NCBI RefSeq assembly: GCF_018614875.1
Contig: NZ_JAGGNW010000014.1
Coordinates: 248,001 to 312,000 of the forward strand
Source of the DNA: Variovorax paradoxus
Lineage (GTDB): Bacteria; Pseudomonadota; Gammaproteobacteria; Burkholderiales; Burkholderiaceae_C
Length of the DNA stretch: 64,000 nucleotides
Direction: 5' to 3'
Shown: positions 1-64,000 of the stretch, one piece after another
Layout of the letters: each line of letters begins with the position of its first letter
Numbering within the stretch: the stretch's first letter is position 1
The notes under the pieces: model-generated
What the model saw: only the letters and a program-made list of their open reading frames with translations
What the model was told of the DNA's origin: nothing
Database searches by the model: none
Translations under genes and position numbers: made by a program

Positions 1-225
1 CTCGAGCAGCGGCAGCAACTGCGCCTGTACCTTGCAGAACCACTTGGCGCGCCAGTTCTCGCGCGCGCTGTGGCTCACCCACTTGCTGATGCGGTGTGTC
101 ATGCGCGGCGCGCAGGCCACGAGCACCCAATGGCGCGCCACGACGCTGTTCGCATCCGGAGCGAGCGCGGCGAACTGCTCGGCCGCATAGACAGCATCGT
201 CGACGTAGAGAATGACCTTTTCCAT
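1..225 (-). CDS. Hypothetical protein, N-terminal part only
   Basis: An open reading frame begins with ATG at 225 and runs off the left edge, giving 75 residues. It starts MEKVILYVDDAVYAAEQF and contains a Trp/Lys/Arg-rich stretch (WRAKWF) near the window edge. I do not recognise the family. The N-terminus resembles the first strand of a small alpha/beta fold, but no motif fixes a function. It lies 79 bp downstream of the TerC gene on the same strand, so it may be co-transcribed with it. That gap shows no terminator. Confidence 0.6.
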   Translation of the reverse strand, partial: MEKVILYVDDAVYAAEQFAALAPDANSVVARHWVLVACAPRMTHRISKWVSHSARENWRAKWFCKVQAQLLPLLE

Positions 226-304
226 GGGGTGTTCCTTCAGGTAGTCAGGGTGGCAGAGACCGGGCAATGGGGGAAGCGCGTTTTCACTGATCGCAAGCGG
301 GCGC

Positions 305-1051
305 TCAGCTGGACGTTGCGGCCTCGGCCGGCTTGTGGCGGGCCTGGCGCACGGCCACCCACTTGCCGACGGCCAGCACCAGCAGCGCACCGGCAATGCC
401 CGCGCCATACCTGATCACGTCGGTCTGCGGCAGCTTCGGCACCCAGGTCCAGGCCGCGGTGTTAGCCAGCGCGGGATCGGACACGGCCATGGTGCCGGCA
501 ATCCAGCCCAGCAGCATGCCGCCGAGCGTGATGATGACCGGGAAGCGGTCCATCAGCTTGATGACCAGCTGGCTGCCCCAGACGATGATCGGAATGCTCA
601 CCAGCAGGCCGAAGATCACCAGCGGCATCTGGTGGGCCTGGCCGGCGCCCTGTGCGGCGCCGGCAATGGCGATCACGTTGTCAACGCTCATCACCAGGTC
701 GGCCACGATCACGGTCTTGACCGCGCCCCACAGCTTGTCGCTGCTCTGGATGTTGCCGTGCGCGTCGTCATGGTCGGGCGCCAGCAGCTTGATGCCGATC
801 CACACCAGCAGCGCGGCCCCGACCAGCTTGAGGAACGGAATCGCCAGCAGCGTGAGCGCGAAGAAGATCAATATCACCCGCAGCACGATGGCGCCGGCCG
901 TGCCCCACAGGATGCCCTTGGTGCGCTGCGCGGGCGGCAGCTTGCGGCAGGCCAGGGCGATGACGACGGCGTTGTCGCCGCCGAGCAGGATGTCGATCAT
1001 GATGATCTGACCGACCGCGACCCAGAATTCCGGGGTCATGAACTGTTCCAT
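305..1051 (-). CDS. TerC/YjbE family membrane protein, likely Mn2+ exporter
   Basis: 248 residues. Seen: a polytopic membrane protein with an internal duplication. Each half carries an Asp-x5-Asp-Asn motif in a membrane helix (D20, D26-N27 and D118, D124-N125), the usual metal-binding signature of TerC proteins. Known: YjbE-type TerC proteins export Mn2+ and are often controlled by Mn2+ riboswitches. A yybP-ykoY aptamer lies upstream here, which supports manganese export over tellurite resistance. The start at 1051 follows a GAGGAA ribosome binding site. The frame stays open to 1324, but that extension would translate the riboswitch and is rejected. Confidence 0.9.
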   Translation of the reverse strand: MEQFMTPEFWVAVGQIIMIDILLGGDNAVVIALACRKLPPAQRTKGILWGTAGAIVLRVILIFFALTLLAIPFLKLVGAALLVWIGIKLLAPDHDDAHGNIQSSDKLWGAVKTVIVADLVMSVDNVIAIAGAAQGAGQAHQMPLVIFGLLVSIPIIVWGSQLVIKLMDRFPVIITLGGMLLGWIAGTMAVSDPALANTAAWTWVPKLPQTDVIRYGAGIAGALLVLAVGKWVAVRQARHKPAEAATSS

Positions 1052-1221
1052 AGATTCCTCTTGTCTTCGCGTGGCCCGTCCATCCTGGGCTGGATGGCGG
1101 CGGTCCGGCGCATGCGTTGCATTTCGATCCATCCTGTGCGGGAATGGCCGAAGCGATGGCGAAGACCGGGCGATGACCGGGGATTCAGGAACGCTTCGAC
1201 CAAACCTGCGCAGGTTCAAAT

Positions 1222-1349
1222 CGAAGGTCTTGCTCGACAGCGCGCGCCCAAGGGCACGTGTTGTCCGACAGGCCGGAAGTGTTGTGCTTCGTATTGACGA
1301 CCTGTCGACCCCGCCGTGATGCACGGCGGTTGGGAGCTACTCCCCTTCG
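1222..1349 (-). ncRNA. yybP-ykoY (manganese) riboswitch aptamer
   Basis: Read on the minus strand, the leader of the TerC gene holds the conserved yybP-ykoY blocks in order: GGGGAGTAGC at the 5' side, CGTCAATACG in the middle, and GCAAGACC at the 3' side. The closing helix P1 is visible as CGAAGG (1349-1344) pairing with CCTTCG (1227-1222). Known: this class binds Mn2+ and turns on exporters. Just downstream, TCGAAG (1199-1194) can pair with the 3' strand of P1 around a nested AACCTGCGCAGGTT hairpin. I infer this to be the ligand-free alternative fold. No U-rich terminator follows, so control may be translational. Confidence 0.85.
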
Positions 1350-1534
1350 TGAGGGGAATTAGAGCATCGCGGCCCCTGTTCTGGCAACCTGAAAATTTTG
1401 TGGCTTCAAAAGGAATGCTCTCGAAAGCCTCATGAACAAAGGCTGTATCGCTATATGTTTTGTAGCGTATATAACCTTCGACTAACGCGGGACATTGCCG
1501 GACTATGATCGCCGCTCGCTGTTTCTCTCTCTTC

Positions 1535-1999
1535 ATGGCCGCCATTCACATCACCGACATCGAGGCCGCCATCAACCATTGGCGCGAGAGGAGTCCCTCG
1601 CCCGACGGCATCACGCTGGCGCCCGAACTGCGCGCGCTCGCCGAGGTCTACGCGCTCATGGTGTTCCACCACGAGGACGAGGTCGACGAGGCCGGTTTCC
1701 CCGCAAAGGCCTGGGCCGCCTGGCTCGGCTGGTACCACGGTACGCCCGACACCCCCTGCATCGCGATCTGCTCCACCAGCCAGGGCGACGACCAATGCAA
1801 GGGCTGTGGCCGCAGCTTCGACGAGGTGCAGCACTGGCCCGCCATGACGCCGGCCGAAAAGCGCGCGACCTGGCGCCGCATCACCATGGAAGACACGGCC
1901 TGGCGCTTCAACAAGTACGCCGAGCGTGCGCGCGAGGCCGCGCCGCCGCAATGGCCCGCCGATCCGGCCGAGCCCCTCGGCCCGGACGACACCCCCTGA
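1535..1999 (+). CDS. DUF3717-DUF1289 fusion protein
   Basis: 154 residues from ATG 1535; an in-frame ATG at 1505 would add 10 residues and neither start has a strong ribosome binding site. Residues 3-45 match the DUF3717 pattern (ITDIEAAINHW, then a leucine/alanine-rich helix). Residues 75-110 match DUF1289, with Cys75, Cys79, Cys88 and Cys91 arranged C-x3-C-x8-C-x2-C, followed by W-P-x-M-T-P-x-E-K. The four cysteines suggest a small Zn or Fe-S site. DUF1289 has no firmly assigned function. The gene ends 17 bp before a second small Cys4 protein and is probably in an operon with it. Confidence 0.8.
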   Translation: MAAIHITDIEAAINHWRERSPSPDGITLAPELRALAEVYALMVFHHEDEVDEAGFPAKAWAAWLGWYHGTPDTPCIAICSTSQGDDQCKGCGRSFDEVQHWPAMTPAEKRATWRRITMEDTAWRFNKYAERAREAAPPQWPADPAEPLGPDDTP

Positions 2000-2016
2000 C
2001 TGAAAGAGGCCGCCGC

Positions 2017-2322
2017 ATGCGCCGTCTCGCCCAGGCACCGAACCTCGCGATCGCGGCCTTGTGGGTGCATGCGCTGCGCGAGGAGGGCGTCGAGGCGACG
2101 GTGCAGCGCGAGTACCTGGGCGCCGCCGTGGGCCAGCTGCCGCCCGACCAGTGCCTGCCGGAAATCTGGATCGACGACGAGACGCAGTTCGAGCGCGCGC
2201 AGCAGGTGCTGCATGCCGCGCAGCATCGGCCGCAGCGCAACTGGCAATGCGTCTGCGGCGAGCGGATCGAAGGCGGCTTCGAGCAGTGCTGGCACTGCGG
2301 CGCGATGATGCCGACGGTTTAG
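2017..2322 (+). CDS. DUF2007 domain protein with C-terminal zinc ribbon
   Basis: 101 residues. The N-terminal ~70 residues fit the DUF2007 (putative signal-transducing, GlnB-like fold) pattern: a helix ALWVHALREEG, then a strand with EIWIDDE. The last 25 residues contain two Cys pairs (CVCG and CWHCG), a typical zinc ribbon. The start at 2017 is preceded by GAAAGAGG, a good ribosome binding site. It follows the DUF3717-DUF1289 gene by 17 bp. Function is unknown. Convergent with yaeQ, with only 10 bp between stop codons. Confidence 0.8.
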   Translation: MRRLAQAPNLAIAALWVHALREEGVEATVQREYLGAAVGQLPPDQCLPEIWIDDETQFERAQQVLHAAQHRPQRNWQCVCGERIEGGFEQCWHCGAMMPTV

Positions 2323-2332
2323 CGCCGCCGAG

Positions 2333-2893
2333 CTACTTCCAGCGCAGCAGTTCCACGTCGATGCTGCGGCTGCCGTCGCCCAGCGTCAGCGTGTTTTCCT
2401 GAATCGTCGCCTGCAGCTGCATGCTGCGCTGCGCCAGCGCGGCCAGCGCCTGAGAGGCCTCCGTCGGCACCCGGTAGACCTGCAGGTTCTGCGGCCGCGC
2501 GAGCTTGTTCTCGATGCCGCGCCACCAGATCTCGGCGGCATGGTTGAAGCAGTAGACGATCACCTCGTCCGCCTTGCCGCAGGCCTTGATGACGGGCTTG
2601 TCCTCGGGCTGGCCCACTTCGATCCACAGCTTGGTTTCGCCCGTGAAATCGCGCAGCCAGACATCGGGCTCCTCCACGTTCGACAAGCCGGCGCCAAAGG
2701 CCAGCGTGCCGTCGCCGTGGCACACGTCCTGCAGCTTGTGCGCGTTGAGCGCGAGCGCGACGAGCCGGATCATCATCCGCTCGTCGGTTTCGCTCGGATG
2801 GCGCGCCAGCGTCAGCGCATGGTCGGCGTAGTAGCCGTGGTCGATGTCGGCCACCGCGAGGGCGGCCTTGAAGATGGTGGATTTGAGGGCCAT
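2333..2893 (-). CDS. yaeQ: YaeQ family protein
   Basis: 186 residues, the usual YaeQ length. The start MALKSTIFKA, the block SETDERMMIRLVALAL, the EPDVW and WIEVGQP motifs, and the acidic and lysine residues of a PD-(D/E)xK nuclease-like fold are all present. YaeQ was described as a suppressor of an RfaH defect in enteric bacteria; the true role is unsettled. The start at 2893 lies 32 bp after the purB stop, so yaeQ is likely the second gene of a purB-yaeQ transcript. Confidence 0.9.
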   Translation of the reverse strand: MALKSTIFKAALAVADIDHGYYADHALTLARHPSETDERMMIRLVALALNAHKLQDVCHGDGTLAFGAGLSNVEEPDVWLRDFTGETKLWIEVGQPEDKPVIKACGKADEVIVYCFNHAAEIWWRGIENKLARPQNLQVYRVPTEASQALAALAQRSMQLQATIQENTLTLGDGSRSIDVELLRWK

Positions 2894-2925
2894 GGGTGCG
2901 CGAGTGTATGCGCCGCCTCGTGGCG

Positions 2926-4377
<1,452 letters not shown>

Positions 4378-4425
4378 CTAAAATGATCATGAACAAACGT
4401 TATCAAAGCAAGGGAGAGAGCTTTC

Positions 4426-5037
4426 ATGAAACTGATCGGATCGGCTGCCAGCCCTTTTGTGCGCAAGGTGCGCGTCGTGCTGGCCGAAAAACGGCTCGAT
4501 TACCAGTTCGTGATCGAAGATGTCTGGGCGGCCGACACCACCATTGCCCACTCCAACCCGCTCGGGAAGGTGCCCTGCCTCATCATGGAAGGCGGCGACG
4601 CGATGTTCGATTCGCGCGTGATCGTCGAATACCTCGACACCCTGTCCCCCGTGGGCAAGCTCATTCCCCAGCAGGGCCGCGAGCGCGCCGAGGTCAAGAC
4701 CTGGGAGGCGCTGGCCGACGGCGTCATGGATGCCGGCGTGCTGTGGCGCCTGGAAGCCACCTGGGCCGGCCGCAGCGACGGCGAGCGCAGCGCCGCCTGG
4801 ATCGAACGCCAGCGCTCCAAAGTGCGCGGCGGCATCGCCGCCATGGCCAAGGGACTGGGCGACAAGCCCTTTTGCAGCGGCATTCACCTGAGCCTGTCGG
4901 ACATCGCCGTGGGCTGCACGCTGGGCTGGCTGGGGCTGCGCTTTCCCGAGATCGAGTGGCGCAATGAGCACTCCAACCTCGCAAAGTTGTACGACAAGCT
5001 GATGCTGCGGCCCAGCTTCATCGACACCCAACCATGA
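4426..5037 (+). CDS. Glutathione S-transferase, YibF-like
   Basis: 203 residues. The thioredoxin-like N-terminal domain starts MKLIGSAASPFVRKVRV, close to the YibF pattern, with the cis-Pro glutathione-binding block GKVPCL and the DSRVIVEYL motif near residue 65. An all-helical C-terminal domain follows (LSLSDIAVGC near residue 150). The first-domain Ser (SPFVRK) is the likely glutathione-activating residue. A GGGAGAG ribosome binding site precedes ATG 4426. The gene ends directly in an intrinsic terminator. Its substrate cannot be deduced. Confidence 0.88.
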   Translation: MKLIGSAASPFVRKVRVVLAEKRLDYQFVIEDVWAADTTIAHSNPLGKVPCLIMEGGDAMFDSRVIVEYLDTLSPVGKLIPQQGRERAEVKTWEALADGVMDAGVLWRLEATWAGRSDGERSAAWIERQRSKVRGGIAAMAKGLGDKPFCSGIHLSLSDIAVGCTLGWLGLRFPEIEWRNEHSNLAKLYDKLMLRPSFIDTQP

Positions 5038-5062
5038 AAAAAGGCGCCCCAGGCGCCTTTTT
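5038..5062 (+). terminator. Rho-independent terminator after the GST gene
   Basis: Immediately after the stop codon, AAAAAGGCGCC (5038-5048) pairs perfectly with GGCGCCTTTTT (5052-5062) around a CCA loop. The stem is flanked by A and T tracts, so it could work in both directions. Confidence 0.85.
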
Positions 5063-5330
5063 CAATTCAGGGGCGCTCTGTTGCTGCGCCCCCGCCCGTG
5101 CGGGAAATACAAAAATGCTGCGAGGCGCCCCGACGCGAAGGAGGGAGGGAGGGAGGAGGAGAAGAATCGCCTCGGGATTTCGACCAGACTGGACGCCTGG
5201 AAGACCTCGCAACATGAAAACTGGAGGGCATTTGCTTTGCTGCCCTCGCTCGGTATGAGCACAGTGTGCCAGCCCGGTTCCCAGTTGAGTGGTAAACGTT
5301 TGTGACCGTTAGTTCTCATCGGCAAGGCCG
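5063..5330. other. Intergenic region with hairpin and G-rich tract
   Basis: 268 bp between the GST terminator and the glutathione peroxidase stop, with no convincing gene. It holds a second hairpin (GGGGCGC 5070-5076 with GCGCCCC 5086-5092) and a purine-rich run of GGAGGG units at 5139-5160. That run has at least three GGG tracts and could form a G-quadruplex on the plus strand. Both lie in the 3' flank of the leftward gpx transcript and may act in its 3' end formation (inference). Confidence 0.5.
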
Positions 5331-5957
5331 TCAGTTCGCTGCCGCGAGCTGGCTTTCGAGGACCTTGACGAAGGCGTTCTCGTCGGGCGCCGTCATGCTG
5401 GACCAGGCCTGCACCACCTTGCCGTCCCGGCCGATGAGGTATTTGTAGAAGTTCCACTTCGGCGTGGTGCCGGAGGCCAGCGCCAGCTGCTTGAACAGCG
5501 GGTTGGCATTGGCGCCGCGCACCGACGACTTGGCGAACATCGGAAACTTCACGCCGAAGGTGCTTTCGCAAAAGTCGGCAATTTCCTTGTTCGAGCCCGA
5601 TTCCTGGGCGAAATCGTTGGACGGAAAGCCCAGGACCACCAGCCCGCGCGAGCGGTATTTGCTGTCCAGCGCCTCCAAACCCTTGTATTGCGGGGTAAAG
5701 CCGCAGAAGCTCGCGGTGTTCACAACCAGCACCACCTTGCCGGAGTATTGGCACAACGATTGTGGTTTTTCATCCTGCAGCCGTGGGAAGGTGTGTTGCA
5801 GGATGGCCGGGCAGGCCGCGGCGGCAACGCCGTCGGCAGGGGCAGGGGCCGCAGGGGCCCCCTGGGCGGCCGCCGTGCCAATGGCGAACAGGCATGCGGC
5901 CAGGGCGGCGACCGGAGCGCAGCGACTGGGCGCCGGCAATCGGACAGGGATTCGCAT
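5331..5957 (-). CDS. Exported glutathione peroxidase (Cys type)
   Basis: 208 residues from ATG 5957. A signal peptide spans about residues 1-32 (hydrophobic LAACLFAIGTAAAQ), so the enzyme is probably periplasmic. The peroxidatic Cys85 lies in NTASFCGFTPQY, and Trp168-Asn169 (KWNF) complete part of the catalytic tetrad. A likely resolving Cys130 sits in DFCESTFG. The usual FPCNQF block is FPSNDF here, so the tetrad Gln is Asp115. The start at 5957 is preferred over an in-frame ATG 60 bases upstream because it gives a clean signal peptide. Probably thioredoxin-dependent rather than glutathione-dependent (inference). Divergent from the ferritin-like gene. Confidence 0.88.
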   Translation of the reverse strand: MRIPVRLPAPSRCAPVAALAACLFAIGTAAAQGAPAAPAPADGVAAAACPAILQHTFPRLQDEKPQSLCQYSGKVVLVVNTASFCGFTPQYKGLEALDSKYRSRGLVVLGFPSNDFAQESGSNKEIADFCESTFGVKFPMFAKSSVRGANANPLFKQLALASGTTPKWNFYKYLIGRDGKVVQAWSSMTAPDENAFVKVLESQLAAAN

Positions 5958-6085
5958 TAGGGGCTCCTGGGACAAAAAAAGTGTGCATCCGTGGCAAATG
6001 GCCGCGCGTATTCGCACATCATCGCGCGTCTGTCATGGGTGCGCCAAACGGGCCGACTAAAATCGGCGGCCTTAGAAAGATTTTG

Positions 6086-6943
6086 ATGCTTTATCCGGAA
6101 CTCTTCAGACAACTCGAATCTGTCCGCTGGGACATGGACAAGGACATTCCCTGGCAGTCTTTCGATGCTTCGCTGCTGTCCGAAGAGCAGGCGCAGACCA
6201 TCAAGATGAACGCCATCACCGAGTGGGCGGCGCTGCCGGCCACCGAGATGTTCCTGCGCGACAACCGCCACGATAGCGATTTTTCCGCTTTCATGTCGAT
6301 CTGGTTCTTCGAGGAACAGAAGCATTCGCTGGTGCTCATGGAGTACCTGAAGCGCTTCAGCCCCCAGCACGCGCCCACCGAGCAGGAGCTGCACGAAGTG
6401 CGCTTCGACTTCGACCCGGCCCCGCCGCTCGAAACCCTGATGCTGCATTTCTGCGGCGAAATCCGCCTCAACCACTGGTACCGCCGTGCCGCCCAGTGGC
6501 ACACCGAGCCGGTCATCAAGCACATCTACACCACGCTGAGCCAGGACGAGGCCCGCCACGGCGGCGCCTACCTGCGCTACATGAAGCGCGCGATGGAAAA
6601 GTTCGGCGACGAGGCGCGCGCCGCGTTCACCAAGGTCGGCGTGCTGATGGCCAGCGCGCGCCGCACCGCCCAGGCGCTGCACCCGACCAACCTGCACGTC
6701 AACAAGGCGCTGTTCCCGAACGACACCATCCAGAGCCGCATGCCCGACCCTGATTGGCTCGAGCACTGGCTCGACAAGCAGATCAAGTTCGACGCGGTGT
6801 GGGAAAGCAAGGTCGGCGAACGCATCCTGCACAACCTGAGCCTGCTGATGAACCGCAGCTTCAAGACCGTGCAGGAACTGAACCGCTACCGCAAGGAAAT
6901 CGCGGCCACCCTGGGCCCCAAGCCCGAGTACCAGGGCGCATAA
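6086..6943 (+). CDS. Ferritin-like di-iron protein
   Basis: 285 residues. Seen: two E-x2-H motifs, E77-x2-H80 (FFEEQKH) and E155-x2-H158 (DEARH), each preceded by a helix carrying a Glu (E46 and E125). This is the six-ligand pattern of a four-helix-bundle di-iron site, as in ferritin-like and acyl-ACP desaturase families. The reaction is unknown: a desaturase or oxygenase activity is possible. The start at 6086 (MLYPELFRQL) follows an AGAAAGA site. Longer in-frame starts would overlap the divergent promoter region. It ends 12 bases before a strong terminator. Confidence 0.82.
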   Translation: MLYPELFRQLESVRWDMDKDIPWQSFDASLLSEEQAQTIKMNAITEWAALPATEMFLRDNRHDSDFSAFMSIWFFEEQKHSLVLMEYLKRFSPQHAPTEQELHEVRFDFDPAPPLETLMLHFCGEIRLNHWYRRAAQWHTEPVIKHIYTTLSQDEARHGGAYLRYMKRAMEKFGDEARAAFTKVGVLMASARRTAQALHPTNLHVNKALFPNDTIQSRMPDPDWLEHWLDKQIKFDAVWESKVGERILHNLSLLMNRSFKTVQELNRYRKEIAATLGPKPEYQGA

Positions 6944-6955
6944 GCAAAAAAAGAG

Positions 6956-6990
6956 AAATCGCCCCGCACGTCGGGGCGATTTTCTTTTGG
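6956..6990 (+). terminator. Rho-independent terminator after the ferritin-like gene
   Basis: AAATCGCCCCG (6956-6966) pairs perfectly with CGGGGCGATTT (6972-6982) around a 5-nt loop, followed by TTTTCTTTT. It separates the di-iron gene from the ECF41 module, whose own promoter begins 7 bases further on. Confidence 0.9.
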
Positions 6991-6996
6991 GGCTCG

Positions 6997-7023
6997 TGTC
7001 ACAAAAGTAAGATGCCAGCCGTC
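6997..7023 (+). promoter_or_regulatory. ECF41-type promoter of the sigma factor gene
   Basis: TGTCACA (6997-7003), 16 bases, CGTC (7020-7023). This equals the published ECF41 consensus TGTCACA-N16-CGTC and implies autoregulation. Transcription would start about 5-8 bases after CGTC, at or just before the ATG at 7032, so the mRNA is probably leaderless. Confidence 0.88.
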
Positions 7024-7031
7024 TGGCTGCC

Positions 7032-7916
7032 ATGGACAACCCCACCCTCACCTTCAACGGCCACCGCCGCCGCCTGCAGGGCATCGCCTACCGCATGCTC
7101 GGGTCCGTTGCGGAGGCTGAAGAAGTCGTGCAGGACGCCTGGCTGCGCTGGCATGAGGCCGACAAGGCCGCCTTCGACAGTGCCGAAGCCTGGCTGGTCA
7201 CCGTTGTGACGCGCCTGTCGATCGACCGGCTGCGCGCCGCGAAAGTCCAGCGCGAGCATTACGTCGGCGCCTGGATGCCCGAGCCCGTGCTGACCGATGG
7301 CCCGGAAAACCCCGAACAGCTGCTCGAGCGCGCCGACAACATCTCCGTCGCCTTCCTGGCCGTGCTGGAGCGCCTGGCGCCCGAGGCGCGCGCCGCCTTC
7401 CTGCTGCGCGAGGTGTTCGACGCCGACTACGACGAAGTGGCCCGCACGCTGGGCAAGACCGAGGCCGCATGCCGGCAGTTGGTGCACCGTGCCAAGGCGC
7501 AGGTGCAGGAAGGGCGGCCGCGTTTCAGCGTGCCGCGCGAAACCCACCAGCGCCTGCTGCGCGCCTTCGCCGACGCGGCCGCGCGCGGCAGCCTGCAAGA
7601 TCTGAAGGCGCTGATGGCGGAAGACGTCGAACTCATCGGCGACGGCGGCGGCAAGGTACAGAGCTTCAGCAAGATCCTGCGCGGCAGCCAGCGGCTCGCG
7701 CAGCTCTACTTTGCGCTCTGGCGCCGCATGGGCGCCTCGGTGCGCATGGAACTGGCGGAGATCAACGGCGAGCCCGGGCTGCTGCGCTTCGTCGACGGCC
7801 AGCTCGAATCGGCCCAGACCTTCGAGATCGAGGGCGAGCGCATCGTGCGCATCCGCGCACAGCGCAACCCCGACAAGCTGGCGCGCATCGCGCAGCTCCT
7901 TTCTTCAAAAAAATAA
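7032..7916 (+). CDS. ECF41 family RNA polymerase sigma factor (SigJ-like)
   Basis: 294 residues. Sigma region 2 spans about residues 8-75 (YRMLGSVAEAEEVVQDAWLRW) and region 4 about 110-165 (LLREVFDADYDEVARTLGKTEAACRQLVHRA). The C-terminal ~115 residues form a SnoaL-like extension. Three ECF41 hallmarks are visible: WMPEP in the linker, DGGGK in the extension and NPDKL near the C-terminus. Known: ECF41 factors lack an anti-sigma factor and are tuned by this extension. The partner gene is the downstream carboxymuconolactone-decarboxylase homologue, as is typical. ATG 7032 has no ribosome binding site, consistent with a leaderless message. Confidence 0.94.
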   Translation: MDNPTLTFNGHRRRLQGIAYRMLGSVAEAEEVVQDAWLRWHEADKAAFDSAEAWLVTVVTRLSIDRLRAAKVQREHYVGAWMPEPVLTDGPENPEQLLERADNISVAFLAVLERLAPEARAAFLLREVFDADYDEVARTLGKTEAACRQLVHRAKAQVQEGRPRFSVPRETHQRLLRAFADAAARGSLQDLKALMAEDVELIGDGGGKVQSFSKILRGSQRLAQLYFALWRRMGASVRMELAEINGEPGLLRFVDGQLESAQTFEIEGERIVRIRAQRNPDKLARIAQLLSSKK

Positions 7917-7927
7917 TTCGCGCGGCG

Positions 7928-7954
7928 TGTCACAGGGGCGATGGGCGGCCCGTC
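7928..7954 (+). promoter_or_regulatory. ECF41-type promoter of the CMD-family gene
   Basis: TGTCACA (7928-7934), 16 bases, CGTC (7951-7954). Spacing and boxes match the promoter in front of the sigma gene exactly, so both genes should be read by the same ECF41 factor. It lies 12 bases past the sigma stop codon. Confidence 0.9.
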
Positions 7955-8006
7955 TTCAGCAGGTAGCAAGCAGATTTTTCATCTCAACCACCCTGGAGTC
8001 CATGCC

Positions 8007-8474
8007 ATGAGCACCACCGCCACCCCCCGCCTCACCTGGTTCAAGATCGCGCCCAAGGCCTTCCAGGCCATGCTCGGCGTCAACGGCGCCATCGAATCGA
8101 GCACGCTCGGCAAGGTGCTGATCGACCTCGTCTTTGCCCGCGTCTCGCAGATCAACGGGTGCGCCTACTGCCTCGACATGCACGTGCGCGACCTGCGCCA
8201 GCAGGGCGAGGACTGGCAGCGCATCAACAGCCTGGCCACCTGGCGCGAAGTGAGCTTCTTCAACGAGCGCGAGCGCGCGGCGCTGGACTGGGCCGAAACG
8301 CTGACGCGCCTGCCCGACCATCACGAAGCCCGCGACGCCGAGTTCGAGGCGCTCAAGGCGCATTTCAGCGAGCTCGAAATCGTCGAACTCTCGATTGCGA
8401 TTGCGCAGATCAATGCCTGGAACCGCATGGGTGTCGGCATGCGCCTGCCGGTGGCGGCCAAGGCGATGCCCTGA
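8007..8474 (+). CDS. Carboxymuconolactone decarboxylase/AhpD-like protein
   Basis: 155 residues. The core motif is C52-A-Y-C55-x3-H59 (NGCAYCLDMH), the AhpD-like redox site, followed by EVSFFNERERAALDWAE typical of the CMD family. Known: such proteins often act as peroxidases or hydroperoxide reductases, and they are the most common partners of ECF41 sigma factors. The physiological substrate is unknown. The start at 8007 has a GGAG site 9 bases upstream. An in-frame ATG at 7941 is rejected because it lies inside the promoter. Confidence 0.92.
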   Translation: MSTTATPRLTWFKIAPKAFQAMLGVNGAIESSTLGKVLIDLVFARVSQINGCAYCLDMHVRDLRQQGEDWQRINSLATWREVSFFNERERAALDWAETLTRLPDHHEARDAEFEALKAHFSELEIVELSIAIAQINAWNRMGVGMRLPVAAKAMP

Positions 8475-8483
8475 GGCCGTGAG

Positions 8484-9665
8484 TCAGCGGCGTTCGACCA
8501 CCATCGGCGCGATGCGCAGGCTCTCGCGCAGCTGCGTGACGGCCTCGCCGGCCGCATTGCGCGAAGGGAAGGGGCCGGCCTGCAGCCGGTGCGTGCCGGC
8601 CTCGCTGAAAACCCGTAGCTGCGATGCCAGCGAAGGCACGCCGCGGGACGCCTGGTTCTGCAGGCTCTCCGCGCCTTCGCGTTCGCGGAACGCGCCGAGC
8701 TGGACCCAGAAGCCCGGCAAGGCGGCGGACGGCGTGGGCGCTCCGGCCGGCAGCGGCGGGGGAGGCGGCGAGGGTGCGGCCTGCAGCGGCGCGAGGTCGT
8801 TCACCACAATGGCCTGGCGCGGGGGCGTGGAGGGCGGCCACTGGGCCGATTCCGTCTCGGCGCCCGGCGGGGTGGCCGTGGCCGTCGGTGTCTGCGGTGC
8901 GACGGGCATGGTCGATGCGGACGGCGGCGGCGCGTCGCTGTCCGTGGCCGCAACCGGCGCCGCCCATTCGGCCGGCACCCGCACCTGCTGAGCGCTCGCC
9001 ACGCGCACCGGAGGCACCCGCGCGGGAACGGCGGCGAATGCGGGCGCGGCGGCCGCGGCGTAGGCCGTGCCCGAATCGCGCCGCCATGCGCCGGTGCGGA
9101 TGTCCTCGTTGGTGATGCGCTCGATCTCCACCGGCGCGACGCCGCGCAGCAGGTCGAGCTTGAGCGCCGCCGTGTAGCTCAGGTCGATGATGCGGCCGTC
9201 GACGAAGGGCCCGCGGTCGTTCACGCGCACGATCACCTCGCGCCCGTTGGCCGGGTTGCGCACGCGCACGAAGCTGGGCAGCGGCAGCGTCTTGTGCGCG
9301 GCCGTCATGGCGTACATGTCGTAGGGCTCGCCGCTGGAGGTCGAGGCCGCATGGAACTTGCGGCCGTACCAGGAGGCGAGCCCCGATTCGCGGAACGGCC
9401 GGTCGTCGGTGATCGGCTGGTAGCCGCGGCCCAGCACGGTGTAGGGCTTGCTGGTGCCGCCGCTGTTGCGGATGGCCTCGATGCGGGGCTCGGCGTCGGG
9501 CACGCGGTCCAAATCGGACGGGATGTTCGTGCCGGGGCCGTCGCGGCCGCTCAGTGCACCGCCGCCGCTGCGTGGGCCGCTCGCGCAGCCGGCGAGAAGG
9601 GTGGCGACGGCGACCGCGCAGGCAGCCAGCGCGGTGGTGGCGGGGGAGCGGGCTCTGTCAGCCAA
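8484..9665 (-). CDS. rlpA: Septal ring lytic transglycosylase RlpA, lipoprotein
   Basis: 393 residues. Lipobox LLAGC gives lipidated Cys27. The double-psi beta-barrel domain (about residues 95-185) holds SGLASWYGRKFHAASTSSGE and the catalytic-site block VNDRGPFVDGRIIDLS. A proline/alanine-rich linker (about 200-310) leads to a C-terminal SPOR domain (about 315-390, FWVQLGAFRERE), which targets denuded septal glycan. The only sensible start is TTG at 9665, which overlaps the glnE stop (TTGGCTGA). Translational coupling to glnE is likely. Confidence 0.9.
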   Translation of the reverse strand: MADRARSPATTALAACAVAVATLLAGCASGPRSGGGALSGRDGPGTNIPSDLDRVPDAEPRIEAIRNSGGTSKPYTVLGRGYQPITDDRPFRESGLASWYGRKFHAASTSSGEPYDMYAMTAAHKTLPLPSFVRVRNPANGREVIVRVNDRGPFVDGRIIDLSYTAALKLDLLRGVAPVEIERITNEDIRTGAWRRDSGTAYAAAAAPAFAAVPARVPPVRVASAQQVRVPAEWAAPVAATDSDAPPPSASTMPVAPQTPTATATPPGAETESAQWPPSTPPRQAIVVNDLAPLQAAPSPPPPPLPAGAPTPSAALPGFWVQLGAFREREGAESLQNQASRGVPSLASQLRVFSEAGTHRLQAGPFPSRNAAGEAVTQLRESLRIAPMVVERR

Positions 9666-12450
9666 ATACTGCCTTCCATAGCGACAGCATGGCGTCGCGC
9701 TCGGCAGCCAGGGCCGGCGGGGTGACCTGCGTCGGTTCTTCGTTGAGGCGCGCGCGATGCTGCACGCGGCGCAGCTCGCGGTAGGCCCGTGCCGCGCCGC
9801 GGCCCACGCCGTCGGGCAGCAGCCCTGCGAGTTCGGCGCGCAGCAGCAGCGCGATGTTGCCGACGTTGGGGATCAGCTCGGGATGCTCGCCCGACGACGA
9901 CAGCACCAGGAACTGCACCGCGAACTCGGCATCGACCATGCCGCCGGGGCTGTGCTTCACGTCGAAGCGGTCGGCCTTGACCGGCCGCGCGCCGCGCAGC
10001 TTGTTGCGCATCGCGATGATCTCGGCCTTCAGCGCGTCGCGGTCGCGCGGCGCCACCAGCACGGCTTCGCGCACCTGGTCGAAGCGTGCGCCCAGCTCGG
10101 CGCTGCCGAGCACGAATCGCGCGCGCGTCATGGCCTGGTGTTCCCAGGTCCATGCGGTGTTGCTGCCGCGTCCGAGCTGGTATTTTTCGTAGGCCTCGAA
10201 GCTGGTGGTCAGCAGGCCCGAATTGCCGTTGGGCCGCAGGGCGGTGTCGATCTCGAACAGGTCGCCCTCGCGCGTCTTCACCGTGAGCCAGTTGATCAGC
10301 TTGCGCACATAGGCAGCATAGACCTCGCCCGCGCGTTCGTCGTCGTCTTCGTAGACGAACACGATGTCGAGGTCGCTGCCATAGCCCAGCTCCTTTCCGC
10401 CGAGCTTGCCGTAGCCGATGATGGCGAACTGCGGCACCTCGCGGTGCCTGTTGCGCACATGCGGCCAGCACCAGTGGGCCGTCACGCGCAGCGTGGTGTC
10501 GGCCAGCGCGCTCAGGTCGTCGGCCACCTGCTCCACCGTGAGCCGGCCGTCCACGTCGCGCGCCAGGGTGCGGAACACCTCGGCGTGGTGGGCGTGGCGC
10601 AGCAGGTTCAGCAGGCGCTCTTCGTCGGCCTCGCCGGTGCGGGTGAGCGATGCGTGGCGGGCTTCGAGTTCGCGCTCGAACTCGGCGGCCACGAAGCGGC
10701 CCGAGAGCATTTCGTCGCTCGCGAGCTCGTCGATCACGCCCGGATGCTGCATCAGGTAGCGTGCCGGCCACTTCGCGGCGCCCAGCAGGCGCAGCAGCCG
10801 CTCCTGCACCGCGGGCCGCTCGACCAGCAGCGCCAGGTAGCTTTCGCGCCGCAGCAGCGGCTCGATCCAGTCGGCCCAGCGCAGTGCGGCATCCACATGG
10901 CGCGGTGTTTGTCCGGGGCCGTCGCCATCGGGCTCTTTCAGCCAATGCCCGGTGCGCTGCACCAGCTGGCGCAGCCGTGCGCGCGTTTCCTCGCGCAGGG
11001 CCAGCACGCGGGGCTGCTCGCACCAGTTGCGGATGCGGTCGGCAAAAGCCGGCGGCAGGTCGTCGAGCAGGTCGGCCAGGTCGGCCGGCGCGGCGGCCTT
11101 CTTGCCGTTGCATTTGCCGTTGCAGGACTTCTCGCCGCCGAGCAGCTTGTCGAACTCCTGCGCCACGAACTCGCGGTGCGTGTCGAGCTGCTCGAGGAAT
11201 TGGCAGCAGCCGGTGTAGCCCATGGTCTGCGCGATCCAGCGCAGATCGTCGTCGGCCACCGGCAGCACATGGGTCTGCTGGTCGTCCAGGTACTGGATGC
11301 GGTGCTCGACGCGGCGCAGGAATTCGTAGGCCGCGGCCAGCGCATCGGCGGTTTCCTGCGGCATCAGGCCGGCGCGCGCCAGCCGCTGCAATGCGTCGAG
11401 CGTGGGGCGGGTGCGCAGTTCGGGGAACTGTCCGCCGCGCACCACCTGGAGCAATTGCACGGTGAATTCGATTTCGCGGATGCCGCCGCGCGAGAGCTTG
11501 ACGTCGTTGGCGCGCTCGGGCCGCCCGGCACTGCGGCGTGCCGACTGCTCGCGGATCTGCCGGTGCAGCGTGCGCAGCGAATCGAACACGCTGTAGTCAA
11601 GATAACGGCGGAACACGAAGGGCAGCACCGTGGCGCGCAGCCCCTGCGCGAGGCCTTCCGCGACGATGCTGCGCGGCGCCACCACCCGGCTCTTCATCCA
11701 GGCAAAGCGCTCCCACTCGCGGCCCTGCACCTGAAAATATTCTTCGAGCGCGTCGAGCGACACCACGCTGGGCCCGGAGTTGCCGTTCGGCCGCAGCGCA
11801 AGGTCGACGCGGAACACGAAGCCGTGCTCGGTGATGTCGCCCACCAGCGCGTAGATGCGCTTCACGGCGCGCGAGAAATATTCCTGGTTCGACAGGCGGC
11901 CGCGGCCATCGGCGTCACCAAGGGTTTCGCCGTCCAGGTCGTACAGGTAGATCAGGTCGATGTCGCTCGACACGTTGAGCTCGCGCGCGCCGAGCTTGCC
12001 CATGCCCACCACCCAGAGCTGCGCGCGCTGGCCTTCGGGGCCCAACGGCGCGCCGTGCAGCGCGTCGAGCTCCTGGCAGGCGTCGCGGCAGGCGACGTCG
12101 AGCGCGAATTCCGCGAGCTCGGTCACGGCGGTGGTCACCACGGCCAGCGGGGCCTGGGCATCGCAATCGAGCGTGACCAGCCGCTCCATCACCAGCTGCC
12201 GCACAATCCGCAACGCATCGGCGACGTGATCCCCGCGTTCGCGCAATGCCTCGTAGGCCTTCGACATCGACTCGCGCAACGGCGCGCCAGGGGAAAGCAA
12301 TGCAAGCTCGGCCGCATACCTGCGGCGCAGGCGCTGGACGAAGCGCGAGTAGGAAGAGAACGCGACTTCGGTCGCTGTCGGTGGCGTGGCTGGCAACTGG
12401 TTCACACTGGTGTTGGTTTCCGTGGAACCCCTCTGAATGCTGGCGGTCAT
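9658..12450 (-). CDS. glnE: Bifunctional glutamine synthetase adenylyltransferase/adenylyl-removing enzyme
   Basis: 930 residues, near the usual ~945. It adenylylates and deadenylylates GlnA under PII control. Two nucleotidyltransferase domains are visible: the adenylyl-removing site near residue 160 (GKLGARELNVSSDIDLIYLY) and the adenylyl-transferase site near residue 690 (GKLGGKELGYGSDLDIVFVY). Each has the paired Asp (S-D-x-D-L/I). The start chosen is ATG 12450 (MTASIQRG). The frame stays open to 12519, but that would run into the divergent yhdP gene, whose ATG is 25 bp away. Confidence 0.95.
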   Translation of the reverse strand: MTASIQRGSTETNTSVNQLPATPPTATEVAFSSYSRFVQRLRRRYAAELALLSPGAPLRESMSKAYEALRERGDHVADALRIVRQLVMERLVTLDCDAQAPLAVVTTAVTELAEFALDVACRDACQELDALHGAPLGPEGQRAQLWVVGMGKLGARELNVSSDIDLIYLYDLDGETLGDADGRGRLSNQEYFSRAVKRIYALVGDITEHGFVFRVDLALRPNGNSGPSVVSLDALEEYFQVQGREWERFAWMKSRVVAPRSIVAEGLAQGLRATVLPFVFRRYLDYSVFDSLRTLHRQIREQSARRSAGRPERANDVKLSRGGIREIEFTVQLLQVVRGGQFPELRTRPTLDALQRLARAGLMPQETADALAAAYEFLRRVEHRIQYLDDQQTHVLPVADDDLRWIAQTMGYTGCCQFLEQLDTHREFVAQEFDKLLGGEKSCNGKCNGKKAAAPADLADLLDDLPPAFADRIRNWCEQPRVLALREETRARLRQLVQRTGHWLKEPDGDGPGQTPRHVDAALRWADWIEPLLRRESYLALLVERPAVQERLLRLLGAAKWPARYLMQHPGVIDELASDEMLSGRFVAAEFERELEARHASLTRTGEADEERLLNLLRHAHHAEVFRTLARDVDGRLTVEQVADDLSALADTTLRVTAHWCWPHVRNRHREVPQFAIIGYGKLGGKELGYGSDLDIVFVYEDDDERAGEVYAAYVRKLINWLTVKTREGDLFEIDTALRPNGNSGLLTTSFEAYEKYQLGRGSNTAWTWEHQAMTRARFVLGSAELGARFDQVREAVLVAPRDRDALKAEIIAMRNKLRGARPVKADRFDVKHSPGGMVDAEFAVQFLVLSSSGEHPELIPNVGNIALLLRAELAGLLPDGVGRGAARAYRELRRVQHRARLNEEPTQVTPPALAAERDAMLSLWKAVFG

Positions 12451-12475
12451 AATTCCGGACACAGCGCGATCCTCA

Positions 12476-15400
12476 ATGAACGACACGGCGTCTTCCCCTT
12501 CACGTCTGCTCAAGATCACCGCTGCGACGGCGCGCTGGCTGTTGGGTTTACTGATCGCTGCATGGCTTCTGCTGGCACTGTCAGTGGTTGTCCTACACGC
12601 GTGGATTGTGCCGCGAATCGGCGATTACCGTGGCGCGCTCGAGGCACAAGCCAGCAAGGCCATCGGGGTACCCGTGCGCATCGGGTCGATCAGCGCCAGT
12701 TCCGATAGCCTGTTTCCGGTCTTCGAACTGCGCGACGTGGTGCTGCACGATGCCCAGAAGCGCGAGGCCCTGCGCCTCGCGCGGGTGGTGGCGAGCGTGT
12801 CGCCGCGCTCGTTGTGGCGTCTCAATTTCGAGCAGCTCTACATCGAGGGGCCGCAGGTCGACGTGCGCCGCGACGCGCTCGGCAAGCTGCACGTGGCCGG
12901 TCTCCACATGGCCACCGACACCACTGGAGAGACCCGCGCCGCCGACTGGTTTTTCGCCCAGCGCGAGCTGGTTGTCGAGGGCGGCACCGTGCGCTGGACC
13001 GACGAGCAGCGCCAGGCCGAGCCCTTGCTGCTGACCGACGTGCGCTTTGTCGCGCGCAACACCGCCCGGCGCCACGGCCTGCGGCTCGATGCCACGCCGC
13101 CGGCCGGATGGGGCGAGCGCTTCACCCTGCGCGGCCAGTTCCGCCAGCCGCTGCTGTCGGTGCGCTCCGGCCGCTGGCAGACCTGGGACGGCCAGGTCTA
13201 CGCCGACCTGCCCTACATGGACGTCACCCGCCTGGGCCGCTATGTCTCCCTCGACGCCCGCATCCGCGAAGGCAACGGCGCGCTGCGGCTCTGGGCCGAC
13301 GTGAAGCGGGGCCAGATCGTGGGCGGTGCCGCGGACCTCGGCCTCAACCGCATCGACGCCTCGCTGGGCCGGGGCCTGCAGCCGCTGGTGCTGCGTTCGG
13401 TGACGGGCCGCCTTGCCGGCCAGCTGAACGAGGAAAAGCTCGAGTTCTCGACCACCGCCTTGCAGTTCGACACCGCCGACGGCATGCGCTGGCCCGGCGG
13501 CAACCTGTGGCTGCAGCACTCGCCCGCGCGGGGCCGCACGCCGGAACACGGTGCCTTGCGCGCCGACCGGCTCGACCTGGCCGCGCTGGCCCTCATCGCC
13601 GACCGGCTGCCGCTGGGCGAGGCCACGCACCGCGTGCTCGATGCCTATGCGCCGCGCGGGCTCGTCGAGCGCATCGACCTGAACTGGCAAGGTTCGCTGG
13701 GCGCGCCCGAGCGCTACCAGGCCAAGGGGCGGGTCAGCGGGCTGCGCGTCGCGTCGCAGCCGGCGCCACTGGCGGCTGCCGCCACCGTCCCGCCGGCCAG
13801 CGCAACCGGCTCCGCCGGCGCCACGCCCGCCGCTCAACGGCCGCACGCCGGCTCGCCCGGCCTGAGCGGCGCCACCATCGAGTTCGACGCCTCCCACACC
13901 GGCGGCAACGCCGCACTGTCGATGGCGCAGGGCACGCTCGAATTTCCGGGCGTGTTCGAAGAGCCGGTCATCCCCATCGACCGGCTCGCGGCCCAGCTCC
14001 AGTGGAAGCTCGACAAGGGCCATGCGCAGTTGCAGGTTTCCAAACTGCGCTTCGCCAATGCCGATGCCGAGGGCGAAGCCGAAGCCAGCTGGCGCACCAG
14101 CGACCCCGCCGTGTCTTCCGGCCGCGCGCGCTACCCCGGCGTGCTCGATCTGCAGGGCAAGCTGACCCGCGCCGACGGCACGCGCGTGTTCCGCTACCTG
14201 CCGCTCGAAATTCCGCAGCACACGCGCGACTACGTGCGCAATGCGGTCACCAAGGGCGCGGCCAGCAGCGTCGACTTCCGCGTGCGCGGCGACCTGCACG
14301 ACATGCCGTTCATGGACCCGAAGCGAGGCGAGTTCCGCATCGTGGCCAAGGTGGCCGACGTCAACTACGCCTACGTGCCGCCGACGTCGAACATCGCGGC
14401 AAAGACCGCGGCCTCGGCCCGCGCGGGCACGGCCGCGCCGGTCTGGCCTGCGCTCACCGGGCTCTCGGGCGAACTGGTGTTCGAGCGCGCGGGCATGCTG
14501 GTGCGCAATGCGCGCGGACGGCTGGCCGGCGCGACCGGCATCGAGGTGACCAAGGCCGAGGCGCAGATTGCCGACATGTCGCACCACGCCTCGCTGCTGC
14601 GCGTCGATGCCCAGGCCAAGGGCCCGCTTGGCGAGCTGTTGCGCGTGGGTGCGCCGCTGGCCGGCGAAACCGGCGAGGTGCTGTCCCGCGCACGCGCCAC
14701 CGGCACGGCCGACTACCGGCTGCACCTCGAACTGCCGCTTGCCGCGCTGGACACGGCCAAGGTCCAGGCCAGCATCGCACTCTCCGACAACGAGCTGCAG
14801 CTGGTGCCCGAAGCGCCGTCCTTCACCCAGGCGAAGGGCACGGTCAGCTTTACCGAAACGGGCTTTGCGATGGCCGGCATCACCGCCAGGCTGCTCGGCG
14901 GCGAGGTTCGCGTCGAAGGCCGCGGCCGCTTCGCCGGCGCCAACCGCGAGGTGGCGTTGAAGGCGCAGGGCACGGCAACCGCCGAAGGCCTTCGCGCTGC
15001 GCGCGAGGCCGGGTGGCTGACGCGCATCGCGGCCAAGGCGAGCGGCAGCACGCCTTACGCGGCCACCTTCTCGATGCGCGACGGCGCGCCGGAGTTCTCC
15101 CTGACCAGCACGCTGCAAGGCCTGGCCCTGCAGCTGCCTGCGCCGCTCGTGAAGACGGCGGACGAACAGATGCCGCTGCGCATCGAGAAGAAAGTGCTGC
15201 AGCGCGAAACCCGTGCCGGCGCCGCCGTCGCCGTGCAGGACCAACTCTCGATGGAGCTCGGCCGCGTCGGCGCCGTTCAATATGTGCGCGACATCTCCGG
15301 GGCCGAAGCGCGCGTGCTGCGCGGAAGCATCGGCATCGGCCTTGCCGCGGGGGAGACCGCCAGCGTGCCCGACAAGGGCGTGCTGGCCAACGTCAACATC

Positions 15401-16663
15401 GCGAAGTTCGACATACCGGCGTGGCAAGCCCTGGTCGGCGAAACGGGAGGCGGTACGGCCGAGGCGGCGGGCGGTGCCGAGCGGCCCGAAGACGCGGCAA
15501 TGGGCTACCTGCCCACGCGCATTGCGGTGCGCGCGCAGGAGCTCGGCATTGCAGGCCGCACGCTGCACAACGTGGTGCTTGGCGGCACGCGCGACGGCAC
15601 GCTCTGGCGCGCCAACATCGACGCCACCGAACTCAGCGGCTACGCCGAGTACCGCCACGCCCAGGCCGGGCGGCTCTACGCGCGGCTCGCGCGGCTCAAG
15701 ATCGCGCCCACCGAGGCCAAGCAGGTCGAAACCCTGCTCGACGAACAGCCGGGCACGCTGCCCGCGCTCGACATCGTCATCGACGACTTCGAGCTGCTGG
15801 GCAAGCGGCTCGGCCGCGCCGAGATCGACGCCGTCAACCGCGGCGGCGCGGGCCGCGAATGGATGCTCAACAAATTGAGCTTCAGCATGCCCGAGGCCAA
15901 TTTCTCGGCCAAGGGCGCCTGGGCCGCCGCGCCGGGCGGCACGCCGGGGCGTGCAGAGCAGCGCCGCACGGCCATGACCTTCAGGCTGGACATCGCGGAT
16001 GCCGGCGACCTGCTCGCGCGCTTCGGCATGCCCGGCGTGCTGCGGCGCGGCAGCGGGCGGCTCGAAGGCGAGGTCAACTGGCGCGGCTCGCCGTTCTCGC
16101 TCGACTATCCGAGCCTGGGCGGGCAGCTCCAGATCAACGTCGAGTCGGGCCAGTTCCTCAAGGCCGATCCCGGGCTCGCCAAGCTGCTCGGCGTGCTGAG
16201 CCTGCAGGCACTGCCGCGCCGGCTCACGCTGGATTTCCGCGATGTGTTCAGCCAGGGCTTCGCCTTCGACTTCATTCGCGGCGACGCGAAGATACACAAC
16301 GGCATCGCCAGCACCAACAACCTGCAGATGAAGGGCGTCAACGCGGGCGCGCTGATGGATGGCTCGGCCGACATCGTGCGCGAAACGCAGGACCTGCGCG
16401 TGGTGGTGGTGCCGGAAATCAACGCCGGCACGGCCGCGCTGGTCGCCACCGCGATCAACCCCGCGATCGGCCTGGGCACCTTCCTCGCGCAGTGGGTGCT
16501 AAGCAAGCCGCTGGCCGCCGCCGCCACGCAGGAGTTCCACATCGAAGGCACCTGGGCCGACCCCAAAATAGCCAAGGTGCCACGATCCATCCTGCCGAAC
16601 GCGCCCGGCCTTCCCGCGGCGCCGGCCGGCGGGCAAGGCAAGAAATCGGAGACCACGCAATGA
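12476..16663 (+). CDS. yhdP: YhdP family protein (AsmA-like, TIGR02099)
   Basis: 1395 residues, typical of YhdP. One membrane anchor lies near the N-terminus (LLGLLIAAWLLLALSVVVL), followed by a very long periplasmic beta-rich body. The C-terminal AsmA-like block includes the GRLEGEVNWRGSP motif. Known: YhdP, TamB and YdbH form bridges that carry phospholipid to the outer membrane. The start at 12476 (MNDTASSPSRLL) is preferred over an in-frame ATG at 12437 that overlaps glnE. The stop overlaps the next start as ATGA. Confidence 0.92.
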   Translation: MNDTASSPSRLLKITAATARWLLGLLIAAWLLLALSVVVLHAWIVPRIGDYRGALEAQASKAIGVPVRIGSISASSDSLFPVFELRDVVLHDAQKREALRLARVVASVSPRSLWRLNFEQLYIEGPQVDVRRDALGKLHVAGLHMATDTTGETRAADWFFAQRELVVEGGTVRWTDEQRQAEPLLLTDVRFVARNTARRHGLRLDATPPAGWGERFTLRGQFRQPLLSVRSGRWQTWDGQVYADLPYMDVTRLGRYVSLDARIREGNGALRLWADVKRGQIVGGAADLGLNRIDASLGRGLQPLVLRSVTGRLAGQLNEEKLEFSTTALQFDTADGMRWPGGNLWLQHSPARGRTPEHGALRADRLDLAALALIADRLPLGEATHRVLDAYAPRGLVERIDLNWQGSLGAPERYQAKGRVSGLRVASQPAPLAAAATVPPASATGSAGATPAAQRPHAGSPGLSGATIEFDASHTGGNAALSMAQGTLEFPGVFEEPVIPIDRLAAQLQWKLDKGHAQLQVSKLRFANADAEGEAEASWRTSDPAVSSGRARYPGVLDLQGKLTRADGTRVFRYLPLEIPQHTRDYVRNAVTKGAASSVDFRVRGDLHDMPFMDPKRGEFRIVAKVADVNYAYVPPTSNIAAKTAASARAGTAAPVWPALTGLSGELVFERAGMLVRNARGRLAGATGIEVTKAEAQIADMSHHASLLRVDAQAKGPLGELLRVGAPLAGETGEVLSRARATGTADYRLHLELPLAALDTAKVQASIALSDNELQLVPEAPSFTQAKGTVSFTETGFAMAGITARLLGGEVRVEGRGRFAGANREVALKAQGTATAEGLRAAREAGWLTRIAAKASGSTPYAATFSMRDGAPEFSLTSTLQGLALQLPAPLVKTADEQMPLRIEKKVLQRETRAGAAVAVQDQLSMELGRVGAVQYVRDISGAEARVLRGSIGIGLAAGETASVPDKGVLANVNIAKFDIPAWQALVGETGGGTAEAAGGAERPEDAAMGYLPTRIAVRAQELGIAGRTLHNVVLGGTRDGTLWRANIDATELSGYAEYRHAQAGRLYARLARLKIAPTEAKQVETLLDEQPGTLPALDIVIDDFELLGKRLGRAEIDAVNRGGAGREWMLNKLSFSMPEANFSAKGAWAAAPGGTPGRAEQRRTAMTFRLDIADAGDLLARFGMPGVLRRGSGRLEGEVNWRGSPFSLDYPSLGGQLQINVESGQFLKADPGLAKLLGVLSLQALPRRLTLDFRDVFSQGFAFDFIRGDAKIHNGIASTNNLQMKGVNAGALMDGSADIVRETQDLRVVVVPEINAGTAALVATAINPAIGLGTFLAQWVLSKPLAAAATQEFHIEGTWADPKIAKVPRSILPNAPGLPAAPAGGQGKKSETTQ

Positions 16664-17475
16664 AAGTCGCAGCGATCCAGATGGTGTCGGCCATCGCCCG
16701 CGAAGCCAACCTCGCACGCGCCCACGGCCTGCTCGCGCAAGCCGCGGCGGCCGGCGCCGAACTGGCGGTGCTGCCCGAGTATTTCTGCATGATGGGCGCG
16801 CGCGACACCGACAAGCTGGGCCTGCGCGAGACCGCGGGAGCGGGCACCGTGCAGGGCTTTCTCGCCGATGCGGCGCGCGAGTTCGGGCTCTGGATCGTGG
16901 GCGGCACGCTGCCCATCGAGAGCGGCGATGTCGAGCACGTGTTCAACAGCTCCCTGTGCTATTCGCCCGACGGCCGGTGCGTGGCGCGCTACGACAAGAT
17001 CCATCTCTTCTTCTTCGACAACGGCACCGAGCGCTACGACGAGCGCCGCGTGATCGCGCCGGGCTCTGCACCTGTGGTGTTCGATCTGCCCTCGCGCGAC
17101 GGCCACCGCTGGCGCGTGGGCATGAGCGTCTGCTACGACCTGCGCTTTCCCGAGCTGTACCGCGCGCTTGCCAAGCGGGGCGCCGAGCTGCTGCTGGTGC
17201 CCAGTGCCTTCACCCGCACCACCGGCGCCGCGCACTGGGAAGTGCTGCTGCGTGCGCGCGCCATCGAGAACCTGGCCTGGGTGGTGGCACCCGCGCAGGG
17301 CGGCACGCACGAGAACGGGCGCCACACCTGGGGCCAGTCGATGGTGGTCGACCCCTGGGGCACGGTGGTGGCGCAGCAGGCCGGCGAAGAAGGCGTGGTG
17401 CTGTTCGACATCGACGCCGGGCAGATCGGGCGCGTGCGCGCCCAGCTGCCCGTTCTCTCGCACTGCGTGCTCTAG
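16660..17475 (+). CDS. Carbon-nitrogen hydrolase (Nit2/omega-amidase-like)
   Basis: 271 residues, a single nitrilase-superfamily domain. The catalytic triad is visible: Glu40 (LPEYF), Lys113 (YDKIHLF) and Cys158 (SVCYDLRFPE). The branch with FFDNGTERYDE and RTTGAAHWEVLLRARAIEN is the Nit1/Nit2-like group, which includes omega-amidase and deaminated-glutathione amidase. The start overlaps the yhdP stop (ATGA), and the stop abuts the next start (TAGATG), so three genes are tightly coupled. The exact amide substrate is not determined by sequence. Confidence 0.92.
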   Translation: MKVAAIQMVSAIAREANLARAHGLLAQAAAAGAELAVLPEYFCMMGARDTDKLGLRETAGAGTVQGFLADAAREFGLWIVGGTLPIESGDVEHVFNSSLCYSPDGRCVARYDKIHLFFFDNGTERYDERRVIAPGSAPVVFDLPSRDGHRWRVGMSVCYDLRFPELYRALAKRGAELLLVPSAFTRTTGAAHWEVLLRARAIENLAWVVAPAQGGTHENGRHTWGQSMVVDPWGTVVAQQAGEEGVVLFDIDAGQIGRVRAQLPVLSHCVL

Positions 17476-19524
17476 ATGGAGGATGCCTTGGCCGTCGCAC
17501 CGCCGCGGTGGGCGCTGTCCGCGTTCGCGCGGCTGCGCTCGCTCTGGCAGCGCTGGTTTCTCTGGCTGATCCTGGCCGTTCTGGTGTCGGCGCTGCTGGT
17601 CACCGTGGTCTGGCTCGCGGGGCGGCACGAGGTCGAGCAGGTGCAGGCGACGCTCGACCGCGACACTGCCGATGCGGTTTCGGATCTTCGCATCGGCTTG
17701 CAGCGCAACGCCCAGAGCCTGCGCGCCACGCAGGCTTCCGGCCCCGACCGCACGCGTTGGCCCGAAGCCGCGGCCTCGCTGCTGCGCGAGCATCGCGAGT
17801 GGCTCCGGCTCGAATGGCGCGACGCCGCGCTGCGTCCGCTCGAAGCGGCCAACACGCCCTTCCGCATGCGGCTGATCGCCGAGGAGAGCCGCGGTGCCGA
17901 CCAGTCCGACGTGGCGCTGGCCTGCGCGGCCGCGCGCAAGCTCGGTGCGCCGGCCTATTCGCCGAGCCACTATGTGCCGGTGCTCGGCGGCGGCGGCGTC
18001 GAGGTGATGGAGCTCTGCGTGCCGATCGATGCGGGCGGCTTCCTGGTGGCCAGCTACTCGCTGCGCGACACGCTCATCGAACTGGTCGGCCCCACGCTCA
18101 CGCGCGGCCAGGAAGTGGCCTTTACCGAAGCCGACGGCACGCGCCTGGTGGCGCTCGGCACTTCGCGCCGCATGGGGACGCGCGTCTTCACCTCGCAGCA
18201 GCTGATCGACCTGCCCGGTGCCGCGCTGATGCTGCGCGTCGACGGCTGGCGCGCCGCGCCCGATCTTTTTCCGAACGTGCTGACGGCGCTGGTCACGGCC
18301 ATTTCGATTGCGCTGGTGTCGGTGCTGGCGCTGCTCGCGCGCGACACGCGCCGCCGGCTGCGCGCCGAACGCGACCTGGCCGACGCGCTGGCGTTCCGCA
18401 AGGCGATGGAGGATTCGGTCATCACCGGGCTGCGCGCACGCGACCTGCAAGGGCGCATCACCTACGTGAATCCCGCGTTCTGCGAGATGGTCGGCTTCAG
18501 CCCCGAGGAGCTGATGGCCGGCAGCGGCGAATCGATCGAGGCGCCTTACTGGCCGACCGAACTGGCGCACGAATACCAGCAGCGGCAGGCCCGGCGGCTG
18601 GCCGGCGGCATGCCGCCGCGCGAGGGCTTCGAATCGGTCTTCATGCGCAAGGACGGCACCCGCTTTCCGGTGCTCATCTTCGAGGCCCCGCTGATCAACG
18701 CGCAGCGCGTGCAGACCGGCTGGATGAGCGCCTTCATCGACATCAGCGAGCAGCGCCGCATCGAGGAACTCTCGCGCGCCAGCCAGGAGCGCCTGCAGGC
18801 CAGCGCGCGGCTTGCCACGGTCGGGGAAATGGCCTCGCTGCTGAGCCACGAGCTCACCCAGCCGCTGGCCGCCATCGCCAGCTATGCGACGGGGTCGCTC
18901 AACATGCTCGGCCCCCACGCCAAGGGCGAGCAGGCCGAAGTGGCCATGGCGGTGCGCCGCATTGCGGAGCAGGCCGACCGCGCCGGCCAGGTCATCCGCA
19001 GCGTGCACGACTTCGTGCGCCGCCGCGACCGCACGCGCGAGGCCGTGGCCCCGCAGGCGCTGATCGACGCGGTGCTGCCGCTGGTGCGGCTGCAGGCGCG
19101 CAAGCTCGGCGTGAGCATCGAGGTGGTGCTCGAAGACCGCCTGCCCCCGGCCGTGTGCGACCGCACGCTGGTCGAGCAGGTGCTGCTCAACCTGGCGCGC
19201 AATGCCATGCAGGCCATGGACACGCCGGACCACGTGGGCGACCGGGTGCTGCGGCTGCGCGTGTCGCGGGTCGTCGCGGTCGGCGGCCCGGGCGCGGAGG
19301 ACGCCCGGCGCTGGCTGGAGTTCTCGGTGGCCGACCTCGGCTGCGGCATCAGCGAGGAGGTGGCGGGCCGCCTCTTCACGCCTTTCTTCACCACGCGGGC
19401 CGACGGCATGGGGCTTGGCCTGAGCCTGTGCCGCACCGTGGTGGAGCAGCATGGCGGGGTGCTCATGTTCGAGCCCAACCGCCCCCGCGGCACCGTGTTC
19501 CGGTTTACCCTGCCGAGCACATGA
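17476..19524 (+). CDS. PAS-domain sensor histidine kinase
   Basis: 682 residues. Membrane helices lie at about residues 28-50 and 268-290 and bracket a ~215-residue periplasmic sensor region. A PAS domain follows (about 310-430, VNPAFCEMVGFSPEEL). The H-box LLSHELTQPLAAIASYATG places the phospho-acceptor His at 458. The ATPase domain ends with GMGLGLSLCRTVVEQHGG. The layout is like DctB/FixL/TtrS-type kinases paired with FixJ-like regulators. ATG 17476 directly follows the nitrilase stop. The cognate regulator is 39 bp downstream. The signal is unknown. Confidence 0.92.
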   Translation: MEDALAVAPPRWALSAFARLRSLWQRWFLWLILAVLVSALLVTVVWLAGRHEVEQVQATLDRDTADAVSDLRIGLQRNAQSLRATQASGPDRTRWPEAAASLLREHREWLRLEWRDAALRPLEAANTPFRMRLIAEESRGADQSDVALACAAARKLGAPAYSPSHYVPVLGGGGVEVMELCVPIDAGGFLVASYSLRDTLIELVGPTLTRGQEVAFTEADGTRLVALGTSRRMGTRVFTSQQLIDLPGAALMLRVDGWRAAPDLFPNVLTALVTAISIALVSVLALLARDTRRRLRAERDLADALAFRKAMEDSVITGLRARDLQGRITYVNPAFCEMVGFSPEELMAGSGESIEAPYWPTELAHEYQQRQARRLAGGMPPREGFESVFMRKDGTRFPVLIFEAPLINAQRVQTGWMSAFIDISEQRRIEELSRASQERLQASARLATVGEMASLLSHELTQPLAAIASYATGSLNMLGPHAKGEQAEVAMAVRRIAEQADRAGQVIRSVHDFVRRRDRTREAVAPQALIDAVLPLVRLQARKLGVSIEVVLEDRLPPAVCDRTLVEQVLLNLARNAMQAMDTPDHVGDRVLRLRVSRVVAVGGPGAEDARRWLEFSVADLGCGISEEVAGRLFTPFFTTRADGMGLGLSLCRTVVEQHGGVLMFEPNRPRGTVFRFTLPST

Positions 19525-19563
19525 TTCGCCCTCAGGCTTTGCGCGCTCGTTTTTGGAATTGAT

Positions 19564-20190
19564 ATGCAACCGCTGATCGACGGTCTGATCTTCATCGTGG
19601 ACGACGACGCCAGCGTGCGCGAGGCGCTGGCCTGGCTGCTGCGCTCACGCCGCCTGGAGAGCGAGCACTTCGCGAGTGCCGAGGCCTTCGAGCTGCGCCT
19701 GGCCGAAGGACCGCTGCCCGAGCAGCCGCTGTGCCTGCTGCTGGATGTGCGGATGCCCGGCACCAGCGGCCTGGTGCTGTTCGACCGGCTCGCGGAACGC
19801 GGCCTGCTGGACGCCATGCCGGTGATCTTCCTGACCGGCCATGCCGATGTGCCGACGGCGGTGGACGCGGTGAAGCGGGGCGCCTTCGACTTCTGCGAGA
19901 AGCCGTTCTCCGACAACGCCCTGGTCGACCGCATCGAGCAGGCGCTGGGCGCTTCGCTGCGGGCGCTGGAGGTGCGGCGCGTGCGGCGCGGCCTGGCCGG
20001 CCGCATCGCCGAGCTGACCGACCGCGAGCGCGACGTGATGCGGCTCGTGGTCGAGGGCCTGCCGAACAAGCTGATTGCCGATCAGCTGGCGATCAGCGTG
20101 CGCACGGTGGAGGTCCACCGCGCGCGCGTGTTCGAGAAGATGGAAGTGAAATCGGCGGTCGAACTCGCCAACCGCTTGAGAGATCTTTAA
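19564..20190 (+). CDS. FixJ/LuxR-type response regulator
   Basis: 208 residues. The receiver domain has the acidic pair VDDD near residue 14, phospho-acceptor Asp61 (LLLDVRMPG), Thr in FLTGHAD and Lys113 (CEKPFS). A LuxR-type helix-turn-helix follows (about residues 145-205: LTDRERDVMRLVVEGLPNKLIADQLAISVRTVEVHRARVF split over two helices). It belongs with the upstream kinase. No obvious target operon lies next to it, since the following genes are convergent. Start ATG 19564. Confidence 0.93.
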   Translation: MQPLIDGLIFIVDDDASVREALAWLLRSRRLESEHFASAEAFELRLAEGPLPEQPLCLLLDVRMPGTSGLVLFDRLAERGLLDAMPVIFLTGHADVPTAVDAVKRGAFDFCEKPFSDNALVDRIEQALGASLRALEVRRVRRGLAGRIAELTDRERDVMRLVVEGLPNKLIADQLAISVRTVEVHRARVFEKMEVKSAVELANRLRDL

Positions 20191-20194
20191 AGGG

Positions 20195-20758
20195 TCAGAC
20201 CTTTTCCGCCACGAAGATTTCGACGCGGCGGTTCTGGGCGCGGCCGGCCGGCGTGCTGTTGTCGGCCACCGGTTCGCGCGAACCGCGGCCGTCGGTGGTG
20301 ATGGCCGTGGTCGAGACGCCGCGGCTGACCAGGTGGTTGCGCACGCTGTCGGCGCGGCTCACCGAGAGGCGCTCGTTGCCTTCTTCGCTGCCGGTGTTGT
20401 CGGTGTGGCCCACCACGCGCACGCTGGCCGCCGTGGCGCTGCGCAGGCCTTCGGCCGCCTTGTCGAGCACCTGGGCCAGGTTGCGCTTCACGTTGGCGCG
20501 GCCCACGTCGAACGACAGTTCGTTGGGAATCACGAGATGCAGCTGGTTGTCCGTTGTCTGCTCGATCACCGCGCCCGTGCCCTTGGTCGAATTTTCCAGC
20601 TCGGTCTTGAGCGCCGCCAGGCGCGCGGTCCAGCTGTTGGCAGGCGCAGCCGCCTGGGTAGCCGGCGCGGCGGCAGACCCCGGCGCGGGCGATTGCGAGG
20701 CGCACCCCACAACGAACAATGCGGCCGCAGCCGCACCCGAAACAACAAGCTTCCTCAT
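20195..20758 (-). CDS. OmpA-family outer-membrane lipoprotein
   Basis: 187 residues. Lipobox VVGC gives lipidated Cys19. After an Ala/Pro-rich linker, the OmpA C-terminal peptidoglycan-binding domain spans about residues 70-185: SFDVGRANVKRNL, VVGHTDNTGS, LSVSRADSVRNHL and NRRVEIFV. The binding-site Asp and Arg (HTDN and NRRVEI) are conserved. It is a close paralogue of the next gene upstream and lies 98 bp downstream of it on the same strand. Likely anchors the outer membrane to peptidoglycan. Confidence 0.9.
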   Translation of the reverse strand: MRKLVVSGAAAAALFVVGCASQSPAPGSAAAPATQAAAPANSWTARLAALKTELENSTKGTGAVIEQTTDNQLHLVIPNELSFDVGRANVKRNLAQVLDKAAEGLRSATAASVRVVGHTDNTGSEEGNERLSVSRADSVRNHLVSRGVSTTAITTDGRGSREPVADNSTPAGRAQNRRVEIFVAEKV

Positions 20759-20856
20759 GAGTTTTCCCTCTCTCCGTATGAACATTGAAATGATGACGTG
20801 ACGATGGCGGCCGGCCGCTCCCGCCCGGCCGGCTTTGTTTTTATCTGTCGATCCGG

Positions 20857-21516
20857 TCAGCCGCGCGGCGCGCGCTCGCCGACGTAGATTTCGACGCGGC
20901 GGTTCTGCGCCCGGCCGGCATCGCTGTTGTTGTTGGCCACCGGCTCGTGCGAGCCGCGTCCTTCGATGCGGAAGGCCGCGGCACTCACGCCGCGCGCCAC
21001 CAGGTAGTCGCGCGTGCTGGCGGCGCGGTCGACCGACAGCGGATTGTTGATGGCGTCCGAGCCGGAGTTGTCGGTGTGGCCGATGATGCGCACCTCGGCG
21101 TTCGGGTTGTTGCGCAGGCCGCTCGCGAACTGGTCGAGCACCGGTGCGAAATTGGACTTGATGTTGGCGCGGCCCACGTCGAAGGAGACGTCGCTCGGGA
21201 TCTGGAGCTTGAGCTCGTTGTTCGGGGTTTGCGTCACGGCCACGCCGGTGCCCTGCGTGGCGGCTTCCATCTGGCGCTTCTGGTTTTCCATGCGCTGCGA
21301 CCACAGGTAGCCGCCGAGCGCGCCGGCTGCGGCACCGACCACGGCACCCGTGCCGATGGCGCCGCGGTTGCCGCCGGTGGCGGAGCCGATGGCCGCGCCG
21401 CCCAGTGCGCCGATGCCGGCGCCGATGCCGGTGTTGCGCTGGGTGTCGGTCATGCCGCCGGCGCATCCGGACAAAACGAGAGCTGCAGCGGTGGTGGCGA
21501 GTACGAACTTTTTCAT
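20857..21516 (-). CDS. OmpA-family lipoprotein, YiaD-like with glycine-zipper
   Basis: 219 residues from ATG 21516, which follows an AAGGGA ribosome binding site. Lipobox VLSGC gives lipidated Cys18. Residues ~28-70 form a glycine-zipper (GIGAGIGALGGAAIGSATGG), as in YiaD-type proteins. The OmpA domain follows (SFDVGRANIKSNF, IIGHTDNSGS, NRRVEIYV). It shares the OmpA core with the 20195-20758 gene and probably arose by tandem duplication. An in-frame ATG 36 bases upstream is less likely because it spoils the signal peptide. Confidence 0.92.
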   Translation of the reverse strand: MKKFVLATTAAALVLSGCAGGMTDTQRNTGIGAGIGALGGAAIGSATGGNRGAIGTGAVVGAAAGALGGYLWSQRMENQKRQMEAATQGTGVAVTQTPNNELKLQIPSDVSFDVGRANIKSNFAPVLDQFASGLRNNPNAEVRIIGHTDNSGSDAINNPLSVDRAASTRDYLVARGVSAAAFRIEGRGSHEPVANNNSDAGRAQNRRVEIYVGERAPRG

Positions 21517-21711
21517 GGGAATCCCTTTCAAGGAGTGAATCAGGCGGGCCACAGCTTAGCCTCGGCGAGCATGCGATGGTACGGCCTTCCCAAGGTGCAG
21601 GAAATAAGAAAACTTTCTGCAAAGGCCCGTGAATGCTAGGATGATTGCTACTAAAGTAATAGCTGATAGCCGGTTCTCCGACAATCCCCCGCGGCTTGCG
21701 GCTACGAGAAT

Positions 21712-21876
21712 TCACGCTTCGGGCGGCGGGTCCTTCTTTGCGTCGGCTCCGTTGCCATCGGTGGCTTCGTCGTCGTCGTGCAGTTCGCCCTTTTTTCGAC
21801 CGGAAAACATGGTCCACCAGACGATCAATATGAATACGAGTCCGGCCCCGAGGGCTTCAAGCAAAATCAAACCCAT
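21712..21876 (-). CDS. Small single-pass membrane protein (54 aa)
   Basis: 54 residues. One N-terminal transmembrane helix (LEALGAGLVFILIVWWTMF), a GRKKGE basic turn, then a highly charged tail rich in Asp and Pro. The family is not recognised. Support comes from a clear membrane helix obeying the positive-inside rule and from lack of another gene in this 195-bp gap. Its ATG (21876-21874) and the ATG of mltA (21875-21877) share two bases on opposite strands in the tetramer CATG. One of the two starts could therefore be wrong. Confidence 0.55.
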   Translation of the reverse strand: MGLILLEALGAGLVFILIVWWTMFSGRKKGELHDDDEATDGNGADAKKDPPPEA

Positions 21877-23023
21877 GAGAAATGGACTCCAGTGGCTGGT
21901 TGGGCTCGCGATCGTAACAACGCTGGCCGGCTGCTCGATCGCCCCGCGCGCGCCCGACACGCCGTCCCGCGCCGACGCGACCCCACCGCGCGACCTCGGG
22001 CCGCTGACCGGCTCGCTGGCGCATCCCAAGAGCCGCTGGGTGCCCGTCGGCTGGTCCGAGCTGCCGGGCTTCGGCGACGACCCGCTGCATGAAGCCTGGA
22101 TTGCGCTGCTGGCCAATTGCGTGCGGCCCAACGCCGCCTTTGCGCCGCTGTGCCGCGACGTGCGCCAGCTGACCATCGCCACGCCGGAGGAGCAGCGCCA
22201 GTGGATGACCGACCGGCTGCAGCCCTACCGCGTCGAGTCGCTTGCGGGAGCGAGCGAAGGCAAGCTCACGAGCTACTACGAGCCGGTGTACGAAGCCTCC
22301 CGCGTGCCTTCCGCCACTTTCAGCATTCCGATCTACCGGGCGCCGGACGGACTGGTGCCGCGCCGCCCCTGGTACACCCGGCAGGAAATCGAAACCCTGC
22401 CCGAAGCCCAGGCCGCGCTGCGCGGCCGCGAGATCGCGTGGATGGCCGACCCCATCGACGCGCTGATGCTGCACATCCAGGGCTCCGGGCGCCTTCGCAT
22501 CACGGAAGCCAATGGCATCCAGCGCACCGTGCGCGTGGCGTTCTCGGCCACCAACGAGCAGCCGTACAAGAGCGTGCAGCAATGGCTGATCGCCCAGGGC
22601 GTGGCGAAGGTCGGCAAATGGCCCGACGACACCAAGGCCTGGGCCGCGCAGAACCCGCAGCGCGTGTCGCAGCTCTTGTGGAGCAATCCGCGCTACGTGT
22701 TCTTCCGCGAGGAAACGATGAGCGACCTCGATGCCGCCTTCGGTCCGCGCGGCGCGCAGGGCGTGCCGCTGACGGCGGGGCGCTCGATTGCCGTCGACCG
22801 CGACAGCATTCCGTACGGCACGCCGGTCTGGCTTGCATCGAGCGGGCCCGCGGCGCAACTGCAGAAGCTGGTGGTGGCGCAGGACACCGGCAGCGCCATC
22901 CTGGGCGCCGTGCGCGCCGACTACTTTGCCGGCACCGGTGCCGACGCCGGCCGCCTGGCCGCAAGCATGAACCAGCCGCTGCGCCTGTGGGCGCTGTGGC
23001 CGAGGCAACTGCCGGCGCCCTGA
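21875..23023 (+). CDS. mltA: Membrane-bound lytic murein transglycosylase A
   Basis: 382 residues. Lipobox TLAGC gives lipidated Cys20. The MltA barrel contains LTSYYEPVYEAS, RPWYTRQEIET and HIQGSGRLRI. The C-terminal 3D domain holds the catalytic Asp in VAQDTGSAILGAVRADYFAG. It cleaves glycan strands to 1,6-anhydro-muropeptides at the inner face of the outer membrane. The start at 21875 (MRNGLQWLVGLAI) gives a standard lipoprotein signal. The frame is open upstream to 21629 but without a plausible signal peptide. Confidence 0.93.
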   Translation: MRNGLQWLVGLAIVTTLAGCSIAPRAPDTPSRADATPPRDLGPLTGSLAHPKSRWVPVGWSELPGFGDDPLHEAWIALLANCVRPNAAFAPLCRDVRQLTIATPEEQRQWMTDRLQPYRVESLAGASEGKLTSYYEPVYEASRVPSATFSIPIYRAPDGLVPRRPWYTRQEIETLPEAQAALRGREIAWMADPIDALMLHIQGSGRLRITEANGIQRTVRVAFSATNEQPYKSVQQWLIAQGVAKVGKWPDDTKAWAAQNPQRVSQLLWSNPRYVFFREETMSDLDAAFGPRGAQGVPLTAGRSIAVDRDSIPYGTPVWLASSGPAAQLQKLVVAQDTGSAILGAVRADYFAGTGADAGRLAASMNQPLRLWALWPRQLPAP

Positions 23024-23155
23024 GCGGCACGACGTGCGCGCAGCCTGGGTCGAGCAAACGCACCTGACCGCAAGCTGAGTGTTTCACGCGGATGTCATGC
23101 GAAGTGCCTAACTTCGCGGGTTGATTTCCTTTTCAACCCACGAAAGCAATTGCGC

Positions 23156-25396
23156 ATGACCGCAAACACCCGCACCGACGCCAACGGCATCGACCTTGAC
23201 GACATTGGCACCAACCCCACTGCGAATCCGTCGTTCGCCGACCTGGTCGCTTCGCGCCTGAGCCGCCGCCATCTGTTCGGCCTGGGTGTCGGCACCGCCG
23301 GCACCGCGCTGCTGCAGGCCTGCGGCGGCGGCAGCGGTGGCGGCGTGGCTTTCCCAGTCATTCCGCCCGCCCCGGCGCCCGCTCCCGCCCCCGCGCCTGC
23401 GCCTGCACCCGCGCCGGCCCCCGCACCGGCCAAGCTGGGCTTCAATGCCGTGGCCAAGAGCCTTACCGACGTGGTCACCGTGCCTGCCGGCTACACCGCC
23501 AGCGTGCTCTATCGCCTGGGCGATCCGATCGCCGCGGGCGTGGCTGCCTACAAGAACGACGGCACCGACGATCCGGCCACCTACGACCGCCGTGCCGGCG
23601 ACCACCACGACGGCATGACCTTCTTTGGCATGAATGCGTCGAACAAGTGGGACGCGGCCAACGCCTCGCGCGGCCTGCTCGTGATGAACCACGAAGCCAT
23701 CACGCCGCTGTTCCTGCACCCCACGGGCCAGACCGTCGTGAGCGGCGTGCGCACTGTTGCCGACGAAGTGCTGCGCGAGTTCTACCTGCACGGCGTGAGC
23801 GTGATCGAAGTCAACAAGAGCGGCAGCAGCTGGAGCCACAAGCAGGATTCGAGCTTCAACCGCCGCGTCCACACGCTGACCGAAATGGCCTTCTCGGGCC
23901 CGGCCGCCAAGACCGACTACCTGAAGACCAAATACTCGACCGACGGCAGCAAGACCCGCGGCACGGTCAACAACTGCGCCAACGGCACCACGCCCTGGGG
24001 CACCTACCTCACCTGCGAAGAGAACTGGGCCGGCTACTTCCGCCGCATCGCCGCCACCGACAACCCCAGCCGCAGCGCCAAGGAAATCGCCTCGTTCACC
24101 CGCTACGGCGTTGCCGGCACCGGCCGCGAACTCTGGGCCACCGTCACCCCCGACACGGCCGACAACATCTACGGCCGCTGGAACGCCCAGGTGACGGGCG
24201 CCTCTGCCACCGACGACTTCCGCAACGGCGCCAACACCTACGGCTGGGTGGTCGAGATCGATCCCTTCAACCCGGCCAGCACGCCCAAGAAGCGCACCGC
24301 GCTCGGCCGCTTCGGCCATGAAGGCGCCTGCCTCGGCCCGGTCGTGGCCGGCAAGCCGCTGGTCTGGTACATGGGCGACGACTCGCGCAACGAGTACATC
24401 TACAAGTTCGTCTCGGCGAAGAACTGGGATGCGGCCGACGTGGGCGGCGGCATTGCCGCCGGCGACAAGTACATGGACGACGGCCGCCTCTATGTGGCCA
24501 GGTTCAACGCCGACGGCACCGGCGCGTGGCTCGAGCTGAAGCTCGGCGTGAACGGCATCACCGCCAGCAACGCGGCCTATGCCTTTGCCGACGCCGCCGA
24601 CGTGGTGGTCAACGCCCGCCTGGCGGCCGACGCCGCTGGCGCGACCAAGATGGACCGCCCTGAATGGACCGCCGTCAATCCGAAGACCGGCGAGGTCTAC
24701 GTCACGCTCACCAATACCAACGCCAGCTCGCGCCCCATCGACAAGACCGACGGCGCCAACCCGCGCTTCTACAACGACCGGACGACCAGCGGCTCCGACC
24801 AGAAGGGCAATCCGAACGGCCACGTCGTGCGATTTGCCGACGACAACGCCGACCCGGCCGCGCTGAGCTTCAAGTGGGACGTGTACCTGTTCGGCGCGCG
24901 CTCCACCGCCTCGGCCGACGTCAACCTCTCGCAGCTCACCGCCGACAACGACTTCTCCAGCCCCGACGGCATGTGGTTCAGCCACGCCACCGCCGGCCTG
25001 CTCTGGCTGGAGACCGACGACGGCGCCTACACCGACGTCACCAACTGCATGCTGCTGGCCGCGCTGCCCGGCAAGGTGGGCGACGGCGGCGCCAAGGCGA
25101 TCACCAACGTCGACGGTGCCACCACGCGCACGCAGAACACCTTCGTCGGCAAGGCGCCCGGCAGCGATGGCCTGCGCCGCTTCCTGGTCGGCCCGAAGGA
25201 CTGCGAGATCACCGGCATTGCCGAATCCGGCGATGGCCGTGCGCTGTTCGTGAACATCCAGCACCCGGGCGAGGGCTCGAAGGACATCGGCAATCCGGAC
25301 GGCTACATCAGCCATTGGCCGGACGGCGCCAAGAGCCGCCCGCGCTCGGCCACCGTGGTCATCACCAAGGACGACGGCGGCCTGATCGGCCTGTAA
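23156..25396 (+). CDS. PhoX/DUF839-type phosphatase, Tat-exported, possibly a lipoprotein
   Basis: 746 residues. A Tat signal is seen at residues 36-41 (S-R-R-H-L-F) and ends in LLQAC, which could be a lipobox (Cys56). Next come a GGGSGGG run and a linker of about ten Ala-Pro pairs (23367-23430). The body matches PhoX-type proteins: GTVNNCANGTTPWGTYLTCEENW, FGHEGACLGP, YMGDDSRNEYIYKF and SSPDGMWF. Known PhoX enzymes are periplasmic Ca/Fe-dependent phosphomonoesterases. ATG 23156 is preceded by in-frame TTG 23150. Whether this member is phosphate-regulated cannot be told; I see no clear pho box. Confidence 0.88.
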   Translation: MTANTRTDANGIDLDDIGTNPTANPSFADLVASRLSRRHLFGLGVGTAGTALLQACGGGSGGGVAFPVIPPAPAPAPAPAPAPAPAPAPAPAKLGFNAVAKSLTDVVTVPAGYTASVLYRLGDPIAAGVAAYKNDGTDDPATYDRRAGDHHDGMTFFGMNASNKWDAANASRGLLVMNHEAITPLFLHPTGQTVVSGVRTVADEVLREFYLHGVSVIEVNKSGSSWSHKQDSSFNRRVHTLTEMAFSGPAAKTDYLKTKYSTDGSKTRGTVNNCANGTTPWGTYLTCEENWAGYFRRIAATDNPSRSAKEIASFTRYGVAGTGRELWATVTPDTADNIYGRWNAQVTGASATDDFRNGANTYGWVVEIDPFNPASTPKKRTALGRFGHEGACLGPVVAGKPLVWYMGDDSRNEYIYKFVSAKNWDAADVGGGIAAGDKYMDDGRLYVARFNADGTGAWLELKLGVNGITASNAAYAFADAADVVVNARLAADAAGATKMDRPEWTAVNPKTGEVYVTLTNTNASSRPIDKTDGANPRFYNDRTTSGSDQKGNPNGHVVRFADDNADPAALSFKWDVYLFGARSTASADVNLSQLTADNDFSSPDGMWFSHATAGLLWLETDDGAYTDVTNCMLLAALPGKVGDGGAKAITNVDGATTRTQNTFVGKAPGSDGLRRFLVGPKDCEITGIAESGDGRALFVNIQHPGEGSKDIGNPDGYISHWPDGAKSRPRSATVVITKDDGGLIGL

Positions 25397-25450
25397 GCAA
25401 AGTCCCGGCTGTTGCTTTGCCCCCAAGGCTGCGCGCAACCTAGGGGGCGT

Positions 25451-25915
25451 CTACCGGGGCAATGGCAGCGCCGTCTTGTATCTGACCTGCTTGAGCGCGA
25501 AGCTGGAGCGGATCTTCTCGATACCCGGAATCGGCGTGAGCTGTTCCAGGATGAACTTCTCCAGCGCCGCCATGTCGGCCACCGCGATGCGAATCAGGTA
25601 GTCGCTGTCGCCCGTCATCAGGTAGCACTCCATCACCTCGTCATGCTCGGCGATGCGCTGCTCGAAGTCGGCGAGCGACTGCTTGCTTTGCGTCGTGAGG
25701 CTGATCGAGATGAACACGTTGAGCCCCAGGCCCAGCGCCTTGGCGCTCGCGAGCGCCACGTAACGGTCGATCACGCCACCGGCTTCTAGCGCCTTCACGC
25801 GTGCGAGGCAGGGCGAGGGCGACAGGTGCACGCGGCGCGCAAGCTCCACGTTCGAGAGCGCGCCATCGCGTTGCAGCTCGTCGAGAATGCGCAGGTCGAT
25901 GGCGTCGAGTTGCAT
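25451..25915 (-). CDS. Lrp/AsnC family regulator
   Basis: 154 residues. The N-terminal helix-turn-helix (about 4-50: LDAIDLRILDELQRDGALSNVELARRV split across helices, then LSPSPCLARVKALEAGGVI) is followed by a RAM ligand-binding domain (about 65-150) with YLMTGDSDYLIR. It is divergent from the 2-oxoacid dehydrogenase E1 gene with 105 bp between starts, which makes that gene its likely target. In Pseudomonas the Lrp-type MdeR controls a related E1 gene (mdeB). The effector is probably an amino acid (inference). Confidence 0.92.
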   Translation of the reverse strand: MQLDAIDLRILDELQRDGALSNVELARRVHLSPSPCLARVKALEAGGVIDRYVALASAKALGLGLNVFISISLTTQSKQSLADFEQRIAEHDEVMECYLMTGDSDYLIRIAVADMAALEKFILEQLTPIPGIEKIRSSFALKQVRYKTALPLPR

Positions 25916-26020
25916 GAAATGCCGTGAAATGAAAAGTTGCCGGAATTTTATGCTGCGTCGCCCGCGTGGATTTGGCCGTACCGATAGCTAATTTGCCGCA
26001 TGGCGGCCTAAAGTGCCGGC

Positions 26021-28678
26021 ATGAACGCCCCGATTTCCACCGACCAGATGCGCGCGCTGCTGCTCGACACGCCGCTCTCGCACGACCCCGACCCAGCCGA
26101 GACCGCCGAATGGCGCGACGCCTTCCTGGCGCTCGCGCAAACGCAGGGGCCGCAGCGCGCGAAGCAGATGCTGGCGGAACTCGCCCGCCTCGCGCGGCAG
26201 CAACGCATCGGCTGGCAGCCCGAGCTTGCAACGCCCTACGTCAACACCATCGCGGTGGAAGACCAGCCGCCGTTCCCAGGCGACCTGGCCATCGAGGAAA
26301 AGCTCGCGTCGCTGATGCGCTGGAACGCGCTCGCGATGGTGGCCAGGGCCAACCAGGCGTACGGCGAACTCGGCGGCCACATCGCCAGCTATGCGAGCGC
26401 GGCCGATCTTTTCGAAACCGGCTTCAACCATTTCTTCCATGCGCGCAGTCCCCAACACCGCGGTGACCTGGTGTTCTTCCAGCCGCACAGCGCGCCTGGC
26501 GTCTATGCCCGCGCGTACCTCGAAGGCCGCTTGAGCGAAGAAGATCTGAAGCACTACCGGCAGGAGCTGACAGCTCCCGCCTTCACGCAAGGCAGCGGCG
26601 CGCGCGGCCTCAGCAGCTATCCGCATCCCTACCTGATGCCGGACTTCTGGCAGTTCCCCACCGGCTCGATGGGCATCGGCCCCATCAGCTCGATCTACCA
26701 CGCGCGCTTCATGCGCTACCTCACGCACCGCAATCTGCTCGACTGCGAGGGCCGAAAAGTGTGGGGCGTGTTCGGCGACGGTGAGATGGACGAGCCCGAA
26801 TCGATGAGCGCCCTGACGCTGGCCGCGCGCGAAAAGCTCGACAACCTCGTGTGGGTCGTCAACTGCAACCTGCAGCGCCTGGACGGCCCGGTGCGCGGCA
26901 ACGGCCGCATCATCGACGAGCTCGAAAAGCTCTTTGCCGGCGCGGGCTGGAACGTCGTCAAGCTCATCTGGGGCAGCGACTGGGACGGCCTCTTCGCGCA
27001 GGACGTGAGCGGTGCACTGGCGCGCGTGTTCGCTGAAACCGTCGACGGCCAGATGCAGACCTTCGCGGCCAAGGACGGCCGCTTCAACCGCGACAACTTC
27101 TTCGGCCAGAACCCCGAGCTCGCGCGCCTGGCCGAAGGCATGACCGACGAGCAGATCGACCGCCTCAAGCGCGGCGGCCACGACCTCGTGAAGATCCACG
27201 CCGCCTATGCCGCGGCCGCCGCACACAAGGGCCGGCCCACCGTGATCCTCGCCCACACCAAGAAGGGCTACGGCATGGGCAGCGCGGCGCAGGGCAAGAT
27301 GACCACGCACTCGCACAAGAAGATGGGCGACGTCGATCTGCTCGAATTCCGCGACCGCTTCAGCCTGCCGCTGACCGATGCGCAAGCCATTGCGATGGAC
27401 TTTTACCGCCCGCCCGAAGACAGCGCCGAGATGAAGTACCTGCGCCAGCACCGCGAAGCACTCGGCGGTGCCATGCCGCGCCGCGAGACCGCCTGCGAGG
27501 TGGTGCCCAAGCCCGACCTCGCGAGCTACGGGCAGTTCGCCACAGCGGCGGCCGGCAAGGAAATGAGCACCACCATGGCCTTCGTGCGCATGCTGGGCAA
27601 CCTCATGAAAGACAAGGCGCTGGGGCCGCGCATCGTGCCCATCGTGGCCGACGAGGCGCGCACCTTCGGCATGGCCAACCTGTTCAAGCAGGTCGGCATC
27701 TATTCGAGCGTGGGCCAGCGCTATGCGCCCGAAGACATCGGCTCGGTGCTGAGCTACCGCGAGGCCACCGACGGGCAGATCCTCGAAGAGGGCATCAGCG
27801 AGGCCGGCGCCATCGCGAGCTGGACGGCCGCTGCAACGAGCTACAGCGTGCACGGCCTGGCGATGCTGCCGTTCTACATCTACTACTCGATGTTCGGCTT
27901 CCAGCGCGTGGGCGACGCCATCTGGGCCGCCGCCGACCAGCGCGCGCGCGGCTTTTTGCTCGGTGCCACCTCGGGCCGCACCACGCTCGGCGGCGAAGGC
28001 CTGCAGCACCAGGACGGCAGCAGCCACCTGGTGGCGGCGACCATTCCCAACTGCAAGGCCTACGACCCGGCCTTTGCCGGCGAGATGGCGGTGATCGTCG
28101 ATGCCGGCATCCGCGAAATGATGGTCGAGCAGAAGGACGTGTTCTATTACGTCACGCTCATGAACGAGAACTACGCGCAGCCCGACGTGCCGGAGGGCGC
28201 GGAGGCGGACATCCTGCGCGGGTGCTATCGCTTCGGCGTGTACGCGCCGGTCAAGGGCAAGGCAAGGCAGAAGGTCACGCTCATGGGCTCTGGCGCGATC
28301 CTCACCGAGGTGGTCAAGGCCGCGCAGCTGCTGGCCGATGAAGGCATCGAGGCCGAGGTGTTCAGCGTCACGAGCTGGAGCGAGCTTGCGCGCGACGGGC
28401 TGGCCTGCGAGCAGCGCGCATTGGCTGGCGAGGAGGCCGGCACTGCGTTCATCGTGCAGCAGCTCGGCCAAGGCAAGGGCCCGATCATTGCCGCCACCGA
28501 CTACGTGCGTGCCGTGCCCGAGAGCGTGCGCGCCTTCCTGCCCGAGGGGCGGCGCTATCTCACGTTGGGAACAGACGGCTTCGGCCGCAGCGACACGCGC
28601 GCGGCGCTGCGCAGCTTCTTCGGGGTGGATGCGGAACATATCGCCGGCGCAGCGCGCCAATGCCTGAAACCCCAATGA
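26021..28678 (+). CDS. Homodimeric 2-oxoacid (pyruvate-type) dehydrogenase E1
   Basis: 885 residues, the AceE length. The thiamine-diphosphate motif starts at Gly252-Asp253-Gly254 (GDGEMDEPES) and ends near VNCNLQRLDGPVRGNG. HARFMRYL, GMGSAAQGK and GGEGLQHQDGSSHL are AceE-family blocks. Known relatives include AceE and the 2-oxobutyrate-preferring MdeB. No E2 (lipoyl acyltransferase) or E3 gene lies beside it, unlike the usual aceE-aceF arrangement. Together with the divergent Lrp regulator this suggests an amino-acid-linked paralogue (for example 2-oxobutyrate from methionine or threonine) rather than the main pyruvate dehydrogenase. Substrate choice is inference. Confidence 0.9.
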   Translation: MNAPISTDQMRALLLDTPLSHDPDPAETAEWRDAFLALAQTQGPQRAKQMLAELARLARQQRIGWQPELATPYVNTIAVEDQPPFPGDLAIEEKLASLMRWNALAMVARANQAYGELGGHIASYASAADLFETGFNHFFHARSPQHRGDLVFFQPHSAPGVYARAYLEGRLSEEDLKHYRQELTAPAFTQGSGARGLSSYPHPYLMPDFWQFPTGSMGIGPISSIYHARFMRYLTHRNLLDCEGRKVWGVFGDGEMDEPESMSALTLAAREKLDNLVWVVNCNLQRLDGPVRGNGRIIDELEKLFAGAGWNVVKLIWGSDWDGLFAQDVSGALARVFAETVDGQMQTFAAKDGRFNRDNFFGQNPELARLAEGMTDEQIDRLKRGGHDLVKIHAAYAAAAAHKGRPTVILAHTKKGYGMGSAAQGKMTTHSHKKMGDVDLLEFRDRFSLPLTDAQAIAMDFYRPPEDSAEMKYLRQHREALGGAMPRRETACEVVPKPDLASYGQFATAAAGKEMSTTMAFVRMLGNLMKDKALGPRIVPIVADEARTFGMANLFKQVGIYSSVGQRYAPEDIGSVLSYREATDGQILEEGISEAGAIASWTAAATSYSVHGLAMLPFYIYYSMFGFQRVGDAIWAAADQRARGFLLGATSGRTTLGGEGLQHQDGSSHLVAATIPNCKAYDPAFAGEMAVIVDAGIREMMVEQKDVFYYVTLMNENYAQPDVPEGAEADILRGCYRFGVYAPVKGKARQKVTLMGSGAILTEVVKAAQLLADEGIEAEVFSVTSWSELARDGLACEQRALAGEEAGTAFIVQQLGQGKGPIIAATDYVRAVPESVRAFLPEGRRYLTLGTDGFGRSDTRAALRSFFGVDAEHIAGAARQCLKPQ

Positions 28679-28724
28679 CATCGCACTGAGACCGGCGCCG
28701 AATGGCTGTCCCACGCGCGGGTAG

Positions 28725-29669
28725 CTATCGTTTCAATGGTGGCTGGCGGGCGGTGCGCGTCAGGTGCTCGACGAAGAGCTGGACCGCTTCGGCCGGGTTG
28801 TCGCGGCTCCACACCACGCCCACCGGGCCGAACGGAATCTGGCGGTCCAGCGCCAGGATCTGCATGTTGCCCAGCGCCGCCTGGTATTCGGCCATGGCTT
28901 CCGAGCACACGCCGACGTAGTCGCCCTGATGGACCAGCGCCTGCAGCGTGGTGATGGCCGCCGTTTCCACCTTGGGCAGCAGCCAGGATGCGCCGCTGTC
29001 GAGCAGCGCGGTGTCCAGCTGCGACCGCATCAGCGTGCCCTTGGGCGGCATGATCCAGTTCTCCTGCAGCAGGTCGGCCAGCCGCACCGGGCCGTCGGCA
29101 TTCCAGAGCCGGCTGGCGCGCCCGACGACCAGGCACACGTTGTCTTCGAACAGCTCACGGTGCTCCAGCCGGGCATGGTGCGCGCGCGAATCCAGTGAGC
29201 CGATGACCACGTCCAACTGCTTGTTCTCCAGCCCTTCCAGCAAGTTGCCGAACGGGCTTTCCGACACCGTCACCGAGATGTGCGGATGCAGCACCTGAAA
29301 TTCGGCCAGCGCCTGCGGCACGCCCCGCGCCACGCCCGCCCACACGCTGCCGATGTGCAGGCGCGCGGTGCGGCCTTCGGCTACGGCGCCCAGTTCCAGC
29401 TGCGTGCGCGCAATGTCGCCCAGCACGCCGATGGCCAGCCGCTTCATGATCACGCCGGCGGGAGTCAGCTGGATGCGACGCCCGCGCGTCACCAGCGGCA
29501 TGCCCACCAGTTCTTCCAGATCGGCCAGCCAGTGCGACATGGCCGACTGCGTCATGTGCATGCGCGTGGCGGCTTCGGTCAGCGTGCCGGCGTCGTCGAG
29601 CACCAGGAACGACTCCAGGTGCTTCACTTTCAGGCGGCGCGCCCAGGCCACCGAATGGGGTGCAGTCAT
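28725..29669 (-). CDS. LysR family transcriptional regulator
   Basis: 314 residues. The winged helix-turn-helix occupies about residues 15-75 (HLESFLVLDDAGTLTEAA, MTQSAMSHWLADLEELVG). The rest is a periplasmic-binding-like effector domain. It is divergent from the Bug receptor/gamma-glutamyltransferase pair with 132 bp between starts, its probable target. A perfect palindrome ATGGATCCAT (29682-29691) lies 12 bases from its start and may be part of its operator. The effector is unknown. Confidence 0.92.
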   Translation of the reverse strand: MTAPHSVAWARRLKVKHLESFLVLDDAGTLTEAATRMHMTQSAMSHWLADLEELVGMPLVTRGRRIQLTPAGVIMKRLAIGVLGDIARTQLELGAVAEGRTARLHIGSVWAGVARGVPQALAEFQVLHPHISVTVSESPFGNLLEGLENKQLDVVIGSLDSRAHHARLEHRELFEDNVCLVVGRASRLWNADGPVRLADLLQENWIMPPKGTLMRSQLDTALLDSGASWLLPKVETAAITTLQALVHQGDYVGVCSEAMAEYQAALGNMQILALDRQIPFGPVGVVWSRDNPAEAVQLFVEHLTRTARQPPLKR

Positions 29670-29681
29670 GAGCGAATGCTA

Positions 29682-29691
29682 ATGGATCCAT
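29682..29691. promoter_or_regulatory. Candidate LysR operator palindrome
   Basis: ATGGATCCAT is a perfect 10-bp palindrome in the divergent LysR/Bug control region, close to the regulator start as expected for an autoregulatory LysR site. Support is positional only; I see no second copy. Confidence 0.3.
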
Positions 29692-29801
29692 CGGGCGAAT
29701 TCACTGGTGCCCTGGTGGGGCGCTGCGAATAATGGCCGAGAGCTGGCCGGGTTCGCGGCCCCACTTCCTTCTCGCCACCTCTTTTTTCGGAGATTGCCAC
29801 C

Positions 29802-30794
29802 ATGAAGAAAAATTTCTGCTTCGGCCAACTGGCCGCTGCCGCCGCGCTGGCCTGGGGCGCCGTGGCGTCGGGCCCGGCCGCGGCGCAGGACGCGTATCCG
29901 GGCACGCGTCCGATCCGGCTGGTGGTGTCGCAGCAGGCGGGCGGCAGCTCCGACACGGTGGCGCGGCTGTGGGCCGAGCATGCCGGCAAGGCCCTCAACG
30001 CCAACATCGTGGTGGAAAACAAGCCCGGCGCGGGCGGCATCATCGCGGTGCAGCAGGTGCTGAGCCAGCCGGCCGACGGCTACACGCTGATGTTCGGCGG
30101 GGTGTCGCAAATGGTGCTGAACAAATTCGTCTACAAGCCGTTGCCGTACGACCCGGAGAAGGACTTCACCGGCGTGGGCATGCTAAGCACGGTGCCCTTC
30201 GTGCTGGTGGCCCATCCCGCGACTGGCTTCAAGTCGCTGGACGACCTGGTGAAGTACGCCAAGGCGCATCCAGGCGAACTGAACTTCTCGTCGTCCGGGC
30301 TGGGCAATTCGACGCAGCTGGCGGTGGAGCTGCTGCAAAAGAAGCTGGGCATCTCCATGACCCACGTGCCCTTCAAGGGCGAGCCCGACGGGCTGATGGC
30401 CACCATCGGCGGCCAGACCCAGGTGATGGCTCCGGTCGCGGGCACCGCGCTGCCACACATCAAGAGCGGCAAGGTCGTGCCGCTGGTGGTGATGGCGCCG
30501 TCGCGCCTGCCCGATCTGCCCGACGTGCCGGCCGCCAACGAGCTGGGCGTGAAAGACTTCGACACCATGGGCTGGAGCGGCATCGTCGCCAGGCGCGGCA
30601 CGCCACCCGCGATCATCGCCAAGCTGCACGAAGGCACGCGCGCCTTCCACGACAGCCCCGAGGTGCAAGCCAAGCTCAAGGGCATGAACGCGATCCCGAT
30701 GGCGGGGCCCGCCAGCCAGTTGATGGAGGTGGCCCGCCGCGATACGCAGGCGTGGGGCCCGACGCTGAATTCGCTGAACCTCAGCGCGCGTTGA
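29802..30794 (+). CDS. Bug-family tripartite tricarboxylate transporter substrate-binding protein
   Basis: 330 residues. A signal peptide ends near AAAQD (about residue 28). Bug signatures follow: YPGTRPIRLVVSQQAGGSSDTVAR, VVENKPGAGGIIA and YTLMFG. Known: Bug proteins are periplasmic receptors for carboxylates and other acids, greatly expanded in Bordetella and Comamonadaceae and often not beside their TctAB membrane partners. None is present here. The ribosome binding site CGGAG precedes ATG 29802. It is 32 bp upstream of the gamma-glutamyltransferase gene, so a gamma-glutamyl or related acidic compound is a plausible ligand (inference). Confidence 0.92.
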   Translation: MKKNFCFGQLAAAAALAWGAVASGPAAAQDAYPGTRPIRLVVSQQAGGSSDTVARLWAEHAGKALNANIVVENKPGAGGIIAVQQVLSQPADGYTLMFGGVSQMVLNKFVYKPLPYDPEKDFTGVGMLSTVPFVLVAHPATGFKSLDDLVKYAKAHPGELNFSSSGLGNSTQLAVELLQKKLGISMTHVPFKGEPDGLMATIGGQTQVMAPVAGTALPHIKSGKVVPLVVMAPSRLPDLPDVPAANELGVKDFDTMGWSGIVARRGTPPAIIAKLHEGTRAFHDSPEVQAKLKGMNAIPMAGPASQLMEVARRDTQAWGPTLNSLNLSAR

Positions 30795-30826
30795 GTTCGC
30801 TGCCTTTTTCGCCCGGAATTTTTCCC

Positions 30827-32461
30827 ATGACCAAAGAAGCAATGGTGTCGTGTCCGCAGCCCGAGGCCGCGGAGTCGGGCATCGAGATCCTGCGTGCGGG
30901 CGGCAATGCGGTCGATGCCGCCGTCGCCACGGCCTTGGCCCAGACGGTGGTGGATCCGCTGATGTGCGGCATCGCGGGGTTCGGCACCGCGGCGGTGTAC
31001 CTGCCGGGCGCGGCCGGCGGCGCGGCGCACGAGTATTTCGACTTCCACGCCCCCGCGCCGCTCGCCTGCCGTGAAGACATGTGGGCGTCGCTGCTGGAAG
31101 GCGAGGCCAAGGACGGCTTCGGCTTCATCCTGGAAGGCCGCGTCAACGACATCGGCCCGCAGTCGATCGCCACCCCGGCCACGCTGAAGGGGCTGGAAGC
31201 CATGCACCGCGCACACGGCCGCCTGCCGTGGAAAGACGTCGTCGCCCCTGCCATCGCCTGGGCGCGCGACGGTTTCTTCGTGCGGCCAGGCATGCACGCG
31301 TTCTGGATCGACGAGCCCACCATGGGCCGCGCCAGCAACCTGGACCGCCTGCGCTACAGCGACGAAGGGCGGGCGCTTTACTGCCGCCCCGACGGATCGC
31401 CGCGGCCCATCGGCACGCCGCTGCACAATCAGGGAATGGCGGATCTGCTCGCGCAGATCGCGCACGAAGGCGCCGCCCCGTTCTATGAATGCGACCTGGC
31501 GCGGCGCATGGTCGAGCACATCCACTCTCTCGGCGGGCTGCTGACGCTGGACGACCTGGCGCAATACCGGGTGCGGCGAACCGCGCCGCTGGTCGGGCGC
31601 TACCGCGACCGCACGGTCACCACCAACCAGCCGCCGGGCGGCGGCGCCATGCTGCTGCAGATGCTGGGCATCCTGGAGCACTTCGCGCTGGGCGAGATGG
31701 AGCACAACGGCCCTGCGTACTTGCGCACGCTGAGCGAGGCGATGAAGAAAGCGACATCCGACAAGGACCGGCACATCGGCGACCCGGCCTTCGTGCAGGT
31801 GCCGCTGGACGAGCTGCTGTCGAAGGACGGCGCAGCGCGCGTGGCGCAGGACATTCGCGCCGGCCGGCGTTTCAGCGTGGAGCGCGTGAACCCCGGCGCT
31901 CCCGTGCCGCGCGACACGACGCACCTGAGCGTGGTGGACGGCGACGGCAACTGCGTGTCGATGACGCACTCGCTGGCCATGCCGTCCGGCGTGATCACGC
32001 CGGGCATGGGCTTTTTTTACAACGGCTGCATGGGCGTGTTCGATCCGCGCCCGGGCCGTGCCGGCAGCATTCAGCCGGGCAAAAGCCGCTTCACGTCGTC
32101 GTGCCCGACCATCGTGTTCAAGGACGGCCGCCCCGAGATCGTGCTGGGCGCGCCGGGCGGCACGCAGATCGCCATGGGTGTGCTGCAGGTGCTGCTGAAC
32201 ATGATCGACCACGGCATGGACATGCAGCGCGCTGTTTCGGCACCGCGTTTTTCGTCCACCAGCAATTCGATCGATGTGTGCAACCGCATTCCGCGCTACG
32301 TGACCCGCGAGTTGCAGGCCGATGGGTACGAAGTGTTCCGCAATCCCTACAACTACACCATCGGCTGGGTGCACGGTGTGCAGATCGCCGCGAATGGCCG
32401 GTTGCAGGGCGGGGCCGACCCGGGGCGCGACGGCGTCGCTTATCGCACCCAGGTGGCGTAA
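30827..32461 (+). CDS. Gamma-glutamyltransferase family protein (no signal peptide)
   Basis: 544 residues. Ntn-hydrolase of the GGT family. The large-subunit start (GIEILRAGGNAVDAAVATALA) and the autoprocessing site are clear: Thr364 in D-TTH-LSVVD would become the N-terminal nucleophile of the small subunit. The PSGVITPGMGF and GAPGGTQIAMGVLQV blocks are typical. No signal peptide is present at ATG 30827, so the protein is probably cytoplasmic, unlike the periplasmic E. coli Ggt. Likely co-transcribed with the upstream Bug receptor. Real substrate unknown; transpeptidase, hydrolase or cephalosporin-acylase-like activity are alternatives. Confidence 0.9.
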   Translation: MTKEAMVSCPQPEAAESGIEILRAGGNAVDAAVATALAQTVVDPLMCGIAGFGTAAVYLPGAAGGAAHEYFDFHAPAPLACREDMWASLLEGEAKDGFGFILEGRVNDIGPQSIATPATLKGLEAMHRAHGRLPWKDVVAPAIAWARDGFFVRPGMHAFWIDEPTMGRASNLDRLRYSDEGRALYCRPDGSPRPIGTPLHNQGMADLLAQIAHEGAAPFYECDLARRMVEHIHSLGGLLTLDDLAQYRVRRTAPLVGRYRDRTVTTNQPPGGGAMLLQMLGILEHFALGEMEHNGPAYLRTLSEAMKKATSDKDRHIGDPAFVQVPLDELLSKDGAARVAQDIRAGRRFSVERVNPGAPVPRDTTHLSVVDGDGNCVSMTHSLAMPSGVITPGMGFFYNGCMGVFDPRPGRAGSIQPGKSRFTSSCPTIVFKDGRPEIVLGAPGGTQIAMGVLQVLLNMIDHGMDMQRAVSAPRFSSTSNSIDVCNRIPRYVTRELQADGYEVFRNPYNYTIGWVHGVQIAANGRLQGGADPGRDGVAYRTQVA

Positions 32462-32582
32462 CGGTCCGCCCGGCGATGGGCTTCTGGCGGGCAGCAGCAC
32501 TCTGCGCGCCATACCCTGAACTGAGCGCCGGCGGCCGCGCAGGGCCTGCGTTAGAGTCGCAGGCCCCACCTCTATCGCGCCC

Positions 32583-33362
32583 ATGACCGCCGCCCGCTTC
32601 CAGTCCCTCGCCCCCACCGTCCGCCTCGCCGACCAGGTGGCCGATGCGCTCGCGGCCGAGGTGCGCAGCGGCCGCCTGTCCGAAGGCGACCGCCTGCCGA
32701 CCGAGAGTGCATTGGCCGAGCAATTTGGTGTGAGTCGCACGGTGGTGCGCGAGGCGGTGTCGCGGCTCAAGTCGCTGGGGCTGCTCGATTCGCGCCAGGG
32801 CAGCGGTGTGTACGTGCGCGCCGCGGGCGTGGAGCCGCTGCGCTTCGAGATGCCGCACGTCGCCTCGCGCGAAGCGGTGATCCAGATGGTCGAGCTTCGC
32901 CGCGCGCTGGAAGCCGAGGTGGCCGCGCTCGCGGCCGAGCGCCGCACGCCCGACGACGTGCTGCGCATCCGCGAGGCCATCGCCGGGCTGCATGCGGCCG
33001 TGGCCGCGGGCGGCAACGGCGCCGAGGAAGATGTGCGCTTTCACCGCGCCATCGCCGAGGCGGCGCGCAACCCCTTCCTGATCGGCACGCTGCAATACCT
33101 GCGGCAGTTCCTGCATGGCGCCACGCGCGTCACGCGCGCCAACGAGGCGCGCCGTGCCGACTTCGCGCGCGAGGTGGCGCAGGAGCACGCCGGCATCGTC
33201 GAGGCCATCGAGGCGGGCGATCCGCTGCGGGCACGCGAGGCGGCCAAGTCCCACATGGACAACGCGATCCGCCGCATCGAGTTGGCCGATCCCGCGTTCT
33301 GGCAGCAGGAGGGCGCGCAGCTCGCGCGTCCGCTGGTCGAGGGCTGGCCGGTCGGCAGCTGA
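32583..33362 (+). CDS. FadR-type GntR regulator (FCD domain), likely tetronate operon repressor
   Basis: 259 residues. The winged helix-turn-helix lies at about residues 15-80 (GRLSEGDRLPTESALAEQF, SRTVVREAVSRLKSLGLL) and the all-helical FCD effector domain at about 95-230. The gene is codirectional with, and 175 bp upstream of, the tetronate catabolic operon. A spaced inverted repeat in that gap is a candidate operator. Known: sugar-acid operons are commonly repressed by FCD-type GntR proteins. The likely inducer is a tetronate or a pathway intermediate (inference). Confidence 0.9.
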   Translation: MTAARFQSLAPTVRLADQVADALAAEVRSGRLSEGDRLPTESALAEQFGVSRTVVREAVSRLKSLGLLDSRQGSGVYVRAAGVEPLRFEMPHVASREAVIQMVELRRALEAEVAALAAERRTPDDVLRIREAIAGLHAAVAAGGNGAEEDVRFHRAIAEAARNPFLIGTLQYLRQFLHGATRVTRANEARRADFAREVAQEHAGIVEAIEAGDPLRAREAAKSHMDNAIRRIELADPAFWQQEGAQLARPLVEGWPVGS

Positions 33363-33446
33363 GCCGCCGCGACACACAAGGAAACCAAAAAGACGCTGCG
33401 GACGGCGGCGCGTCGGGGTTTACCCGAGTCGAGACTTTGGAATCAA

Positions 33447-33469
33447 ATTTGTATGATGACCTGACAAAT
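33447..33469. promoter_or_regulatory. Candidate GntR operator and -10 box before the tetronate operon
   Basis: ATTTGT (33447-33452) and ACAAAT (33464-33469) form a perfect 6-bp inverted repeat with an 11-bp spacer. TATGAT (33452-33457) inside it is a good -10 hexamer, so binding would block RNA polymerase. It lies about 70 bp before the MFS start and downstream of the GntR gene. Confidence 0.5.
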
Positions 33470-33537
33470 AAGGCGGTGACCGCGCGAGCCAGCGACGGCA
33501 AGGCCTCTTTCTCATCCAAAGCGGGACAACCCTTCTC

Positions 33538-34860
33538 ATGACTTCCTCCACCCTCCCCGCGGGCGCAGTGCCCGTGTCCGCCGACGCCGCGCTCGAGAAG
33601 CGCGCCTATGCCAAGGTGTTCTGGCGCCTCGTTCCCTTTCTGATGCTGTGCTACGTGGTCGCCTACCTCGACCGCGTGAACGTGGGCTTTGCCAAGCTGC
33701 AGATGGGGCAGGACCTGGGCTTCAGCGAAACGGTGTTCGGCCTGGGCGCGGGCATCTTCTTCCTCGGCTACTTCCTGTTCGAGGTGCCGAGCAACCTCTT
33801 GCTCAACCGCGTGGGCGCGCGCATCTGGATCGCGCGGATCATGATCACCTGGGGCTTGCTGTCAGCCTGCTTCGTGTTCGTGGAAACGCCCGCCAGCTTC
33901 TACATCCTGCGCTTCCTGCTCGGCGTGGCCGAGGCGGGCTTCTATCCCGGCGTGATCCTCTACCTGACCCAGTGGTATCCGGCGCACCGGCGCGCGCGCA
34001 TCATCGCGGTGTTCATGTCGGCCATTCCGGTGGCGGGCATCTTCGGCAATCCGCTGTCGGGCTGGATCATGGACGCCTTCCATGGCGTGTCGTCGATGCA
34101 GGGCTGGCAGTGGATGTTCATCATCGAAGCCATTCCGGCCGTGCTCGTGGGGGTGATGGTGCTGCTCTATCTGGACAACGGTATCCAGCATGCGCGCTGG
34201 CTCTCGCCCGAGGAAAAGAGCCTGCTGCAGCGCGAGGTCGAGCGCGACCAGGCGCACGGCGCCAAGGGCCCGCACTCGGTGGCAGCCATGTTCCGCGACA
34301 TGCGCGTGTGGTGGATGGCGCTCATCTACTTCGCCTTCGTGATGGGCCAGTACGCGCTGACCTTCTGGCTGCCCACGCTGGTCAAGGCCACGGGCGTGAA
34401 GGGCAACCTGCACATCGGGCTTTTGAGCGCCATTCCGTTCATCTGCGCGATCGTCGCGATGAACCTCTTCGGCCGCAGCGCCGACCGCCGGCAGGAGCGC
34501 CGCTGGCACCTGATCGTGCCCGCGCTGATGGGCGCGATCGGCTTCACGGTGGCCGCGTCGTACACGCAGAATACCGTCGTGTCGCTGGCGTTCCTGTCGC
34601 TCGCCGCGGCCGGCGTGCTGACCTGCGCGCCGCTCTTCTGGTCGCTGCCCACCGCTTTTCTCTCGGGCACAGCGGCGGCGGCCGGCATTGCGGCCATCAA
34701 CTCGGTGGGTAATCTTGCGGGGTTCGTGAGCCCGTACCTCATCGGCTACCTGAAGGACCTCACGGGCAGCACGCAGATCGGCATGTACGTGCTGGCCGCT
34801 GCGCTGGTGCTCGGGGCCATCGGCGTGTGGCTCACGCCCAAGCAACTCGTGAACAGATGA
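33538..34860 (+). CDS. MFS transporter, anion:cation symporter type (probable tetronate uptake)
   Basis: 440 residues with about 12 membrane helices. The first loop motif YLDRVNVGFAKLQMGQDLG and GYFLFEVPSNLLLNRVGAR are characteristic of the ACS branch (phthalate, tartrate, glucarate, galactonate permeases). It is the first gene of the tetronate operon, 16 bp before ltnD. A role in L-threonate or D-erythronate uptake follows from context, not from the sequence itself. Confidence 0.9.
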   Translation: MTSSTLPAGAVPVSADAALEKRAYAKVFWRLVPFLMLCYVVAYLDRVNVGFAKLQMGQDLGFSETVFGLGAGIFFLGYFLFEVPSNLLLNRVGARIWIARIMITWGLLSACFVFVETPASFYILRFLLGVAEAGFYPGVILYLTQWYPAHRRARIIAVFMSAIPVAGIFGNPLSGWIMDAFHGVSSMQGWQWMFIIEAIPAVLVGVMVLLYLDNGIQHARWLSPEEKSLLQREVERDQAHGAKGPHSVAAMFRDMRVWWMALIYFAFVMGQYALTFWLPTLVKATGVKGNLHIGLLSAIPFICAIVAMNLFGRSADRRQERRWHLIVPALMGAIGFTVAASYTQNTVVSLAFLSLAAAGVLTCAPLFWSLPTAFLSGTAAAAGIAAINSVGNLAGFVSPYLIGYLKDLTGSTQIGMYVLAAALVLGAIGVWLTPKQLVNR

Positions 34861-34876
34861 TCGAAAGAACCCTGAC

Positions 34877-35800
34877 ATGACTTCCAACACCAACACCCCC
34901 ATCGTCGGCCTCGTGGGCCTGGGCGCCATGGGCGCCGGCATGGCGCAGTCGCTGCGCCGCGCGGGCCATGCGCCGCATGTGTTCGACGTGCGGCCTGGCG
35001 CGGCCGAGGCCTTCGCGCGCGACGGCGGCGTGGCCTGCGCCACGCTGGCCGCGCTCGGCGCGCAGTGCGACATCGTGGTCAGCGTGGTCGTGAATGCCGC
35101 GCAGACCGAATCGGTTCTGTTCGGCGACGGCACCACGCCCGGCTGCGCCGCATCGATGAAACCCGGCAGCCTGTTCGTGATGTGCTCCACCGTGGACCCG
35201 AACTGGTCGGTCGCGCTCGAGGCGCGCCTGGCCGCGCAGGGCATCCTGTACCTCGACGCGCCGATCTCCGGCGGCGCCGCCAAGGCCGCCAGCGGCCAGA
35301 TGACGATGATGACCGCGGGCACCCCCGCCGCCTACGAAAAGGCCGGCGCCATGCTCGACGCGATGGCGGCCAAGGTTTATCGTCTCGGCGACCGCGCGGG
35401 CGCGGGCAGCAAGGTCAAGGTCATCAACCAGCTGCTGGCCGGAGTGCACATTGCCGCGGCCGCCGAGGCCATGGCACTGGGCCTGCGCGAAGGCGTGGAC
35501 CCGGCCGCGCTGTACGAGGTCATCACGCACAGCGCGGGCAACAGCTGGATGTTCGAGAACCGCATGGCGCACGTGCTGGCGGGCGACTACACGCCGCTCT
35601 CGGCCGTCGACATCTTCGTGAAGGACTTGGGCCTGGTGCTGGACGTGGCGCGCGCCAGCAAGTTTCCGCTGCCGCTCTCGTCCACCGCGCACCAGATGTT
35701 CATGCAGGCGTCCACCGCGGGCTTCGCGCGCGAGGACGACAGCGCGGTCATCAAGATTTTCCCCGGCATCGAACTGCCGGCTGCCGACAAGAAAGCCTGA
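34877..35800 (+). CDS. ltnD: L-threonate dehydrogenase
   Basis: 307 residues, beta-hydroxyacid dehydrogenase family. The Rossmann motif GLVGLGAMGAGMAQSL is at the N-terminus. The DAPISGGAAKAASGQMTMM substrate-binding block and the catalytic-lysine helix (GSKVKVINQLLAG, near residue 175) follow. Known: LtnD oxidises L-threonate to 2-oxo-tetronate with NAD. Assignment to LtnD rather than another family member rests on the neighbouring denD, otnK, otnC and otnI. Spacing to denD is 22 bp. Confidence 0.9.
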   Translation: MTSNTNTPIVGLVGLGAMGAGMAQSLRRAGHAPHVFDVRPGAAEAFARDGGVACATLAALGAQCDIVVSVVVNAAQTESVLFGDGTTPGCAASMKPGSLFVMCSTVDPNWSVALEARLAAQGILYLDAPISGGAAKAASGQMTMMTAGTPAAYEKAGAMLDAMAAKVYRLGDRAGAGSKVKVINQLLAGVHIAAAAEAMALGLREGVDPAALYEVITHSAGNSWMFENRMAHVLAGDYTPLSAVDIFVKDLGLVLDVARASKFPLPLSSTAHQMFMQASTAGFAREDDSAVIKIFPGIELPAADKKA

Positions 35801-35822
35801 AGAAAGAAGGAAGACAAGCACC

Positions 35823-36839
35823 ATGAACATTCTCATCACCGGCGGCTGCGGCTTTGTCGGCGCGCGGCTCGCGCGCACGCTGCTCGCAGGCGGTCCGCTT
35901 GCACTGGCCGGCGGCGCGGCCCGGACCATCTCGCGCATCATCCTGGCCGACCGCGTGCCGCCGCCTGCCGATCTGGCCGGCGATGCGCGCGTGCAGTTCG
36001 TGCAGGGCGACCTGTACGAGCAGGCCGCGAACGGCGCGCTGCCGCTGGCGGATACCGACGCGGTGTTCCACCTTGCCGCGGCCGTGAGCGGCGAATGCGA
36101 GGCCGATTTCGACCTGGGCATGCGCAGCAATCTCGACACCACGCGCGCGCTGCTCGACGCCTGCCGCCGCGCAGGCCATGCGCCGGTGTTCGTGTTCTCC
36201 AGCTCGGTCGCGGTGTTCGGCGATTCGCCCGAGCAGCGGCTGCCCGCTGTGATCGAAGACACCACGCTGCCCACGCCGCAGAACAGCTACGGCATCCAGA
36301 AGTTCATCGGCGAGCAGCTGGTGGCCGACTACACGCGCAAGGGCTTCGTGCAGGGGCGCAACGTGCGGCTCATGACGGTCTCGGTGCGCCCGGGCCGGCC
36401 CAACGGCGCGGCCTCCAGCTTCCTGAGCGGCATGCTGCGTGAACCGCTGGCGGGCGAACGCGCGCGCTGCCCCGTGGCGCCCGAGACGGCGGTTGCGCTC
36501 GCATCGCCCGGCAACACCGTCGCCGGCATCGTGCGCGCGGCCACGGCCAGCGCCGCCGAATGGGGTGCGCGCACCGCCATCAATCTGCCGGCGCTGACCA
36601 CCACCGTGCGCGAGATGGCCGATGCGCTCGAACGCATCGCCGGCAAGGACGCCATCGGGCTGATCGATTGGGAGCCCGACGCGGCCATCGCGAAGATCGT
36701 GACCAGCTGGCCCAGCCGCATCCATGCGGCGCGCGCCGAGGCACTGGGCCTGAAGGCCGACGCGAGCTTCGACGCCATCCTGCGCGACTACGTTCGCGAG
36801 AACGCGCAGGCCGTGAAGCTGCCGGTGGCAAAGGACTGA
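35823..36839 (+). CDS. denD: D-erythronate dehydrogenase
   Basis: 338 residues, extended short-chain dehydrogenase family. N-terminal ITGGCGFVGARLA binds NAD. The catalytic Tyr and Lys are in NSYGIQKF, preceded by VFSSSVAVFGD with the catalytic Ser/Thr. SVRPGRPNGAASSF is typical of DenD. It oxidises D-erythronate to 2-oxo-D-tetronate, the second entry into the same pathway as LtnD. The ribosome binding site GAAGGAAG precedes ATG 35823. It is followed by a 90-bp repeat-rich gap before otnK. Confidence 0.92.
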   Translation: MNILITGGCGFVGARLARTLLAGGPLALAGGAARTISRIILADRVPPPADLAGDARVQFVQGDLYEQAANGALPLADTDAVFHLAAAVSGECEADFDLGMRSNLDTTRALLDACRRAGHAPVFVFSSSVAVFGDSPEQRLPAVIEDTTLPTPQNSYGIQKFIGEQLVADYTRKGFVQGRNVRLMTVSVRPGRPNGAASSFLSGMLREPLAGERARCPVAPETAVALASPGNTVAGIVRAATASAAEWGARTAINLPALTTTVREMADALERIAGKDAIGLIDWEPDAAIAKIVTSWPSRIHAARAEALGLKADASFDAILRDYVRENAQAVKLPVAKD

Positions 36840-36840
36840 C

Positions 36841-36929
36841 ATGCACCCCCACGCTCATCACTTCGTGTATTCGCTGCCCCCCGAGGGGGCGCAGGCCTCC
36901 CTTGGGGCGGCCCGGCGGGAGGCCTGAGC
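36841..36929. repeat. Double-hairpin intergenic repeat; sequesters the otnK ribosome binding site
   Basis: The denD-otnK gap holds two hairpins. First, GCCCCC-CGA-GGGGGC near 36875-36890. Second, CAGGCCTCCC (36892-36901) pairs perfectly with GGGAGGCCTG (36917-36926). The 3' arm contains GGGAGG, the otnK Shine-Dalgarno, 7 bases before ATG 36930. The text resembles a GC-rich repeat that I recall from Comamonadaceae intergenic regions; copy number is unchecked. Confidence 0.65.
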
Positions 36930-38201
36930 ATGGCCAAGCTCGTGCTCGGCTGCATCGCCGACGATTTCACCGGTGCCACCGACCTGGCCAACAACCTCGT
37001 GCGTGCGGGCATGCGCGTGGTGCAGACCATCGGCGTGCCCGAAGGCGCCCTCGATGCCGACGTGGATGCCGTCGTCGTCGCGCTCAAGTCGCGCACCATC
37101 GCGCCGGCCGACGCCATCGCGCAGTCGCTCGATGCGCTGCGCTGGCTGCAGGCGCAGGGCGCGCGGCAGATCTACTTCAAGTACTGCTCCACCTTCGACA
37201 GCACGCCGCAAGGCAACATCGGGCCGGTAACCGAGGCGCTGATGGACGCGCTGAACTGCGACTTCACCATCGCCACGCCCGCCTTCCCCGACAACAAGCG
37301 CACCGTGTTCAAGGGCTACCTGTTCGCGGGCGACGTGCTGCTCAACGAGAGCGGCATGCAGAACCATCCGCTCACGCCGATGACCGACCCGAACCTCGTG
37401 CGCGTGCTGCAGGCGCAGTGCAAGCGCAAGGTGGGGCTGATCGACTACGCGGTGGTGGCGCGCGGCCCGGCGGCCATCGATGAACGCATCGCGCAGCTGA
37501 AGGCCGAGGGCGTGTCGATCGCCGTCGTCGATGCGGTGTCGAACGACGACCTGCTGCGCATGGGCCCGGCGCTCGCGAAGATGCCGCTGCTCACCGCGGG
37601 CTCGGGCGTGGCCATCGGCCTGCCGGCCAACTTCGGGCTCGCGCCGTCGTCGCAGGCCAGCGCGTTGCCGAAGGCCGGCGGCAGGACGGCCGTGGTCTCG
37701 GGCAGCTGCTCGCTCGCCACGAACCGCCAGGTGCTCGACTTCATCCAGCGCGGCGGCCAGGCAATGGCTGTCGACCCGCTGCGCATTGCGGCGGGCGTGG
37801 ACGTCGCGGCCGAGGCGCTGGCCTGGGCCGCGCCGCTGATCGACAAGGGTCCGGTGCTGGTCTATTCCACTGCCGAGGCCGGCGCCGTGAAATCGGTGCA
37901 GGGCCGCCTTGGCGTGGAAGAAGCAGGCGCGATGGTCGAGCGGACCATCGCCGCCATCGCACGCGGCCTCGTGGAGCGGGGCGTGCACCAGCTGGTGGTG
38001 GCCGGCGGCGAGACCTCGGGTGCCTGCGTGCAGGCGCTCGGCATCGCGCAGATGCAGATCGGCCCGCAGATCGACCCCGGCGTGCCGTGGTGTCATGCGC
38101 GGTCGGAGGCGGCGCCTGAATCGGGGGTGCATATCGCGCTGAAGTCCGGAAACTTCGGCAGCGATGATTTCTTCACCAAGGCATTTACAGTGCTCGGATG
38201 A
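36930..38201 (+). CDS. otnK: 3-oxo-tetronate kinase
   Basis: 423 residues, DUF1537-type four-carbon acid sugar kinase. The N-terminal domain begins CIADDFTGATDLANNLVRAG, with FKYCSTFDSTPQGNIGPV and PAFPDNKRTVFKGYLF. The C-terminal nucleotide-binding domain has VVAGGETSGAC near residue 355. It phosphorylates 3-oxo-tetronate at C4, between OtnI and OtnC. Its ribosome binding site lies in a hairpin stem (see the repeat at 36841-36929). It is followed by a 340-bp non-coding insert carrying two hairpin elements. Confidence 0.94.
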   Translation: MAKLVLGCIADDFTGATDLANNLVRAGMRVVQTIGVPEGALDADVDAVVVALKSRTIAPADAIAQSLDALRWLQAQGARQIYFKYCSTFDSTPQGNIGPVTEALMDALNCDFTIATPAFPDNKRTVFKGYLFAGDVLLNESGMQNHPLTPMTDPNLVRVLQAQCKRKVGLIDYAVVARGPAAIDERIAQLKAEGVSIAVVDAVSNDDLLRMGPALAKMPLLTAGSGVAIGLPANFGLAPSSQASALPKAGGRTAVVSGSCSLATNRQVLDFIQRGGQAMAVDPLRIAAGVDVAAEALAWAAPLIDKGPVLVYSTAEAGAVKSVQGRLGVEEAGAMVERTIAAIARGLVERGVHQLVVAGGETSGACVQALGIAQMQIGPQIDPGVPWCHARSEAAPESGVHIALKSGNFGSDDFFTKAFTVLG

Positions 38202-38244
38202 CATCCGCTTTCAGGGTTTGTGCACGCCGCTGCTTTTCGGGGCG

Positions 38245-38340
38245 CGCTCACGCCGACGGGGTACCTTGCTCCGCGAATGTCCCCCGGCCTTCGGCCTCCT
38301 CCTTGATTTCGCTGCGCAAGGCACCCCATCGGCGTGAGCG
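38245..38340 (+). repeat. Hairpin repeat element, copy 1
   Basis: Terminal arms CGCTCACGCCGACGGGGT and ACCCCATCGGCGTGAGCG pair with one mismatch. Inner arms CCTTG and CAAGG continue the stem. The apical part contains CTCCGCGAATGTCCCCCG, GGCCTTCGGCC and ATTTCGCTGCG, where GCGAA and TTCGC can also pair. The whole element is one long imperfect palindrome. Confidence 0.75.
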
Positions 38341-38387
38341 TTGTTCAGAGCAGTCGTTGATCAGCGGTACACCCGGAGCGCGCCCTC

Positions 38388-38481
38388 GTGCACAGGGCAT
38401 CGGGTGCTCCCCGCAGCGAAATAAAGGAGGAGCCGAAGGCGGGGGACATTCGCGGAGGGGAGTACCCGGTGGCCTGTGCAC
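38388..38481 (-). repeat. Hairpin repeat element, copy 2 (inverted)
   Basis: On the minus strand this has the same apical core as copy 1 (CTCCGCGAATGTCCCCCG, GCCTTCGGC, ATTTCGCTGCG). Its stem arms differ: GTGCACAGGCCACCGGGT pairs with ACCCGATGCCCTGTGCAC, and inner CTCCCC with GGGGAG. Stems differ from copy 1 yet pairing is kept. Confidence 0.75.
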
Positions 38482-38541
38482 GCACCCTGAACAAGAGCAC
38501 CCTGAACACCAGCGCCAAGAACACACACAATAAAAACCGAC

Positions 38542-39210
38542 ATGAAAGAAACCCAAGCCCGAGAAGAAATCTGCCGCGTCGGCCGCAGCCTGTTCGAGCG
38601 CGGCTACGTGCATGCCACGGCCGGCAACATCAGCGTGCGGCTGGACGACGATGGCTTTCTCATCACGCCGACCGACGCCTGCCTCGGCTTTCTCGACCCG
38701 GCGCGGCTCGCAAGGCTCGATGCGCACGGCCAGCAGACCGGCGGCGACCGCGCCAGCAAGACCATCGCGCTGCACATGCGCATCTACGCCGCCGCCCGCA
38801 AGTTCGATGCGGACACGGCCTGCGTGATCCACACGCACAGCACGCACTGCGTCGCGCTCACGCTGAACCAGCCGACCGACGAACTGCTGCCCGCCCTCAC
38901 GCCCTACTTCGTGATGAAAGTCGGCCACGTGCCGGTCATCCCCTACCACCGGCCCGGCGCGCCCGAGGCGGCCGAACAGGTGGCGCAGGCCATCGAGCGC
39001 TTCGGCGCTGCCGGCACGCCCGTCCGCGCCGCGATGCTCACGCGCCTCGGCCCCAACGTCTGGCACGACACGCCCGCCGCCGCCATGGCCGTGCTCGAGG
39101 AACTCGAGGAAACCGCCCGGCTTCAAATGCTCGCGGGCGATGCAAAGCCCGCACCCTTGAATGCCGACCAGATCGATGAACTGCGCACCACCTTCGGTGC
39201 GCGCTGGTAG
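38542..39210 (+). CDS. otnC: 3-oxo-tetronate 4-phosphate decarboxylase
   Basis: 222 residues, class II aldolase/adducin family. The zinc-binding HTH block (VIHTHSTHCVAL, near residue 97) and the N-terminal TAGNISVR motif are present. It decarboxylates 3-oxo-tetronate 4-phosphate to dihydroxyacetone phosphate. The third zinc-ligand region, usually N-H-G, reads TRLGPNVWHD here, so the usual His is missing or replaced by the nearby His. It follows the 340-bp repeat insert and precedes otnI by 12 bp. Confidence 0.9.
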   Translation: MKETQAREEICRVGRSLFERGYVHATAGNISVRLDDDGFLITPTDACLGFLDPARLARLDAHGQQTGGDRASKTIALHMRIYAAARKFDADTACVIHTHSTHCVALTLNQPTDELLPALTPYFVMKVGHVPVIPYHRPGAPEAAEQVAQAIERFGAAGTPVRAAMLTRLGPNVWHDTPAAAMAVLEELEETARLQMLAGDAKPAPLNADQIDELRTTFGARW

Positions 39211-39222
39211 TAAAAACACACC

Positions 39223-40041
39223 ATGCCCCAATTCGCAGCCAACCTCTCGATGCTCTATCCGGAGCACGACTTCCTCGACCGCTTCGAAGCCGCCGCGAAA
39301 GACGGCTTCAAGGCTGTCGAATATCTTTTTCCCTACCCCTACGAGCGCCGCCAGATCGCGGCCCGCCTGAAGGACAACGGCCTGCAGCAGGTGCTCTTCA
39401 ATGCGCCCCCGGGCGACTGGGACCGGGGCGAGCGCGGCCTGGCCTGCCTGCCGGGGCGCGAGGCCGAATTCCGCGAAGGCATGGCCACCGCCATCGACTA
39501 CGCCGTGGCGCTCGACTGCCCGCGCATCCACGTCATGGCGGGCCTGGTGCCCGAAGGCCTGGAGCGCGAGGCCGTGCAGCCGGTGTACCTGGACAACCTG
39601 CGCTGGGCCGCCGCCGAGGCGGCCAAGGCCGGGCGCGATGTGCTGATCGAGCCCATCAACACGCGCGACATTCCGCGCTTCTTCCTCAACCGCCAGGACC
39701 ATGCACACGAAATCGCCGGCATGGTGGGCGCGCCCAACCTCAAGGTGCAGATGGATCTGTACCACTGCCAGATCGTCGAAGGCGACGTGGCCATGAAGAT
39801 CCGCAAGTACCTGCCCACCGGGCGCGTGGGCCACATCCAGGTTGCCGGCGTGCCCGAGCGCCACGAGCCCGACATCGGCGAGCAGAACTACGCCTACCTG
39901 TTCGACGTGATCGACGAGGTGTCCGCGCAATGCGGCTGGCAGGGCTGGGTCGGCTGCGAATACCGGCCGAAACGCGGCGCGGAACCCGGCGGCACCTCGG
40001 CCGGGCTGGGCTGGCTGCGGGCCTTGCAACAGCGCGCATGA
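39223..40041 (+). CDS. otnI: 2-oxo-tetronate isomerase
   Basis: 272 residues, hydroxypyruvate-isomerase-like TIM barrel of the AP-endonuclease-2 superfamily. Metal-site blocks are visible: LIEPIN (Glu), VQMDLYHCQ (Asp, His), [14 protein letters not shown] (His) and GCEYRPK (Glu). It converts 2-oxo-tetronate to 3-oxo-tetronate, the OtnK substrate. OtnI is identified over plain Hyi by its operon. Its stop overlaps the ATG of a 64-residue ORF (ATGA). Confidence 0.93.
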
Positions 40042-40232
40042 AGCTCGAGTCGCTGCGCATTCCACCGCGGCTGCGGGGCTTTGCCGCGGGCGATGCGCTT
40101 GCGATCACCGCCAGCCCTGCGAAGGCACCGGGACTCGCGTGGGACGGCCGCATTGCGCCGGGCTGCCCCGCAGACCTGGTGCTGCTCGCGGCCATCGGCG
40201 AACACGAACTCGTCGACCCGCGCGGGCGCTAG
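40038..40232 (+). pseudogene. Amidohydrolase C-terminal remnant (64 aa ORF)
   Basis: 64 residues. The segment WDGRIAPGCPADLVLLAA matches the C-terminal composite strand found in cytosine deaminases, dihydroorotases and dihydropyrimidinases (G-x-I-x-x-G-x-x-A-D-L-V). No catalytic metal ligands remain, so it cannot be active. The ORF is coupled to otnI by ATGA overlap, so it may still be translated. I read it as the tail of a deleted amidohydrolase; a new small protein is the alternative. Confidence 0.5.
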
Positions 40233-40276
40233 CGCACCGTGATCCGTGGCGGTCGAAAAATCCTGGAGCAAACACA

Positions 40277-40756
40277 ATGAAAAACTCGGTGGACATGGGC
40301 AAGCCAATGGCCAACTACGCCGCCGCCAAGCGCGTGGGCGATTTCGTCTTCATGAGCGGCGTGGTCGCGGTCGATCCGGCCACGCGCCGCGCCGTGGCCG
40401 GCTACGACGCCCTTCCGGAGGAAGGCCGCACGGCCCTGCAGGGCCTGGGCTATGCCACGGCACAGATGTCGGTCGACATCTTCGAAGCGCCCATCGTGGC
40501 GCAGAGCTGGTTCGTGCTCGAGCGTATCCGCCAGATCGCGGCCGAGCATGGCGGCACCATGGAAGACGTGGTGAAGCTGGTGCAGTACTTCCGCCACCTG
40601 CCGCACTACGCGTTCTACAACCGCGTGCGCGGGCTGTTCTATCCGGGCGAGCCGCCGGTCAGCACGGTGGTGGAGGTGTCGCGCTTCCTGCCGGGCGACG
40701 AAGTCCTGGTGGAAGTGGAAGCCACCATGTACCTGCCCCAGCACCGCGCTATCTGA
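40277..40756 (+). CDS. RidA family protein (YjgF/RutC-like)
   Basis: 159 residues. RidA fold: AAKRVGDFVFMSGVVAVDP at the N-terminal strand, VVKLVQYFRHLPHYAFYNRVRGLFYPG, then STVVEVSRFLPGDEVLVEVEATM, where the canonical RidA Arg lies in the VSRF region. It is longer than E. coli RidA (128), with an insert near residues 45-75. Known members deaminate reactive enamines or imines; RutC acts in pyrimidine breakdown. The ribosome binding site TGGAG precedes ATG 40277. Convergent with the TetR gene, with stops overlapping by 8 bp. Confidence 0.87.
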   Translation: MKNSVDMGKPMANYAAAKRVGDFVFMSGVVAVDPATRRAVAGYDALPEEGRTALQGLGYATAQMSVDIFEAPIVAQSWFVLERIRQIAAEHGGTMEDVVKLVQYFRHLPHYAFYNRVRGLFYPGEPPVSTVVEVSRFLPGDEVLVEVEATMYLPQHRAI

Positions 40757-41399
40757 CCCCCGCGCCCTTCAGCAGGAACTCCGTCACCTGCTCGATCAGG
40801 TAGCGCCGGTCCTCGTCGCCGCCCTGCTGGGCCACGTTGCGGAAATAGGCGGCCTGCGTGGCGTGGTCGGCATAGAACTGCGTCACCGCCCAGATGTGGA
40901 ACAGCACCAGCATCGGGTCGGCCTTGTCCATCAGACCCTGGTCCATCCAGTTCCGGATCACGGCGGCGGCCTGGTCGGTGCGCTGCTTGCTCGTGTCCAT
41001 CATGCTGTTGAGCACCGGCGCGCCGCGCATCATCTCGGCGGTGAAGATGCGCGAGCGCAGCGGGTGCTCGAAAGAGAACACCATCTTGCGGTGGATCAGG
41101 TCGCTCAGCACCTTGCGCGGGCCGAAGGCTTCGTCGGCAAAGCCGAACACCACGATCCAGTCGTTGAGGATGTCCTGCAGGATCTGCCGGTAGAGCGCTT
41201 CCTTGCTTTCGATGTAGTAGTGCAACTGCGCCTTCGAGAGCCCGGCTCTGTCGGCAATCGCCTGGGTCGATGCGCCGGCCAGCCCCTCGCTCGCGAACAC
41301 CTCGATGGCGGCCTGGTTGATGAGGCCGAGCACCTGGCTGTACTTGCGCGAGCGGCCGCGCGTGGCGGGGGCTTCGCCGTCGCTTTCTTCGATGCTCAC
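40749..41399 (-). CDS. TetR family regulator, RutR-like
   Basis: 216 residues from GTG 41399. N-terminal helix-turn-helix: [29 protein letters not shown] and [19 protein letters not shown] (read across two helices). The C-terminal half ([21 protein letters not shown], then [15 protein letters not shown]) resembles RutR/YcdC-type ligand domains. The GTG overlaps the stop of the chimeric ORF upstream (GTGA), implying translational coupling. The likely operator is the inverted repeat at 41663. Its original target genes appear to be deleted. Confidence 0.87.
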
Positions 41400-41623
41400 A
41401 GCTGCAGCACCAGTTCCCGGCCCTTGGCGCGCGAGCAGCACAAGGCCATCGCCAGCAGCGGCGTCATGCCGATGCCGCCGGCCATCAGCAGATGGTGCGT
41501 GGCCTCCCCGCGCAGCGGAAAGGTGTTGCGCGGCGCGCAGATCGCGAGCAAATCGTTGTTGAGCTTGATGCGCGTCATCTCGTCGAGCGCGGCAAAGGGC
41601 TCGTCCGTCAGCAGCAGGTTCAT
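41396..41623 (-). pseudogene. Chimeric remnant: ABC-ATPase fragment joined to ferredoxin-reductase fragment
   Basis: 75 codons from ATG 41623. The first ~28 residues ([20 protein letters not shown]) are the Walker B region of an SsuB/NrtD-type ABC ATPase. The rest ([31 protein letters not shown] in two blocks) is the FAD/NAD-binding core of a VanB-type phthalate/vanillate oxidoreductase. Neither domain is complete. The in-frame join between unrelated families implies deletion between two genes. It ends in a GTGA overlap with the TetR gene. Confidence 0.75.
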
Positions 41624-41662
41624 CGTGACGTACCTCGTGATGGCGTGCGGTAGGGCAGGGAT

Positions 41663-41678
41663 GATGATCTAAATCATC
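41663..41678. promoter_or_regulatory. Candidate TetR operator
   Basis: GATGAT (41663-41668), CTAA, ATCATC (41673-41678): a perfect 6-bp inverted repeat 40 bp before the chimeric ORF-TetR transcript. A TTGACC-like -35 lies on the minus strand just upstream of it (near 41680-41690). Likely autoregulatory site of the RutR-like protein. Confidence 0.45.
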
Positions 41679-41807
41679 CGTTCGGTCAAAAAAAGTTAGG
41701 TTGGAATGCGGCCCCCACTTTCGCAACCCCCACTTGCTGGCGGCTCTTCTTGGGCATATAAGCGGTTGATGGTTCCTTGACTCGTCGCAAGACGGAAAGG
41801 GGATGCT

Positions 41808-42323
41808 ATGAAGAGACGCATCTATTGGCTGATGCCGGACCTGGCGAGCGCCAGGCGGGCGATGGACGATCTGTTGTGGGCGCGGGTCGAGGTTGCGCAC
41901 ATTCATTTCGCCGGACCGGAAGGCATGGACATGGCCGGGCTCCATGCGGCCAACGTGTGGCAAACCTCGGACGTCGTCCACGCAGCCAAGACCGGGTGGG
42001 CGGTCGGCAGTGCCTGCGGCATCGTCGTCGGCCTCGTGGCCGCGATGCTGTTTCCGATCGTCGGCGACGACCCCGAATGGGAAGTGGCCGTGCTGGTGGC
42101 CATCCTCGGTGGCGTGGTCGGCGCCTGGTCGGCCAGCATGATCGGCATTTCCATCCCGAGCCCCAGGCTGCAGCGTTTCGAAGGCGCCATCGCGCAGGGG
42201 CAGATCCTGCTGATGGTCGACTTGCCGCGTTCGCGCGTGCGGGAGATCGAGGCGCTGCTGCAGTCCGCGCATCCCGAGGCCCGGTTCGAGGGCGAAGAGC
42301 CCCGAGTCCCGGCGTTTCTCTGA
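41808..42323 (+). CDS. DUF1269-like membrane protein
   Basis: 171 residues. Residues 1-60 form a soluble alpha/beta segment (MKRRIYWLMPDLASARRAMDDL, HIHFAGPEG). Two membrane helices follow (about 65-85 and 90-112, both Gly/Ala/Val rich). A second soluble segment (ILLMVDLPRSRVREIEALL) closes the protein. This matches the DUF1269/YflT-like stress protein layout; function is unknown. A GGAAAGGGG site precedes ATG 41808. It lies 47 bp upstream of coxB and is probably transcribed with the oxidase genes. Confidence 0.75.
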   Translation: MKRRIYWLMPDLASARRAMDDLLWARVEVAHIHFAGPEGMDMAGLHAANVWQTSDVVHAAKTGWAVGSACGIVVGLVAAMLFPIVGDDPEWEVAVLVAILGGVVGAWSASMIGISIPSPRLQRFEGAIAQGQILLMVDLPRSRVREIEALLQSAHPEARFEGEEPRVPAFL

Positions 42324-42370
42324 AGCGCGCATGAGCCCTGAACCCATGATGCCGAGCCGAGGAAGTGCAC

Positions 42371-43531
42371 ATGATCATGGCCGTCGCCCTGCTGCTCATC
42401 GTGCTCGCCTCGGTGCTGTTTCACGTCTTCAATCCATGGTGGACGACGCCCCTCGCGTCGAACTGGCAGCTGATGGACGACACCCTGCTCATCACGCTGG
42501 TGATCACGGGGATCTTCTTCATCGTCATCAACGTGTTCGTCGCCTACATGCTGGTGCGCTTCCGTCATCGCGAGGGCCACCGTGCGGCGCATGAGCCCGA
42601 GAACACCAAGCTCGAGCGCTGGCTGATCGGCGGCACCACCGTCGGCATCATGGCGCTGCTGGCGCCCGGCCTCGTGGTGTACGCCGACTATGTCAGGGAG
42701 CCCCACGACGCCCTGGTGCTGGAGGTGCTGGGCCAGCAATGGCAATGGCGCTTCCGCTTTCCGGGCCAGGACGGCAAGCTGGGCGCGACCGATGCGCGCT
42801 TCGTCAGCGCCACCAATACGTTCGGGATCGACCCCGCCGACCCGGCCGGGCAGGACGACCTCCTGATCGCCGGCGACGAGGTGCATCTGCCGCTTGGAAA
42901 GCCGGTACTGGTGCTGATGCGTTCCAACGATGTGCTGCACGACTTCTTCGTGCCCAACTTCCGCGCCCGGATGAACATGGTGCCGGGGCAGGTCAGCCGC
43001 TTCTGGTTCACGCCGACCGTCGCGGGCCGCTACGAAGCGCTCTGCGCGCAGCTGTGCGGCGTGGGCCATCCCAACATGCGCGGCTTCGTGGTGGTGGAAG
43101 ACCCGGCGAACTACAAGACCTGGCACGCGGCGCTGCCGACCTTCGCCAAGTCGCAGGCCAAGGCGCCCGAGCCCCCGGCCGGGGCCGTGGCGGCCGGCGG
43201 TGGCGCGCGCATCGAGCAGGGCCGCGCGCTGGCGGACGCCAAGGGCTGCGTGGCCTGTCACACGATCGACGGCAGCCCGCGCGTGGGACCGACCTGGAAG
43301 GGCCTGCACGGCAAGACAGAAACGATGGCGGACGGTTCCACCGCGCTGGTCGACGAAGCCTATCTGCGCAGCTTCATCCGCGACCCGCAGGCACGCCATG
43401 TGAAGGGCTTCCCGCCGGTCATGCCCAAGATCGAGTTGACCGATGAAGAGTTGGCCGCGCTGGTGGCCTATATCCAGAGTCTGGGCAGCCCGCCGGCGCA
43501 GGCTGCCGCCGAACCGAGGCCTCCGCGATGA
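42371..43531 (+). CDS. coxB: Cytochrome c oxidase subunit II fused to cytochrome c (caa3 type)
   Basis: 386 residues. Two N-terminal membrane helices (about 4-25 and 38-62), then a periplasmic cupredoxin domain with the CuA ligands His190, Cys225, Cys229, His233 and Met236 (CAQLCGVGHPNM). A linker leads to a C-terminal cytochrome c with heme motif C293-V-A-C296-H297 and a probable Met ligand in GFPPVMPKI. ATG 42371 is chosen because GAGGAA lies 6 bases upstream; GTG 42365 abuts that site and is rejected. The stop overlaps the coxA ATG (ATGA). Confidence 0.95.
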   Translation: MIMAVALLLIVLASVLFHVFNPWWTTPLASNWQLMDDTLLITLVITGIFFIVINVFVAYMLVRFRHREGHRAAHEPENTKLERWLIGGTTVGIMALLAPGLVVYADYVREPHDALVLEVLGQQWQWRFRFPGQDGKLGATDARFVSATNTFGIDPADPAGQDDLLIAGDEVHLPLGKPVLVLMRSNDVLHDFFVPNFRARMNMVPGQVSRFWFTPTVAGRYEALCAQLCGVGHPNMRGFVVVEDPANYKTWHAALPTFAKSQAKAPEPPAGAVAAGGGARIEQGRALADAKGCVACHTIDGSPRVGPTWKGLHGKTETMADGSTALVDEAYLRSFIRDPQARHVKGFPPVMPKIELTDEELAALVAYIQSLGSPPAQAAAEPRPPR

Positions 43532-45324
43532 CTGCTTCTTCGCCCACAGGGCACGCCATGTCCCACGCCGACGACGCCGGGCACCCCGCGCCGCAGAGTT
43601 TCCTGACCCGCTACGTCTGGAGCCAGGACCACAAGGTGATCGCGGTCCAGTACGCCTGCACCGCCATCGCGGTGGGCCTGGTGGGCGTGGTGCTGTCCAG
43701 CCTGATGCGGCTGCAGCTCGGCTTTCCAGGCCAGTTCGATTTCATCAACGCCGAGCGCTACTACCAGTTCGTGACCATGCACGGGATGATCATGGTGATC
43801 TACCTGCTCACGGCGCTGTTCCTCGGCGGCTTCGGCAATTACCTGATTCCGCTGATGGTGGGGGCGCGGGACATGGTTTTTCCCTACCTCAACATGCTGA
43901 GCTTCTGGGTCTACCTGCTGTCGGTGGTGGTCCTGATGGCGAGCTTCTTCGTCCCGGGCGGCCCCACCGGCGCGGGCTGGACGCTGTATCCACCGCAGTC
44001 GATCCTGCCCGGCACGCCGGGCCATGCGGGCGGCATCGTGCTGATGCTGGTGTCGCTGGTCATCTTTATCGTGGCGACCACGATGGGCGGCCTCAACTAC
44101 GTGACCACCGTGCTGCAGGCGCGCTGCGAAGGCATGACGCTGCTGCGCATGCCGCTCACGGTGTGGGGCATCTTCGTTGCCACCATCCTCGCGCTGCTCG
44201 GCTTTCCGGCGCTGTTCGTCAGCGGCGTGATGCTGCTGCTCGACCGGACGCTGGGCACCAGCTTCTTCATGCCGGCGCTGGTGTCGATGGGCCAGGTGAC
44301 AGGCTACAAGGGCGGCAGCCCGCTGCTGTTCCAGCACCTGTTCTGGTTCTTCGGCCATCCCGAGGTCTACATCGTGGCGCTGCCGGCCTTCGGCATCGTC
44401 TCCGACCTGATCAGCGTGCACGCGCGCAAGAGCATCTTCGGCTATCGCATGATGGTGTGGGCCATCGTGGCCATCGGCGTACTCAGCGTGGTGGTCTGGG
44501 CGCATCACATGTTCGTGAGCGGCATGAACCCGTACTTCGGCTTCTTCTTCGCGACCACCACGCTGGTCATCGCGGTGCCCACCGCGATCAAGGTCTACAA
44601 CTGGCTCCTGACGCTGTGGCGCGGCGACATCCACCTGTCGGTGCCGATGCTGTTCGCGCTGGCCTTCCTCTGCACCTTCCTCATCGGCGGGCTGACCGGC
44701 CTGTTCCTCGGCAACGTGAGCGTGGACATCCCGCTGTCCGGCACCTATTTTGTGGTGGCGCACTTCCACATGGTGATGGGCGTGGCGCCGCTGCTGGTGG
44801 TGTTCGGCGGCATCTACCACTGGTTCCCCAAGGTCACGGGCCGCATGCTCGACGACCGGCTCGGCCGGCTGCATTTCTGGATCACCTTCCTCGGCACCTA
44901 CGCGATCTTTTTCCCGATGCATTACCTGGGTGTGCTGGGCATGCCGCGGCGCTACTACAACTTCGACGGCTACAAGTTCATTCCGCCGTCGGCGTTCAGC
45001 ATGAATGAATTCATCACCGTGACCGCGCTGATCGTCGGCGTGGCCCAGCTGCTTTTCATCGCCAATCTCGCCTGGAGTGCCTGGCGCGGCCGGCCGGCCG
45101 ACGCCAATCCGTGGCGTGCCGCCTCGCTCGAATGGCAGACGCCCGCAACGCCGCCGGGCCACGGCAACTGGGGCCCGCGGCTGCCGGTGGCCTACCGGTG
45201 GGCCTATGCCTATGGGGAGCCGGGTGCGGCGGAGGATTTCATCGCGCAGAACGTGCCGCTGCAAGCCGGGGCTGGGGAGCCCGAGCCGGAGGGCCAGAGC
45301 GAGGTCCGGGGAGCGCCGGCATGA
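43528..45324 (+). CDS. coxA: Cytochrome c oxidase subunit I
   Basis: 598 residues with 12 or more membrane helices. Heme and CuB ligands are visible: MHGMIM (low-spin heme His), GHPEVY (CuB His, with the proton-channel Glu and the cross-linked Tyr), WAHHMF (CuB His pair) and VVAHFHMVM (heme a3 and heme a His). GNYLIPLMVGARDM carries the D-channel Asp, and VPTAIKVYNW the K-channel Lys, so it is an A1-type heme-copper oxidase. The start overlaps the coxB stop; an alternative ATG at 43558 is possible. The stop overlaps the next start. Confidence 0.96.
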   Translation: MTASSPTGHAMSHADDAGHPAPQSFLTRYVWSQDHKVIAVQYACTAIAVGLVGVVLSSLMRLQLGFPGQFDFINAERYYQFVTMHGMIMVIYLLTALFLGGFGNYLIPLMVGARDMVFPYLNMLSFWVYLLSVVVLMASFFVPGGPTGAGWTLYPPQSILPGTPGHAGGIVLMLVSLVIFIVATTMGGLNYVTTVLQARCEGMTLLRMPLTVWGIFVATILALLGFPALFVSGVMLLLDRTLGTSFFMPALVSMGQVTGYKGGSPLLFQHLFWFFGHPEVYIVALPAFGIVSDLISVHARKSIFGYRMMVWAIVAIGVLSVVVWAHHMFVSGMNPYFGFFFATTTLVIAVPTAIKVYNWLLTLWRGDIHLSVPMLFALAFLCTFLIGGLTGLFLGNVSVDIPLSGTYFVVAHFHMVMGVAPLLVVFGGIYHWFPKVTGRMLDDRLGRLHFWITFLGTYAIFFPMHYLGVLGMPRRYYNFDGYKFIPPSAFSMNEFITVTALIVGVAQLLFIANLAWSAWRGRPADANPWRAASLEWQTPATPPGHGNWGPRLPVAYRWAYAYGEPGAAEDFIAQNVPLQAGAGEPEPEGQSEVRGAPA

Positions 45325-45947
45325 ACGCGGAAGCCGCCCTGAGCGTCCACGGGGCCGGCCGCGGCGGCCGGCACCGCGATCCGCACGCGAGCGCGGCCAG
45401 CATCGGCCTGTGGGTCTTCATGGGCGTGGCCACCGCGCTGTTTTCGCTCTTCATCGTGGCCTACGTGATGCGCATGAGCGGTGACGACTCGATGACGATC
45501 GCGCTGCCATGGCAGCTCTGGCTCAGCTCGGCGCTGCTGGTGGCGGGCAGCGTGGCGCTGCACTGGGCCGGTGGCGCATCGCGCGGCCGCCGCCCGATGC
45601 GGGCCCGTCGCCTGCTGCTGGCCGGAGGCCTTTGCGCGGTGGGCTTCCTGGGCGCGCAGCTGTGGGCCTGGCAGGCGCTGCTGAGCGCGCAGGTGATGCC
45701 GGCCGGCAATCCGGCGGGCAGCTTCTTCTATCTGTTGACCGCCATGCACGGGCTCCACCTGGCGGGTGGGCTGGTCGGGTGGGCCTGGACGGCGAACGCC
45801 GCGTGGCCCGATCCCGCCAGGGCCGCATGGCGCATCGCGCTGTGCGCACGCTACTGGCACTTCATGCTGGCGGTGTGGCTGGTGCTGTTCGCGCTGCTGG
45901 GCTGGGTGACGCCGGAGGTGGCGCGCTTCATCTGCGGCACATCCTGA
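45321..45947 (+). CDS. Short subunit III-like protein of the oxidase cluster
   Basis: 208 residues with about five membrane helices. GLWVFMGVATALFSLF, FFYLLTAMHGLHLAGGLVG and ARYWHFMLAVWLVLFALL are the subunit III pattern, including the HGLH and YWHF blocks. It differs from the following coxC gene, so the cluster encodes two subunit III-like proteins. The start overlaps the coxA stop (ATGA). It probably replaces or supplements helices of subunit III; the exact stoichiometry is unknown. Confidence 0.85.
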   Translation: MNAEAALSVHGAGRGGRHRDPHASAASIGLWVFMGVATALFSLFIVAYVMRMSGDDSMTIALPWQLWLSSALLVAGSVALHWAGGASRGRRPMRARRLLLAGGLCAVGFLGAQLWAWQALLSAQVMPAGNPAGSFFYLLTAMHGLHLAGGLVGWAWTANAAWPDPARAAWRIALCARYWHFMLAVWLVLFALLGWVTPEVARFICGTS

Positions 45948-45958
45948 AGAGGCATCCC

Positions 45959-46663
45959 ATGAACAACACCGCAACGATCGCAGCAGCAACGCCGTTGAAT
46001 CCGACCATTGCCGCCAGCGGCTGGCGCGGGCTGATCGCCGACTGGTCTTCCGATCGCCAGGCATTCCACGTCTCGTGGGGCAAGGCGATGATGTGGATCT
46101 TCCTGCTCAGCGACACGTTCGTGTTCAGCTGCTTCCTGACCGGCTACATGACGGTGCGCGTCTCGACCACCGTGCCGTGGCCCAACCCGAGCGAGGTGTT
46201 CGCGCTCCCCGTGGGAGGCGCCGACGTCCCGCTGCTGCTGATCGCGATCATGACCTTCGTGCTCATCAGCAGCAGCGGCACGATGGCGATGGCGGTCAAT
46301 TTCGCCTACCGCCGCGACCGCGTGAACGCCGCCACGATGATGCTCGTGACCGCGACCTGCGGCGAACTCTTCGTCGGCATGCAGGCCTTCGAGTGGTCCA
46401 AGCTGATCCTCGAAGAGGGCGTGCGGCCCTGGGGCAACCCGATGGGTGCGGCGCAGTTCGGCTCGGCCTTCTTCATGATCACGGGCTTTCATGGGCTGCA
46501 CGTGTCGGCCGGCGTGGTCTTCCTGTTCACCGTGGCCTTCAAGCTGATCCGCGGCGACTACGACAAGTCCGGCAACTACCAGATCGTCGAGATTGCCGGT
46601 CTGTACTGGCACTTCGTGGACCTGGTGTGGGTGTTCATCTTTGCGCTGTTCTATCTCTGGTGA
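45959..46663 (+). CDS. coxC: Cytochrome c oxidase subunit III
   Basis: 234 residues, about seven membrane helices. Subunit III hallmarks: GKAMMWIFLLSDTFVFSCFL, GFHGLHVSAGVVFLF and GLYWHFVDLVWVFIFALFYLW. The conserved Glu in QAFEWSKLILEEG and the HGLH/YWHFVD motifs are intact. It stabilises proton pumping by subunit I. It is 11 bp after the short subunit III-like gene and 8 bp before subunit IV. Confidence 0.94.
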   Translation: MNNTATIAAATPLNPTIAASGWRGLIADWSSDRQAFHVSWGKAMMWIFLLSDTFVFSCFLTGYMTVRVSTTVPWPNPSEVFALPVGGADVPLLLIAIMTFVLISSSGTMAMAVNFAYRRDRVNAATMMLVTATCGELFVGMQAFEWSKLILEEGVRPWGNPMGAAQFGSAFFMITGFHGLHVSAGVVFLFTVAFKLIRGDYDKSGNYQIVEIAGLYWHFVDLVWVFIFALFYLW

Positions 46664-46671
46664 GGACGATC

Positions 46672-46986
46672 ATGAACCCCGTCACAGGCCAACAACATCC
46701 GATCAGCCTCTATCTCAAGATCTGGGGGCTGCTGTTCGTGCTCAGCACGATGTCGTACCTGGTCGACTACTTCCATTTCCAGGGCTATCTGCGCTGGGCC
46801 CTGATCATCACCTTCATGCTGCTGAAGGCGGGGCTGATCGTCGCGGTCTTCATGCACATGGCTTGGGAGCGGCTGTCGCTGGTCTATGCCATCCTGGTGC
46901 CGCCCCTGTGCCTGCTGGTCCTGGTCGGGCTGATGGCGGCGGAGGCCGACCACACCTTCCTGACGCGGCTGCTGTTCTTCCACTGA
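46672..46986 (+). CDS. Cytochrome c oxidase subunit IV (prokaryotic, CtaF-like)
   Basis: 104 residues, three membrane helices: LKIWGLLFVLSTMSYLVDYF, RWALIITFMLLKAGLIVAVF and VYAILVPPLCLLVLVGLM. HMAWERL between helices 2 and 3 is typical of the prokaryotic subunit IV family (COX4_pro). GAGGACGATC precedes ATG 46672. It is the last gene of the oxidase cluster and is convergent with the MFS exporter. Confidence 0.9.
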   Translation: MNPVTGQQHPISLYLKIWGLLFVLSTMSYLVDYFHFQGYLRWALIITFMLLKAGLIVAVFMHMAWERLSLVYAILVPPLCLLVLVGLMAAEADHTFLTRLLFFH

Positions 46987-47008
46987 AGACCGAAGGCGTT
47001 GCGGCCGC

Positions 47009-48634
47009 TCAGCGCCGCACGATGTAGCGCGTGATCACCGGCGGTGTTTCGCCGATGTGGAACGCGAGCCGGCGTTCCCGCAGCACCATGTCGCTGGCCG
47101 TGGCGCGGTTGAAGCGGCGCAGGTGGTCGGTCCACGAGTCGTCGACGATCTGCTCCACATAGCGGCTCGGCTGCGCGATGTCGTGCAGCAGTTCCCAGCC
47201 GATGGCGCCCTGGCTCAGGCGCGCGCGGCGCGTCTGCTGCATCACCAGGTGGAAGGCCGCGGCGCGCGCCGGCTCGATCAGGTATTCGACCGTGATCACC
47301 ACGCGGCCGTCTTCCTGCGGCGCCTCGGCCGGCGGGCCGGCGGCCCAGCCCGCTTCGGCGGGACTGGTGTCGTCCTCGCCGGTCACGTCGGTCACCCAGC
47401 GCAGCGCCACCAGCATCAGCAGGGTGCCGCTGGCCGCGGCGATGGCGAGGCTCAGGTTCAGCGCCGTGACCGTGGCCACCTGGCCCCAGAGCGCCGCGCC
47501 GATCGCGCTCGCGCCCATGATCGCCATCTGGTACATCGACATGCCGCGCGCGCGCACCCAGTCGGGCAGCGCGAGCTGCGCCGACACCGAGAGCGAATTG
47601 GCCACCGTGATCCATGCCATGCCGCCGAAGAACATCGCGGGCACCGCCACCCATGCGTTGGGCGCGAACGCCATCACCGCGGTGGCGCCCGACTGCAGCA
47701 GCGTGCCGCGCAGCACCAGCTGGTCGCGCCCCAGCGCCTGGCGCAGCCGCGGCAGGAACAGCACCGCGACGATCGCGCCCGAGCCCATGGCGGCCAGCAG
47801 CAGCGTGAAGGTGCCCGCCCCGCCGCCTTTGAGGTTGCGCGCCAGCAGCGGCAACAGCGCCAGCAGCGCCGTCGAGTGAAAGAAGAAGATCGTGATGCGC
47901 GAGAGCACGGCCCGCATGCGCTGCGACTGCCGGACGAACTGCACGCCCACGCGCATCGCGCTGATGAGCTTCTCGCGGCCCAGCGGATTGGGCGTGTGCT
48001 CGCGCCGCCAGCGCAGCACCACGAAGCCCGAGGCCACCGACAGCACCGCGTTGAGCGCAAACACCCAGATGGTGCCCGCGCTGGCAATCAGCATGCCGGC
48101 CGTCAGCGGGCCGATGATGCGCGAGGCATTCATCGCAATGCCGTTCAGGCCCAGTGCCGCCGGCAGCTGCGGTCGCGCCACCAGCTCGGGCACGATGGCC
48201 GAGAACACCGGCCAGCGCAGCGCCAGGCCGATGCCGTTGGCGAAGGTGAGCGCCAGCAGCAGCGGCGCGGTCATCAGGTCGAGCGCCAGCGCGCCGCACA
48301 GCACGATGGCCGCGCCCGCCAGCCAGAACTGCGTGGCCACCAGCCAGCGCCGCCGGTCGAGGATGTCGGCCAGCGCGCCGCTCGGCAGGCCCAGCAGGAA
48401 CACCGGCAAGGTGGAGGCCGACTGCACCAGCGCCACCCAGATCGGCGAGGTGGTCAGCGAGGTCATCATCCACGCCGCCGCCACGTCGTTCATCCACATG
48501 CAGATGTTGGCGATGAGCCAGGTGCTCCACAGCATGCGGAACACGGGGAGCCTGAGCGGCTCCAGCGCCGCGAACTTCGGCGGCTGCGGCCGGGCCGGGG
48601 GAATGGGTGTCTCTTCGGGGGATATGGGTGGCAT
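47009..48634 (-). CDS. MFS exporter of the MFS_3 type with C-terminal ABM-like domain
   Basis: 541 residues from ATG 48634. Twelve membrane helices (WSTWLIANICMWMNDVAAAWMM near the start; GLPSGALADILDRRRWL as loop motif A). The last ~105 residues are soluble (VVITVEYLIEPARAAAF, IGWELLHDIAQPSRYVEQIVDDSW) and look like an antibiotic-biosynthesis-monooxygenase/dimeric alpha-beta barrel domain. This architecture is known in the PF05977 group, related to enterobactin exporters. The frame is open far upstream over the ABC permease gene, but the MPPISPEET start fits the family. Substrate unknown. Confidence 0.88.
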   Translation of the reverse strand: MPPISPEETPIPPARPQPPKFAALEPLRLPVFRMLWSTWLIANICMWMNDVAAAWMMTSLTTSPIWVALVQSASTLPVFLLGLPSGALADILDRRRWLVATQFWLAGAAIVLCGALALDLMTAPLLLALTFANGIGLALRWPVFSAIVPELVARPQLPAALGLNGIAMNASRIIGPLTAGMLIASAGTIWVFALNAVLSVASGFVVLRWRREHTPNPLGREKLISAMRVGVQFVRQSQRMRAVLSRITIFFFHSTALLALLPLLARNLKGGGAGTFTLLLAAMGSGAIVAVLFLPRLRQALGRDQLVLRGTLLQSGATAVMAFAPNAWVAVPAMFFGGMAWITVANSLSVSAQLALPDWVRARGMSMYQMAIMGASAIGAALWGQVATVTALNLSLAIAAASGTLLMLVALRWVTDVTGEDDTSPAEAGWAAGPPAEAPQEDGRVVITVEYLIEPARAAAFHLVMQQTRRARLSQGAIGWELLHDIAQPSRYVEQIVDDSWTDHLRRFNRATASDMVLRERRLAFHIGETPPVITRYIVRR

Positions 48635-48696
48635 GTGGCCCGATTGTGCCGATGCCGTCAGGGCCGGTCGTAAAACCGCGCGGTCTCCGGCATGGG

Positions 48697-49467
48697 CTAT
48701 CCCCTGTCGCTGCGCGCCAGCCGGTGTTCGAGCCGCCGCAGCATCGTGGTGAGCACGAGCGTCATCACCCAATACACCACCGAAATCGCCAGGTAAGGCT
48801 CCCAGTAGCGCGCATAGGCCCCGGCCACGGTGCGCGCGGCATAGGCCAGCTCGGCCAGCCCGATGGCCGAGACCAGCGAGGTGTCCTTCAGCAGCGCAAT
48901 CGCGTTGTTGCCCAGCGGCGGCAGCATGCGGCGAAACGCCTGCGGCAGCACCACGTAGCGCATGACCTGAATGGGCGTGAAGCCGATCGACCGGCCGGCA
49001 TCGAACTGCCCGCGCGAGATCGACTGGATGCCGGCGCGGAACACCTCGGAGATGTAGGCGGCCGAATTGAGCGTGAGCGCCACCACGCCGGAGATGAGCG
49101 CGCCATGCTCCTGCTTGAGCTCGCGTGCCAGCTCGCCACTGATCAGCAGGCCGGTCGCCGGATGGATGAACACCGGCATCACCGCGAAATGAATCAGCAG
49201 GATCTGCACGAACAGCGGCGTGCCGCGGAAGAAGCTCACATACACCGTGGCCGGCCAGCGCAGGAAGAAGCGCGCCACCCAGGTCCAGGGCGCATGGCGC
49301 GGATGCGCCAGCCGCGCGAGCGCAAGGCACAGGCCCCAACTCGAACCCAGCAGCACGCACACCACCGTCATGCGCAGCGTCATCCAGGCGCCCTGCCAGA
49401 ACAGGTCCTTGTATTCGACCAGGATGTCCCAGCGGAACCATCCGAACAGCAGGATCGGCTGTTCCAT
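48697..49467 (-). CDS. Polar amino-acid ABC transporter permease
   Basis: 256 residues, HisM/GlnP family, with about five membrane helices. The N-terminal helix region LFWQGAWMTLRMTVVCVLLG and the cytoplasmic EAA loop (EVFRAGIQSISRGQFDAGRSIGFT) are clear. A WYFFRGTPL-like block is present as SFFRGTPLFVQILLIHF. It is 32 bp downstream of the binding-protein gene. No second permease or ATPase is present in the window, so it must work as a homodimer with an ATPase encoded elsewhere (inference). Confidence 0.92.
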   Translation of the reverse strand: MEQPILLFGWFRWDILVEYKDLFWQGAWMTLRMTVVCVLLGSSWGLCLALARLAHPRHAPWTWVARFFLRWPATVYVSFFRGTPLFVQILLIHFAVMPVFIHPATGLLISGELARELKQEHGALISGVVALTLNSAAYISEVFRAGIQSISRGQFDAGRSIGFTPIQVMRYVVLPQAFRRMLPPLGNNAIALLKDTSLVSAIGLAELAYAARTVAGAYARYWEPYLAISVVYWVMTLVLTTMLRRLEHRLARSDRG

Positions 49468-49499
49468 CTATGGCTGCCTCGCCTTCGTGCCGGACGCGC

Positions 49500-50258
49500 T
49501 CATCGGGCGTTCGGGTCCTTGCTGAACCACTTCTTGTAGATGGTGGCGTAGCTGCCGTCGGCGCGGATCGCGGCCAGGCCGGCCGTGAGCTTGTCGAGCA
49601 GCGCCTTGTCGCCCTTCTTCACGACGATGCCGAAGCCTTCTTCGGGGAAGGACTTGTCGTCGAGCGTCTTGAGCCCGGGGTTCTGCGCCACGCGGTAGGC
49701 GATCACGCCGTTGTCGCCCATGGCGGCATCGACGCCGCCGCCGGCCAGCTCGGAAATGATGAGCGGCGTGCTCTCGAAGCGGCGGATGTCGGGGTTGGTC
49801 TTGCCGAACTCGCGCGAGGCGATGTCGTCGGCCGTGGAGGCGCTCACCACGGCAATCTTCTTGCCGGCCAGGTCCTTCAGCGAGGCGACCGTGCTGCTCT
49901 TCGGCAGCGCGATCAGCTGGCGCGCCGCGAAGTAGGGCGGCGTGAAGTCGTAGCTCTGCTTGCGCTTCTCGTTGATGGTGACGCCCGAGATCACGAGGTC
50001 GACGTCGCCGTTGTTGAGCGCGCCGAAGATGCCGGTGAACGGCGTGTTGACGACCTTGATCTTCAGGCCCTGCTGCTTGGCGATGGCATTGATGATGTCG
50101 ATGTCGAAACCGACGATCTGCTTGTCCTTGTTCTCGAAGGCGAAGGGCGCGTAGGTGGCGCTGGAAGCCACGGTGAGTTCGCGGTTCTGGGCCTGGGTGC
50201 CGAAGGCGAGCGTGGCGGCGGCAAGGCCGAGCGCCAGGGCGCGGCGGATGGAGTTCAT
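49500..50258 (-). CDS. Amino-acid ABC transporter periplasmic binding protein
   Basis: 252 residues. The signal peptide ends near TQAQN (about residue 24). The SBP family 3 pattern follows: SATYAPFAFENKDKQIVGFDIDIINAIAKQ, FTGIFGALNNGDVDLVISGVTI and KRKQSYDFTPPYF. It binds a polar amino acid in the periplasm and feeds the permease encoded 32 bp downstream. It lies 71 bp after the divergent-facing Lrp gene's stop, so the Lrp protein could control it as well. Confidence 0.93.
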   Translation of the reverse strand: MNSIRRALALGLAAATLAFGTQAQNRELTVASSATYAPFAFENKDKQIVGFDIDIINAIAKQQGLKIKVVNTPFTGIFGALNNGDVDLVISGVTINEKRKQSYDFTPPYFAARQLIALPKSSTVASLKDLAGKKIAVVSASTADDIASREFGKTNPDIRRFESTPLIISELAGGGVDAAMGDNGVIAYRVAQNPGLKTLDDKSFPEEGFGIVVKKGDKALLDKLTAGLAAIRADGSYATIYKKWFSKDPNAR

Positions 50259-50329
50259 GCGGGGTCTTCTTCCTCTGTTCCGCCGGATGGCGGTGTGTGT
50301 ATGGGGTGGGCGGGAATTCTAGGTTGCAG

Positions 50330-50806
50330 CTAGCGTGCCAGATGCCCGAGCGGCCAGGCGCTGCTGGCCTTCACCTCGCCCAGCGAGAAGCTGGTGTGCA
50401 GGTCTTTCACGTTCGGCAGGTTCATGAGGTGCTGGCGCGCGAAGGCCGAGAAGCTGTCCAGGTCCTGCGCCACCACCTGCAGCTCGAAGGTGCCGGTGCC
50501 GCTGATGTAGTGGCAGGCCACCACCTCGGGCAGCTTGCGGATCGCGTCCTCCAGCTTCTGCGTGGCGTCGTTGGTGACGCGTTCGGTGTCCACGCGCACG
50601 AAAGCGAGCACGCCCAGCCCTATCTTGTGGCGGTCGATCTCGGCGTGGTAGCCCTTGATGAAGCCGGCCTCCTCCAGCGCGCGCACCCGGCGCCAGCAAG
50701 GTGCGGCCGAGAGCCCCACACGCTGCGCAAGCTCGGCGTTCGTGAGGCGGCCGTCGGCCTGCAGTTCTTGCAGGATTGCAAGGTCGAACTTGTCAATGCT
50801 TTCCAT
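50330..50806 (-). CDS. Lrp/AsnC family regulator
   Basis: 158 residues from ATG 50806 (MESIDKFDLAIL). The helix-turn-helix spans about residues 6-55 (LQADGRLTNAELAQRVGLSAAPCWRRVRALEEAG split across helices). The RAM domain follows, with VVACHYISGTGTFELQVVA. It is close to Lrp itself (GLSAAPCWRRV). Divergent from the indolepyruvate ferredoxin oxidoreductase gene by 179 bp, its likely target. In-frame starts further upstream would extend into that control region and are rejected. Confidence 0.92.
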   Translation of the reverse strand: MESIDKFDLAILQELQADGRLTNAELAQRVGLSAAPCWRRVRALEEAGFIKGYHAEIDRHKIGLGVLAFVRVDTERVTNDATQKLEDAIRKLPEVVACHYISGTGTFELQVVAQDLDSFSAFARQHLMNLPNVKDLHTSFSLGEVKASSAWPLGHLAR

Positions 50807-50985
50807 AAGTGCCGATATTAAGCAAGATTCTTCCAGGAAGCTGGTTTTTTGAGGCACAGAACGCAAACACCTGTCGCGCACCCCGGCATACACTTTGCGT
50901 GATCATGGGCTCGCGCCCGACCCGGGCACAGACCCACACCCATCAGCCAGGCCCACAAGGCCCTGCCACACGGAGACAGACACAC

Positions 50986-53900
50986 ATGAACGCACCGCTG
51001 CCCGAGCACATTCGCCGCGCGCTGGAAACCGTCACGCTCGACGACAAGTACAGCCTCGACTACGGCCGGGCCTTCATGAGCGGGGTGCAGGCGCTGGTCA
51101 AGCTGCCGATGCTGCAGCGCCTGCGCGACCAGCAGGCCGGCAAGAACACCGCCGGCTTCATCAGCGGCTACCGCGGTTCCCCGCTCGGCGGCTACGACCA
51201 GGCGCTGTGGAAGGCCAGCAAGTTCCTGAAGGAGCAGAACATCGTCTTCCAGCCCGGCGTGAACGAAGAACTCGCCGCCACCGCGCTCTGGGGCACCCAG
51301 CAACTGGGCTTCTCGCCGCAGGGCACCAACAAGTTCGACGGCGTCTTCGGCATCTGGTATGGCAAGGGCCCGGGCGTGGACCGCTGCTCCGACGTCTTCA
51401 AGCACGCCAACATGGCGGGCACCACCGAATGGGGCGGCGTGATCGCGGTGGCGGGCGACGACCACATTTCCAAGAGCAGCACCGCCGCGCACCAGAGCGA
51501 CCACATCTTCAAGGCCTGCGGCACGCCGGTGTTCTTTCCGGCCAACGTGCAGGAAATTCTCGACCTGGGCATCCACGCCTTCGCGCTGAGCCGCTTCTCG
51601 GGCGTGTGGTCGGGCATGAAGACGATCCAGGAGATTGTCGAGTCCAGCGCCACGGCGATGATCGACCCCGAGCGCGTCGAGATCGTCATCCCCACCGACT
51701 TCGAGATGCCGCCCGGCGGCCTGCACATCCGCTGGCCCGACCACGCGCTGGAGCAGGAAGCGCGGCTCATGCACTACAAGTGGTACGCCGCGCTGGCCTA
51801 CATCCGGGCCAACCGGCTGAACCACAACGTGATCGAAGGCCCGAACGACCGCTTCGGCATCATGGCCAGCGGCAAGGCCTTCAACGATACGCGCCAGGCG
51901 CTGATCGACCTGGGCCTGGACGACGCGGCCTGCCGCCAGCTGGGCATCCGGCTGCACAAGGTGGGCGTGGTGTGGCCTCTCGAGGCGCAGCTCACGCGCG
52001 AGTTCGCCACCGGCCTGCAGGAGATTCTGGTGGTGGAAGAAAAGCGCCAGGTCATCGAGTACCAGCTCAAGGAAGAGCTCTACAACTGGCGCGCCGACGT
52101 GCGGCCCAACGTGGTCGGCAAGTTCGACGAGGGCGAAGGCGCGAGCGACGACGGCTACTCCGGCGGCGAATGGTCGATGCCCAACCCCACCGCCCACACG
52201 CTGCTGCGCGCCAACGCCGACCTGAACCCCGCGCTCATCGCCAAGGCCATTGCCGCGCGCCTGAAGAAGACCGGTCTGCTGGCCGCCGCTGGCGCCGACA
52301 TGGCCGCGCGCATCGACGCGCAGCTTGCCATCCTCGAGGCCAAGGAGCGCTCGATGGTGGTGCAGCAGGCCTCCACCAGCGTGGTGGACGCCACGCGCCA
52401 GCCGTGGTTCTGCTCGGGCTGCCCGCACAACACCAGCACCGTGGTGCCCGAAGGCTCGCGCGCCATGGGCGGCATCGGCTGCCACTTCATGGCCACCTGG
52501 ATGGACCGCTCCACCATCGGCTTCACGCAAATGGGCGGCGAGGGCGTGCCGTGGGTGGGCCAGCAGCCCTTCACGACCGACCAGCACATCTTCGCGAACC
52601 TTGGAGACGGCACGTATTTCCACAGCGGCCTGCTCGCCATCCGCCAGAGCATCGCGGCGGGCGTGAACATCACCTACAAGATCCTCTACAACGACGCGGT
52701 GGCCATGACCGGCGGCCAGCAGGTCGGCGAGCGGCCCGAGGGCCACTCCGTGCTGCAGATTGCCGAGAGCCTGCATGCCGAGGGCACGAAGAAGGTGGTC
52801 ATCGTCACGGACGAGCCCGAGAAGTACGAGGGCGTGAACATCCCCGGCGACCACGTGCAAGTGAAGCACCGCGACCTGCTCGACGAGATCCAGCGCGAGT
52901 TCCGCCAGATGGCCGGCACCACGGCCATCATCTACGACCAGACCTGCGCCACCGAGAAGCGCCGCCGCCGCAAGCGGGGCACGGCCGTCGATCCGGCCAG
53001 GCGCGTGGTCATCAATGAGCTGGTCTGCGAGGGCTGCGGCGACTGCAGCGTGCAGAGCAACTGCCTGTCGGTCGAGCCGCTCGAAACCGAGTTCGGCCGC
53101 AAGCGCACCATCAACCAGAGCAGCTGCAACAAGGACATGAGCTGCCTCAAGGGCTTCTGCCCCAGCTTCGTCACGGTCGAAGGCGGGCAGCTCAAGAAGA
53201 AGGCGAAGAACAAAACCGACACGCCGTTCGAAGGGGCCCCGCTCCCCGAGCCGGCCGTGCCGGTGCTGGCGCAGGACCAGGTCTGGGGCATCGTGGTGGC
53301 CGGCGTCGGCGGCACGGGCGTCATCACCATCGGCCAGCTGCTGGGCATGGCGGCGCACATCGAGGGCAAGGGCATCGTCACGCAGGACGCGGCCGGCCTG
53401 GCGCAAAAGGGCGGCGCCACCTGGAGCCATGTGCTGATCGGCGAATCGCAGGACGCGATCCGCACCACGCGCGTCGGCACCGCCGCGGCCGACCTGATTC
53501 TGGCGGCCGATCCGCTGGTGGCCGTCAACGCCGAAACCCTGGCGCGCATGCGCGAGGGGCGCACGCACGTGGCGCTCAACACGCACAGCACGCCCACGGC
53601 CGCCTTCGTGCGCAACGCCAACTGGGTGAACCCGCAGGACGACTGCGCGAATGAACTCGCGCGCGCCGTGGGCGCCGATGCGCTCGGCACCTTCGATGCC
53701 GATGCCGCGGCCACCACGCTGATGGGCGACAGCCTCTACGCCAATCCGATGCTGCTGGGTTTCGCCTGGCAGAAGGGCTGGGTCCCGTTGGCGCTCGAGT
53801 CGCTGATGCGCGCCATCGAGCTCAACGCCGTCGCCGTCGAGAACAACAAGGCCGCCTTCGCCTGGGGCCGCCAGGCGGCCGCTCATCCGGGCGAGCTGCA

Positions 53901-54609
53901 AAAGCGCGTGCGCCCGGGCCAGGTCATCGAGTTCAAGAAGCGCGAAACCGTCGACAGCCTGGTGGCGCGCCGGGTCGAATTCCTCACGGGCTACCAGAAC
54001 GCGGCCTATGCCGGCGAATACCGGCAGTTCGTGGAGAAGGTCCGGCAGGCCGAATCGGTGCTGGGCAAGACCGCGCTGACCGAAGCCGTTGCCCGCTACC
54101 TGTTCAAGCTCATGGCCTACAAGGACGAGTACGAGGTGGCGCGCCTGCACGCCGATCGCAGCTTCCTCGACCGGGTCGAAGGCATGTTCGAAGGCCAGAT
54201 GGGCAAGGATTTCAAGCTCAACTACCACCTCGCGCCGCCCATCATCGCCAGGAAGAACGCCAAGGGCGAGCTGCAGAAGCAGAAGTTCGGCCCCTGGATG
54301 CTGGCTGGCTTCAGGCTGCTGGCCCGGCTCAAGGGCCTGCGCGGCACGGCCTTCGACATCTTCGGGCGCACCGAAGAGCGCAGGACCGAACGCGCGCTCG
54401 TCGGCGAGTACCGCGCGAGCATCGAGGAGGTGATTGCGGGCCTCGCCGCCGGGAACCATGCGCTGGCGCTGGAAATCGCGAGCCTGCCCGAGCAGATCCG
54501 CGGCTACGGCCATGTGAAGGACCGCAACCTCGCCGCGGCCCGCACCCGCTGGAGCGACCTGCTCGCCAAATGGCGCAACCCGCAGCAGTCGCAGCGCGCC
54601 GCCGCGTGA
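50986..54609 (+). CDS. Indolepyruvate ferredoxin oxidoreductase, fused alpha-gamma type
   Basis: 1207 residues. The N-terminal half resembles IorA: GFISGYRGSPLGGYD, then a thiamine-diphosphate domain (CSGCPHNTSTVVPEG from about residue 475, GGIGCHFMATWMD). A Cys cluster for a 4Fe-4S centre begins at Cys681 (CEGCGDC) and continues to CLKGFCPSF. The C-terminal part resembles IorB (VAGVGGTGVITIGQLLGMAAH). It oxidatively decarboxylates arylpyruvates or branched 2-oxoacids to acyl-CoA with ferredoxin. This giant form occurs in aerobic Proteobacteria. The start follows CGGAGAC. Control by the divergent Lrp is likely. Confidence 0.93.
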   Translation: MNAPLPEHIRRALETVTLDDKYSLDYGRAFMSGVQALVKLPMLQRLRDQQAGKNTAGFISGYRGSPLGGYDQALWKASKFLKEQNIVFQPGVNEELAATALWGTQQLGFSPQGTNKFDGVFGIWYGKGPGVDRCSDVFKHANMAGTTEWGGVIAVAGDDHISKSSTAAHQSDHIFKACGTPVFFPANVQEILDLGIHAFALSRFSGVWSGMKTIQEIVESSATAMIDPERVEIVIPTDFEMPPGGLHIRWPDHALEQEARLMHYKWYAALAYIRANRLNHNVIEGPNDRFGIMASGKAFNDTRQALIDLGLDDAACRQLGIRLHKVGVVWPLEAQLTREFATGLQEILVVEEKRQVIEYQLKEELYNWRADVRPNVVGKFDEGEGASDDGYSGGEWSMPNPTAHTLLRANADLNPALIAKAIAARLKKTGLLAAAGADMAARIDAQLAILEAKERSMVVQQASTSVVDATRQPWFCSGCPHNTSTVVPEGSRAMGGIGCHFMATWMDRSTIGFTQMGGEGVPWVGQQPFTTDQHIFANLGDGTYFHSGLLAIRQSIAAGVNITYKILYNDAVAMTGGQQVGERPEGHSVLQIAESLHAEGTKKVVIVTDEPEKYEGVNIPGDHVQVKHRDLLDEIQREFRQMAGTTAIIYDQTCATEKRRRRKRGTAVDPARRVVINELVCEGCGDCSVQSNCLSVEPLETEFGRKRTINQSSCNKDMSCLKGFCPSFVTVEGGQLKKKAKNKTDTPFEGAPLPEPAVPVLAQDQVWGIVVAGVGGTGVITIGQLLGMAAHIEGKGIVTQDAAGLAQKGGATWSHVLIGESQDAIRTTRVGTAAADLILAADPLVAVNAETLARMREGRTHVALNTHSTPTAAFVRNANWVNPQDDCANELARAVGADALGTFDADAAATTLMGDSLYANPMLLGFAWQKGWVPLALESLMRAIELNAVAVENNKAAFAWGRQAAAHPGELQKRVRPGQVIEFKKRETVDSLVARRVEFLTGYQNAAYAGEYRQFVEKVRQAESVLGKTALTEAVARYLFKLMAYKDEYEVARLHADRSFLDRVEGMFEGQMGKDFKLNYHLAPPIIARKNAKGELQKQKFGPWMLAGFRLLARLKGLRGTAFDIFGRTEERRTERALVGEYRASIEEVIAGLAAGNHALALEIASLPEQIRGYGHVKDRNLAAARTRWSDLLAKWRNPQQSQRAAA

Positions 54610-54651
54610 TTTTTCCGGAGGCCGGCCTGGCACCGCCGGCCGCCTCGCGTG

Positions 54652-54674
54652 CTTGCTCCTGAAAAGGTAGCAAG
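54652..54674. repeat. Short inverted repeat in the gap before yajC
   Basis: CTTGCT (54652-54657) and AGCAAG (54669-54674) pair perfectly around CCTGAAAAGGT. This resembles short AT-rich palindromes I recall between comamonad genes; a related fragment with GCTACTAAAGTAATAGC lies near 21647. The 272-bp gap also holds a GC-rich stem (GCCGGC with GCCGGC near 54622-54641) and a TACAAT -10-like box at 54751. Confidence 0.4.
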
Positions 54675-54881
54675 AGACGCGCAGCCGAAGCCCATGGAAA
54701 GCCCTGCTCGGCGCGCCGGATAAGCGCGCGGAGCGGGGCATTGCCACGAATACAATGCCCGCTGCTGCGCGCGGCCGACGCCGCCTCAAGCTCTGACTCG
54801 CGGCCTTTTCCTCGGGGCCGCGGAACCGCGGGCCCGGTCCGCGCTTCTGACATTCCTCTCTTCTCTCTGCTGGAGACTCTC

Positions 54882-55220
54882 TTGTTCATTTCCTCTGCTT
54901 TCGCCCAAACCGCGCCCGCTGCTTCCGGCGGTGGCGACATGTTGTCCTCGCTCGGCAGCATGCTGCCCCTGGTGCTGATGTTCGTGGTTCTGTATTTCGT
55001 GATGATCCGTCCGCAAATGAAGCGCCAGAAAGAAGCCCGTTCGATGATCGAAGCCCTGGCCAAGGGCGATGAGGTGGCCACGGCCGGCGGCGTGCTCGGC
55101 AAGATCACCTCGCTCGGCGACCAGTACCTCGGCCTCGAAATCGCCAATGGCGTGGAGATCAAGATCCAGCGCAGCGCCGTGGTCCAGGTCCTGCCCAAGG
55201 GCGCTGTCAAGCAGCAATAA
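54882..55220 (+). CDS. yajC: Preprotein translocase subunit YajC
   Basis: 112 residues. The start is TTG 54882 (FISSAFAQTAPAA), 7 bases after a TGGAGA site; no ATG fits. One membrane helix (SMLPLVLMFVVLYFVMI) is followed by RPQMKRQKEARSMIEALAKGDEVATAGGVLGKI, the YajC core (given here as two adjoining blocks). YajC associates with SecDF. The usual upstream partners queA and tgt are absent; the oxidoreductase gene lies there instead. secD begins 92 bp downstream. Confidence 0.93.
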   Translation: MFISSAFAQTAPAASGGGDMLSSLGSMLPLVLMFVVLYFVMIRPQMKRQKEARSMIEALAKGDEVATAGGVLGKITSLGDQYLGLEIANGVEIKIQRSAVVQVLPKGAVKQQ

Positions 55221-55235
55221 ATAGGCGCGCGGCCG

Positions 55236-55261
55236 GGCCTTGCGCTTCGTGGCGCAAGGCC
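55236..55261 (+). other. Perfect hairpin between yajC and secD
   Basis: GGCCTTGCGC (55236-55245) pairs with GCGCAAGGCC (55252-55261) around TTCGTG. No U tract follows, so it is not a classic terminator. It may set the yajC:secD expression ratio by RNA processing or pausing (inference). Confidence 0.6.
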
Positions 55262-55312
55262 TCAAGTCACGCCGTGTTCCGTCTCTGAAAAGTTTGTGAA
55301 AAGCGCTTTCTC

Positions 55313-57196
55313 ATGAACCGTTATCCGGTCTGGAAGTACGCGATCATCGTGATCGTGCTGCTTGTGGGGTTGATCTATTCCCTGCCCAATTTCTTCGGCG
55401 AGGCGCCTGCGGTGCAGGTGTCCGCGGCCAAGTCGACCGTCAAGGTCGACGCAGCCACCCAGGGCCGGGTCGAGGAGGCGCTGAAGGCGGTCGGGCTCAC
55501 GCCCGACCTGTTCACGCTCGAGGGCGGCTCGCTGCGCGCGCGCTTCGCCACCGCCGACGAGCAGATCAAGGCACGCGATGCGGTGCAGCGCGCGCTGGTG
55601 CCCGATCCCGCGGACCCGCCCTATGTGGTGGCGCTGAACCTGGTTTCGCGCTCGCCGGCCTGGCTCACGTCGCTGCATGCGTTCCCGATGTATCTCGGCC
55701 TCGACTTGCGCGGCGGCGTCGACTTCCTGCTCCAGGTCGACATGAAGGGCGCCATCGACAAGAAGGCCGAGTCCTTCGCAAGCGATCTGCGCACCACCTT
55801 CCGCGACAAGGGCATTCGCGGCACTTCGGTGAACCGCAACGGCCAGACGATCGAGGTTTCCTTCCGCGACGCGGCCGCGCTGCAAGCCGCCAGGCAACTG
55901 ATCCAGGACCAGTTCCAGGATCTCTCGACCACCGACAGCCAGGACGGCAGCAACTGGCGCCTCACCGCCAGCATCAAGCCCGAAGCCGCGCGACGGCTGC
56001 AGGATGCGGCGCTCAAGCAGAACATCACCACCCTGCACAACCGGATCAACGAACTCGGCGTGGCCGAGCCGGTGATCCAGCAGCAGGGCCTCGACCGCAT
56101 CGTGGTGCAGCTGCCCGGCGTGCAGGACACGGCCAAGGCCAAGGACATCCTGGGGCGCACCGCCACGCTCGAGATGCGCCTGGTCGACGAAAGCGCCGAA
56201 GGCCGCGCGGCCGAACTGAGCGGCGGGCCGGTGCCCTTCGGCTCCGAGAAATTCCTCGAGCGCAGCGGCCGCCCGGTGATCGTGAAGAAGCAGGTGCTCG
56301 TCACCGGCGAGAACCTCACCGACGCGCAGCCCGGTTTCGACCAGCAGAGCAACCAGCCCAAGGTCGACCTGACCATGGACGCCAAGGGCGGGCGCATCAT
56401 GCGCGACGTGAGCCGCGAGAACTTCAAGAAGCGCATGGCCATGCTGATCTTCGAGAAGGGCAAGGGCGAAGTGCTCACGGCCCCGTCGATCAACGGCGAG
56501 CTCGGCAACCGCTTCCAGATTTCGGGATCGATGACCGTGGTCGAGGCTAACGACCTCGCGCTGCTGCTGCGCGCCGGCTCGCTGGCCGCCCCGATGGAAA
56601 TCATCCAGGAACGCACCATCGGCCCGAGCCTGGGCGCCGACAACATCGAGAAGGGCTTCAAGAGCGTGATGTACGGCTTCCTCGCGATCATGGTGTTCAT
56701 GTGCGCCTACTACGCGCTGTTCGGCCTGTTCTCGTCGATCGCGCTGGCCGTCAACCTGATGCTGCTGGTGGCCATCCTCTCGATGCTGCAGGCCACGCTC
56801 ACGCTGCCCGGCATCGCGGCCATGGCGCTGGCCATTGGCGTGGCCATCGACTCCAACGTGCTGATCAACGAACGCGTGCGCGAGGAGCTGCGCAACGGCG
56901 CCTCGCCGCAAGCCGCCATCCATGCCGGCTACGACCGCGCCTGGGGCACGATCCTCGACTCCAACGTGACCACGCTGATCGCCGGCATCGCCTTGCTGGC
57001 CTTCGGCTCGGGGCCGATCCGCGGCTTCGCGGTGGTGCACTGCATCGGAATCGTGACCTCGATGTTCTCCGCCGTGTTCTTCTCGCGCGGCCTCGTGAAC
57101 TTCTGGTACGGCAACAAGAAGAAGCTCAAGACGGTGTCGATCGGCACGGTCTGGCGGCCCAAGACCAACGGCACCGCCGTGGCTGAAGGCAAGTAA
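55313..57196 (+). CDS. secD: Protein translocase subunit SecD
   Basis: 627 residues, the long beta-proteobacterial form. An N-terminal membrane helix (YAIIVIVLLVGLIYSLPNFF) is followed by a large periplasmic domain with GLDLRGGVDFLLQVD. Five C-terminal helices include YGFLAIMVFMCAYYALFGLF and the core GIAAMALAIGVAIDSNVLINERVREELR (two joined blocks), where the Asp serves proton coupling. With SecF it uses proton motive force to complete export. The start follows a weak site at ATG 55313 (MNRYPVWKYA). Confidence 0.96.
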   Translation: MNRYPVWKYAIIVIVLLVGLIYSLPNFFGEAPAVQVSAAKSTVKVDAATQGRVEEALKAVGLTPDLFTLEGGSLRARFATADEQIKARDAVQRALVPDPADPPYVVALNLVSRSPAWLTSLHAFPMYLGLDLRGGVDFLLQVDMKGAIDKKAESFASDLRTTFRDKGIRGTSVNRNGQTIEVSFRDAAALQAARQLIQDQFQDLSTTDSQDGSNWRLTASIKPEAARRLQDAALKQNITTLHNRINELGVAEPVIQQQGLDRIVVQLPGVQDTAKAKDILGRTATLEMRLVDESAEGRAAELSGGPVPFGSEKFLERSGRPVIVKKQVLVTGENLTDAQPGFDQQSNQPKVDLTMDAKGGRIMRDVSRENFKKRMAMLIFEKGKGEVLTAPSINGELGNRFQISGSMTVVEANDLALLLRAGSLAAPMEIIQERTIGPSLGADNIEKGFKSVMYGFLAIMVFMCAYYALFGLFSSIALAVNLMLLVAILSMLQATLTLPGIAAMALAIGVAIDSNVLINERVREELRNGASPQAAIHAGYDRAWGTILDSNVTTLIAGIALLAFGSGPIRGFAVVHCIGIVTSMFSAVFFSRGLVNFWYGNKKKLKTVSIGTVWRPKTNGTAVAEGK

Positions 57197-57214
57197 AGGT
57201 CAAGGACAAGCGCC

Positions 57215-58177
57215 ATGGAATTCTTCCGCATCCACAAGACCATCCCGTTCATGCGCCACGCGCTGGTGCTGAACATCATCTCTTTCGTCACCTTCGCGCT
57301 GGCGGTGTTCTTCCTGCTGCACCGCGGGCTGCACCTGTCGGTGGAGTTCACGGGCGGCACCGTGATGGAGGTGGCCTACCAGCAGTCCGCCGACGTCGGC
57401 AAGGTGCGCGAGGCGATCGGCAAGCTGGGCTACCCCGATGTGCAGGTGCAGAGCTACGGCACCTCGCGCGACGTGCAGATCCGCCTGCCGGCGCAGAAGG
57501 GCATGAACTCCGACCAGCAGAGCGCGCAGGTGATGCAGGCGCTCAAGTCGGTCGATCCGTCGGCCACGCAGCGCGGCATCGAGGTGGTCGGCCCGCAGGT
57601 CGGCGAGGAGCTCACCGTCAACGGGCTCAAGGCGCTCGGCATGGTGGTGGTCGGCATCATGATCTACCTGGCGATCCGCTTCGAATGGAAGTTCGCCGTG
57701 GCCACCGTGCTGGCCAACCTGCACGACGTGGTCATCATCCTGGGGTTCTTCGCCTTCTTCCAGTGGGAGTTCTCGCTCGCGGTGCTGGCGGCGGTGCTGG
57801 CGGTGCTGGGTTATTCGGTCAACGAGTCGGTCGTGATCTTCGACCGGGTGCGCGAGAATTTCCGGCGCTACCGCAAGATGAGCACGGTCGAGATCATCGA
57901 CAACGCGATCACCTCCACCATCAGCCGCACCATCATCACGCACGGCTCGACGCAGCTGGTGGTGCTCTCGATGTTCTTCTTCGGCGGCCCGACGCTGCAC
58001 TACTTTGCGCTGGCGCTGACCATCGGCATCTGCTTCGGCATCTATTCGTCGGCCTTCGTGGCGGCGGCCATTGCCATGTGGCTCGGCGTCAAGCGCGAGG
58101 ATCTCATCAAGGGCCCGGTCAACAAGCGCGACGGCGGCGGCTCCGAAGACGATCCGAACGCCGGCGCCGTGGTCTGA
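57215..58177 (+). CDS. secF: Protein translocase subunit SecF
   Basis: 320 residues, six membrane helices. N-terminal RHALVLNIISFVTFALAVFFL, periplasmic SVEFTGGTVMEV, and the SecF signature LAVLGYSVNESVVIFDRVRENFRRYR (as two blocks). The Asp in this helix pairs with that of SecD in proton coupling. It starts 18 bp after secD and partners it in the membrane. Confidence 0.96.
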   Translation: MEFFRIHKTIPFMRHALVLNIISFVTFALAVFFLLHRGLHLSVEFTGGTVMEVAYQQSADVGKVREAIGKLGYPDVQVQSYGTSRDVQIRLPAQKGMNSDQQSAQVMQALKSVDPSATQRGIEVVGPQVGEELTVNGLKALGMVVVGIMIYLAIRFEWKFAVATVLANLHDVVIILGFFAFFQWEFSLAVLAAVLAVLGYSVNESVVIFDRVRENFRRYRKMSTVEIIDNAITSTISRTIITHGSTQLVVLSMFFFGGPTLHYFALALTIGICFGIYSSAFVAAAIAMWLGVKREDLIKGPVNKRDGGGSEDDPNAGAVV

Positions 58178-58315
58178 TGGTGCCGATCAAGGGGATGCGC
58201 CGCGGGAGCCCGCAGCAATGCCGGAGCTGAGGCACACTTGTGCGGTTGCGCTTCCCGATGCAAGCTCTCGGTTTTCGCCGAAGAATAGAGCCCCGTCGGC
58301 CTTCCCGATCCTTCA

Positions 58316-60721
58316 ATGAGCATTGCGCGGTCCGTCTCTTCCCTGCAACTCGCGCGCGAAACGCGTGAGCAATTCGTCCGTGCCACCGAGGGCGTCATCG
58401 CCCCGTTGGCGCAAGCGATCCGGGATCGCCTGACGCAGCAGGCTTCGGAAATCGGCAGCGCGCGCGCCATGCAGGAGAGCCGGGACGACTTCGTGGCGTT
58501 CCAGGGCCAGGCATCGCAATGGGTGTCGCTCGCGCAGGCGGGTTTGCGCAAGTCGGTGAGCGACCCGGCGGGTGCGGCGCCCGCCGCGTCGTCCGGCGCG
58601 AAGCTGCGGCTCGAACTGATCGATGACGATGCGATGGAGAGCAGCATCCTTTCATCGCGCCTGGCGCAGCTGATTCACGACAAGGCCAGCTTCGAGCTCA
58701 GCGACCTGCGGCTGCGCATTCAATATCTCGAAGGCACCGGCGAGCTCGACGCCAACGACGTGCTCAGGCCCGAAACCCTGGCCAAGCTGCTGGTGGACCA
58801 GTGGCTGGCGGCCGGCTTGAGCCGCACGCTGTGGGCGCGGGTGCAGGAGACTGTGCAGCATCAGCTCGTCGGCGTGGTCGTCAAAGCCTATGAGGACGCC
58901 AACGCCTTCCTGATTTCCCGCGGCGTGATGCCGGAAATCGATCTAAAGAGCTTTGTCCGGCGCACAGGCGGCAGCAGTGGCGGCAGCGCCACCGGGCCGG
59001 CAACCATGCCCGCGTCCCCTTACGCCGGTGGCGCAGCGCATACCGCGGGTGCCGTGCGGCGGCATGGCGGCGCCGAGACGTCCCCGCAAGGGCGGGCTTT
59101 CGCTCCGACCACGCCGCCTCAGACGACGGGCGGCTCGCCATTGATGATCGCCCGCCAGCGCGCCCAGACGGCGCTTCTGAGCCTCAAGCGTTTCGTCGCC
59201 GGGCGCATCGGCGCAGACGCGTCCGCCGCGCCTTCCTCGTCGACGACAACGACGACGGGAACGGACGGCCATGTGCCAGGCGCCGGCCCCGGCGCCACCG
59301 GCGCTGCCGGTTCCCCGCGTGCCTTTTCCAGGACCTTTGCAGGCGTGATCGCCGAGGCCGAGGCGGCCTACCGGGTGGCTGCCTCGCAGTACATGCAAGG
59401 CTCCGGGGAGCAGGCCACCATCATCCAGCAGACGGCGGTCGATCTTCGGCGGCGCAGCGCGGAGCTCAAGAAAAGGGCGCCCACCACCGCCGACAAGGCC
59501 ACCGTCGAGATCGTGGCGCTCATGTTCCAGGCCATCCTCGCGGAGGAACGCATTCCTTTCTCGGCGCGCGTGTGGTTTGCACGCCTGCAGATGCCGGTGC
59601 TGCGCGTGGCCATCGCCGAGCCCGAGTTCTTCGGCACGCTGCAGCACCCGGCGCGCATGCTGATCGACCGCATGGGCTCCTGCGTGATGGGCTTCGATGC
59701 CGCGGCCATCTCGGGCAGCGCGCTCGAAGGCGAGATCCGGCGCGTGGTGCAGGTGATCGAGCAGTACCCGGAAACCGGCCAGCGTGTCTTCAAGCTGGTG
59801 TTCGACGAGTTCGTGGGCTTCCTGAACCGCTATCTCACGCAGAGCGACGCCACCCAGCGCGTCATGAGCGTGGCGCAGCAGGTCGAGCAGAAGGAAACCA
59901 TGGCGATCCAGTACACCATCGAGCTGCGCAAGATGCTCAACGACATGCCGGTGCGCGAGGAGATACGCGAGTTCCTCTTCAAGGTCTGGGCCGAGGTGCT
60001 GGCCATCGCCGCGCTGCGCTACGGCGCCCAGGGCGAGCAGACGGTGATGCTCAAGCGCGTGGCCTCCGAACTGGTGTGGGCGGCGAGCGCCAAACCCAAC
60101 CGCGCCGACCGCGCACGTGTGATCCAGGACCTGCCGCAGTTGCTGCAGCGCCTGCGCCTGGGCATGAACCTGCTGGGTATCATCGACGAGCCGCAGGAAG
60201 CCCACATCAAGGCCATCGGCGCGACCTTGTCCGATGCCTTCCTGTCGAAGACCGAAGCCATTCCCGCGGCCAAGATCGAAGCCATGGCCGAGCGCCTGGC
60301 GCATCTGGAAGATTTCGTGACGGACGATGGCGGCGCCTCCAGCCTGTCACTCGATGCGAACAGCATCGAACTGCTGCTGGGCATGGATGCGGCCTCGATC
60401 GAGGTCGTGGCCGACACCGCCGGCGGCGTTGCATCGGAAGACATGCTGGCGTGGGCCCACGAACTGGAGGTGGGCAACTGGTTCATGCTCGACCACAACG
60501 ACCGCGTGAGCCAGGTGCAGTTCGTCTGGCGCAGCGATCGCAAGCAGCTGCACCTGTTCGCCTCCGCCGATGGCCGCAGTTTCCTGATCCAGGTCGGTCG
60601 GCTGGCCAACTACCTGCAGGCCGGCCTGCTGGTGCCGGCCGAGGAAGAAACGCTCACGGTGCGCGCCACGCGCGAGGCGCTGGCCAAGCTCGATGCCAAT
60701 CCGGAGCGCTTGCTTAACTAG
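58316..60721 (+). CDS. DUF1631 domain-containing protein
   Basis: 801 residues, matching DUF1631 proteins. The N-terminal helical region (residues 1-210) contains LDDDAMESS-like text (LIDDDAMESSILSSRLAQL). A low-complexity Gly/Ser/Thr/Pro stretch (about 220-340) separates it from a long helical C-terminal region with LDHNDRVSQVQFVWRS near the end, which resembles a PilZ-like strand pattern. Function is unknown. The stop (TAG 60719-60721) overlaps the stop of smg on the other strand in CTAG. Confidence 0.85.
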   Translation: MSIARSVSSLQLARETREQFVRATEGVIAPLAQAIRDRLTQQASEIGSARAMQESRDDFVAFQGQASQWVSLAQAGLRKSVSDPAGAAPAASSGAKLRLELIDDDAMESSILSSRLAQLIHDKASFELSDLRLRIQYLEGTGELDANDVLRPETLAKLLVDQWLAAGLSRTLWARVQETVQHQLVGVVVKAYEDANAFLISRGVMPEIDLKSFVRRTGGSSGGSATGPATMPASPYAGGAAHTAGAVRRHGGAETSPQGRAFAPTTPPQTTGGSPLMIARQRAQTALLSLKRFVAGRIGADASAAPSSSTTTTTGTDGHVPGAGPGATGAAGSPRAFSRTFAGVIAEAEAAYRVAASQYMQGSGEQATIIQQTAVDLRRRSAELKKRAPTTADKATVEIVALMFQAILAEERIPFSARVWFARLQMPVLRVAIAEPEFFGTLQHPARMLIDRMGSCVMGFDAAAISGSALEGEIRRVVQVIEQYPETGQRVFKLVFDEFVGFLNRYLTQSDATQRVMSVAQQVEQKETMAIQYTIELRKMLNDMPVREEIREFLFKVWAEVLAIAALRYGAQGEQTVMLKRVASELVWAASAKPNRADRARVIQDLPQLLQRLRLGMNLLGIIDEPQEAHIKAIGATLSDAFLSKTEAIPAAKIEAMAERLAHLEDFVTDDGGASSLSLDANSIELLLGMDAASIEVVADTAGGVASEDMLAWAHELEVGNWFMLDHNDRVSQVQFVWRSDRKQLHLFASADGRSFLIQVGRLANYLQAGLLVPAEEETLTVRATREALAKLDANPERLLN

Positions 60722-61236
60722 TGTGCCGTCCGGCCTTCGCGGGATTCACAGAGTTCGTCGAGCACCAGCGCGTCGGGCTCGATGCCGGTGCTCCAGTGCA
60801 CCATCAGCACGATGATCTTGAGTTCGTCGAGCGCGACCGGATCGCCCGGGGCCGCCATGGCGCGCTCGATGACGATCTCGCGCAAGCCGCAGGACAGCAC
60901 ATTCGACGATTCGAGAAAGCGGATGAAGCCGAGGCAGTCGGCGCCCAGGTGCTCCTGCTCGGCTTGCGAATAGACGCGCATGGCGTTGTCCGATTGGGGC
61001 AGGGCCGCTTCAGGGGGACCCTGCAGCGTGACCGTGGCCACGGCGTCGTCGCTCGCGCTTCGCTCGAGCTGCATGCCCTGCGTTGCAAGGCTCAGGCCGT
61101 CGAGCCAGTGCAGCGCGTCGCGGATTTCTTCTGCCTCGAAGCCGTGGGCGCTGAGCTTGCGGCCCAGTTGTTCCGGTTCGGGGCAGGCATCGCCGCGCCA
61201 ATAGTTTTCGTAGACAAACACGAGCACTTCGAACAT
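60718..61236 (-). CDS. smg: Smg family protein (DUF494)
   Basis: 172 residues. N-terminal MFEVLVFVYENYW and the closing block LDELKIIVLMVHWSTGIEPDALVLDEL are the DUF494/Smg signature. Smg is usually linked to dprA and def, as here: it lies 54 bp downstream of dprA. Its role is not established. The stop overlaps the convergent DUF1631 stop by sharing CTAG. Confidence 0.92.
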   Translation of the reverse strand: MFEVLVFVYENYWRGDACPEPEQLGRKLSAHGFEAEEIRDALHWLDGLSLATQGMQLERSASDDAVATVTLQGPPEAALPQSDNAMRVYSQAEQEHLGADCLGFIRFLESSNVLSCGLREIVIERAMAAPGDPVALDELKIIVLMVHWSTGIEPDALVLDELCESREGRTAH

Positions 61237-61290
61237 GGGCCCAATATAGCCGATGCTTGTCGCTCGCCAGCAGCCCGTGAAGCCAGCGCG

Positions 61291-62445
61291 CTACGCTGCT
61301 GCCCTTCTTTGGAAGAGGCCGCCGGGCAGGCGCGCGACGTGGCCGTCGAGCTCGAGTTCGAGCAGCCTGGCCTGCAGCGCGGCGGCGCTCCAGCCGGTAC
61401 GTGCGCTCAGCGCGTCGAGGCTCACGGGGTCGAAGCCGATCGCGTCCAGCAAGGGGTCTTCGCGCGCGGATGCACCGCTGGTGTCCCCGTTCGGGCCAGC
61501 CGGCGCTGCCGCGCTGCCCGTGCGCAGGGACGGCAGCTCCTCGAGGATGTCGTTGACCGACTCGACCAGCTTGGCGCCCTGGCGGATGAGCGCATGGCAG
61601 CCGCGCGATTGCGGCGAATGGATCGAACCCGGGATGGCGAACACTTCCTTGCCCTGTTCCGAGGCGAGACGGGCAGTGATCAGCGAGCCCGATGCAAGCG
61701 CGGCCTCGACCACCAGCGTGCCGCGCGCCAGGCCGGCAATGAGGCGGTTGCGCTTCGGGAAGTTTTGCGTGAGCGGGGGCGTGCCGAGCGGCAGCTCGCT
61801 CACGATCAGGCCCCGCAGCGTGATGCGGTGCGCCAGGTCGCGATGCCGCGCGGGGTAGACGCGATCGAGGCCGGTTCCCACCACGGCCACCGTGGCAAGC
61901 CGGGGCGTGTCGCCGGCCGCATCGAGCGCGCCCTCGTGCGCGGCCCCATCGACGCCGAGCGCCAGCCCTGACACCACCGGCAGGCCCGCTTCGCCGAGCG
62001 CGCGCGCAAAGGCGCGGGCATTGGCGGCGCCCTGGGGCGTGGGGTTGCGGCTGCCCACCACCGCAATGCTGCTGCCGAGCTGGGTCAGGTCGAATTCCGC
62101 GGCGCCGAGCACGTAGAGCATCAACGGCGGGTCGACCATTTCGAGCAGCGATGCAGGGTAGGCCGCATCGCCCAGCGTGACCAGACGGCGCGCGGAGCGG
62201 CCGTCATCGTGGCCGGGCTGCAGCCACTGCCATGTCTGGTCGACCTGGGCCTGGAGCCCCTGGGGCGGCTGGTGCAAGGCGTCGGCCTGCGCCGGCGACA
62301 CGACCTGCCGGAGCGCCTCGCCCGTCTGCGCAAAAACATTCTCCGGCAGGCCGAAGGCCGCCAGCAGCCGGCGTGCGGCGCCATCGCCGATGCCTGGCGT
62401 CAGTGAAAGCCGCAGCCAGCCTGCGAGTTCTGCGCGTTGTTCCAA
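61291..62445 (-). CDS. dprA: DNA-processing protein DprA
   Basis: 384 residues. A SAM-like N-terminal domain (about 1-70) precedes the Rossmann-fold DprA core: AVVGSRNPTPQGAANARAF, GLPVVSGLALGVDGAAHEGAL, GTGLDRVYPARH, FPKRNRLIAGLA and LIRQGAKLVESVNDIL. A C-terminal winged helix (about 315-375, LDALSARTGWSAAALQARLLELELDG in pieces) is typical. DprA loads RecA on incoming single strands during transformation. It is 31 bp after the LysM gene and in one operon with smg. Confidence 0.95.
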   Translation of the reverse strand: MEQRAELAGWLRLSLTPGIGDGAARRLLAAFGLPENVFAQTGEALRQVVSPAQADALHQPPQGLQAQVDQTWQWLQPGHDDGRSARRLVTLGDAAYPASLLEMVDPPLMLYVLGAAEFDLTQLGSSIAVVGSRNPTPQGAANARAFARALGEAGLPVVSGLALGVDGAAHEGALDAAGDTPRLATVAVVGTGLDRVYPARHRDLAHRITLRGLIVSELPLGTPPLTQNFPKRNRLIAGLARGTLVVEAALASGSLITARLASEQGKEVFAIPGSIHSPQSRGCHALIRQGAKLVESVNDILEELPSLRTGSAAAPAGPNGDTSGASAREDPLLDAIGFDPVSLDALSARTGWSAAALQARLLELELDGHVARLPGGLFQRRAAA

Positions 62446-62476
62446 ATGAAAACGGAAAAAGAAAGCGGGAAAGGCG

Positions 62477-63694
62477 TCAGGGATTGACGAGGAAGTCGCC
62501 CGCCTTTGGAGTGTCGGTGATCTCGAGCACCAGTGCGTACGAAACCTTTTCGAACGGCCGGAACACCATCAGCAGGCCGATGCGTTCGTTCGGGAGCTTG
62601 ATGGTTTCCTTGCGCGCGCCGGTCCGGTCGAGAATGGTTTCGCCGTTCTTCAGGATGGCCAGCACGTGGCCGCTGTCGATGCCGTCGCGCGTGCCCTTGT
62701 TGATGGCCACCACCTGGTTCTGGGCCGCGAACTGCACCGCGTTGCCGTAGACCGAGATGATGCGGCCCTCGACCTGGCTGGAGGGCGCGCGCGGCACATA
62801 GCTCAGCAGCTGGCGCGGCGGTTCCGGCAGCAGGCGGTCGCCGGCGCGAATTTCCTCGCGCGCCGCGATGATGTCGACGCTGGCCGGCACCACGGTGATG
62901 ACGTCCTTGTCGTCCGTGGTCTCGACCGTGGTCGATTCGCCGCGCTTGAGCTGGGCCTTGCCCAGGTACTGCGCCTCGTAGCCGAGGATTTCACCGGTTC
63001 CCGGGTCCTTCAGCGGCGTGGCGCTGCGGAACACGCGGAAATTCTTCAGCGGACCCGGGGTTTCGAGCAGCGGCGTCTCGGCATTGCCGCGCGCATAGGC
63101 ACGATCCCCGCGCGACAGCAGAACCCGGCTGTCGTTGCCGGCGACGATGCGCGGCGCGGCCTGCAGCGTGTCGGCATCCACCACGATCGGCTCGCTGAGG
63201 AAGGGCTCGATGATGCTCGGGTTGAGCGTGGGCAATGCCATGCCGGCCAGCGAATCGAAGCGCGTGCGCGGCGACAGCTTGATGGTGCCGCCGTCGCCGC
63301 TGCCGCCCGCGCCGCGGCGCATGCTCAGGCGTGCACGGCCGCCGGTCTTGTCCAGATAGAGAATTTGGCCCGGGTAGATGCGGTGCGGATTCGCGATTTC
63401 GCTGATGTTCATGCCCCACAGTTCCGGCCAGCGCCAGGGGCGCAGCAGGTAGAGGCGCGAAATGGCCCACAGCGTGTCGCCGGGCTTGATCGTGTATTCG
63501 TCCGGCGCGTTGGGCGCCAGTTCGCTCAGCGGAACGCCGGTCTGGGCGATTTGCTGGGCGGTGGCGCGCTGCTGCGGCGTGACGGGGTAGTTCTGCGCCC
63601 ACGCCGTCGTCGTGCCGCCGCTTATCACCGCAAGGGCAGCCAACGTGGTGAAAAGAAACGGGCGTTGGCGGACAGTGATTCGGAGCTTTTTCAT
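62477..63694 (-). CDS. LysM domain protein, exported
   Basis: 405 residues from ATG 63694. A signal peptide ends at TAWAQN (about residue 34). A LysM domain follows at about 68-125 (YTIKPGDTLWAISRLYL, WGMNISEIANPHRIYPGQILYL). The rest is a beta-rich region with GYEAQYLGKAQL and IDSGHVLAILKNGETI, a domain often found after LysM in this operon position. It likely binds peptidoglycan. An ATG 48 bases upstream is rejected because it spoils the signal peptide. First gene of the LysM-dprA-smg operon, divergent from def. Confidence 0.9.
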   Translation of the reverse strand: MKKLRITVRQRPFLFTTLAALAVISGGTTTAWAQNYPVTPQQRATAQQIAQTGVPLSELAPNAPDEYTIKPGDTLWAISRLYLLRPWRWPELWGMNISEIANPHRIYPGQILYLDKTGGRARLSMRRGAGGSGDGGTIKLSPRTRFDSLAGMALPTLNPSIIEPFLSEPIVVDADTLQAAPRIVAGNDSRVLLSRGDRAYARGNAETPLLETPGPLKNFRVFRSATPLKDPGTGEILGYEAQYLGKAQLKRGESTTVETTDDKDVITVVPASVDIIAAREEIRAGDRLLPEPPRQLLSYVPRAPSSQVEGRIISVYGNAVQFAAQNQVVAINKGTRDGIDSGHVLAILKNGETILDRTGARKETIKLPNERIGLLMVFRPFEKVSYALVLEITDTPKAGDFLVNP

Positions 63695-63854
63695 GTCTGG
63701 ATGGGTGAGCGCGCTGCGTATCGGCGCGCATACGAATCTCACAATTTGCTACGAATTCTGCGCCCGAAGCCCTTTGGAGGGCAACGTTTTCAGGCGATCC
63801 GGACTCGCCGCGTCGCGGAATTGGCGAAAATAGCCACAACTTTCTCCCTGTTTC

Positions 63855-64000
63855 ATGGCCAAACGAATCATTCTGAGTTACCCGGACAAGCGCTTGCACA
63901 CGGTGGCCAAGCCCGTGCAGGGCGTCGATGCGCGCATCAAGGCCCTGGTGGCCGACCTGCTCGAGACCATGTACGACGCCAGCGGCATCGGCCTGGCCGC
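63855..64000 (+). CDS. def: Peptide deformylase, N-terminal part
   Basis: The first 48 residues only, cut by the window edge. [21 protein letters not shown] and [15 protein letters not shown] match Def; the last block is the GxGLAA motif I that lines the metal site. It removes the formyl group from new proteins. Divergent from the LysM gene with 160 bp between starts; fmt normally follows downstream, outside this window. Confidence 0.93.

Follow-up and report, generated by a model that had tools for sequence, protein, structure and literature searches.

The two opposed hairpins between otnK and otnC of Variovorax paradoxus together make up one composite element, with halves A and B, and are not independent copies. 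We take the element, with a probability of about 0.7, to be palindromic and composite, probably mobile, without a transposase of its own, and often forming a putative extra cistron at operon junctions. In the mechanism we propose, A and B face each other, each with a conserved core on a variable paired stem, and one single strand, the G-rich one, would probably be recognised by shape, as it is the strand that folds best. At a junction of co-directional genes there is in most cases a stop-start on both sides of the element, and the insert is a putative extra cistron, with a start codon on or next to the stop of the gene before it, a frame open across the two hairpins and a stop codon on or next to the start of the gene behind it. 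Ribosomes could thereby reach the downstream gene with no long untranslated stretch exposed, and since the frame joins the end of the upstream gene to the next start, the element probably does little harm where it lands.

The window is the whole 64,000-nucleotide stretch that was analysed, and the element occupies about 340 bp of it. The first-pass annotation had placed the hairpins inside the otn operon and the flanking genes bear this out. Upstream is otnK, for 3-oxo-tetronate kinase (36930..38201, + strand), which matches NF043035 with 636 bits against a cut-off of 350, and downstream is an otnC-like class II aldolase gene (38542..39210, + strand), which has NF043034 as its best match, at 228.8 bits slightly below the cut-off of 250. 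Hairpin unit A lies at 38240..38345 (+ strand, core 38275-38316) and unit B, inverted with respect to A, at 38384..38486 (- strand, core 38412-38451), both being recognised by inverted repeats, by folding and by our covariance model R1. Three parts have no strand assigned: the spacer between the outer stems of A and B (38346..38383), a fast evolving left tail (38202..38239) and an A/C-rich right tail (38487..38541). The right tail has 15-bp near-repeats at 38482-38496 and 38497-38511; many copies have GCGCCCTGAACAACA-like near-repeats of this kind, each of five codons, after unit B, as at 38482-38511 here.

Both hairpins are real. Their arms were found as inverted repeats, 33 nt and 88% complementary in A (38245-38277/38308-38340) and 34 nt and 85% complementary in B (38387-38420/38449-38482), and the same search found the cores of A and B to be mutually complementary. 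The apex is GGCCTTCGGCC in one unit and GCCTTCGGC in the other, as had been described. Folded as RNA, unit A gives -61.7 kcal/mol on the + strand and -68.9 on the - strand (z -6.45 and -7.59), and unit B -64.5 and -52.8 (z -6.79 and -5.96); in each of these four folds none of 200 shuffles was as stable as the real unit. The internal loop of A is C-rich on the + strand, with the better-folding G-rich strand being the - strand, and that of B is G-rich on the + strand, so that in both units it is the G-rich strand that folds better. Model R1, which has 76 positions and covers the inner unit alone, matches A at 38255-38330 (E 7.3e-24) and B at 38398-38471 (E 1.1e-20), both being among the units from which it was built. 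In a search of the window with Rfam 15 no match was above the gathering score, and two microRNA models that appeared with scores far below threshold were dismissed as noise.

With regard to the composite nature of the element, a loose core pattern finds both units, A followed by reversed B, in 21 of 25 regions of the genome to which the window belongs, with only B in two of the remaining regions and only A in two; L013 lacks the B core and L021 the whole of B. The spacing is nearly constant, as the distance from A core to B core (cores delimited by script) is 95-99 nt in all 63 copies that could be classified by gene context and exactly 99 in 44 of them. In a survey of clusters in other genera all 27 opposed two-hairpin clusters (23 distinct, one of them from Variovorax itself) have the units facing each other, one further cluster has both pointing the same way ('< <') and the rest are single hairpins. 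Each hairpin is about 100 nt long and has the core TGTCCNCCG - variable apical hairpin - CTCCNCCTT, set on a variable but paired stem. The internal-loop sequences TGTCCNCCG and CTCCNCCTT are also constant in 55 units of other genera, in part because the patterns used to find Variovorax units required them, and these units in turn went into the model. The lowest-energy fold of the whole element is a long A:B duplex; it was rejected in favour of two separate hairpins because none of its pairs shows a double change.

The first-pass annotation had read the two stems, different in sequence yet each paired, as covariation between two copies. The difference and the pairing are as it stated, but they are not the drift of two copies: the alignment of units from the window's own genome has A stems alike among copies and B stems alike among copies, and the contrast arises because the units belong to two fixed types. 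Among 53 distinct Variovorax units, in an alignment where the L134 + unit is a B unit counted among the A rows (as it is in the model), the double changes seen in 10 of 23 pairs are mostly this same A/B contrast. Within type A the outer stem has the forms GCTCAC/GTGAGC, GATCAC/GTGATC, GCTCCC/GGGAGC and GATCCC/GGGATC, and some copies have mismatched combinations.

The stronger case comes from the 55 units of other genera, in which 21 of 23 pairs have changed on both sides and, in an alignment fitted to the model and to that extent biased toward the structure, 94.3% of cells are paired, against 67.9% after shuffling (none of 500 shuffles reached 94.3%) and 38-48% in slid-alignment controls. The apical hairpins give a check that is mostly outside the model: there are 51 distinct sequences among 66 units of other genera, at least 44 of them having three or more nested pairs. 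Judged by these alignments the covariation of the stem is real and supports selection on structure, as had been proposed. The paired changes might instead come from mutation, by template switching in which one arm of a quasi-palindrome is copied onto the other. The apical stems do vary fastest, and orthologous copies often differ in the apex and are no closer than paralogues, much as template switching would have it. However we regard it as decidedly improbable, as conserved T.C and C.T mismatches beside the inner stem persist in 53 of the 55 units where mending would be expected, and as it does not predict an excess of wobble pairs on one strand. That excess is seen in the cells of the same 55 units that are not Watson-Crick pairs, which on the C-rich strand comprise 38 A.C, 6 G.T and 33 others; the A.C excess there means that wobble pairs are mostly on the G-rich strand. 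Together with the fold energies in the window, this points to folding as a single strand, which could be RNA or single-stranded DNA.

Two variable bases of the internal loop change together, as C/T or T/C, in 45 of 46, 85 of 89 and 61 of 66 units, and could form a non-canonical pair or be part of a two-layer quadruplex. In unit A these bases are 38283 and 38300, and the G-rich strand reads GGAGG..GGGGG or GGGGG..GGAGG. The B loop at 38419-38432 (+ strand) reads AAATAAAGGAGGAG, which is strongly Shine-Dalgarno-like, and the A loop is almost its complement; inspection by eye found no start codon at a suitable distance.

The hairpin is widely dispersed. In the window's own genome there are 37 exact core matches and 48 strong R1 units. 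The covariance model search of Variovorax that the first-pass annotation had suggested was positive for 20 of the 24 other genomes of the genus (R1, E<=1e-8), the number of units per genome ranging from 0 to 129. G004, G011 and G019 are hairpin-rich species, and G002, G008 and G023 hairpin-poor ones. The outcomes that the annotation had named as telling against it, a lack of further copies or copies with identical stems, did not occur. The exact core occurs in 18 of 25 genomes of the genus, including the window's own, and in none of 16 others, and would suggest restriction to the genus, but this was discarded as the model finds the hairpin across the family, in 91 of 200 genomes and 70 of 141 genera sampled (R1, with at most 24 candidates scored per genome). 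In the order 13 of 300 genomes score with R1, eight of them outside the family. The hairpin core is thus a structural family with strong covariation, and our searches of open-licence papers found no published description of it and no name for it. A common ancestral locus was sought in 26 low-copy genomes with 30 loci, and there was no shared neighbourhood except for the pairs L203-L204 and L208-L224.

Empty sites were found at three stop-start junctions that also occur with the element inserted, otnK-otnC, sucC-sucD and ureE-ureF. The allele analysis of the sucC-sucD and ureE-ureF junctions covered 50 of 60 loci. In the case of otnK-otnC the insert is present in the window and in genome G019, and the core is in none of 80 otnK loci of relatives retrieved by name. 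The two genes overlap or almost touch in most of the 20 junctions listed, often as ATGA; in L041, L056 and L095 a longer spacer with a different sequence separates them. In the case of sucC-sucD the genomes G245, G243, G241 and G002 have the empty junction TGAGATG and G000, G019 and G011 the filled one, with A only in G004 and a hairpin-less remnant in G244; four sucD loci are without the motif, and many of the sucD loci in the set are a second, more distant copy of the gene (77-79% identical). In the case of ureE-ureF the typical empty junction is CACTGATG, and there are filled, A-less and hairpin-less alleles as well. Alleles without hairpins can be losses. With regard to the terminal inverted repeats and target-site duplication that mark a MITE, terminal sequences TTCAGGGCGCG...CGCGCCCTGAA are present in many copies, and the doubled stop-start junction suggests a duplication, the length of which is not fixed because the tails have diverged. 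Mobility is probable given the dispersal, the differences in copy number and the empty sites, and the earlier suggestion of a dispersed, probably mobile hairpin gains support from all three.

At two further sucC-sucD loci, L241 and L247 (G016 and G010), there are no hairpins but a 17-codon frame, which has ATGA at the sucC stop and overlaps the sucD start; its sequence is like the tails of the element and it is possibly a remnant or a precursor.

The reading frame that runs through both hairpins was absent from the first-pass annotation. In the window it has 111 codons (38198..38533, + strand): its ATG overlaps the otnK stop as ATGA, it crosses both hairpins and it ends in TAA 8 nt before the ATG of otnC. 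We call such a frame a bridge if its ATG or GTG start lies between -4 and +8 nt relative to the upstream stop and it is open past B; for the downstream start we took, leniently, whichever in-frame start codon is closest to where the bridge stops, and gene directions are from a codon-usage caller that we wrote. G000 and G019 together have 67 A units, of which 65 have a B partner and 63 could be classified, two being dropped for a short flank or unclear direction. The copies sit close behind stop codons: 45 are between co-directional genes running from A to B, 13 between convergent genes and 5 between co-directional genes in reverse, with none of the 63 in a divergent context. Bridges are found in 30 of the 45, in 1 of the 13 and in none of the 5, the last having none on the reverse strand either. 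Counted by distinct sites the figures are 23/35, 1/11 and 0/3 (Fisher p 0.0014 for the first two), with many sites in G000, G019 and G011 being related by descent.

All 30 bridges use one frame relative to the A core, although the left tails give varying distances from start to core. The first ATG or GTG beside the upstream stop, with or without a bridge, belongs to this frame in 31 of 33 co-directional copies and in all three convergent copies that have one. The bridge stop is -13 to +8 nt from the downstream start in 24 of the 30, with a spacing of +1 (TGANATG) in 10 and -4 (ATGA) in 8, and the other six are at +18 to +61. However one frame is open through the element in most copies anyway (37/45 co-directional, 10/13 convergent and 3/5 reverse), so the case rests on the placement of starts and stops at the junctions. 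A closed reverse strand was considered as the cause of the orientation bias and ruled out, as 37 of 45 copies have one or more open frames on the reverse strand.

G011 gave a similar result, and is not fully independent, as it may have inherited sites in common with G019 and its sucCD and ureEF alleles had been seen before. Its 40 regions yield 36 complete elements (24 co-directional, 6 convergent, 5 reverse and 1 unclear), with bridges in 13 of 24 co-directional and none of 6 convergent elements (Fisher p 0.024), the first start codon in the predicted frame in 14 of 16 and the stop -7 to +10 from the next start in 11 of 13. There is no bridge in 15 of the 45 co-directional copies of G000 and G019, nor in 11 of the 24 in G011. 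Among the 32 distinct co-directional clusters of other genera, nine (L153, L156, L165, L200, L209, L215, L216, L221 and L225) carry a bridge that ends between -11 and +10 of the following start and 23 are without a bridge having a nearby stop, in a table where L226-L229 repeat L200, L213, L216 and L207, L169 and L201 are from Variovorax itself, and rows L208, L218 and L224 have the upstream stop misplaced.

That the bridge encodes a small functional protein is, in our view, very improbable. The frames are mostly 97-127 codons long (86-127 over the 30 bridges), in one constant frame and with conserved positions of start and stop, as a protein would have, but the window frame matches no Pfam or NCBIfam family at E<=0.01, stem variants alter the peptide (A/D and P/H at nearby codons) while pairing is kept, and where the apex changes in length the frame behind it is shifted but stays open.

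Comparison of orthologous copies bears on the history of the element. G000 and G019 have 14 of 49 sites in common, and at these the tails are about 51% identical and the hairpin parts 87-94%, with 85% and 77% for flanking coding DNA. Of ten co-directional orthologous pairs eight have the bridge in both genomes and one has it in neither. At otnK-otnC in G019 the copy has a broken frame, which ends in the A-B spacer. In alleles without A the frame has 79 and 76 aa, and where both hairpins are absent 34 aa; in each case it still ends at +1 from the next start. The G004 sucCD allele has no bridge (L233 is among the bridgeless alleles), nor have ureEF alleles L267 and L272, and in L264 and L269 the bridge stop is off the junction, +24 and +13 from the start. 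The hairpins of orthologous sites resemble each other no more closely than paralogues taken at random do, and this suggests that copies have undergone conversion or replacement by one another.

The shared sites could also be taken to indicate a host RNA element, at a 3' end or between cistrons, that acts on mRNA stability or differential expression and is inherited mainly by descent, any mobility being old or over. Such an element would be expected always beside a gene end and never between divergent genes, as found here, and would have strong strand-specific structure. We think it unlikely, however, given a copy number of 0 to 129 within one genus, presence that is polymorphic at sucCD, ureEF and otnKC, and the same hairpins in convergent and operonic copies.

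As to what might move the element, the first-pass annotation had pointed to REP or IS200/IS605-type elements and to a linked REP-associated tyrosine transposase (RAYT); our search for a parental transposase covered the Y1 family and does not favour that link. Y1_Tnp was not found in the window's own genome, which is 89.6% complete, a difference from IS200/IS605. In the 50 genomes tested most have a Y1_Tnp gene (including L174-L193 and L199), mostly single-copy and RAYT-like. It is about equally common in hairpin-rich (21/24) and hairpin-poor (23/26) genomes, and no hairpin was seen within about 1.5 kb of any of the 27 Y1_Tnp loci examined. With feet defined by a loose rule, neither the GTAG nor the CGTC tag was present, on either side, in more than 2 of 45 units of one set and 3 of 70 of another.

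REPIN and BIME elements are described (PMC3116915, PMC2817692 and PMC3733652) as inverted pairs of imperfect palindromes, extragenic and high in copy, and are thought to be recognised as single-strand hairpins. The Variovorax element is likewise an inverted doublet, extragenic, high in copy and with strand-specific folding, and it could be an ordinary REP/REPIN-type element moved by a RAYT, perhaps the single gene of RAYT-like length in 21 of 24 hairpin-rich genomes, its reading frame being incidental. We hold this to be distinctly unlikely given the distribution of Y1_Tnp, and three defining REP/REPIN features fail in this element. The palindromic unit of REP is 20-40 nt, in contrast to about 100 nt per hairpin here; here it is the core near the apex that is conserved and the stem that is free, with no consistent GTAG/CGTC tag; and no linked RAYT was found at the 27 Y1_Tnp loci. 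The CGTC-tagged REPs (PMC3733652) are also dimers, often of two types, and have no dedicated transposase found, but the tag is absent from the Variovorax element. The main text of that paper does not contain the names Burkholderia, Comamonad-, Variovorax or Acidovorax. ERIC and other enterobacterial repeats (PMC2759123) are small mobile palindromes with an open frame from which translation can occur; in those repeats the frames form fusions with other reading frames, whereas here we have a separate putative cistron between a stop and a start.

A closer parallel to a mobile element that carries such a cistron is in the mycobacteria. The MIRUs are mycobacterial repeats, shorter and direct-oriented. 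As described in a 2025 review (PMC12548453), they appear to be mobile, insert at start codons and bring an ORF that is coupled to the gene. On that description the likeness is in an ORF that lies within the repeat and ends where the following gene starts, seen here, as judged by position, in roughly one half to two thirds of the genus's co-directional copies, and in insertion at a stop-start junction, shown here by empty sites. The Variovorax element differs in being from Burkholderiales, in its length of about 340 bp and its two inverted covarying hairpins, and in being found also between convergent genes, there mostly without the frame. By analogy we see MIRUs as the nearest precedent in working and REP/REPIN as the nearest in architecture.

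If our reading is right, the element would be a second, structurally different solution to the problem that MIRUs face, of having a repeat inside operons without silencing the genes behind it. Operon junctions with and without the insert in related species would then form a natural experiment, with convergent insertions as built-in controls. More tentatively, there may be a family of Burkholderiales elements that target the stop-start junctions of coupled genes, bring their own coupling cistron, are recognised through a purine-rich loop on one strand and are moved by an undescribed enzyme or RNA process; we consider this version possible but doubtful.

There is also an arrangement that departs from the usual order of units. 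At L155 (G060:C14) two opposed hairpins are about 670 bp apart with the unit types in B-A order, and they enclose a gene that by eye resembles a membrane-protein gene.
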